DNA of 29,921 nucleotides from a virus, in IMG/VR virus record IMGVR_UViG_3300007540_000063, positions 1-29,921 of that record; one strand, given 5' to 3'. Each line of letters starts with the position of its first letter. Positions within the stretch are counted from its first letter, which is position 1. Below the pieces are notes generated by a model. The model had not been told where the DNA came from. It did not search any database and worked only from the letters and a program-made list of their open reading frames with translations. Below are positions 1 through 29,921 of this stretch, piece by piece. The position numbers were made by a program, and so were the translations under genes.

Positions 1-18
1 AACAAAAGCGCATTAACC

Positions 19-50
19 AAAAAGCCCACTAAATAGTTAGTGGGCTTTTT
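19..50. terminator. Bidirectional intrinsic terminator
   Basis: A 14-bp perfect inverted repeat (AAAAAGCCCACTAA, 4-nt loop, TTAGTGGGCTTTTT) has A and T runs on both flanks, so it can end transcription in either direction. It lies just after the leftward rha gene and presumably also ends a late transcript entering from the left. Confidence 0.85.
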
Positions 51-63
51 AATGTAAGACTAA

Positions 64-648
64 TTAACGCAATCTAGCTTGTTTTTCCACAAAGCGCACA
101 CTTGCTGCAATTTGTTGGTTAGCGGCTTCACTAATTTCTAGCAACTGCGCTAAGGTTAAAAAGCGCGGTTCGCGAATGTACTGCACTAATTTTTCACGGC
201 TAGTCACAAACTGGTCGTCATGTATCGGTTGCGAGCTCACAATTCTGCCTGCTTCCCATGTAAACATCATGCGCTGACGCTCAAACGGGTGAGTAGTGCG
301 GCTGAGTTTAGCTTGAGCTTCGTTAAAGGCATTAATAAAGTTTATTTTTAATTGTGCTGCTTTAGCGCCGGTAAAGCCCATCACTAAAAACATAAAGCCG
401 TCTTTGGTCATTTGGTAGATCTTTGAATCACGATTTACTGCCCCAGCCCGCAGTTTTACTGCGTGAACTCGAAAATGAGTTGACGTGAATTCAATGGGCG
501 CATCGGTGATTATTTCGTCAATTTTACGTAAGACGTTGTAATGCTTTTTGCCAAAATAATCGGCCACAACTTGTGAGTTGGTAAAGGTTTGTTGGTCGTT
601 AATAAAAACGAGTTGCGTAGGGTAATTTTGATTTAATGATGCAGACAT
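64..648 (-). CDS. rha: Rha family phage regulatory protein
   Basis: 194 residues. The N-terminal two thirds match the Rha/pRha family: an N-terminal segment with FTNSQVVADYFGKKHYNVLRK, then YQMTKDGFMFLVMGFTGAKA and a following KINFINAFN helix. Rha proteins are phage regulators of lysogeny or lysis; the mechanism is poorly defined. A start 11 codons further upstream (681) is open, but the ATG at 648 has a good AGGAG at 656-660 with 7-nt spacing, so I use it. The gene runs against the flanking tail genes, ends at a bidirectional terminator and is preceded by a P4/C4-like regulatory RNA, so it looks like an independently controlled accessory gene. The C-terminal third is not recognised. Confidence 0.85.
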   Translation of the reverse strand: MSASLNQNYPTQLVFINDQQTFTNSQVVADYFGKKHYNVLRKIDEIITDAPIEFTSTHFRVHAVKLRAGAVNRDSKIYQMTKDGFMFLVMGFTGAKAAQLKINFINAFNEAQAKLSRTTHPFERQRMMFTWEAGRIVSSQPIHDDQFVTSREKLVQYIREPRFLTLAQLLEISEAANQQIAASVRFVEKQARLR

Positions 649-699
649 AATGAAACTCCTGTGATCGTGAGTATTCACCAACCAAGAAGGCTAAACTTG

Positions 700-776
700 G
701 GTGATGAGCTGAACAGGATTAGCCTTACCGCTCACAGGAAGCGGCGCACCGAAGTGCTCCCATCCAGCCCACCATA
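700..776 (-). ncRNA. P4 cI / P1 C4-type antisense immunity RNA in the rha leader
   Basis: Read on the minus strand, GGTGGGCTG (765-773) pairs over all 9 positions, with two G-U pairs, with CAGCTCATC (703-711). Enclosed are a GCAC-TTCG-GTGC hairpin and a CCGCT/AGCGG hairpin, followed by an unpaired AAGGCTAATCC segment (716-726). This is the shape of the phage P4 cI RNA and of C4 antisense RNA from P1/P7: one long stem, internal hairpins and a single-stranded targeting segment. C4-type RNAs are known near antirepressor-class genes, and rha follows here. The boundaries are approximate, since such RNAs are cut from a longer transcript. Confidence 0.7.
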
Positions 777-860
777 GTAGAAGTGCGCTGAATCACGCAA
801 TAAAAAGCCAGCTATAAAGGCTGGCGTCAATTGCGCCTGTGAATTGCGAGAGGCTAATCC
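716..860 (-). promoter_or_regulatory. Complementary targeting segments seqB-like (716-725) and seqA-like (851-860)
   Basis: The RNA segment AGGCTAATCC at 716-725 (minus strand) is perfectly complementary over 10 nt to GGATTAGCCT at 851-860 (minus strand), upstream in the same transcript. A shorter complement, TTAGCCTT, lies downstream at 686-693. In P4, seqB of the cI RNA pairs with seqA upstream and seqC downstream to force early termination; the order here is the same. Function is inferred from this match. Confidence 0.6.
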
Positions 861-911
861 CGGCACTGGATTTTGCCAGTACCCAATCAGTATCGCCCCT
901 CTTAGGCGCAT
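732..911 (-). CDS. Possible short leader ORF reading through the attenuator
   Basis: A 59-codon frame on the minus strand runs from an ATG at 909-911 (or a GTG at 864-866) through the terminator and half of the structured RNA, ending at 732. Short peptides spanning such leaders (Ash or Icd-like, P4 kil-like) are known in enterobacterial phages. However, the ATG lies between the proposed -35 and -10, and no clear ribosome site is seen. A competing frame at 793-999 also ends just after the hairpin. Low confidence that either is translated. Confidence 0.2.
   Translation of the reverse strand: MRLRGAILIGYWQNPVPGLASRNSQAQLTPAFIAGFLLRDSAHFYYGGLDGSTSVRRFL
802..825 (-). terminator. Leader terminator (attenuator) upstream of rha
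   Basis: On the minus strand GCCAGC, a 7-nt loop and GCTGGC are followed by TTTTTATT, a typical intrinsic terminator. It sits between the rha leader promoter and the structured RNA and just downstream of the seqA-like segment. Transcription of rha therefore has to pass it, which fits P4-style control by premature termination. Confidence 0.75.
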
Positions 912-918
912 TTGTCAA
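889..918 (-). promoter_or_regulatory. Leftward promoter for the rha leader transcript
   Basis: On the minus strand a perfect TTGACA (913-918) is followed after 18 bp by GATACT (889-894). Transcription would start near 882, run through a short ACTGG/CCAGT hairpin and the seqA-like segment, then meet the terminator at 802-825 and the structured RNA. Confidence 0.55.
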
Positions 919-967
919 TTTGTTATCGTTTAAGTGAGCAGGGTGCACAATTAAGACTATTTGGCTT

Positions 968-996
968 TTGTTTTTAAATTGGCCTCGTTGTAGAAT
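968..996 (+). promoter_or_regulatory. Promoter for the secreted-protein gene
   Basis: TTGTTT (968-973), a 17-bp spacer and TAGAAT (991-996) lie 27 bp before the start codon at 1024, which has AAGGTGG as its ribosome site. The -35 is weak. The pairing with a dedicated terminator downstream makes a self-contained transcription unit likely. Confidence 0.4.
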
Positions 997-1023
997 CAAA
1001 TTAATTCAACAAGGTGGTGCTCT

Positions 1024-1530
1024 ATGGATAGAAAATTATTAGTCTTGATTATGGCCATGCTGGCTAACCCCGTTGCCGCAGAAGTGTATAAGTGTGCGGA
1101 TGGTAAATACCAAGCCGACCCATGCGATGAACAAAGCGTACCCCTTGACTTGAGCGGTGTTGGTAGCTTTGTTTCTCAATCTGGGAATGTTGACAGTGCT
1201 GAAATAGAAGATGTCACTGCTATTAGTGGCAACCCAGATAATAAGGTCATTGATAAAAAACAGAGTTTTTCTGACTATCTAAGAAAACAAGAGTTAGAGC
1301 GTAAAATCAAAAATCTTGAAAAAGAAAAAAAGAAAGCATTTGTCAGCCGAGATAAAAAAATTGCCCAATTAAGATCTAACGGTAATCGTGCAAATAATAA
1401 TTTAGCAGGTGCCACATGGCAGCAAAGTCTTGCGCAAGAAATGACTGCAGTAATGCAACAAGCTAGTACCGAAGTTGAGTCAATCGACAGAGAAATCGCT
1501 TCGCTAAGGGATGAGCTCAAACAACTGTAA
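1024..1530 (+). CDS. Secreted DUF4124-like protein with coiled coil
   Basis: 168 residues. Residues 1-19 form a signal peptide ending NPVAA before EVYKC. The next segment, EVYKCADGKYQADPC, has the two-cysteine pattern of DUF4124-type periplasmic domains. From about residue 80 to the end the protein is a charged helical coiled coil (ELERKIKNLEKEKKKAF and similar). It is predicted to be exported and its function is unknown. With its own promoter and terminator, divergent from rha, it fits a moron expressed from the prophage, possibly altering the host envelope. Confidence 0.7.
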   Translation: MDRKLLVLIMAMLANPVAAEVYKCADGKYQADPCDEQSVPLDLSGVGSFVSQSGNVDSAEIEDVTAISGNPDNKVIDKKQSFSDYLRKQELERKIKNLEKEKKKAFVSRDKKIAQLRSNGNRANNNLAGATWQQSLAQEMTAVMQQASTEVESIDREIASLRDELKQL

Positions 1531-1549
1531 CCGAATTCATTAAAACATG

Positions 1550-1575
1550 GCTGCCACTAGGCGGCCTTTTTTATA
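1550..1575 (+). terminator. Intrinsic terminator after the secreted-protein gene
   Basis: GGCTGCC, loop ACTA, GGCGGCC, then TTTTTTAT. The stem has one G-U pair. It isolates the accessory gene from the tape measure gene. Confidence 0.8.
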
Positions 1576-1663
1576 AACAGAATTTAACCCCATCCTATAA
1601 ATATCACTATACGTAATCAAGAAACCTTGATCACGAGGCTTTTTGCTGCCTAAAGGAACCTAT

Positions 1664-4600
1664 ATGAGTTTTAAAGACCAAATCATTAATCTTGTTATCC
1701 AAGGTAAAGATTTATTTTCCAGCGAAGCCAAAAAGTCTGAAACGGCTGTCACTGAGTTAGCGGCACAAAGCGAACTATTAAACGAACGCTTAAAAGAATT
1801 AGAAGATTTACAAGCCGCTGCCAACTCAATTGATGATTTAACCGCATCAATTACCAAGGGCGAAAAGGCCTATAAAGATAACTCGGTTGCGCTTGATAAG
1901 TTAGTTACTGAGCAAAAGGCAGCAGCTAAAGAGTTAAAGCAATTAGAGGCCGCGCAAACTCAAGCGCAAGCCACGACTAATGAGCTTGAACAAGAGTATA
2001 ACCAAGCCCAAGCCGCATTGGTTAAGTACGAAACCGAATTACAACAAGCCCGTGTTGAAGTTGAAAAACTTAGCTCCGAGCAGCAGCAAGGCGCAACGGC
2101 CAGCGCAGAGCAAGCGGCCGCACTCAGCAAAGCCACGGTTGATTTACAACAATTAGCCAATGAGCAAACAGCCGCTAAAAACAGTGCTAAAGAGTTGGCC
2201 ACTGCATTGGATACGCAGCGCCGCGAACTGCTTGAAGCGACCACTGCCACCGACACCGCCAGCCGAGCCAAAGCGGAATATACCCTCAATGTTAAAACCG
2301 CCCGCAGTGAATTAAATAAGCTGGCTAGCGGCATTAATAAAAACAAAACCGAGCTCGACAAAAATACCGCCAGTTTAAAAACGGCGGGGATCAGTATGGA
2401 CAACCTAGCTGATGCCACTAAAGATTTAAAGCAGCAACAATCCGCTGCTGAAACCGCGTTAGGCGGTGTGAACACCAAGCTTGAAAAGCACAATAAGTTG
2501 CTGGTTGAGTCTAAAAAAGACGCGGGTGATTTTGGTGGCAGCATTAAAAGTGCGACCAGCTCACTGATTGCCATGGCGGGTGCGTATGTTGGTATGGATA
2601 AGCTGTGGGAAAGCATCAAGTCGGTATTAACTACAGGTGATGAAGCAAAAGCCTTTGGCGTGCAAATGACCGCCATGATGGGCAGTATTGCCAGTGGTGA
2701 GCAGGCAACACAATGGATTAAAGACTTTGCCAACAACACCGGTACCCGTTTAGACACCGCGAAGCAAGCCTTTGCCTCATTAAAAACTTTTGGCATCGAC
2801 CCCATGAATGGCTCGTTGCAGTCAATGGTGGATTACAACGCTCGTTTAGGGGGTAGCCAAGAAAAGCTCGAAGGTATCATTTTGGCCGTTGGCCAAGCAT
2901 GGGCTAAACAGAAATTACAAGGCGAGGAAATATTACAGCTTGTTGAGCGGGGTGTTCCCGTTTGGGATTTACTTGAAAAAGTCACGGGCAAAAACGTGAC
3001 TCAGTTGCAAAAAATGAGCGAAGCTGGCGAGTTAGGCCGAGACGTCATGAAGCAGCTGTTTGATGAGATGGGTAAGCAGGCCAATGGCCAAGCAGCAAAA
3101 AGCTTAGAATTGCTAGGTGGTCAGATTAATTTAATCTCGAATAAGTGGACCGAGTTTAAACAAATCATTGCCGATTCTGGCGCGTACCAAGTTGCGGTTG
3201 ATTTACTAAAAGACCTCAACACAAAGTTTGATGAGTTAAACCAAAGCGGGAAGATCAAACAAGCCGCGCAAGACATTAGCGACTTTTTTACTACTCTTTT
3301 AAAAGATGGTGGTAGCAGCCTAAAAACAACGCTTGAAAACATTACTGCATTTACAACAGGGTTAAACGTAGTTGTTGGCAGCGTTCGACTTGCATTTAAC
3401 GTAGTGACATCAGTTGTTGCGACATTTGGCGCGGCAGTAACAGGTGCGTTTGCGTTATTCCCTCTTGGCATGGCAAAGGCGTTAAGCGTTTTTGGTGACA
3501 ATGCCCTCGCTCAAAAGTTTCAAGAGGCCGCTAACGGCTTGCTTGCTATTGCAAAAGGTTATCTGGATCAAGTCGAGCAAGATGCGTTAGATGCAAATGC
3601 ATCGCTACGGCAAATGGGGTTTGACATTCGTGTTGACTCAGATGCCACCACGAAAACCCAAGTAGATAATGCCGCCAAGGTTAAGTCTGCGATTGAGCAG
3701 CAAGCTGAGGCGCGTTATAACAGCTATCTAAAGGATTTAGCGGCCAGTGAAAAAGTAGCTGCGTTAGCGCAAAAAGAGGTTGACGATTGGAAGGCTCGGC
3801 AAAAGGCAGCAGAAGATCATTACAATCAGCTCAAACTCAGTGGTACAGCATCGCTAGAAGAAATTGAAGCAGCTGAAACCCGTTATGGTAACGCGACCTT
3901 AAAGGTAACGGATTTACTGGTAGCGCAACATTCTGCTCAAACAAACCTAACTGATGCTCAAGTTAAGCTAAATGACGCAACAGTGGTTTTTTTAACAGCT
4001 CAAAGTAAGCTTGCTGATACAGAGCTTGCAAAGGTTCGTGATGCTTATATCGATGGTACTGCATCAATAGAGGACTACGAAAAAGCGCAGGCCACTGCCA
4101 AGATAGCGGCAGAGGCATTAGCTAAAGCGCAAGATAAATTAGTCGAGTCAACCGATGCACAGACAAAATCGGTTAATGACTACGAAGCTGCAATGCAGCA
4201 AGCCAATGTTACCACGTTAAAGTCGTTGCAGGATTTGGCGACTAAAGCTAAAGCCACTTATGATCAGGTTAAAGAAGCGGTTAAAAATGGTGTTGGGTCA
4301 ACTTATGACGCGGAACAAGCGTTTTTAAAATATGCCGAGGCATCAATTAAAGCCGCTGCTGCGGGTGACAAGCAAGTTGAGTCGAGTCTTAAGCAACAAG
4401 CAGCCAATCTAGGTTTAAGTGAAAATATTGATGTATTAATACAGCAATATTACCGACTGAAAGATTCGCAAAAGGATTTGGTTGATGACGTCAACGACAC
4501 AGAAGAGCAGGTTAATAATGCAAACCAAGGTATTGGCACAACCATGGAAAATACCATGGGGTTGGTTGTCAAAAGCTCGCAACAGGCAGGTTCTTCACTT

Positions 4601-5560
4601 GCAAGCGTTGCTAAGTTTTTTACCGACTATCTTAATAGCATTACTGATCAGGTTGCCCAGCTCAGTACCGGTGCCGTCGCTTACTTTAAGTCGATACTTT
4701 ACGGCCAAACCCTGCTAACCGACTCAAGCAGTGAGCTCGAAAAAACCATTCAGATATATAAAAATCTGCGTGGTGAGATTGGTGAACTGCAAACGATTCA
4801 AGCCAAGTCTATCGACTTTACTGGCATTAGTAACTTTGCTCGGGCGGCTGAAATTGCAGGCAAGCAGGCGCAACAAGCCTATTACGGCCAGCGTATCGAA
4901 CTGCTTAAAATGGTTGATGCACTCAATGCGGCCGAAAGTGGCAATGTTGGCTTAATCAATAGCGCCGAACGTGCGGCTAACTCAATGAACTTGATGAACG
5001 ATCAAGACTTGGGTGTGCTTAAGTCGGCCATTGATTCTGCTAAATCGAGCATGGACTCGTTACGCGATAGTGCGCAATCAACCCTCGATACCTTGCAAGA
5101 TGAACTCGACGGCTACCTTGGTAACCAAGCCGCAATCCAAGAACGTCAGTATCAGCAAGAGTTAACCGAGATTAAAGCTCAGTTAGCAGCCGCTGAAACC
5201 ACGGGCGACAAGGCGTTAATTGCCCAGTTAAAAGAAGCCGAGAAAACGCTAAACAAGGTTTACGCTTACCGAACTGCTGAGATTAAAGCCCAGCAAGATG
5301 CCAGCGAGAAACAAGCCATTAGCGATGCCGCAACCCTCAGCAATCAAACTGCCAGCACTGCTGCAACTAATACCGCCAACACTGCGGCGAAAGCCACAAC
5401 AACAACCCAAACCACGACCACCACAGCCGCTGCAACCAGTAGCGATACGGTGGTGCTGCAATTGCAAGTAGGCAATCGCACGTTTGATGCTCAAACTAAA
5501 CGCAGCATTGTGAATGAGTTGGTTGCGGAGATAAAGCGCCTGCAATCGGTTGGTGGTTAA
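1664..5560 (+). CDS. Tail tape measure protein
   Basis: 1298 residues from the ATG at 1664, chosen because AAAGGA lies 8-11 nt upstream; an in-frame TTG at 1643 is unlikely. The N-terminal ~280 residues are an Ala/Gln/Glu/Lys-rich coiled coil. Residues ~290-500 match the tape-measure N-terminal domain (TIGR02675-like) with FGVQMTAMMGSIASGEQATQ, KTFGIDPMNGSLQSMVDY, GQAWAKQKLQGEEILQL and ERGVPVWDLLEK. A hydrophobic segment (~580-620) is followed by more coiled coil and a Thr/Ala-rich stretch near the C-terminus. Such proteins set tail length and help DNA entry. At the usual ~0.15 nm per residue it implies a tail of roughly 190-200 nm, in line with a siphovirus. Confidence 0.95.
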   Translation: MSFKDQIINLVIQGKDLFSSEAKKSETAVTELAAQSELLNERLKELEDLQAAANSIDDLTASITKGEKAYKDNSVALDKLVTEQKAAAKELKQLEAAQTQAQATTNELEQEYNQAQAALVKYETELQQARVEVEKLSSEQQQGATASAEQAAALSKATVDLQQLANEQTAAKNSAKELATALDTQRRELLEATTATDTASRAKAEYTLNVKTARSELNKLASGINKNKTELDKNTASLKTAGISMDNLADATKDLKQQQSAAETALGGVNTKLEKHNKLLVESKKDAGDFGGSIKSATSSLIAMAGAYVGMDKLWESIKSVLTTGDEAKAFGVQMTAMMGSIASGEQATQWIKDFANNTGTRLDTAKQAFASLKTFGIDPMNGSLQSMVDYNARLGGSQEKLEGIILAVGQAWAKQKLQGEEILQLVERGVPVWDLLEKVTGKNVTQLQKMSEAGELGRDVMKQLFDEMGKQANGQAAKSLELLGGQINLISNKWTEFKQIIADSGAYQVAVDLLKDLNTKFDELNQSGKIKQAAQDISDFFTTLLKDGGSSLKTTLENITAFTTGLNVVVGSVRLAFNVVTSVVATFGAAVTGAFALFPLGMAKALSVFGDNALAQKFQEAANGLLAIAKGYLDQVEQDALDANASLRQMGFDIRVDSDATTKTQVDNAAKVKSAIEQQAEARYNSYLKDLAASEKVAALAQKEVDDWKARQKAAEDHYNQLKLSGTASLEEIEAAETRYGNATLKVTDLLVAQHSAQTNLTDAQVKLNDATVVFLTAQSKLADTELAKVRDAYIDGTASIEDYEKAQATAKIAAEALAKAQDKLVESTDAQTKSVNDYEAAMQQANVTTLKSLQDLATKAKATYDQVKEAVKNGVGSTYDAEQAFLKYAEASIKAAAAGDKQVESSLKQQAANLGLSENIDVLIQQYYRLKDSQKDLVDDVNDTEEQVNNANQGIGTTMENTMGLVVKSSQQAGSSLASVAKFFTDYLNSITDQVAQLSTGAVAYFKSILYGQTLLTDSSSELEKTIQIYKNLRGEIGELQTIQAKSIDFTGISNFARAAEIAGKQAQQAYYGQRIELLKMVDALNAAESGNVGLINSAERAANSMNLMNDQDLGVLKSAIDSAKSSMDSLRDSAQSTLDTLQDELDGYLGNQAAIQERQYQQELTEIKAQLAAAETTGDKALIAQLKEAEKTLNKVYAYRTAEIKAQQDASEKQAISDAATLSNQTASTAATNTANTAAKATTTTQTTTTTAAATSSDTVVLQLQVGNRTFDAQTKRSIVNELVAEIKRLQSVGG

Positions 5561-5589
5561 TCTTGGCTTAAGACAAATAAAGAGGCGAT

Positions 5590-5967
5590 ATGTATAACAC
5601 CACTATCGACACCATTGCGCTAACCGAGCCGCTGCACTGGCTTAATCGCAATAGTACACAGCGTGTCGCGGCCAATATGACAAGGGCACTAAACGGTGCC
5701 CCGCATATTCAGCAAACCATCATCCCCGCAGGCTTTACGTTAGAGCTTGGCACTAAGGCCGGCTGGATGCTTCGCACTGAGTTTGAGCAGTTACAAGCCC
5801 ATGCTGCCAGCACCATTACCGAGTTCACTATTAATCACGATGGCACCGACATTAATGTGATGTGGGATAACACTCAAAGCAGTGTGATCACGGGTGATGA
5901 CGTTGATGATCAGTTAGGCGGGTATCCGTTACTGACCAACGTGGTATTACGATTTTTAACGCTGTAA
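5590..5967 (+). CDS. Tail-region protein following the tape measure
   Basis: 125 residues, preceded by AGAGG. It has no signal peptide or membrane segment. It looks like a compact alpha/beta protein, with PAGFTLELGTKAGWMLRTEFEQLQAH in the middle and a C-terminal strand ending NVVLRFLTL. Its position directly after the tape measure gene is where siphophages keep small distal-tail or tail-completion proteins, and I infer such a role. The family is not recognised. Confidence 0.6.
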   Translation: MYNTTIDTIALTEPLHWLNRNSTQRVAANMTRALNGAPHIQQTIIPAGFTLELGTKAGWMLRTEFEQLQAHAASTITEFTINHDGTDINVMWDNTQSSVITGDDVDDQLGGYPLLTNVVLRFLTL

Positions 5968-6001
5968 CTCTTTCACGCTTTTTTATACACACAGGTGGCC
6001 C

Positions 6002-8440
6002 ATGAGCATTACCCGTAATGATTTAAAAATATTCAAGCCCGAACTGCTCGGTACCAGTGACGATGCAGGCGGCCAGCGTACCCGCAATGCGGTGCAGTCT
6101 GGCACCCTTAACGAGTTGTTTACTGCGATATCCGACATTGACCACGCGCAATCGTCACTCGACGTGGTTAAGTGTTATCCCGCATTAGACACCACCGACA
6201 CGGGCACCTTACTCGATGCGCATGTGTACATTAGCCAACCGCCCACCGACGCGTTAGTGTCAATGTTATTAGTTGAAGCTGATGCGTTAGACGATGAAGA
6301 TCGCATGGTTGAAATGAAAGCCATTTTAGAGTCATCAGTAACCGCGGGCTCGTTAATCCGTGAGGGCGCACCGGGCTTTTTACCCAATCAAAACAGTTTT
6401 AGTAAAGACTATTTACAGTCTACTTATACCTTTGATGGTAAAGAGTATCGCAAAACCACAACGTTACGAGTGGGCCAAGTGATTGCCATTACCGTTGAAT
6501 ATCCAGACGCCGAAGATGTGGAGTGGCCACGTAAAACCCATTACGCAATGGTCACTGACACCAACGCACCAGGAAACAGTGCCGGTAATATCGTATTCGA
6601 CCCACCGATTGATTTTGCTACCCCTGAGTACAACGAAACCATTAACGGCAAAAGTAACTGTACTAAGTTGCGTTTAACCAACGAAGCCACCCCGTTAACC
6701 TTTCACGGCGTGACTAAGTTAACCGCCGCGAGCAGCAGTAAAAATTTAGCGGTTGCCGCCGTGCAGCAAAACTTATTGCCCGTGGTATTAAGCGAACAAA
6801 TTAAAACGGGTCAATCGATAAGTGATGGCGATGTGGTGCGTAAAACCGTATCGCAAACCGCCACCGCAGCCCAAAGCTATCAGTTTGCGGCAATTGATGT
6901 GCTGCAAGGCACTAACACTGCAGTTGATTACACCCCAGTGGTGAGCTACACATCAGGCGGTATTCAATACGGCAGTGATGATGCCATTAGTGTGGTAAGC
7001 AGTGATTCAATTAGTGTGACGTTATCGCGCAAGCCTGACCTTAACACCCCAGTGACCTTGGGTTATATCTCAACCAATGCGTACCAAAACTACAGCAATG
7101 CCGATGTGTTTCCGGCAGATCGCGAATTAGTAGCCAACACCTTAACGGGTAAGGTGACGTATCAAGGTTCACAATATTCGTTCACCGAACGTGACGGCGC
7201 GTTATACATCACGATTGTTTCAGGTATTGGCTCGCTGGTTGTGCAAGCAGAAAAACGCGCCGCGATTGTTGATTACCAAACTGGCGTGGCCACGCTTGAG
7301 TCTGGCATGAGCGGCTTAACTTTTGTTGCATTAGTTATTGCACCGGAGTCTGCTGACACTGCCACCTTTGTACTTAACGCAGCCGACCCAGTGTTAAACA
7401 CATTTTATGTGCAAGTAATGACAGTGGGTGATGTGTTAATCAGCGCCAGCAGTGATGCCAACGGCACCATTACCGGCACAGGGATTAGCGGCAGCATAGT
7501 AAACAACCTGGTCGAAATGACATTCACTCAAGATGTTAAGTTAAGCACCTTGCGTTATGACATTACCGAGCAAGTGCGCAATCTGCCACCGGCTGACATT
7601 TACGGCCTTAATCCGCTACGCATTCCCAATGCCGGTGTGGTTGATATATTCAGGCAATGGGGCACAGTGGCGGTATCGCACACTGACTTTCAAGCCATTG
7701 TGAGCCCAAGCAATGGTGCAACGGTAACGGTACGAACCAACACTAATTTTGTTGATATTACCGACGCCAACGGCACCAGCTTATGGACCGCAACCAGTGA
7801 CCACTTTAGCGTTGATAATGCTGCCGGCACGGTGACGTTAAATAGTGACTTTAGCGGCTTTACGGCACCGTTTGTGTTAAGCGACACCATCAGCGAGTTG
7901 GCATTAGTGACAGCCGTTAACGAAGGTGTGGTGAGTATTTCAGCGCCGTTAACTCGTGAGTATCCAGTGGGGGCCAGCGTGGCCAGTGTGCAGATATTGG
8001 GTGATTTACAAGCCCGTGTCGGCAAGGTGCGCGACATGACCAGCTGGGCAAACAACTGGGACCTGGACGGTGACGCCGCCCAAGGCACGTTAAATACGGT
8101 GGATTACCCGATTGAGGTTACCAACCAGGCGGCGGTTAACGAAGATTGGGCGATAGTGTTTACCTCAACCACTGCGTTTCGCTGTGTGGGTAAGCGCATT
8201 GGCCAAATTGCCACGGGCGATACGTTAAACGATTTTGCCCCAATTAACTCACTGACAAATCAACCGTACTTTGTGATCCGCTCAGGCGCGTTCGGCGCAG
8301 GTTGGAACCCGGGCGAAGCAATCCGCTTTGCCACCGTGGCCAGCGCCAAACCCATCATGCCAATTCGCACCGTGCAAGCCGGTCACAGTCAAATCACCAC
8401 AGACAAAGCCGTGCTGGCATTCCGTGGTAATGAAGCGTAA
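6002..8440 (+). CDS. Large tail-tip structural protein, family not recognised
   Basis: 812 residues, acidic, rich in Thr, Ser, Val, Asn and Asp, and largely predicted beta structure, as expected for a virion protein. The N-terminal ~120 residues are more mixed (KPELLGTSDDAGGQRTRNAV, ISDIDHAQSSLDVVKCYPAL). Strand-rich blocks follow up to a C-terminal region with WANNWDLDGDAAQG. It starts 34 bp after the previous gene in the same operon, with AGGTGG upstream. By size and place it should be part of the distal tail, such as hub, baseplate or spike. I do not recognise a named domain. Confidence 0.6.
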   Translation: MSITRNDLKIFKPELLGTSDDAGGQRTRNAVQSGTLNELFTAISDIDHAQSSLDVVKCYPALDTTDTGTLLDAHVYISQPPTDALVSMLLVEADALDDEDRMVEMKAILESSVTAGSLIREGAPGFLPNQNSFSKDYLQSTYTFDGKEYRKTTTLRVGQVIAITVEYPDAEDVEWPRKTHYAMVTDTNAPGNSAGNIVFDPPIDFATPEYNETINGKSNCTKLRLTNEATPLTFHGVTKLTAASSSKNLAVAAVQQNLLPVVLSEQIKTGQSISDGDVVRKTVSQTATAAQSYQFAAIDVLQGTNTAVDYTPVVSYTSGGIQYGSDDAISVVSSDSISVTLSRKPDLNTPVTLGYISTNAYQNYSNADVFPADRELVANTLTGKVTYQGSQYSFTERDGALYITIVSGIGSLVVQAEKRAAIVDYQTGVATLESGMSGLTFVALVIAPESADTATFVLNAADPVLNTFYVQVMTVGDVLISASSDANGTITGTGISGSIVNNLVEMTFTQDVKLSTLRYDITEQVRNLPPADIYGLNPLRIPNAGVVDIFRQWGTVAVSHTDFQAIVSPSNGATVTVRTNTNFVDITDANGTSLWTATSDHFSVDNAAGTVTLNSDFSGFTAPFVLSDTISELALVTAVNEGVVSISAPLTREYPVGASVASVQILGDLQARVGKVRDMTSWANNWDLDGDAAQGTLNTVDYPIEVTNQAAVNEDWAIVFTSTTAFRCVGKRIGQIATGDTLNDFAPINSLTNQPYFVIRSGAFGAGWNPGEAIRFATVASAKPIMPIRTVQAGHSQITTDKAVLAFRGNEA

Positions 8441-8470
8441 ATAACTAAATTAAAGTAAGAGGTTAGTTTT

Positions 8471-9469
8471 ATGGGATTACCAGTAACGGTCTATCGCTGG
8501 GATGATGTGGGTGCGCCACAGTTAACGACACCAAAACCATCTGAAATTATTAATATTTTACAAAAGTGCTTGGTTGATGGTTACGGTAGTAAAGCATCAC
8601 TCGGATGGACAAAAGAGTTTGAAGATGTTGCATCTCAAAAGGTGGCTTATCGAAACTCACCCACCGAGGGAAGTGGTGGGTATTTTCAAATGTGGAGTCA
8701 TGACGGTTCAAATAGCGCAAATACATTAATGCGTTTAACGTCGGCCGTGTCCATGAGTGGTTTAGATACGTTCTTTAATAAAAGCTACAACACAGGTATT
8801 CACGCCTATAACTCCAGTTTTAACCGTTGGGTTGTGATTGGTACAAGTAGAGCATTCTATTTAATCTTATCGACCAATGGGGTTATGGGTGGCAATAATG
8901 CACTATATGATAATGTGGCATACGTTGGTGACTTTGATCCGTTTATCCCGAATGATATAAACACGTTTATAACGATTGGTAATACCAGTGTAAATGGCGA
9001 CTTCACTGGTACATCAATGACATCTTGGTCGTCATGCTTTCATACAGCGTTTAGACTAACTTCACCATCATCTTCACCATCTAATAATTTACTAAAGCTT
9101 GCTGGTGCAGAGGGTAGCGCCACGATGGTCGATTATGGAATTTTGGTTATTAATAATGTTTTTTATACAAACCCAACCCAAGGTGTAAGCGGTGTTAATC
9201 TGGGGGTTTACTACCCTGTATTAATTGCTGCTAGTAATATATACCCAAGCGGTAATTATACTAGTCCTGACGGTGCTAGCTATAGGCAAAGTCAGAATTA
9301 CCCGCTTTATCGTGGCAAGTTGGCGGGTATGAATTGTTCAATGTCACCACGTTGCGAAAATTTACCGTGGCCTGTTATACAAACCGACTTTGGGGTTGAC
9401 CACTGGGTTATGCGCAGTACAGGTTCAGTACAAGGTGTTGTAGTTAATATGGTGACTTGGCATGAGTAA
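8471..9469 (+). CDS. Phage tail-region protein with conserved VYRWDD start
   Basis: 332 residues. The N-terminus (MGLPVTVYRWDDVGAPQ, then KPSEIINILQKCLVDGYGSK) looks like a phage structural family I believe recurs in marine and pseudomonad phages, but I cannot name a function. The rest is rich in Ser, Asn, Tyr and Gly, with predicted strands and loops and no catalytic motif. Its 3' end overlaps the next gene by 8 bp, so the two are translationally linked. I infer a receptor-binding or fibre-associated virion role from composition and position only. Confidence 0.55.
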   Translation: MGLPVTVYRWDDVGAPQLTTPKPSEIINILQKCLVDGYGSKASLGWTKEFEDVASQKVAYRNSPTEGSGGYFQMWSHDGSNSANTLMRLTSAVSMSGLDTFFNKSYNTGIHAYNSSFNRWVVIGTSRAFYLILSTNGVMGGNNALYDNVAYVGDFDPFIPNDINTFITIGNTSVNGDFTGTSMTSWSSCFHTAFRLTSPSSSPSNNLLKLAGAEGSATMVDYGILVINNVFYTNPTQGVSGVNLGVYYPVLIAASNIYPSGNYTSPDGASYRQSQNYPLYRGKLAGMNCSMSPRCENLPWPVIQTDFGVDHWVMRSTGSVQGVVVNMVTWHE

Positions 9470-9746
9470 TATTATGTTTCAGTATAGTAAAATCAGTTTG
9501 GCTCCGCTTTATAGAGCCAAATTAGACCTTGATTTAGACCCGCAGGCAGAACGATTTTCAATATTAGACAGAAACACGATGACAACGCTTTACACTGGTA
9601 AAGCTGACAGGTCGGTTATTCACTTAAATAATAACTTCACTAGTGGTGGTAATTTAATGGTGATGATTCTTGATGATAACAGAACTTTTAACGCTGCGGT
9701 GATTGATGGTGTTGACGGTCAAATTTTTGATGTTGCTAATACATGA
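9462..9746 (+). CDS. Small tail-region protein, unknown
   Basis: 94 residues, starting inside the 3' end of the preceding gene; its own stop overlaps the next start as ATGA. Nothing in it is diagnostic. It has short predicted strands (FSILDRNTMTTLYTGKA, NLMVMILDDNRTF) and no cysteines or membrane segment. The chain of overlaps suggests stoichiometric production with its neighbours in the tail tip. Confidence 0.6.
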   Translation: MSNIMFQYSKISLAPLYRAKLDLDLDPQAERFSILDRNTMTTLYTGKADRSVIHLNNNFTSGGNLMVMILDDNRTFNAAVIDGVDGQIFDVANT

Positions 9747-11515
9747 TTCAATTACGCTTCAACCAACAATGGCCTAATGCCACTTCGCCAATAACGATTC
9801 GTTTTGGTGGTGAGTTGGTACCAACCCCACCGATTAGCCAGCCTTCATTAGGTATTAATTTAGGTGTTACCTGGCAACCACCTATGCGTGTTGATCATCA
9901 ACTGCAATTAGTCAGTTATTGCGCATCAAGGCAGAGTGAAACCACCGCAGCGTGGTTTACTCATTCGGCTATTGATAGCGTGACTAATCTCAATTGGCAA
10001 TACAAACCACTAACGCAACAGGCTTATTCAGTTGAATACGCTGCAAACCCGTTATTAACCGTAACGAGCACAATGCAATGGTTTGTGGCTGACAGCGTTG
10101 AACAGCAGTATGAATTAATCTGGTTAGTACCAAATCAACAGCAAAACCAATGGCAGATGAACTGGCAAACAACGCCAACGTTACTTGCTATTGAATCGGC
10201 AATTGATTGGGCAGATGGTACCGCCTTTATTAATCACATTAGCGCCAGTTATTATTACGGCCACGTTCGAGTAGCTCAACCGGCTATTGCTTGGGGGCCG
10301 CATACGGCTAGTTGGATTTGTTCAACCCGATATCTTCCTCCAACCGGTAAAGTCACGATTCGCTTTAGTGAGCCTTGGGCCAGTTCAACCAGCCCTTTGC
10401 AATTGCGTTTTACGGCATCGCCCAACTATTGTTATTTTGATGATGGCGGCGGGCTAATCGATGCCAACCCAAGTTTACCGAGTGTTGATTTTGAAACCCC
10501 CATAGAACCACAACTGCGCAGGTATTATTTAATGCAGCCAACCATTACGTGTGTGCGTGTGTCTGATGACGTACCGATTGTGATCAGTAATATAAATATC
10601 AGCCGCAGCCGTGGCCAGTGGGCCAGTTCGGTGAGTATTGATTTTTCAAGCCGCATCGATGCCAGCCGCGCTGAAAACCAATTACTCAAAATCGGCATTA
10701 ACGGTTATGAGTTTTATTGCCTGGTTGAACAGTTAAGTGTCAGCAAGGTGTTTGGCAGCGAAACCCACAGCGGTTCGGGTCGCAGCCGCAGCGCTGAGTT
10801 GGCCAGCCCGTACTTACTGAATATCAGTTACACCAACGCAGTATCGCGCAGCTTTAACGGTTTACTCACCGACATGCTGCAATTTACCGATTGGACAATT
10901 CAGTTAAACGGTATTACTGATTTTAACGTACCTGCAGGCGCGTTCAGTGTCGGTAATAAATCACCGATTGAAGCCGTAAGCGAGGCCGTGGCTCAAGTGG
11001 GTTGTATGTTATTAAGTAATGACGATACCCGCACATTAACTGTGGTACCACGTTGGCCAACGGTACCGTGGCAAATGGCAGCCGCAACGCCAGATTTAAC
11101 CGTGCATGATGCAGTGATCACCCAATACAGCCAAACCAAATCACTCAACACCGAGTGCAACGTGGTGTGGCTTCGCGGTGAGCAGCAAGGTATTAGCGCC
11201 AAAGTGAAGCGTACTGGCAGTGCAGGTAACATTGCCACCGATGATATAAGCGCTCAGCTAATTGTTGATAATCAATCTGCCAGAATAGCCGGCACCAACG
11301 CACTGGCCGACACGGGCAACACGTTAAACATCACCATGAGCTTACCCATCATGGGCGACTTACCGCCAGTAACACCAGGTATGTTAATCGGTATTCGTGA
11401 GGGTGTTGAGGTGTTCAAAGGAATATGCGACAGCGCATCAATTTCAGCATCGATTAGCGATAACGGTGACATCGATATCAGCCAATCAATCACAGTGATC
11501 CGCCATGTAGCCTAA
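9743..11515 (+). CDS. Tail hub-like protein
   Basis: 590 residues. The N-terminal ~270 residues hold Trp-rich strands and a repeated IRFGG / IRFSEPWASSTSPLQLRF element, at residues ~18-24 and ~205-225. The C-terminal ~300 residues resemble tail-hub proteins of the gpD/gp44 type: a strand-rich start (VRVSDDVPIVISNINISR), a central DWTIQLNG / SPIEAVSEAVAQVGCMLLSN region, and a closing domain with PGMLIGIREGVEVFKG. Hub proteins join the tail tube to the tip. The assignment rests on fold-like pattern and gene order, not on a signature motif, so it is moderate. The start overlaps the previous stop as ATGA. Confidence 0.5.
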   Translation: MIQLRFNQQWPNATSPITIRFGGELVPTPPISQPSLGINLGVTWQPPMRVDHQLQLVSYCASRQSETTAAWFTHSAIDSVTNLNWQYKPLTQQAYSVEYAANPLLTVTSTMQWFVADSVEQQYELIWLVPNQQQNQWQMNWQTTPTLLAIESAIDWADGTAFINHISASYYYGHVRVAQPAIAWGPHTASWICSTRYLPPTGKVTIRFSEPWASSTSPLQLRFTASPNYCYFDDGGGLIDANPSLPSVDFETPIEPQLRRYYLMQPTITCVRVSDDVPIVISNINISRSRGQWASSVSIDFSSRIDASRAENQLLKIGINGYEFYCLVEQLSVSKVFGSETHSGSGRSRSAELASPYLLNISYTNAVSRSFNGLLTDMLQFTDWTIQLNGITDFNVPAGAFSVGNKSPIEAVSEAVAQVGCMLLSNDDTRTLTVVPRWPTVPWQMAAATPDLTVHDAVITQYSQTKSLNTECNVVWLRGEQQGISAKVKRTGSAGNIATDDISAQLIVDNQSARIAGTNALADTGNTLNITMSLPIMGDLPPVTPGMLIGIREGVEVFKGICDSASISASISDNGDIDISQSITVIRHVA

Positions 11516-11556
11516 ATGAATTGATAATCAGTGAATTGATAATCTAAGGACCGGCA

Positions 11557-11769
11557 ATGTTAAAGCAGTTACAACAATCATTAGCCCAACCACGGCTGAT
11601 TATGACCATCAACACCGTAAACACCGACGGAACCGTCACCGCCACCACTGCCAGTAACCACACCCAACGGGTTATTGGCAGCGGCAGTGTTGGCGATCAC
11701 ATCTATGTTCAAGACGGCAGGGTGCTAGGGACAGCACCCGATTTACCGTTTGTAGAGATAGAGGTTTAA
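11557..11769 (+). CDS. Small last gene of the late operon
   Basis: 70 residues, after a gap of 41 bp with AAGGA upstream. The centre (TINTVNTDGTVTATTASN, then RVIGSGSVGDHIYVQDGRVL) has the strand pattern of a small OB-like beta barrel, as in tail-tip or spike-associated proteins. It is the last rightward gene before the convergent integrase. The specific role is unknown. Confidence 0.6.
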   Translation: MLKQLQQSLAQPRLIMTINTVNTDGTVTATTASNHTQRVIGSGSVGDHIYVQDGRVLGTAPDLPFVEIEV

Positions 11770-11781
11770 AAGCAAGCCAGT

Positions 11782-12852
11782 TTATTTAATGGCATCCTTA
11801 TCATGCAATCGTTTCGGAAACAGCTCAGTGTAAACCTGCCACAGCGTATTAATATTACGGTGGCCAGTTACCTGGGCAACCTCGTCAATAGTGTAACCCT
11901 TTTCAAATAGCCGGCTAGCACCTTCACGCCGCAAATCATGATAGCGTAAATCCTCAATACCTAACGCATTACGTACCCGCTGAAACCCTGCAGCAACTGA
12001 CCTTTCATTAAACGGGAATACCCGCTCATCATTCCGTGGTTGTTTTTGTAAAATCTCCCACGCCCCACCCAGTAACGGCACTAGCATGTGATTACCCGAT
12101 TTTTTACGAGGGTCTTTACGGTCACGCACAATCACCGCTTTTTGTGCTTCATCCACATCGACCCATAAAATCCGGCACATCTCACCAACCCGCATACAAC
12201 TCAATATAGAGAAGTCGAGTAAATCAATATACGGAATATGCGCAGCTTGTTTATTGGCGCGTTCTGCTAACCCAACCTTTAACTTTTCAATTTCAACTGA
12301 AGTTGGCCTACGCGAACGCCGCGCAGATTTAGCGATGAGGTTTTGATTATAGAGCGCATCATAAGCATCAATCACCGGGCTTTGGGATACATCATAACTA
12401 AAATTAGACTTAGCGATTTTTAGCAACCAACGGATCACACTCACATCGATGTTGATTGTCGCAGGCCCTGTGCCAGATTCTTTTCTACTTTGACAATGTT
12501 CAATCACATCTTGAGACTTTAGTTTATCAATTCTGACTTTGGCTATTTCACAATCACCCAGTAAACGAATACAAAAACGCTTAGACCGACCAATAGTGCT
12601 ATCGATATTTGGGTCAGCCAATGTTTTATCGATTATCTCACCAAGAGTAGGGGTCACCGTTTCGTCTTGAGCAAACCCGTCTTTTTCAATTTCAACAATT
12701 CGTTCTTTGCCCCAAGTCTCAGCAGGTAACTTTTTGGTAAAAGTTCTTTGCTCCGTGTATAATACGATGCCTTTTTTCTTAACACGAATTAAGCAGCGAT
12801 ACTTACTTGTGCCGTCAGCTTTATCACGTTTTTGAATACTGTAAGACGCCAT
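11782..12852 (-). CDS. int: Tyrosine site-specific integrase (dusA-type attachment)
   Basis: 356 residues, close to the usual ~350-400 for phage integrases. The N-terminal ~60 residues (SIQKRDKADGTSKYRC, then TWGKERIVEIEKDG) look like an arm-binding domain, and residues ~70-160 like a core-binding SAM-like domain. The catalytic set is complete: R221 (SCMRVGEM), a Lys in RDRKDPRKK (~246-251), H305-x-x-R308 (YHDLRRE), H331 (TGHRN) and Y341 (QVYTEL). It runs against the tail genes. Immediately upstream of its start are GGTTCCC repeats and a core encoding the DusA N-terminus, so the site used is very probably the 5' end of dusA. Confidence 0.95.
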   Translation of the reverse strand: MASYSIQKRDKADGTSKYRCLIRVKKKGIVLYTEQRTFTKKLPAETWGKERIVEIEKDGFAQDETVTPTLGEIIDKTLADPNIDSTIGRSKRFCIRLLGDCEIAKVRIDKLKSQDVIEHCQSRKESGTGPATINIDVSVIRWLLKIAKSNFSYDVSQSPVIDAYDALYNQNLIAKSARRSRRPTSVEIEKLKVGLAERANKQAAHIPYIDLLDFSILSCMRVGEMCRILWVDVDEAQKAVIVRDRKDPRKKSGNHMLVPLLGGAWEILQKQPRNDERVFPFNERSVAAGFQRVRNALGIEDLRYHDLRREGASRLFEKGYTIDEVAQVTGHRNINTLWQVYTELFPKRLHDKDAIK

Positions 12853-12858
12853 TGTTGA

Positions 12859-13144
12859 GGTTCCCCGTTGCCATAGTCCAATCTATTATGGTTCCCTATA
12901 GGTTCCCCGCGCAACTAAAAACGATTAAAAACGTGTAAAAATACCCCAAAATGTGAGAATGATGAATTTGCCAAATATAGACTCAAAGCAAGATACACCA
13001 AGGGTTGAGCTGGATAGAACGTTTAGCATAGCGCCTATGCTGGATTGGTTTGATTTAAATGTAAGTTATTGATATTAATAATGCTGATGTATTTCAGGTT
13101 CCCTATAGGTTCACCGCTGTTTTTTCTTGTCGTTATGGTTCCCC
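12859..13144. other. attP: attP: GGTTCCC arm repeats flanking a dusA-derived core
   Basis: Direct copies of GGTTCCC(C) or close variants occur at 12859-12866, 12890-12900, 12901-12908, 13097-13107, 13108-13115 (GGTTCACC) and 13137-13144, all in the same orientation and in two clusters. The pair GGTTCCCTATAGGTTC occurs in both clusters. Between the clusters lies a stretch coding for a DusA-like sequence, with the crossover core probably inside 13022-13048. Two clusters of integrase arm sites around a core is the plan of an intact attP. Arm function is inferred from repeat layout and closeness to int. Confidence 0.75.
12962..13072 (+). other. Phage-borne dusA 5' end (29 DusA-like codons, then divergence)
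   Basis: From an ATG at 12962 one frame runs 29 codons to encode ...LDRTFSIAPMLDW, ending at 13048. FSxAPMLDW is the conserved first motif of tRNA-dihydrouridine synthase A, normally followed by TDRH. Here it continues FDLNVSY and stops at 13072. In known dusA-integrating elements the element replaces the 5' end of dusA on insertion. This fragment would supply a new start and first ~29 codons to the host gene. On its own it encodes no enzyme. Confidence 0.75.
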
Positions 13145-13260
13145 AAAAATCATTTTATACTAGAAATCATCATCTAAATAATTACGATATTGATTAGTGC
13201 ATTACGTATTGTTGATATAAAATTGTTTTATAGTCCATTACATTAACTCACAGGAAGTTC

Positions 13261-13797
13261 ATGAATTTTGAGCAAGTAAAAACAGCTACTATTAACTCAA
13301 TTCAATTGTTTTTAGATGAAAAAAATCTTGATTTGATGGTTGGTGAGTTAAACGATGATGATTATAAGATTTTATGTCGTGGCTATGGTGAGTTAGAGTG
13401 GCCATGGGCGATTAGTAGCATTGGTAATGATGATCATAGCGTGTCTTTTTGTTTCAAAATAACAGGTGGGCACATACCTGAAGGTATTGCGATGGGGCTA
13501 TATGATTTTGAAAGCGAAACGCTTTCTATTCATATGATTGAGTCTTTTGTGAGGGGAAAGGCTGATCACCCGCTAAGCGGTCGCATGATATACTTTACTT
13601 TAGTATCTGCAGCTTTGTTTATTGCAGCTTTTGATGGTAAGTTTTTGAATTTTGTTGACCCAGTGAACTCCGATTTAGAAAAACTTTATATATCATACGG
13701 TTTTTCAGGGCCTTACATCTCTGGGGCTGTGATGATTCAGTCCATTTCAATAGACGGTTTGCTCGAAAGTATTGCAGATTTTAGTGAAAGTGATTGA
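13261..13797 (+). CDS. GNAT-like accessory protein
   Basis: 178 residues, acidic, with CAGGAAG 6 nt before the ATG. The second half follows the GNAT acetyltransferase pattern. A strand-rich segment (PWAISSIGNDDHSVSFCFKI) leads to an SGR...SAALFIAAFDGK helix, then DPVNSDLEKLYISYGF, which resembles the last GNAT motif (N..a..fY...GF). A full acetyl-CoA loop of the R/Q-x-x-G-x-G/A type is not clear (only LSGRM), so catalysis is uncertain. It lies between attP and the early operon, a common site for accessory or defence genes, directly before a 57-residue protein. It could be a toxin, a modifying enzyme or something else. Confidence 0.6.
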   Translation: MNFEQVKTATINSIQLFLDEKNLDLMVGELNDDDYKILCRGYGELEWPWAISSIGNDDHSVSFCFKITGGHIPEGIAMGLYDFESETLSIHMIESFVRGKADHPLSGRMIYFTLVSAALFIAAFDGKFLNFVDPVNSDLEKLYISYGFSGPYISGAVMIQSISIDGLLESIADFSESD

Positions 13798-13821
13798 TAC
13801 TAGTTACTATGTGCGTATAAT
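13794..13821 (+). promoter_or_regulatory. Strong promoter overlapping the stop of the GNAT-like gene
   Basis: TTGATA (13794-13799), a 16-bp spacer and a perfect TATAAT (13816-13821). The -35 contains the TGA stop codon of the upstream gene. It would start a transcript near 13828 with a leader of about 127 nt ahead of the 57-residue gene. Confidence 0.65.
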
Positions 13822-13832
13822 ATGAACCCACT

Positions 13833-13878
13833 ATAAGTAACGTGACTTATTATTAAAACTATACAGATAAATAGTTTT
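13833..13878 (+). other. Two-hairpin structured leader
   Basis: ATAAGT (13833-13838), a 6-nt loop and ACTTAT (13845-13850) form one hairpin. AAAACTAT (13855-13862), an 8-nt loop and ATAGTTTT (13871-13878) form a perfect 8-bp second hairpin. Both fall in the untranslated leader of the 57-residue gene. They may control its translation or stability, or be a small RNA in their own right. Confidence 0.4.
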
Positions 13879-13954
13879 GAGTAGTAAATCACAAATTTTT
13901 TTATTTTTTTCAATGATACTTATTTTTACAAATGTCGTTGATAGGAGTATGGCT

Positions 13955-14128
13955 ATGAAAACAATGGAAGCCTCTGCTATGAAAGCAACATTATCTGTAG
14001 ATAAAGTCTATGGTCGTCTTGGATTAACCTTAAAAGGTCTATTAAAAGCCGCCCCTAAGCATTTAGATGATGCAAACAGATTTAGTGGCCCAGAAACACA
14101 TGGGCGCCGTAAAGCAAAAGCAGCTTAA
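13955..14128 (+). CDS. 57-residue basic protein paired with the GNAT-like gene
   Basis: The ATG at 13955 has TAGGAG with 7-nt spacing. Upstream in-frame starts lack this, and the ATG two codons before is too close to the ribosome site. The protein is basic, with a helical centre (VYGRLGLTLKGLLKAAPKHL) and a charged tail ending RRKAKAA. It has a strong promoter of its own and its own terminator. No family is recognised. A small labile partner of the upstream protein is possible. The Ala-Ala end could act as a ClpXP-type degron, as do several leftward early proteins here. Confidence 0.6.
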   Translation: MKTMEASAMKATLSVDKVYGRLGLTLKGLLKAAPKHLDDANRFSGPETHGRRKAKAA

Positions 14129-14152
14129 AAAAAGCTTCAAATCAATAAAAAC

Positions 14153-14174
14153 AAGGCACCCTAGGGTGCCTTTT
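14153..14174. terminator. Bidirectional terminator between the accessory pair and the leftward operon
   Basis: AAGGCACCC, TA, GGGTGCCTTTT on the plus strand, with TTGTTTTTATT following the stem on the minus strand. It ends both the 57-residue gene and the convergent early operon. Confidence 0.85.
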
Positions 14175-14198
14175 GTGTTTTATACTTTAAAATTTCGT

Positions 14199-14498
14199 TT
14201 ACATATTTTTTTGCATATTATCTAATAAAGATAATGCGAGGGTTGAGACTCTGCACTCCCTCAGTTCTTGCATATCGTATGCGCTCAACGCATTGTTAGC
14301 CGCTTTTTGTCTCAATGTGTGTGCGGCTTTTGATGTTGCTTCTTGGCGTGTTCGAGCCAGTCCTTTTTGTGATAAATATTTTTTTACCGAGTATTGGCTT
14401 ATCCCCAGTTTTGCAGCAACCTGATCACCACTCATGTGTTCATTTATGTAGTAGTCTTCAATTAGGTCGCTGAGTATTAATGCCATTGCTGCGCTCAT
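14199..14498 (-). CDS. Helix-turn-helix protein at the end of the leftward operon
   Basis: 99 residues. Residues ~18-45 (EHMSGDQVAAKLGISQYSVKKYLSQKGL) form a clear helix-turn-helix like those in homing or resolvase-type DNA-binding segments. The C-terminal half is helical. The start overlaps the preceding stop as TAATG. It is probably a DNA-binding regulator or a nuclease-associated adaptor; the target is unknown. Confidence 0.7.
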   Translation of the reverse strand: MSAAMALILSDLIEDYYINEHMSGDQVAAKLGISQYSVKKYLSQKGLARTRQEATSKAAHTLRQKAANNALSAYDMQELRECRVSTLALSLLDNMQKNM

Positions 14499-14623
14499 TA
14501 CTTGCCTTCCTTAGCCAGCTTTTCGGCTAGTGTTTTCATGTACTGTTGGCATGAACCGACCTGATCACGCGGCAGGGCGTACCATTGGCGCAGTGCTTGT
14601 TTGATTGCTTCTGACTGTTTCAT
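14498..14623 (-). CDS. 41-residue early protein
   Basis: A short frame, MKQSEAIKQALRQWYALP to ...LAKEGK, lies between the methyltransferase and HTH genes, with GGGG 6 nt upstream of the ATG and a TAATG overlap with the next gene. The tight coupling and good ribosome site make it a likely gene. It is predicted helical and charged. Its function is unknown. Confidence 0.6.
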   Translation of the reverse strand: MKQSEAIKQALRQWYALPRDQVGSCQQYMKTLAEKLAKEGK

Positions 14624-14632
14624 GTAAACCCC

Positions 14633-16063
14633 TTATGCTGCTTTTGCAATTTGTTTGGATTGACCTGGCAAGTTAGCCCTTACCAGTGCTTCTGATAGTT
14701 GCGGCGGTACGCTGTTGCCGACACGGGCGACTTGTTGTTTCTTGGTCGATTTACCGTTGTAATCACTAATGATGTAATCTGAATTAAAGCCCTGACATGC
14801 AAATAATTCATGTGGTTCAAGCATACGCAGGCCAATATCGACTATTTGATACGGTTCACCTTTGATGGTGACTAATCCAAAACGGTCATTGGTGGTGATG
14901 GTGTGCAGTGGTTCATCACATGCAACCCCGTCTTGCTCATTGCCGTAGTATTTAATGAAGAACGCTCGCACTTCGCCTAGGTGTAAACCGCCAGCGGTGA
15001 TGGTATGCGCGGGTTCGGTCATTTCAAAGCCGATGTTAGTGCCACGCATTTTGACCATGTGACTGGTGACTAATGCAAAGTGACCGCCTTTCACTTCTGC
15101 GCAGATAGTGCGTAACGGTTCATCTGCTGGCATGTTTCGTTGTGCGCTGGCATTTGCGCATTCAGTGATAAATGGTGTTATTACTGCTTGTGCCGGTGCA
15201 ATAAATGGGTTGGCACAATCTATAACGAATTTTTGAATACCTTTGGCGATTCGCTTCATGGTGTTTTCTGCCAATGGTCTTTTACGTCCAAATATTGATT
15301 TACATGGAATAGTCCAATCAATACATTCTGCAGCTGTTCGCCACGGCAATAGCTTACCCGCTTTTACTAATTCGCTGTTGGGTGCCCCGTGTGTTGGTTG
15401 TGGCCAAACTATTGGCTGGTTGTCGCAACGGGCTATCATAAAGAAGCGTTTGCGGATTGTTGGTGAGCCAAAATCACATGCACGCATTTCACGCCATTCG
15501 ACTTTATACCCAAGGCCTTTAATTAATTTTGCGGTATCGAGCAAGCCAAGCGTGTCAACGCATTCGGCAAGTGCTGGATGCTCTGCGTCTATTCCATTGC
15601 TGAGCATTTTCACAAATGCATCAAAGGTTTCGCCTTTACGGTCTGGGCAAGGTCGCATTGAATCGGTTACCTGGCACTCAATTACTGGTCCCCATGTTTT
15701 AAATTCTTCGACATTTTCGAGCATGATTATTTTTGGGCGGACTTTCATTGCCCAACGAATAGCTACCCAAGCAAGGCCGCGGATCTCTTTGTTTACTGGC
15801 TTGCTGCCTTTTGCTTTTGAAAAGTGCTTACAGTCGGGGCTAAACCATGCCAAATCAACTGGCTTACCTGCAGTGGCCTGTACTGGATCGATATCAAATA
15901 CCGATTCGCAATAATGACGTGTGTCGGGGTGATTTGCCTTGTGCATGGCAATGGCATCTTGGTCATGGTTGATAGCAATATCAACACTGCGACCGATTGC
16001 CCAGGCGATACCGGTACTCGCACCACCACCGCCTGCGAAGTTATCAATAATTAAACCATTCAT
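14633..16063 (-). CDS. DNA (cytosine-5) methyltransferase
   Basis: 476 residues. It carries the C5-methyltransferase motifs: motif I DNFAGGGGAS (7-16), motif IV FSPDCKHFSKAKG with the catalytic Cys at ~78 (the PDC variant common in phage enzymes rather than PPCQ), motif VI ENVEEF (116-121), motif VIII RKRFFMIARCD and motif X GNSVPPQLSEALV. The segment between VIII and X should be the target-recognition domain. It transfers a methyl group from S-adenosylmethionine to cytosine in DNA. No restriction partner is nearby, so it most likely protects phage DNA or alters regulation. The start overlaps the previous stop as ATGA. Confidence 0.93.
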   Translation of the reverse strand: MNGLIIDNFAGGGGASTGIAWAIGRSVDIAINHDQDAIAMHKANHPDTRHYCESVFDIDPVQATAGKPVDLAWFSPDCKHFSKAKGSKPVNKEIRGLAWVAIRWAMKVRPKIIMLENVEEFKTWGPVIECQVTDSMRPCPDRKGETFDAFVKMLSNGIDAEHPALAECVDTLGLLDTAKLIKGLGYKVEWREMRACDFGSPTIRKRFFMIARCDNQPIVWPQPTHGAPNSELVKAGKLLPWRTAAECIDWTIPCKSIFGRKRPLAENTMKRIAKGIQKFVIDCANPFIAPAQAVITPFITECANASAQRNMPADEPLRTICAEVKGGHFALVTSHMVKMRGTNIGFEMTEPAHTITAGGLHLGEVRAFFIKYYGNEQDGVACDEPLHTITTNDRFGLVTIKGEPYQIVDIGLRMLEPHELFACQGFNSDYIISDYNGKSTKKQQVARVGNSVPPQLSEALVRANLPGQSKQIAKAA

Positions 16064-16302
16064 GCTGCATACCCCTGTAAACGTAGTTTTGAATCGGCAG
16101 TGCAGGCGAATAACTCAGCATCTGCTTGGGTGAAATCGCTAACTTCAATAGCGTTGCACGTTTTACACATACCCCAACCGCTGTAATTGTTGGGCTTATA
16201 TGTCACTTCAACTTGCTTCTGGTCATGCATAAGCGTGAAGAACGGCGCCGATAAGGTCACTACACCTTGTTTGGTGCTGAATGTTTTTACGGGTTTGCTC
16301 AT
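16060..16302 (-). CDS. Small early protein with a CxxC pair
   Basis: 80 residues, joined by ATGA overlaps at both ends. A single MCKTC motif lies in the middle after NNYSGWG. The rest is strand-like (VVTLSAPFFTLMH, KQVEVTYKP) and the protein ends LQGYAA. It could bind a metal as a dimer. No family is recognised. Confidence 0.65.
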   Translation of the reverse strand: MSKPVKTFSTKQGVVTLSAPFFTLMHDQKQVEVTYKPNNYSGWGMCKTCNAIEVSDFTQADAELFACTADSKLRLQGYAA

Positions 16303-16601
16303 GCTGCACCACCTAATACCGCGCTTAAGTTTATTTTTGGGTAACCGTTAACTTGGTAACCCGCGATAGGGTGACCGGGTAATCTAATTTTTTGGTACTT
16401 GTATGTATGAATAATCGTTCTGCCAATCCCTTTTGCTAAATTAGTTAGGCCATTGCCCAGCGCTTGCCAGTAAAGACAATCAAGCGCCCCTAGTATCATG
16501 GCCACTTTGATTTGGTCGCCACTATGTATATGAAATGGCAATCTACATTTTTGGGCGCGATAATGGCCTAAGATATGGTTAAATGCTGCTTTATTTTTCA
16601 T
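16299..16601 (-). CDS. Unknown early protein, basic
   Basis: 100 residues, basic, with aromatic and Gly-rich segments (HILGHYRAQKCRLPFHIHSG, GALDCLYWQALGNGLTNLA) and an end of VLGGAA. No membrane segment or known motif was seen. It starts 14 bp after the preceding gene and overlaps the next as ATGA. Confidence 0.6.
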   Translation of the reverse strand: MKNKAAFNHILGHYRAQKCRLPFHIHSGDQIKVAMILGALDCLYWQALGNGLTNLAKGIGRTIIHTYKYQKIRLPGHPIAGYQVNGYPKINLSAVLGGAA

Positions 16602-16614
16602 TTACGTCTACCCC

Positions 16615-16887
16615 TTAACAGTTATCGTATATGCCATGGTCAATGCAGATTTGATGCATTTCAGGAATTGCGCGATAGGTCCACACATCACCGCAATCAC
16701 GGTTAAACTGCTTGATATACTTTTGACCAGGAACAATGTTGAAGCCTTTTTTTTTGGCTTTAGCGATAGTTCTAAGTTCTGAAAACGTAAAGCTATACTC
16801 ACCATAACTATTCATGACCCATTCGCTGGCCATGCAATCATATTGCTTCCGGGCTACTGGCGTTGTTTCTTGAATTACTTCCATCAT
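16615..16887 (-). CDS. Unknown early protein
   Basis: 90 residues. The N-terminus, with a basic ARKQYDCMASEWV segment, is followed by a KKGFNIVPGQKYIKQF strand pair and a Cys/Asp/His-bearing C-terminus. Such small phage proteins often bind nucleic acid or zinc, but I recognise no family. The start overlaps the previous stop as ATGA, with AGGTGG as ribosome site. Confidence 0.6.
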   Translation of the reverse strand: MMEVIQETTPVARKQYDCMASEWVMNSYGEYSFTFSELRTIAKAKKKGFNIVPGQKYIKQFNRDCGDVWTYRAIPEMHQICIDHGIYDNC

Positions 16888-17147
16888 GCCACCTTGCTTG
16901 GTTTGAATTTGGCCCAGTCGATTTCTTTTATTTGTTCGACGGTGAATGCCACTTGTTCTAATCGTGCAACTGGGCGTGATAAGTTGCTTTTTTTAATACC
17001 GTTACGAATGGCTGAAACCGTATCTTGATGACCTGTCACGAAGTGATCGTTAAGTGCTGCGATGATGTCAGACGATTCGATGTTGGTAAGTTGCAGTAGC
17101 AGCTGCAGGCGTTCGGCCGACTCGCAACCTTGGATTAGGTATTTCAT
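16884..17147 (-). CDS. PapB/FaeA-like transcription regulator
   Basis: 87 residues, typical for this family. LLLQLTNIESSDIIAALNDHFVTGH is followed by an HTH-like stretch, DTVSAIRNGIKKSNLSRPVARL, and a helical end. This resembles the PapB/FaeA adhesin-operon regulators, which also occur in plasmids and phages. A DNA-binding regulatory role in the early operon is likely; targets cannot be read from the sequence. ATGA overlaps link it to both neighbours. Confidence 0.65.
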   Translation of the reverse strand: MKYLIQGCESAERLQLLLQLTNIESSDIIAALNDHFVTGHQDTVSAIRNGIKKSNLSRPVARLEQVAFTVEQIKEIDWAKFKPSKVA

Positions 17148-17437
17148 TGCTTACCACCTAATATTTTAGAAACATGTACAGGCATTTCACCGCTAAGTAT
17201 TCCAAGCAATAAGTCACCAAGTTTTGATAAATAATAAAAGTAAGTGACAGTTAATGACCAAGTAAAAACCAGATCAAACCAATGCTGAAATCCTTGCCCT
17301 GTGATGGCTCGTTCTATTGAGTAGCTGCATATCTGCTCTGCAATGAATAAGCCCATGAACAACCAAGTCAACTTTTTAACGTCCATTGCGACAAGAGATA
17401 AAACCCATCGGTCGATTTTGTTTAATTTAACTTTCAT
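17144..17437 (-). CDS. Two-segment membrane protein
   Basis: 97 residues. Two hydrophobic segments, about residues 23-42 (LTWLFMGLFIAEQICSY) and 53-72 (WFDLVFTWSLTVTYFYYL), make it a small inner-membrane protein with short charged ends. It could serve exclusion or host takeover; this is inference, as there is no match I recognise. Coupled by ATGA at both ends. Confidence 0.6.
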   Translation of the reverse strand: MKVKLNKIDRWVLSLVAMDVKKLTWLFMGLFIAEQICSYSIERAITGQGFQHWFDLVFTWSLTVTYFYYLSKLGDLLLGILSGEMPVHVSKILGGKQ

Positions 17438-17763
17438 ATCTCACCGCCGGTACTTTCAATGATGTTGTTAATCATGGCGTCATGGTTAGACTGTTTTGTT
17501 TGTTCGCTGTTAGGTTTAGATTTATAGCTAGATGATGGTATTGGTTGTTTTTCCTCAAGCGGCATAAAGCCTTCTTCTGGATACTCTGAAATATGAACAG
17601 TCATGCCCTCATAGTAAGTTCCATCTTCCATGTCAACTTTCAGGTTGTTTGATACAGTGAACTCTTGTTCTAATTCATCTTCATCAAGCGGACAATCGGA
17701 TATTGTAAGGCCTGCAAAGTCAGCAATGCTGATGATTTGGGCCATAGTTAATGTGACGCTCAT
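17434..17763 (-). CDS. Acidic early protein
   Basis: 109 residues, strongly acidic in the first two thirds (DCPLDEDELEQEF, HISEYPEEGFMPLEEKQ), then a Ser/Lys-rich tail. No cysteines or membrane segments. Small acidic early phage proteins are often DNA mimics or inhibitors of host enzymes, but nothing here proves that. Confidence 0.55.
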   Translation of the reverse strand: MSVTLTMAQIISIADFAGLTISDCPLDEDELEQEFTVSNNLKVDMEDGTYYEGMTVHISEYPEEGFMPLEEKQPIPSSSYKSKPNSEQTKQSNHDAMINNIIESTGGEI

Positions 17764-18164
17764 GCTATATCCTCCAAACTTAACCCAAGCTCACGGGCTA
17801 ATTTAATATCTTCTGCTTTGCTTCTGGCTGCTGCTTTGATTTTTGCCTGGTCACTAATCGCTTGATTGATGGCTTTACGGTCTTTGTATTCTTCACCGTC
17901 ATTAATCACACCATTGAAAGCATTGCGGCTTTTAAGTAGTCCTCCCCATTCAATATCACCTTTGGTCACTTGCGCTGGCTGTTCAATTGCTTTTGGTGCT
18001 GGTGATGCCGTTGGCTTTTTGTCTGTTATTTTTTTTGAAACAAAATCAGGCACATTATTGCCTACTGATTCGTGATACTTAGCGCGGCAACGAGCCAGTA
18101 TGTATTCGCGGTTTTCGCGGTAATATGCTCTTGCTGCAATCTGCTTTGGGGTGAGTTGGTTCAT
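17760..18164 (-). CDS. Unknown early protein with a basic N-terminus
   Basis: 134 residues. The N-terminus (LTPKQIAARAYYRENREYIL) resembles the basic helix seen in many small phage DNA-associated proteins. A disordered Lys/Pro-rich linker (KKPTASPAPKAIEQP) follows, then a helical C-terminus. No family is recognised. ATGA overlaps at both ends. Confidence 0.55.
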   Translation of the reverse strand: MNQLTPKQIAARAYYRENREYILARCRAKYHESVGNNVPDFVSKKITDKKPTASPAPKAIEQPAQVTKGDIEWGGLLKSRNAFNGVINDGEEYKDRKAINQAISDQAKIKAAARSKAEDIKLARELGLSLEDIA

Positions 18165-18805
18165 GCTGCTAAATCCTTGCGCTTAGTTGTCCATGTAATA
18201 TTGTGATTTATTGTTAGTTCAAAGGTGTTGCCGCATTCATAGCATTCGCGGTCGTCACCATCGCTGTCGTAATCTTCGCCCTCTGACTCAATGGTTGCTT
18301 TACAATGAGGGCATGTGATTTTGTCATTAGAGTAGAAATCCCACTCGTCATATTCATAATCAGCCGCTCGCGCTAAAGCGGCTTCCTTTCTGGCGGTATC
18401 TTCTATATCTGCGCAGGGTTTACAAACCCAACCATTTTTACGGCCCCAAGGTGCCTCTGTTAATTGTGACCTGCCTATCCCGCAGCAAGCGCATACATTG
18501 TGTTTGTCACATTCAATATATGTCATCCAGCTTCTAGGCTTTCCATTGCATTCAGCGCAGCCATTAACCCAGTACCATTTTCCGTCTATAAGCTCCGCGT
18601 AAATGTGCTTCTCTGGCGGTTCCAAATTAATAGTGTCAGGTTTATCATGCATTTTTATCGAATGGCATGATGGGCCTCCTTCCTCGCGATAACGTTCAAA
18701 ATCTCGTGGGTCGCTGCCATGGTAAAATGTCTGAGCGGTTCCATTGCGCACTCTTTTGGTATAACCATCTAAGCGAGGGTCATTTATTAATTGTGGATAG
18801 CTCAT
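18161..18805 (-). CDS. Multi-zinc-ribbon early protein
   Basis: 214 residues with five CxxC pairs (CAEC, CACC, CKPC, CPHC, CYEC) spread over the second half, enough for two zinc ribbons plus an unpaired knuckle. The last ribbon has an acidic insert (EGEDYDSDGDDRE). The first ~90 residues lack motifs. Zinc-ribbon proteins of early phage operons usually touch nucleic acids or the host transcription machinery; the function here is unknown. It ends KDLAA. Confidence 0.65.
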   Translation of the reverse strand: MSYPQLINDPRLDGYTKRVRNGTAQTFYHGSDPRDFERYREEGGPSCHSIKMHDKPDTINLEPPEKHIYAELIDGKWYWVNGCAECNGKPRSWMTYIECDKHNVCACCGIGRSQLTEAPWGRKNGWVCKPCADIEDTARKEAALARAADYEYDEWDFYSNDKITCPHCKATIESEGEDYDSDGDDRECYECGNTFELTINHNITWTTKRKDLAA

Positions 18806-19191
18806 GCTGCCACCTCGTTGTGTGGGTATTGCTTTCTTATAGTGCTAATCGCTTCTTCCATGGTTGGGTGGCGCTCATGCATGCGACCCTCACGCAGATG
18901 GCGTTTATGAGCGGTAAACTTCAACATGCGCGGTCCAGATGGTTCGATTTGAAAGCGGATCATGCGGTCATGCGCAATGACGACTGCTTTTGTTAGGTTG
19001 CTATAGTCAAAAGTTGACATGTAATGGGAGGCTTTACTGTTGATGAATAAGCCCTGTTCGCCAGATGGCTGAATATTTCCAAACATGTGATTTGCGCCGC
19101 CGTGAATGTCACATAGAAAGTCAAAGCATTCACGTTGGTCTGCGTTAAGCCAAGGATAATGCTTGGCGTAGTAGTCATGTGTTGGATTCAT
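18802..19191 (-). CDS. Unknown early protein
   Basis: 129 residues, soluble, with several His residues (HDYYAKHYPWLNADQRE, DIHGGANHMFGN, KFTAHKRHLREGRMHERHP). No catalytic motif is convincing. It ends NEVAA. Its start sits in the 16-bp element CGAGGTGGCAGCATGA, which is repeated exactly at the junction of the gene at 18161-18805. Confidence 0.55.
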   Translation of the reverse strand: MNPTHDYYAKHYPWLNADQRECFDFLCDIHGGANHMFGNIQPSGEQGLFINSKASHYMSTFDYSNLTKAVVIAHDRMIRFQIEPSGPRMLKFTAHKRHLREGRMHERHPTMEEAISTIRKQYPHNEVAA

Positions 19192-19712
19192 GCTGCCACC
19201 TCGACTTTAGCTGTGTCATAAGCGCGTTTAGCTGCTTCATATTCGCTGCCAAATATCTCTGTTGCATCCTTAAGCGTGAGGCGGGTATTGAGGTAAATAA
19301 CGTCATCGTGAAGAAACAACGAAAGAGGTGTGAATAAGCAATTACCCCAGTCAGTACCGATAGCTTTAAGCAGTGGTTCGCGGGACACTTCTTCTGGCGA
19401 CATGGCTTCATACTTATTTCTGATAGCTTCTAGTGCTTCGCGATCTGCTGCTTTCGGTTTTCCGTATTTAGGTGATGACGCAAACGAACTTGAGGCTTTA
19501 GGCTTCATCCAAAGGTGGTTGTTTTCAAGTTGATTGAAGTTGTGAAAGTTTATTCCAGCAAATGAAATACGTTCGACCCGATTACTAAAAATTGGCTTAC
19601 CACCGAAGTGATCTGCTAATTTAGTGGCTTGAGTAATAAGCTCTGCTTTAGCTGTTTCAAATGCTTTAAATTCTTGTACTGCTTTATCGTTGGTAATTTT
19701 GAAGTAACTCAT
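19188..19712 (-). CDS. Unknown early protein
   Basis: 174 residues, mixed helix and strand. The N-terminal helix (AVQEFKAFETAKAELITQATK) and the C-terminal helix (EYEAAKRAYDTAKVEVAA) flank a middle with LFTPLSLFLHDDVIYLNTRL. No recognised family. It ends VEVAA at the shared 16-bp junction element. Confidence 0.55.
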   Translation of the reverse strand: MSYFKITNDKAVQEFKAFETAKAELITQATKLADHFGGKPIFSNRVERISFAGINFHNFNQLENNHLWMKPKASSSFASSPKYGKPKAADREALEAIRNKYEAMSPEEVSREPLLKAIGTDWGNCLFTPLSLFLHDDVIYLNTRLTLKDATEIFGSEYEAAKRAYDTAKVEVAA

Positions 19713-19733
19713 AATCGCTGCTCTCTTCGATTG

Positions 19734-20069
19734 TTAGCCTATGTATGTGGCCCATTCCAAAACGTCTTTCTTTGTTTTGGGGTTAGTGGTTCCAGTTGGT
19801 TTTCGGTATCTAATTTCAATATCACGGCACTTTTCTTGTGCCTTGGTTAGCTCTGCGTATTGCCTGGCTAAACTGGGCGTTGATAAGCCGTGGCTGAGTT
19901 TTTGTGCTTTCATTTTGGCAAACAGGTCATCACGGGTTTTCGATAGCTTTTGTTGATATTCTTCAAGTGATAGCTCTCGTCTATTTGGATAAGTCCCAGT
20001 GAATCGACTGCATTTTTTATCTGCAGCCTTTTTCACTATCGTTTCACTCACTCCGAATACAAAAAACAT
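19734..20069 (-). CDS. Unknown early protein, basic coiled coil
   Basis: 111 residues, basic and mostly helical (LSLEEYQQKLSKTRDDLF). AAGGGGG lies 5 nt before the ATG. The N-terminus, with a short hydrophobic start MFFVFGVSE, leads to a Lys/Cys-rich segment. This is the only junction in the middle of the operon without overlaps on either side. Function unknown. Confidence 0.55.
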   Translation of the reverse strand: MFFVFGVSETIVKKAADKKCSRFTGTYPNRRELSLEEYQQKLSKTRDDLFAKMKAQKLSHGLSTPSLARQYAELTKAQEKCRDIEIRYRKPTGTTNPKTKKDVLEWATYIG

Positions 20070-20087
20070 AGAACCCCCTTAAACTGT

Positions 20088-20348
20088 TTAAGCCGCTTTT
20101 GTGCTGTGTACGTGGTCTTTTTTGGCTTGGTCGCGTAACTGGTCTAGGTATTCAGCTAGGTCGGTTACGTTGATCATCCAAATCGATTTGTTGCTTTTAC
20201 CTGTGCGAAAAGCGGGTATGGGCAACTTGCCTGCTTTGGCGTAGTTCTTGGCGACACCCGTTGATAGCCCAAAAAACTCATTACAGATGTCTTCGAGTGG
20301 GATAACGGCTTTGTTGAACTGGGCCATGAGTAAAAATGCTGTGTTCAT
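20088..20348 (-). CDS. PrtN-family transcriptional activator-like protein
   Basis: 86 residues. The start MNTAFLLMAQFNKAVIPLED, then a winged-helix-like LSTGVAKNYAKAGKLPIP and TDLAEYLDQLRDQA, matches the pyocin activator PrtN family. In Pseudomonas PrtN activates pyocin genes; phage relatives are presumed DNA-binding regulators. It ends STKAA, with the codons GCG GCT. Its own start overlaps the previous stop as ATGA. Confidence 0.75.
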   Translation of the reverse strand: MNTAFLLMAQFNKAVIPLEDICNEFFGLSTGVAKNYAKAGKLPIPAFRTGKSNKSIWMINVTDLAEYLDQLRDQAKKDHVHSTKAA

Positions 20349-20512
20349 TGGTTTTCCTTGGCATCTTGTTCGATGCGAGCCTGTATCTGTTTTTTGGCGC
20401 GTTGCCAGCCGGTGATGATGCGATTAAGCGCGACGGCTTCATTTGGGTATTCATTCAGCATGGCTTTGCAATCTGCTATTTCGCGGTCGCAATATTCGAT
20501 TGCCGCGCTCAT
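20345..20512 (-). CDS. Small helical early protein
   Basis: 55 residues from the ATG at 20512, chosen because it overlaps the upstream stop as ATGA and has AAGGGC nearby; a longer in-frame start at 20569 would overlap the upstream gene. Helical and charged (EIADCKAMLNEYPNEAVALN, WQRAKKQIQARIEQ). Function unknown. Confidence 0.6.
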   Translation of the reverse strand: MSAAIEYCDREIADCKAMLNEYPNEAVALNRIITGWQRAKKQIQARIEQDAKENQ

Positions 20513-20832
20513 ATACTTGCCCTTAGTTGAAACACGGTGCCGCTTTGATGCAGTGGTGTGTTGCGCCATAAGGTGATGCGGCCTGTGTTGTAGTTGTAAC
20601 GCATGGCCAGTTCGCTGCCGATTTCGCCTGCTTTATGCTCATATTGTTGAATGAACGCCTGACTTGGGCTTGCAAGCGTTAGCTTGCGCTCGAGTATTTC
20701 AATGCGCTCCATCACTCGTGGGCATTCCATTGGGTCTTGCTTGGTGGTGAGCAGACAGGCAAAACGAATGCTGACCAGGTGGAAGTGCTCAGCGCGTTCT
20801 TTGTCTGTTTTTGGTGTGTTAGTCAGTATCAT
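20509..20832 (-). CDS. First gene of the leftward early operon
   Basis: 107 residues, first translated from PL, with GAGG ahead of the ATG. Helical N-terminal half (MECPRVMERIEILERKL) and a strand-like end (MRYNYNTGRITLW). No recognised family. Its position just behind PL is where lambdoid phages keep N-like or anti-host genes, but it lacks an Arg-rich N-like peptide. Confidence 0.6.
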   Translation of the reverse strand: MILTNTPKTDKERAEHFHLVSIRFACLLTTKQDPMECPRVMERIEILERKLTLASPSQAFIQQYEHKAGEIGSELAMRYNYNTGRITLWRNTPLHQSGTVFQLRASI

Positions 20833-20862
20833 TTTGCCGTCCTCGGTTAATTTCCTAACTAC

Positions 20863-20891
20863 AATTTAAGAAAACTTAAATAATTTGTCAA
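20863..20891 (-). promoter_or_regulatory. PL promoter with embedded operator
   Basis: On the minus strand a perfect TTGACA (20886-20891) is followed after 17 bp by TAAATT (20863-20868). The perfect palindrome ATTTAAG-AAAA-CTTAAAT (20864-20881) fills most of the spacer and -10, so a bound repressor would block polymerase. This is the promoter of the 17-gene leftward operon. Confidence 0.8.
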
Positions 20892-20898
20892 TAAAATA

Positions 20899-20916
20899 AT
20901 TTAGGTTTTCTTAAGT
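20899..20916. promoter_or_regulatory. Second left operator
   Basis: ATTTAGG-TTTT-CTTAAGT matches the ATTTAAG-N4-CTTAAAT operator with a mismatch in each half. It lies between PL and the promoter of the zinc-ribbon membrane protein and may serve both. Confidence 0.65.
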
Positions 20917-20949
20917 TATTTTAGGGTTAATGATTTTTTGAGGGTGAGG

Positions 20950-20958
20950 TGGTATAAA
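20950..20958 (+). promoter_or_regulatory. Extended -10 promoter of the zinc-ribbon membrane protein
   Basis: TGGTATAAA is an extended -10 (TGn plus TATAAA). No good -35 is seen. The AAGGAGGG ribosome site and ATG follow within 25-30 bp. Confidence 0.45.
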
Positions 20959-20982
20959 TAATTAGTTAACTAAGGAGGGTTT

Positions 20983-21606
20983 ATGGCGTTGATAAAGTGT
21001 GATGAATGCGGAAAAGAGAAAAGCAGCGCGGCAAAGGCTTGCCCGCATTGTGGTAAGAGCCGAGATCATATTTCGTCAGGGGTAGTTTGGTTTGCAATTG
21101 CTGGGGTGATTGTGTTTTTTGTGGGTATTAATTTTGTAAATACAGCCGCTTTTAAAACCCAAAAAGCTGAACAGAAATTAATAGCTCCAGCCCTTAAAAC
21201 CTCTAATTATCGTAAACCCAGCCCAGAGAATTCACTTGAAGGCGTTACCGATTATATTGGTCGATTTAATGTTGATGTCGCGACAAAATATGATGTTGAA
21301 ATTAATAAGGCTGGGAATATTTTCATTGATAATGAAGATTATCAAGTGTCATTTGAGACCTTAGACAACGTTGTTACTTTTATTTCTATAGGCTTAAAAG
21401 GGGCCGAGCCTTGTCGGTTTGGCGAGAAAGTCTCAAATTATGATGACTACATTAGTTATTTAGGCTTAAAAACGGCAGACCTTAATATTCATCCTAACTC
21501 TACTAAGACCACTTTTCGCTACACTATCCCATCAGGAAAAGGAAGTATCTCTATCTTGTGCCCAAATTCAGGAGGGATGTTAACTCTTTACGTTAGACAA
21601 TCATAA
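20983..21606 (+). CDS. Zinc-ribbon single-pass membrane protein
   Basis: 207 residues with a very strong ribosome site (AAGGAGGG). A zinc ribbon (C6-x2-C9...C20-x2-C23) is followed by one membrane helix at ~34-51 (VVWFAIAGVIVFFVGINF), a linker, and a beta-rich outer domain of ~130 residues with a Cys pair. It is convergent with, and overlaps by 6 bp, the CI gene. It should be expressed in the lysogen, as rexAB and similar exclusion genes are. An exclusion role is an inference from position and architecture. Confidence 0.65.
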   Translation: MALIKCDECGKEKSSAAKACPHCGKSRDHISSGVVWFAIAGVIVFFVGINFVNTAAFKTQKAEQKLIAPALKTSNYRKPSPENSLEGVTDYIGRFNVDVATKYDVEINKAGNIFIDNEDYQVSFETLDNVVTFISIGLKGAEPCRFGEKVSNYDDYISYLGLKTADLNIHPNSTKTTFRYTIPSGKGSISILCPNSGGMLTLYVRQS

Positions 21607-22293
21607 AAGTACTGAATACCAAAACACTTTACCAATCACAGTGATTTGTTTTAGGTCATCACCTTCGTAGCGTTCGTCGGGCCATTCGTCTAGATTGAAG
21701 CTGCGAAGGCGCAAACCACCACCTGGTAATTTGTATAAGGTTTTAATGCGTAACATGCCATCGTGATTGATGGCGTACATTTTGCCGTCGATCACGTTAG
21801 TTTGTGAAGTGTCCACGCCCACTGTGGAACCATTGGGCAATACTGGCTCCATGCTGTTACCACTGACGCGAACACACGCGGCATTTGTAGGGTCTACGTT
21901 TGACTTGCGTAACGTTGATTTTGCAAAGCGTAATTTTGGCCCGTAAAAATGAGGCATTTCCGCTATGCCGTGTCCTGCGGCGAGTTCTACTTCCATGTAA
22001 AAAGGGATCTCTACTTCATCATCATTGAGTGGGGTATTACTGTCCCACGTTTCCATTGGGCCAGCCCATTCGGCGTTGCTGACTGGTTTGGGCTCGCTAC
22101 CAAACAATAACCAATCTGGCGAGCATTTTAATGCTTTTGCAAGTTTGTAAAGGTTTTCGCCCTTGGGGGCTGTGTCACCAGATTCCCATTGCGAAATAGT
22201 CACGCCAGATACTCCAACCTTTTTACTTAGCTGGATCTGGGTAAGTTTTATTAATTTTCTTCGCTCTTTTGAGCGTTCACCGAGTGTTTTCAT
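21601..22293 (-). CDS. CI-like repressor with LexA/S24 self-cleavage domain
   Basis: 230 residues. The N-terminal XRE-type HTH (residues 5-60, TQIQLSKKVGVSGVTISQWE) is joined by a linker to a peptidase S24 domain. Its elements are intact: cleavage site A106-G107 (ELAAGHG), catalytic S147 (SGNSMEP) and K184 (LRIKTLYK). It should bind the ATTTAAG-N4-CTTAAAT operators at PL and PR to keep lysogeny, and cut itself when RecA filaments form. One operator overlaps its start codon, which suggests autoregulation. The divergent Cro-like gene confirms the immunity arrangement. Confidence 0.93.
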   Translation of the reverse strand: MKTLGERSKERRKLIKLTQIQLSKKVGVSGVTISQWESGDTAPKGENLYKLAKALKCSPDWLLFGSEPKPVSNAEWAGPMETWDSNTPLNDDEVEIPFYMEVELAAGHGIAEMPHFYGPKLRFAKSTLRKSNVDPTNAACVRVSGNSMEPVLPNGSTVGVDTSQTNVIDGKMYAINHDGMLRIKTLYKLPGGGLRLRSFNLDEWPDERYEGDDLKQITVIGKVFWYSVLL

Positions 22294-22309
22294 ATAAGTT
22301 ATCTTAAAT
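22292..22309. promoter_or_regulatory. Operator overlapping the cI start codon
   Basis: ATATAAG-TTAT-CTTAAAT has 13 of 14 half-site positions in common with the perfect left operator. It covers the first bases of the repressor gene and lies just upstream of the PR -35, a good site for autoregulation. Confidence 0.7.
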
Positions 22310-22313
22310 CAAT

Positions 22314-22342
22314 TTGACTTAGTTTTTATTTGGGCTTAAAGT
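22314..22342 (+). promoter_or_regulatory. PR promoter of the rightward early operon
   Basis: TTGACT (22314-22319), a 17-bp spacer and TAAAGT (22337-22342), flanked by operators on both sides. Transcription would start near 22349 and give cro a very short leader. Confidence 0.65.
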
Positions 22343-22350
22343 TGATAAAA

Positions 22351-22368
22351 ATTTAGGAAAACTTAAAT
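22351..22368. promoter_or_regulatory. Operator at the PR start site
   Basis: ATTTAGG-AAAA-CTTAAAT, one mismatch from the perfect palindrome at PL. It covers the transcription start region of PR. Confidence 0.75.
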
Positions 22369-22378
22369 TCGAGGTCGT

Positions 22379-22564
22379 ATGAAAAAACAAATAGCTGTAG
22401 ACCATTTCAAAGGTAAATCGAAGCTTGCGAAAGCCTTAGGTATTTCACCTGCTTCAGTTTCACAGTGGCCTGATGATGTTCCTCAATTACGCGCTTATCA
22501 GATTGAGCGTTTAACTAAGGGCAAACTTAAAGCGGATTTACCGCTAATCAAGCAAGCAGTTTAA
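22379..22564 (+). CDS. Cro-like repressor
   Basis: 61 residues, usual for Cro. HFKGKSKLAKALGISPASVSQWPDDVPQLRAYQIERLT is an HTH of the P22-Cro/YdaS type. It lies divergent from cI, immediately after PR, with GAGG ahead of the ATG. It should compete with CI at the shared operators and favour lytic growth. Confidence 0.85.
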   Translation: MKKQIAVDHFKGKSKLAKALGISPASVSQWPDDVPQLRAYQIERLTKGKLKADLPLIKQAV

Positions 22565-22590
22565 TTTTAGCCGTAAGCAGGGAGAAAAGC

Positions 22591-23184
22591 ATGAAACAAG
22601 TATCACGTTTAACGCTGTTGATGAAAGCCATTAATAAGTGGCTTGAATTGCCAAAAGTGAGCCGTTCGGCATTGGCCACTGCCGTGGTGCAGGCGGTTGA
22701 TGATTTGAAATTGGTGAGTGTATTAGCCAAAGAGGGCATTTCGTTTACGTATTCTGACGATATTTATAATGATTCGCGAGTTAATGCGCAAAAGATTTTC
22801 CGTTGGCTTGGGCAGTATGCTGACCAACACGCAGTACCTGAGCGTTTATTTTATGTTGAGCAGGCCATATTGGCTGCAATGCCGGTTGAGTTGCGCATTG
22901 GTTATTTAAACGATGTTTACAACATGGTTGGCGTAACGGTGGTGGTTGATCACGTTAGTGATGGTATGTCGTTAAGCACGAGTGACATGGCTGCGACGTT
23001 AACTAAGGAAAACAGCGAGGCGCAAATTGCGGTTATTCGTTTGGGCTTAGTACCTTCGCGTCATGATGTTGAACAGGCCTATCGTGAGTTGCGTGAATCG
23101 CGTGGCATGACTCAGGCGGCTATGGATGCGTTTGAACGCAACTACCCATATTTATTTGATAGCAAATTAAAGTCGGTTGGTTAG
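22591..23184 (+). CDS. Unrecognised protein in the CII position
   Basis: 197 residues with AGGGAG ahead of the ATG. Predicted helical throughout. It begins MKQVSRLTLLMKAINKWLEL; the middle has FSYTSDD-like and YLNDVYNMVG segments; it ends near RESRGMTQAAMDAFERNYPYLF. Gene order (cro, this, replication) is where lambdoid phages carry a CII-type activator or a toxin such as YdaT, but the sequence does not show a clear HTH, so I leave the function open. Confidence 0.6.
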   Translation: MKQVSRLTLLMKAINKWLELPKVSRSALATAVVQAVDDLKLVSVLAKEGISFTYSDDIYNDSRVNAQKIFRWLGQYADQHAVPERLFYVEQAILAAMPVELRIGYLNDVYNMVGVTVVVDHVSDGMSLSTSDMAATLTKENSEAQIAVIRLGLVPSRHDVEQAYRELRESRGMTQAAMDAFERNYPYLFDSKLKSVG

Positions 23185-23186
23185 TT

Positions 23187-23387
23187 ATGTATAACGTTGA
23201 TGATGCGAATGATATGGCTGAACTGCATTTGGCCGCTGAGCTGGCTAAAGCAAAGCCTAGCTTACCACCATTGACCGGGCATTGTTTTTATTGCCATGCA
23301 CCGATTACCGAACGCTTTTGTGATGCTGATTGCCGTGATGATTATGAACGCAACCAACGCAGAAAAGTAATGAGAAAGCGAGGTTGA
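23187..23387 (+). CDS. Small zinc-binding protein
   Basis: 66 residues, 2 bp after the previous stop. CFYC and a second pair, CDADC, separated by APITERF, then a basic RNQRRKVMRKR tail, form a short treble-clef-like or DUF2116-like zinc ribbon. The basic tail suggests nucleic acid contact. The role is unknown. Confidence 0.65.
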   Translation: MYNVDDANDMAELHLAAELAKAKPSLPPLTGHCFYCHAPITERFCDADCRDDYERNQRRKVMRKRG

Positions 23388-23388
23388 T

Positions 23389-23490
23389 ATGTGGTGGTTT
23401 ATTTTTGGTTGGTTAGGGTTGGCAGTGATTTTAACTATTGCGTTTTGTTTGATGTTTAAAGGGGCGGGGAATGACTCAGTTAAGTGCTAA
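23389..23490 (+). CDS. 33-residue membrane peptide
   Basis: MWWFIFGWLGLAVILTIAF continues to a stop at 23490. A single hydrophobic segment spans almost the whole N-terminus. AGGTTG ahead of the ATG and the 1-bp gap from the previous gene support translation. It overlaps the next gene by 20 bp. Small membrane peptides in this location are common in phages; no function can be assigned. Confidence 0.5.
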   Translation: MWWFIFGWLGLAVILTIAFCLMFKGAGNDSVKC

Positions 23491-23689
23491 CAGTTTGATT
23501 AAAAAGAAAGAGAAGTGGGTTATTGAAATAACGGGCGAAAAGTATCATTTCACCCGCTGGTTGGGAGATTAGGTTCACGAAAGTTATGTATCTGTATCAC
23601 AAGAGGTTGCTTGTATACATGCAGTGGCTATTGTGCAAGGTTTTCAACCACCACATTGTTTGTACTATCTCAAAAAACTTGTTGATTAA
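23471..23689 (+). pseudogene. Small gene interrupted by an in-frame amber codon
   Basis: A frame opens at 23471 with GGGG upstream and encodes 33 residues ending TRWLGD, where TAG occurs at 23570-23572. The same frame then continues for 38 sense codons (VHESYVSVSQEVACIHAVAI and on) to TAA at 23687-23689, with sensible amino-acid use. A single C-to-T change in CAG would create this stop. It may be a decayed gene, a readthrough product, or a sequencing error. The family is not recognised. Confidence 0.6.
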
Positions 23690-23831
23690 ATTCAACTTGA
23701 ACTAGCGTTGGTGAGCGCTGTTTTAAACGCTTGTAATCAAGTGTTGAGAAGTCTAGCAACATGTTATCAGGATAGTCGCTAAGCCACTTTTTGAACTCAC
23801 CTACGGTTATTGATGGTTTGTATTGTTCCAT
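23670..23831 (-). CDS. Conserved-looking small leftward protein
   Basis: 53 residues, with AGGA 7 nt before the ATG. The C-terminal half, LLDFSTLDYKRLKQRSPTLV, is like a short phage and mobile-element protein family whose end reads ...LVQxEFNxxV, but no function is known to me. It is the only leftward gene inside the rightward early operon, and its 3' end overlaps the amber-split gene by 20 bp. Confidence 0.6.
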   Translation of the reverse strand: MEQYKPSITVGEFKKWLSDYPDNMLLDFSTLDYKRLKQRSPTLVQVEFNQQVF

Positions 23832-23874
23832 GATTCGTCCTTGATGGGTGATGTTATGAATTTTAAAAATAAGA

Positions 23875-23907
23875 AACCCCGCTTAAGTTTGGCGACAGAA
23901 CGGGGTT
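23875..23907. other. Hairpin leader before the replication genes
   Basis: AACCCCG (23875-23881) and CGGGGTT (23901-23907) form a 7-bp stem around a 19-nt loop containing GGCGACAG. On the plus strand there is no T run, so it is not an obvious terminator. On the minus strand TTTCTTATTTTT follows, so it could end leftward transcription. It may be a regulatory leader element of the replication genes. Confidence 0.4.
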
Positions 23908-23931
23908 AATACCTAAAAGAGAGGCAGTTAC

Positions 23932-23991
23932 ATGTTACGCACGCATTTTAGTTACGTCAATTTAGCGTTTTGGTGTGAGGTGTCTATATGA
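23932..23991 (+). CDS. 19-residue leader peptide coupled to the initiator gene
   Basis: An ATG at 23932 with GAGAGG upstream opens a 19-codon frame (MLRTHFSYVNLAFWCEVSI) whose TGA overlaps the initiator start as ATGA. The good ribosome site and exact coupling suggest that it is translated to set initiator synthesis. Confidence 0.5.
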   Translation: MLRTHFSYVNLAFWCEVSI

Positions 23992-24824
23992 GTATTGCAT
24001 TAGTTGCAAAGGCATTTAAATTGCGCCTCGGAAACCCTACTCGAAAAATTGTTTTGGTTAAGTTGGCTGACAACATGAACGATCATGGGTACGGTTTTCC
24101 GTCTTATGATGAAATAGCGTATCTGTGCGAGATAAGTAAGCGCTCAGTTATTCGTCATTGTAAAGAGCTAGAAGAACAAGACATTATCAAAATTGTTCAC
24201 CGTAAATCGCAACACGGCAACAGAAGCAATGCATATTGGTTAAATATTCCGTTAGTTGATTCCCTTTTGTCTGAGCAAAATCGTAAGTTGGAAAAGTCTA
24301 ATTTTGATAGTGACAATTTGTCACCCTTTATAGAGTACGACGAACCTGACGAACAAAAAGAACACAGTGTCACCCCTCAAAGTGACACAGTGTCACCCCT
24401 CAAAGTGACACAGTGTCACCCTGCTAGTGACTCTGTGTCCAAAAAAGTGGACAGAGGATCACTCAGAACCATCATTGAACCATCAATAAAGCATAAAGAT
24501 ATTATCACCCACTCAAAAAAATCTGATTTGGATTTTTCTCCATGGCCTGCTTTGCCAAGTGAACAACTTTTTAATGACTGGCTTGCCGTTCGTAAGCAGA
24601 AAAAAGCCAAATTAACCCAAACTGCGATTAATCGCCTGACACCGCATTTGGTGAAAGCCGTTGATGCTGGCTGTTCGGTTGATGACGTTTTTGAGTTGTG
24701 TGTTTCACGTTGCTGGATTGGTTTTGAATTTGATTGGCTGGTTAACGCTGGCCTAGTTGCTAAGCAAGCGGTTAAGGCTGATTGGTCTTATGCCGTTTTT
24801 GACCCTGAGGATCCTTTGGTATGA
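23988..24824 (+). CDS. Replication initiator (lambda-O-like) with HTH domain
   Basis: 278 residues. The N-terminal ~90 residues (RKIVLVKLADNMNDHGYGFP, ISKRSVIRHCKELEEQDIIK) are a winged helix of the phage replication-protein type (HTH_36). A hydrophilic linker (~107-151) is encoded by the iterons. The C-terminal domain (WPALPSEQLFNDWLAVRKQK to FDWLVNAG) resembles the DnaT-like or helicase-loader-contacting part of phage O-type proteins. It should bind the iterons inside its own gene and, with the next gene's product, load the host helicase. Overlaps the P-like gene as ATGA. Confidence 0.8.
   Translation: MSIALVAKAFKLRLGNPTRKIVLVKLADNMNDHGYGFPSYDEIAYLCEISKRSVIRHCKELEEQDIIKIVHRKSQHGNRSNAYWLNIPLVDSLLSEQNRKLEKSNFDSDNLSPFIEYDEPDEQKEHSVTPQSDTVSPLKVTQCHPASDSVSKKVDRGSLRTIIEPSIKHKDIITHSKKSDLDFSPWPALPSEQLFNDWLAVRKQKKAKLTQTAINRLTPHLVKAVDAGCSVDDVFELCVSRCWIGFEFDWLVNAGLVAKQAVKADWSYAVFDPEDPLV
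24310..24441. repeat. ori: Iteron array, putative phage origin inside the initiator gene
   Basis: 15-bp palindromes GTGACAC-A-GTGTCAC lie at 24382-24396 and 24405-24419. A variant GTGACAA-T-TTGTCAC is at 24310-24324, a half-site copy at 24359-24373 and a degenerate copy at 24427-24441. The tandem units repeat every 22-23 bp, not a multiple of three, so successive copies are read in different frames: DNA, not protein, is conserved. Position inside the initiator gene mirrors ori in lambda O. Confidence 0.8.
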
Positions 24825-25483
24825 AAACACTTCAATCAGTAATTAATTCAACTCAGGTGGGAATGCCGAACGCTGGCCGCGCTAACAAGCAGCCTTCAAA
24901 CATGGATATGGCGATTGTTGACAGTGTGTTTTCAAAGTTGCGGGTGTTGTTTCCTGTTGGTGCTCCTCGGGCAGAAGACGAAGCCGTGCACAAGAGTGAA
25001 TGGCTTAAAACGCTCGCATTGCAGCAGGTTAGAACCACCGAGCAGGTGCAAATGGGGTTAAACCGCGCAAGACGTGAGCAGGGTGATCGCCAGTTTTGGC
25101 CTACGCCACGCCAGTTTGCTTTGTGGTGTCAGCCAACGGCTTGTGATTTTGGGTTACCTGATTTGGATTCGGCTTATCGTGAAGCCAAAAAGCATTATCA
25201 CAATTTGACTAAGCACAAGTGGAGCCATGATGTTGTTGGGTTGGCGACTCGTGAGTGTGGTAATTGGTTGTTTGCGACAGGGCTTGAAAAAGATGTGTTA
25301 ACCATGTTTACCCGCCAATACGAGATTATGTGTCGAAAATTCGCTAATGGTGAGTTGATTGATGTTGAATTACCCAAGGCGTTACCCACTCGTGCTACCC
25401 GCCGCATTGAACCAGAAGAAGGCAAGGCGCTGGTTGCAAAGTTTAGACGTCAACTCGGTTTAAGGAGTGCTAGCGATGAATAA
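24821..25483 (+). CDS. Lambda-P-like replication protein
   Basis: 220 residues. MDMAIVDSVFSKLRVLFP, then GDRQFWPTPRQFALWCQP and LDSAYREAKKHYHN match the phage P-type family of helicase loaders (Phage_lambda_P-like). It should bring the host DnaB helicase to the origin-bound initiator. Coupled to the initiator by ATGA and followed by an overlapping small gene. Confidence 0.8.
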   Translation: MKTLQSVINSTQVGMPNAGRANKQPSNMDMAIVDSVFSKLRVLFPVGAPRAEDEAVHKSEWLKTLALQQVRTTEQVQMGLNRARREQGDRQFWPTPRQFALWCQPTACDFGLPDLDSAYREAKKHYHNLTKHKWSHDVVGLATRECGNWLFATGLEKDVLTMFTRQYEIMCRKFANGELIDVELPKALPTRATRRIEPEEGKALVAKFRRQLGLRSASDE

Positions 25484-25709
25484 GCCTGTTTTGAGTAAAC
25501 CCGCTACTCAAAAAGAACGTTTGTGTCGTGTGTTGAGTCAAGGTCGGTTTTTAACCCTGTATGAGATTCAGCAAGAGTGTTTTGAGCGATTTGGTGTGCA
25601 TGATAGCGAGTGTGCGTTAAGTGCGCGTTGGCGCGAGTTGCCTGTTTCGGTTAAGCAAAAGCGCCGCCGTGATAAGTGTCAGGCGTGGGAATACAGGTTG
25701 GTGGCATGA
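25476..25709 (+). CDS. Small winged-helix-like protein
   Basis: 77 residues from the ATG at 25476, which has AAGGAG 9 nt upstream; a GTG at 25467 is in frame but fits worse. It has a RLCRVLSQGRFLTLYEIQQE helix pair, WRELPVSVKQKRRRDKCQ and a strand, consistent with a small winged helix. It overlaps both neighbours. Possibly a DNA-binding accessory of replication or of the recombinase; unproven. Confidence 0.65.
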   Translation: MNKPVLSKPATQKERLCRVLSQGRFLTLYEIQQECFERFGVHDSECALSARWRELPVSVKQKRRRDKCQAWEYRLVA

Positions 25710-26965
25710 GTATGGCGGCATCAGGTGTTGAAGTGGGAAAGCTAAACGATGCGGCGTTACGTCGTTGGTTACGTGCTGGGGTTATTCGCGATTATCGTGA
25801 TCCGCAGTTTCCTGAAATTCGTTTACGTGCTGCTGCTGGTCGAACGCGGGCGAGTGTTCATTTGGTGTTGAATGAAAACGGTAAGACGGTTTGGCAAAAG
25901 GTGGGTACCTGGCCAAGCATGTGTATTAAAACCCTATGCGCTGATTTGCCTGTGATGTTGGCTAAACGCAGTGGCGGCAATATGGTGACTGGCCAGTTTG
26001 ATACGGTCGGCAGTTTGCTTGAGTGGTACCAGGAGCATATTGAAACTAACACGACGTTAAGCAAAAGTTGGCGCAGCAATATTAAGTCGATGATCAAGTG
26101 TCATTTGTTGCCTCGTTTGGCTGATGTTCGTTTGGCTAATGTGAGTTTTATTACTGTTGATGGCGGTTTAGTTAAGCCGATGTTGGTTGAAGGGTTTTCA
26201 CCTAAATACATTCGCGAGGCCGTTAATAAGCTTAAAGCTGTGTTTGCTGCGGCGTCAAAGTTGCGTTTGATTAGTGCTAACCCTTTAGCCGGTTATCGAG
26301 TGACGTATTCAATTAAGGTGGCTGATGTGGTTGATACTCGCTTGTTTGAGTCGGATTTGGCGGCTTTGTTTACTCGCTTAGGTGAGGTGGTGATGCCGGT
26401 GCAGATGTTGTTTGTGTTGATGATGATGTTCGGTACTCGCATTAATGAGACTCGTTTGGCTCGTTGGGAGCACTTTGCAGGGGATTATTGGGTGATACCC
26501 GCAAGCAATGCCAAGAACAAGCAGGAACATCGGGTACCTATGACTGATTCGGCTAAGGCGTTAATTCAGCATTATCGTAAGTGGCAGCTTAAGCATGTTG
26601 GCAAACGCTCGTTTTTGTTTCCTGGCAATGTTGGTGCTATTTCAATCCGCAGTGCTCATGAGTGGCACACTCAAATTCGCTTTAAACACTTCACGAGTCA
26701 TGATTTACGTCGTTTGTTTCGCACCATCGTTGCTGACTTAGGTGTCGATACCATGATTGGTGAACGTCTGCTTAATCATTCATTGCCTGTTTTGCTGCGT
26801 AAGTACGTTAAATCGACCTTAGATAAGGGCATGAGCCAAGCGTTAGACCAATATCACCAGTATTTAATTTATCGTGGGTTTTCTTCTGTTGCGCCCGAGA
26901 TATTGCCTAGATCGTCCGTTGAAAGTGAGAACGGTCAAACCAAGAGTGCAAGCGGTTGGCTGTGA
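25706..26965 (+). CDS. Second tyrosine recombinase, in the replication operon
   Basis: 419 residues from the ATG that overlaps the previous stop. The N-terminus (residues ~10-90, FPEIRLRAAAGRTRASVHLV, WQKVGTWPSM) resembles the DUF4102-type domain of P4-like integrases. A core-binding domain follows, then a complete catalytic set: R245 (FGTRINE), a Lys near 270-272, H332-x-x-R335 (SHDLRRLF), H358 (LNHSLP) and Y367 (RKYVKS). There is no adjacent attachment site, and it is locked into the early operon, so integration is not its obvious job. It may resolve replication products or rearrange DNA. Confidence 0.85.
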   Translation: MSMAASGVEVGKLNDAALRRWLRAGVIRDYRDPQFPEIRLRAAAGRTRASVHLVLNENGKTVWQKVGTWPSMCIKTLCADLPVMLAKRSGGNMVTGQFDTVGSLLEWYQEHIETNTTLSKSWRSNIKSMIKCHLLPRLADVRLANVSFITVDGGLVKPMLVEGFSPKYIREAVNKLKAVFAAASKLRLISANPLAGYRVTYSIKVADVVDTRLFESDLAALFTRLGEVVMPVQMLFVLMMMFGTRINETRLARWEHFAGDYWVIPASNAKNKQEHRVPMTDSAKALIQHYRKWQLKHVGKRSFLFPGNVGAISIRSAHEWHTQIRFKHFTSHDLRRLFRTIVADLGVDTMIGERLLNHSLPVLLRKYVKSTLDKGMSQALDQYHQYLIYRGFSSVAPEILPRSSVESENGQTKSASGWL

Positions 26966-27019
26966 TGATCACCGCATCATTATTAGAAGAATATGCAGTT
27001 AAGGGATTTTGGGGGCGAA

Positions 27020-27238
27020 ATGGCATTACGCGGGTTTAAGATTTTGAGGGCAGGCCGAACGATTCGTGGGTTAACTCAGTCCGAGGTTGCCGAGTTTTAC
27101 GGGGTGAGTGAACGGACTTATCAACGATGGGAAAAAGGGTTAGCCAGAGTGTCGTTTGATGATGTTTCGGCAATATGCGACCAGGTGTTTCGGTTAGGGA
27201 TTGATGAAATAAAGGCGGTGATTAGTGACGAAGATTAA
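27020..27238 (+). CDS. XRE-type HTH regulator
   Basis: 72 residues from the ATG at 27020, which has GGGGGC upstream; a start at 26993 is possible. RGLTQSEVAEFYGVSERTYQRWEKG is a standard XRE helix-turn-helix, followed by a short helical end. As it precedes the Q-like gene it may tune late gene onset. Confidence 0.75.
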   Translation: MALRGFKILRAGRTIRGLTQSEVAEFYGVSERTYQRWEKGLARVSFDDVSAICDQVFRLGIDEIKAVISDED

Positions 27239-27593
27239 CGTGCAGCAGCTGGACCATCAACAAGCGGCATTGAATATGAAGGCCTTGCGCCATGGTTTAA
27301 AGCGTTGGGGTAATTACTGGGCATATCAAGAACGGGGCAAAGGCTTTGCTAACCGAAGCCAGTGCGACAAGTTAGGTGAGGTGATTGTTTACGGTAGTTC
27401 TGCAGTGATTGAGGTAACGCCCCCGCGTGAAGTTAGGCAGTTTGATGTGATGATTGAACGGTTAGCACCGCAATGCATACGGGCCATAAGGGCGCATTAC
27501 ATCAGCCAAGGCCAGTGGGCACTGGTCGGGTTCGAAAGCAAGAAAACGTATTTGTATTGGTTAAGACGAGCAGAAATAGAAATAGTGAGGTGA
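27225..27593 (+). CDS. Q-like antiterminator or late regulator
   Basis: 122 residues from a GTG at 27225 with AAGGCGG upstream, overlapping the previous gene by 14 bp. The C-terminal half (RQFDVMIERLAPQCIRAIRA, HYISQGQW, KTYLYWLRRAEIEIVR) follows the pattern of phage Q/RinA/ArpU late regulators: a helix with L-P, then HY and a terminal HTH-like segment. Gene order at the end of the early operon agrees. The family match is suggestive, not certain. Confidence 0.5.
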   Translation: MTKINVQQLDHQQAALNMKALRHGLKRWGNYWAYQERGKGFANRSQCDKLGEVIVYGSSAVIEVTPPREVRQFDVMIERLAPQCIRAIRAHYISQGQWALVGFESKKTYLYWLRRAEIEIVR

Positions 27594-27595
27594 GT

Positions 27596-28024
27596 ATGGA
27601 CTTTTTTGGAATTGGTAATGCAATCAAAGCATGTGCAAAGATTTATTTTAGAAGTGCTATTCAAACTGGAAGAACAACAGCATTGATTCATAGCTTAAAG
27701 GAGGGTGACAGAGTTTATTTTAGAAAGCATGAGGAAGCTAAGTGGTTTGAACGCCGTCTTAAAGACTTTGGTGTTCAAGGTGTTGATTGCCTAGCTTGGT
27801 CGAAAATAGATGTTGGTGTTAATTTTAGGCAAGGAAAAGCTAAAGGTAATGCTGTATTGGACCACATGTTAATTGAAGAAATGTACCTGAAGGCAATTGA
27901 TGATTGCAGTCGTAATATCAAAGGGATTGAAGATGAATTAAGCACAAGGTCTAGCGTTGTTGAAGCTGAACCCACAAGAAGATGCAGACCAGATATTGAT
28001 ATGAGGAGGTGGTTTGTTGACTAA
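27596..28024 (+). CDS. Small protein with P-loop-like GRTT motif
   Basis: 142 residues from the ATG in the shared linker. SAIQTGRTTALIHSLKEGDRVYF resembles a degenerate Walker A followed by a strand. The later KGNAVLDHMLIEEMYLKA could stand for a Walker B (hydrophobic run, then Asp/Glu). The classical GKT/S is missing (GRTT), so nucleotide binding is uncertain. It might be a shortened relative of phage NTPases. Confidence 0.5.
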   Translation: MDFFGIGNAIKACAKIYFRSAIQTGRTTALIHSLKEGDRVYFRKHEEAKWFERRLKDFGVQGVDCLAWSKIDVGVNFRQGKAKGNAVLDHMLIEEMYLKAIDDCSRNIKGIEDELSTRSSVVEAEPTRRCRPDIDMRRWFVD

Positions 28025-28178
28025 ACACTGTAAGCGTTGCAACAAGGCAACCAATCACCGAGCGCTGGAACGTTTAGGTTTCATGTCTCAATGTGTGGTT
28101 GCCATTGTTACTGGGTTTAAGAGCGACTTAAGAGAGTTTAAGTTTGAGTGTGTTGAATGTGGTACACAATCGAAATAG
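28017..28178 (+). CDS. Zinc-ribbon protein, duplicate copy A
   Basis: 53 residues from a TTG at 28017 with AGGAGGTGG just upstream, overlapping the previous stop. HCKRCNK at the start and CVECG near the end are a split zinc ribbon, with a hydrophobic middle (FMSQCVVAIVTGF). 143 of its base pairs recur in copy B with one mismatch. Confidence 0.65.
   Translation: MTKHCKRCNKATNHRALERLGFMSQCVVAIVTGFKSDLREFKFECVECGTQSK
28023..28165 (+). repeat. 143-bp direct repeat, copy A
   Basis: Matches 28721-28863 at 142 of 143 positions; the single difference is G (here) versus A in the CACCGAGCGC/CACCGAACGC stretch. The repeat covers most of the zinc-ribbon gene. Confidence 0.9.
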
Positions 28179-28188
28179 TGAGGTGAGT

Positions 28189-28401
28189 ATGAGCGGCTTA
28201 AAAGTGAAAATTCTTAAAGTAAAAGATAAAGATTTATGTGTATACGGTGACTACTTAAATGAAAGTGCAGCAGATGAGTTTGTTAGTGGTTCTTATACTC
28301 ACATCCAGCATGTAGAGGATAACTCTATAGCCGAGGCCGAAATTACTGGGCAGATGCCTGCAGGATGGCCAATGGTACTAATAGGTGAATGTGTTAACTA
28401 A
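28189..28401 (+). CDS. Small acidic protein
   Basis: 70 residues from the ATG of an exact copy of the shared linker. LKVKILKVKDKDLCVYGDYL is strand-like and the rest is acidic (YTHIQHVEDNSIAEAEITG). No known family. It lies between the two zinc-ribbon copies. Confidence 0.55.
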   Translation: MSGLKVKILKVKDKDLCVYGDYLNESAADEFVSGSYTHIQHVEDNSIAEAEITGQMPAGWPMVLIGECVN

Positions 28402-28442
28402 TTATAGTCCTGAGTTGATTGATAGTAATAGTGAGGTGAGTG

Positions 28443-28715
28443 ATGGGTTCATGCGTTAAGTGTGGTTCGGCTGCGATAGCAGTTAAATGGATTGGCAATG
28501 GGCAGACAATTGGCATAAGTAAATAACAGTTCGATAGAACCGAGTTTGTAAAGCCCGTTGCAAGAACCTTTGATTATAAGGTGATTTCAATAAAAGAACA
28601 TTTATGTAAATCGTGTGATTGTTGCGGTTATGAATGGCGAGAAAACACTAAAGATAGCGCGTCAAACGGTGAGCCCACCCCTCCACCCCTCCGGATATTT
28701 AAAGGTGTTGGCTAA
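28443..28715 (+). pseudogene. Zinc-ribbon gene interrupted by an in-frame ochre codon
   Basis: The frame starts MGSCVKCGSAAIAVKW and stops at TAA 28524-28526 after 27 codons. It then continues in frame for 62 sense codons (QFDRTEFVKPVARTFDYKVI, then HLCKSCDCCGYEW) to TAA at 28713-28715, which overlaps the next ATG. The two halves together make a CxxC...CxxC zinc ribbon, so the whole frame was once one gene. A CAA-to-TAA change would explain it. The 27-residue part may still be made. Confidence 0.65.
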
Positions 28716-28876
28716 TGAGGAAACACTGTAAGCGTTGCAACAAGGCAACCAATCACCGAACGCTGGAACGTTTAGGTTTCATGTCTCAATGTGTGGTTGC
28801 CATTGTTACTGGGTTTAAGAGCGACTTAAGAGAGTTTAAGTTTGAGTGTGTTGAATGTGGTACCGAATCTAAATAG
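28715..28876 (+). CDS. Zinc-ribbon protein, duplicate copy B
   Basis: 53 residues, ATG at 28715. It differs from copy A at the start (MRK versus MTK), at A/T in NHRTLE versus NHRALE, and at the end (GTESK versus GTQSK). It has AAAGGTG upstream. The two copies should have the same activity. Confidence 0.7.
   Translation: MRKHCKRCNKATNHRTLERLGFMSQCVVAIVTGFKSDLREFKFECVECGTESK
28721..28863 (+). repeat. 143-bp direct repeat, copy B
   Basis: Partner of the copy at 28023-28165, 698 bp downstream in the same orientation. Recombination between them would delete or duplicate the 698 bp between. Confidence 0.9.
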
Positions 28877-28886
28877 TGAGATAGGT

Positions 28887-29276
28887 ATGAATATTGTTTT
28901 TTGGATTTTGTTTATCTTGTCGTGTTTATCGACTTTAATTTTTATGTTTGGAGTTTTATTTCCCCCTAAACTTGGCCGTAAATTGCCAGTACCTCCAATG
29001 CCTGACTGGTATGGGAAAACTGGGAGTTCTTGCGTTAATTCTAGTCCTGAGTTGATTGAGTCTAACAGTGAGGTGAGTATGACAAATAGGCATAGTAAGT
29101 ATTGGTTTGATAAACCGCAGTGTGAGGCTGATCTTGAAGGTGTAATGCTAACTGGTATTCGTGTTATTAGAAAATCAGAGGCAGTTGATATAATGAATGA
29201 TCAGCATGAGCAGATTGATGCATTAACTCAAGATAAACACACAATCATCACTAATCACCTTAACGTTCTATCTTAG
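28887..29276 (+). CDS. Membrane-anchored protein, apparent fusion of two small genes
   Basis: 129 residues from the ATG in a variant linker. The N-terminus is a membrane helix (NIVFWILFILSCLSTLIFMF), then a Pro-rich linker. At residue 65 another complete linker with its own ATG (29079-29081) lies in frame. The part after it (MTNRHSKYWFDKPQCEADLE to the end) could also be made alone as a 65-residue protein. Confidence 0.5.
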   Translation: MNIVFWILFILSCLSTLIFMFGVLFPPKLGRKLPVPPMPDWYGKTGSSCVNSSPELIESNSEVSMTNRHSKYWFDKPQCEADLEGVMLTGIRVIRKSEAVDIMNDQHEQIDALTQDKHTIITNHLNVLS

Positions 29277-29282
29277 TGCATC

Positions 29283-29549
29283 ATGGCGGTACCAGTACCG
29301 GAACATGGCCGCGAACATAATATTAAGATGAGGGATGCAATACTGAATGTAATGGCGAGTAGTGTTGCCCCTTACCAAGTTAATGGCACTGGCGAGAAGA
29401 GTGAAGCGATTGAGTCATTAAGGCAGGCTATTCAAAATTGTGAAGAGCATGGTCGAGTGTATGTCGAATTGAACGGCGAGTGGTCTAAAGGGTATCAACA
29501 GGTTACTGGTGTAGTCGTTGATGACGTTGGCGATATTGTTATTAACTAA
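29283..29549 (+). CDS. Unknown small protein
   Basis: 88 residues. The ATG at 29283 has only a weak ribosome site, so the start is uncertain. A helical segment (EKSEAIESLRQAIQNCEE) is followed by strands (HGRVYVELNGEW, VTGVVVDDVGDIVI). No recognised family. It is followed by a terminator. Confidence 0.5.
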   Translation: MAVPVPEHGREHNIKMRDAILNVMASSVAPYQVNGTGEKSEAIESLRQAIQNCEEHGRVYVELNGEWSKGYQQVTGVVVDDVGDIVIN

Positions 29550-29567
29550 CGTTAGTACCTAAAGCAT

Positions 29568-29588
29568 AGCCGCAGGCCTGCGGCTTTT
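29568..29588 (+). terminator. Intrinsic terminator in the small-gene array
   Basis: AGCCGCAGGCCTGCGGCT is an 18-bp perfect palindrome followed by TTTT. It separates the array from the last gene, which begins from a variant of the shared linker at 29594-29611. It may be a site where a Q-like antiterminator acts. Confidence 0.7.
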
Positions 29589-29608
29589 AACTGAATAATG
29601 AGGTGTGT

Positions 29609-29881
29609 ATGAGTAATTTGTTTTTAGGTAGTGGAACCTTATATATAGACGGTGTTGAATTGGTCGATATAAACATTATAAAACCTACCAATAAGCCTTC
29701 GCATAGTTGGAATGGTGATCTATCTACCTGCATCAAGTGTGGAGATAAAGATTGGATGGCGGATGAATTCTGCTCTGAATCACTATTAGTAAAGCCATCA
29801 GCCACGTTAGATGACCGTTTTACTGTCACTCGCACCGAACTCATTAATGATAATTACTCTCAACAACCCCTCAAAAAATAA
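29609..29881 (+). CDS. Small protein with a CxxC pair
   Basis: 90 residues from the ATG at 29609, which has GAGGTG in the linker. After strand-like GTLYIDGVELVDINII comes CIKCGDKDW and one more Cys (DEFCSE), a likely half zinc ribbon. No recognised family. Confidence 0.55.
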   Translation: MSNLFLGSGTLYIDGVELVDINIIKPTNKPSHSWNGDLSTCIKCGDKDWMADEFCSESLLVKPSATLDDRFTVTRTELINDNYSQQPLKK

Positions 29882-29921
29882 ATGGGTCCTTCTGGCTCGG
29901 TGCACTGCGGGGGAGGACAAG

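Follow-up and report, generated by a model that had tools for sequence, protein, structure and literature searches.

A rha gene close to one end of a 29,921-nt viral record (IMGVR_UViG_3300007540_000063, positions 1 to 29,921; referred to here as the window) is preceded by a segment whose minus strand can fold into a compact RNA lying antisense to tail genes. This arrangement raises the questions of what type of RNA is encoded there, which gene it acts on, and whether its location is an exceptional one. We scanned the whole window with Rfam 15 and detected two matches above cut-off, C4 and isrK, which adjoin each other on the minus strand. The C4 antisense RNA (RF01695) matched minus-strand positions 779-697 over its full length (model positions 1-87 of 87 in the covariance model; 65.2 bits, cut-off 45, E 1e-10), bearing out the initial annotation, which had proposed a covariance check of this kind. 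The elements of this RNA are as follows:

697-779, minus strand: C4 antisense RNA (RF01695 match and predicted fold), with a closing stem of approximately 774-758 paired with 702-718
771-773, minus strand: GGU, putative RNase P-generated 5' end of C4, by analogy with the GGW motif of PMC5320573
719-726, minus strand: open segment a' (AAGGCTAA), pairing with a2 (8 nt) and with a1
732-739, minus strand: loop b' (TCCTGTGA), pairing with b2 (8 nt) and with b1 (7 nt)

Folded alone, the C4 stretch reached a minimum free energy of -38.8 kcal/mol (z -3.6 compared with dinucleotide shuffles), a stability equalled in 0/200 shuffles. The predicted fold displays the features that define the C4 family, namely a long closing stem, two hairpins (GCAC-UUCG-GUGC and CCGCU/AGCGG) and an open a' segment. 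Both hairpins had been recognized in the initial annotation, as had the pairs G773-C703 through G765-C711 (two of these nine are G-U); the closing stem, described there as nine pairs long, extends to about 17, and the segment AAGGCTAATCC, described as open throughout, is free only in its AAGGCTAA portion, with UCC paired in the stem. The fold was kept when 27 C4 stretches were analysed by RNAalifold (the window, Rha-linked viral loci, phiV10, a Vibrio phage, Gifsy-1, APSE-7 and P1), with 27 predicted pairs and both-side changes in 15 of the 27, support that leans towards the C4 fold because the rows were selected through their C4 matches. It is near certain that the RNA at 697-779 is a C4-type antisense RNA; RNA switches of this type have been known since phage P1, and the window provides a further instance rather than a novel type.

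The gene that follows and its leader contain these elements:

64-648, minus strand: rha (194 aa), encoding a Rha-family phage regulator and putative antirepressor (PF09669, TIGR02681 and PHROG matches), with its ATG at 648-646
687-694, minus strand: a2 target site in the rha leader (TTAGCCTT), complementary to C4 a' and co-varying with it in 43/43 loci
657-664, minus strand: b2 target site in the rha leader (TCACAGGA), overlapping the Shine-Dalgarno and co-varying with C4 b' in 39/43 loci
656-660, minus strand: rha Shine-Dalgarno (AGGAG), overlapped by b2

The assignment of the gene to the Rha family in the initial annotation was upheld by matches to Phage_pRha (PF09669; 86.1 bits, cut-off 29.9) and TIGR02681 (81.1 bits), in searches that used the frame 64-651, one codon longer than the listed gene; its PHROG matches comprised one Rha-like regulator family and several families annotated as anti-repressors. 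Inspection of the sequence also shows, at about 17-51, an inverted repeat with T-runs, a putative terminator that could end the rha transcript.

Exactly two complements of 8 nt connect C4 with the rha leader: a' (AAGGCUAA) complements a2 (UUAGCCUU) at 694-687, and the b' loop (UCCUGUGA) complements b2 (UCACAGGA) at 664-657, directly on the rha Shine-Dalgarno. Two or more complements of at least 8 nt occurred in only 2/2000 shuffled leaders, supporting the suggestion of the initial annotation that the RNA is directed at rha. Both shapes to which that annotation had likened the RNA, P4 cI and P1/P7 C4, are fair as descriptions of the fold; in the layout of its targets, with b2 on the Shine-Dalgarno, the RNA follows P1 C4. 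Searching the window for a second C4 target, we found a and b 7-mers paired at a spacing of 70 nt or less only in isrK, in the rha leader and in the opposite strand of the C4 gene itself. The pairing of C4 with the leader did not emerge from a nested co-fold (-46.6 kcal/mol, equal to the sum of the parts), because these contacts are of the loop-loop kind, which that program cannot represent.

The region upstream of C4 carries further components, on which the initial annotation had been silent, as it had been on the C4 target sites:

889-918, minus strand: putative sigma-70-like promoter of the isrK-C4-rha transcript, TTGACA-18 nt-GATACT, matching 10/12 consensus positions
802-882, minus strand: IsrK-type RNA with a1/b1 copies of the C4 target (RF01394, full length, 57.6 bits, cut-off 50)
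851-860, minus strand: a1 site in isrK (GGATTAGCCT), complementary to C4 a' over 10 nt
836-842, minus strand: b1 site in isrK (TCACAGG), complementary to C4 b' over 7 nt
807-825, minus strand: Rho-independent terminator ending isrK (GCCAGCCTTTATAGCTGGC followed by TTTTT), the last stem of the isrK model

The complete cassette therefore reads, 5' to 3' on the minus strand, promoter, isrK, isrK terminator, C4, a 48-nt leader, Shine-Dalgarno and ATG. Promoter-like sites identified by consensus scanning were no more frequent than expected by chance (3 found, compared with 3.4 expected in shuffles), so that the consensus score alone would be insufficient; our acceptance of the promoter at 918-889 is due solely to its conservation among loci, nearly all related ones having the TTGAC -35 element upstream of isrK at a constant distance. 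Between the -35 and -10 elements of this promoter we observed an imperfect inverted repeat, GCGCC(T)...GGGGC (window 895-912), which is kept at this position at many loci (L002-L017, L028-L040 and L059-L062) and could be a candidate operator for a phage repressor. A 68-aa frame at 793-999 overlapping isrK had no PHROG match and was regarded as a chance frame, and the protein encoded at 1024-1530, adjoining the cassette, had no Pfam or PHROG match.

The a1 and b1 sites form a pair of C4 complements (10 nt and 7 nt) equalled in 2/2000 shuffles, and pairing between C4 and isrK was predicted by the nested co-fold (-71.7 against -60.5 kcal/mol). When the 241-nt stretch comprising isrK, C4 and the leader was folded as a single molecule, isrK again paired with C4 (-103.6 kcal/mol, z -6.9). 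Such a strong fold would also be expected if isrK and C4 formed an attenuator acting only in cis, toggling between two folds of one mRNA from which C4 is never released, akin to the isrK-orf45 leader of Gifsy-1, which self-folds and for which alternative structures A and B were described on a single transcript (PMC4825925). We consider this explanation improbable: an approximately 80-nt processed RNA arises from the equivalent Salmonella segment (PMC4825925), processed C4 RNAs are known in Acinetobacter (PMC5320573), and at one Shewanella holmiensis locus (L060, upstream of 4869) the C4-rha unit has no isrK match upstream. The complements between C4 and the leader are still present at that locus, making it a natural experiment on the need for isrK.

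The equivalent Salmonella segment can be placed within the same families. Gifsy-1 (L079, 395-580) carries a full-length isrK match (79.3 bits), followed by matches to c4-a1b1 (48.1 bits) and C4 (69.0 bits) in Rfam. This C4 match, together with the position and size of STnc1160 (~80 nt, processed), indicates that STnc1160 is most likely a C4 RNA.

We next asked how common this arrangement is among relatives of the gene. A Rha protein search yielded 57 viral and 17 genome loci, the nearest of the latter in Shewanella. Of 70 Rha relatives scanned, C4 exceeded the cut-off in 49, isrK in 45 and both in 43, and C4 preceded rha in all of the closest relatives (22/22). Rha is thus a routine client of C4, and the claim of the initial annotation that a C4 controlling a rha gene within tail genes, outside any antirepressor operon, is an unusual setting does not hold. 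The contrast drawn there with antirepressor operons is likewise not supported: this Rha, a putative antirepressor, matches anti-repressor PHROGs, and antirepressor-like genes are the usual targets of C4; the genes downstream of C4-type cassettes elsewhere are of the antirepressor types ORF6N, Bro-N, ANT and Rha. At a further relative, in Vibrio phage 10N.286.54.F9_PE001 (L078, 2534-3804 and 4003-4946), the isrK-C4-rha cassette adjoins three genes with the annotation PD-T4-9, a defence system.

To examine whether RNA and target change together, the C4 of each of 43 distinct loci was compared with its own leader and with all other leaders. A fit of at least 7 nt for a' was found in 43/43 cognate C4-leader pairs compared with 11.2% of non-cognate ones, and for b' in 39/43 compared with 13.3%. 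The cognate fit was reached in none of 2000 permutations for either a' or b', in a test that does not remove shared ancestry. The a' word itself varies widely among loci (AAGGCTAA, GTACTAA, GTCTCAA, GTACGAA, TTTCCAC and others), with identical words reappearing in distant Rha lineages and different ones carried by close lineages, a distribution that, judged from these sequences, would be hard to explain by ancestry alone. As a change in the RNA words is accompanied across loci by a change in the target words, sequence could be used to predict immunity groups. The same co-variation bears on the idea that the cassette is a decayed remnant, an inherited structure that is neither made nor used now. 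In favour of decay, the window is a fragment. Against it, the promoter, the two target pairs, the terminator and the reading frame of rha show no damage, and C4 and leader words co-vary among loci, making decay a very improbable explanation.

It is highly probable, in our assessment, that isrK, C4 and rha together make up a self-contained immunity cassette of the P1/P7 C4 type, and that this cassette runs antisense to the tail operon of a temperate phage. From the established elements (RNA families, structure, complementarity and co-variation across loci) we infer a course of transcription, processing and in-cell pairing, a direction of control, and roles for IsrK as a sponge and for Rha in acting on a repressor. 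A constitutive promoter at 918-889 would drive the isrK-C4-rha transcript, with much of the transcription halting at the isrK terminator to produce a short IsrK RNA. Read-through would generate the isrK-C4-rha message, from which C4 would be excised, by analogy through RNase P cleavage at GGU 773, as an RNA of about 77 nt as in other C4 RNAs. The released C4 would then pair through a' with a2 and through b' with b2. The b2 duplex would mask the rha Shine-Dalgarno, and Rha would consequently be produced neither in the lysogen nor from any superinfecting phage sharing this specificity. Binding of C4 by the a1/b1 sites of IsrK would relieve the block on rha, and Rha would in turn act against the repressor of lysogeny, for which the CI-like S24 protein at 21601-22293 is the probable candidate.

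With regard to the direction of control, repression of rha by C4 in the lysogen is very likely. In P1, ribosome binding was found to be blocked by b' of C4, with specificity provided by a', following processing by RNase P (reviewed in PMC5320573). A decoy role for IsrK in lifting this repression is plausible. Activation in trans by IsrK is known only for Gifsy-1, where it increases translation of the antirepressor-like anrP ~140-fold and induces the prophage (PMC4825925). However, extra STnc1160, the C4 equivalent in Salmonella, strengthened rather than weakened IsrK-dependent growth arrest (PMC4825925), a result at odds with IsrK being a simple decoy of C4.

A mode of action closer to that of P4 CI would place the main effect at transcription, with pairing to isrK and to the downstream sites stopping RNA polymerase early and the Shine-Dalgarno block being secondary. 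The terminator at the end of isrK and the folding of the entire leader with isrK and C4 paired (z -6.9) are compatible with this mode, C4 and isrK profiles also detect P4 CI and seqA relatives (PMC10111431), and STnc1160 was likened to P4 CI by the authors of the Gifsy-1 study, a paper in which a term search finds no "C4 RNA", "phage P1" or "Rfam" (PMC4825925). On the other hand, b2 lies on the rha Shine-Dalgarno and the fit of b' there is kept in 39/43 loci, which termination would not need. Termination and Shine-Dalgarno blocking can coexist, as they do in P1. We regard the P4 CI-like mode as rather unlikely to be the principal one, as the layout of the cassette appears to fit Shine-Dalgarno blocking better than termination through seqA/seqC.

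The Shine-Dalgarno-blocking cassette proposed here is defined in full by sequence, its target sites can be tested base by base, and phage relatives are available in Shewanella genomes. In these relatives the cassette is antisense to the tail operon, with the tape-measure gene on one side and the major tail protein gene on the other; in the window itself only the tape-measure side of the tail operon is visible. In phage phiV10, similarly, a comparable isrK-C4 cassette, whose regulator is a Bro-N "anti-immunity protein", is antisense and adjoins the tail fibre gene; given these cases, a position in the tail region is not unusual. Elsewhere in the record we observed two phage-type integrases within 30 kb, at 11782-12852 (minus strand) and 25676-26965 (plus strand), one of them directly after the tail genes; two adjoining elements may possibly be present in the record. 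Downstream of the second integrase lies a 175-nt direct repeat (28018-28192 and 28716-28890, 95%), and a short leader, AATAGTGAGGTGAGT, occurs in four copies (27575, 28168, 28421 and 28866), mostly directly before an ATG, ahead of small frames. The frame at 14633-16063 (minus strand) is a putative DNA cytosine methyltransferase, as judged by eye from its sequence.

At two of the loci examined, a different RNA family was found near rha. sRNA-Xcc1 (RF02221) occurs directly ahead of rha, in the usual place of C4, in L046 (2860-2944), and upstream of an isrK-C4-rha cassette in L033 (1429-1514). This RNA was previously described as trans-acting and linked to virulence (PMC12189769), and was reported upstream of symE in integron cassettes, with its mechanism unexplained (PMC12444791). 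We assembled 29 distinct sRNA-Xcc1 loci (L046, L033 and L082-L110), 27 of them from 369 genomes, and found that a variable 3' segment of the RNA is complementary to upstream sites and to the downstream leader or Shine-Dalgarno. Among these distinct loci, an upstream complement of at least 7 nt was present in 27/29 cognate comparisons compared with 26.6% of non-cognate ones, and a downstream complement of that length in 21/29 compared with 16.0%; the cognate totals were reached in 0/5000 permutations, upstream or downstream. We put forward as a testable proposal, suggested by these complementarities, that sRNA-Xcc1 may have a C4-like role with a two-site target logic. If true, sRNA-Xcc1 would act locally, as an antisense RNA guarding whichever gene comes after it (rha, symE or others), as opposed to being a trans-acting virulence RNA.

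These observations could be combined into a broader model, to which we give an even chance. According to it, isrK and C4 form a two-RNA toggle, in which IsrK is a built-in decoy of C4 (through a1/b1) that switches the antirepressor on; STnc1160 of Gifsy-1 is a C4; the a'/b' words serve as interchangeable specificity tags, by which phages fall into immunity groups, and are carried by Rha cassettes across Gammaproteobacteria; and sRNA-Xcc1 is a second, differently folded RNA obeying the same two-site logic. The cassette of the window also links the P1 C4 and Salmonella IsrK literatures, in which one cassette goes under two names, and suggests how C4 repression ends.

Parts of this arrangement have been seen before. 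The c4-a1b1 motif is listed beside C4 (PMC2864571), and this listing, PMC10111431 and the annotations of APSE phages indicate that the pairing of the C4 and isrK families was already known in part. In APSE phages (e.g., LR794147) an isrK-C4 tandem, with C4, isrK, a' and b' already annotated, precedes an antirepressor-type gene; that gene is of the Bro-N type, and C4 is noted in LR794147 as antisense to no transcript of the phage. In phiV10, as in the window, isrK-C4 stands before a regulator gene and is antisense to the tail-region genes on its flanks, although the regulator is of the Bro-N type and the specificity words differ. Gifsy-1 shares with the window the order isrK, C4-type RNA and antirepressor-like gene (isrK-orf45-anrP; PMC4825925). 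Its gene is of the ORF6N rather than the Rha type and adjoins the antiterminator Q instead of a tail operon, and a 45-codon frame was reported across its C4 segment. The P4 CI RNA with seqA and seqC resembles the cassette in RNA shape and flanking sites, but acts by transcription termination in a satellite, whereas the downstream site in the window lies on a Shine-Dalgarno.

The closest likeness in target layout is to P1/P7 C4, which shares with the window the RNA fold, the order promoter-a1/b1-C4-a2/b2-gene, sites of 7-10 nt and the location of b2 at a Shine-Dalgarno. The P1 record is annotated as P-a1-b1-c4-a2-b2-icd-ant1, and in the P1 sequence C4 has complements of 8 and 7 nt in the leader, and two more, each of 7 nt, upstream. 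In P1 as in the window, a2 and b2 lie ~30 nt apart. The window differs from P1/P7 in that the element upstream of C4 is an entire isrK RNA that ends in a terminator of its own, its regulator carries a Rha domain instead of ANT, and its C4 covers the start of rha directly, whereas in P1/P7 an icd frame is coupled to ant.
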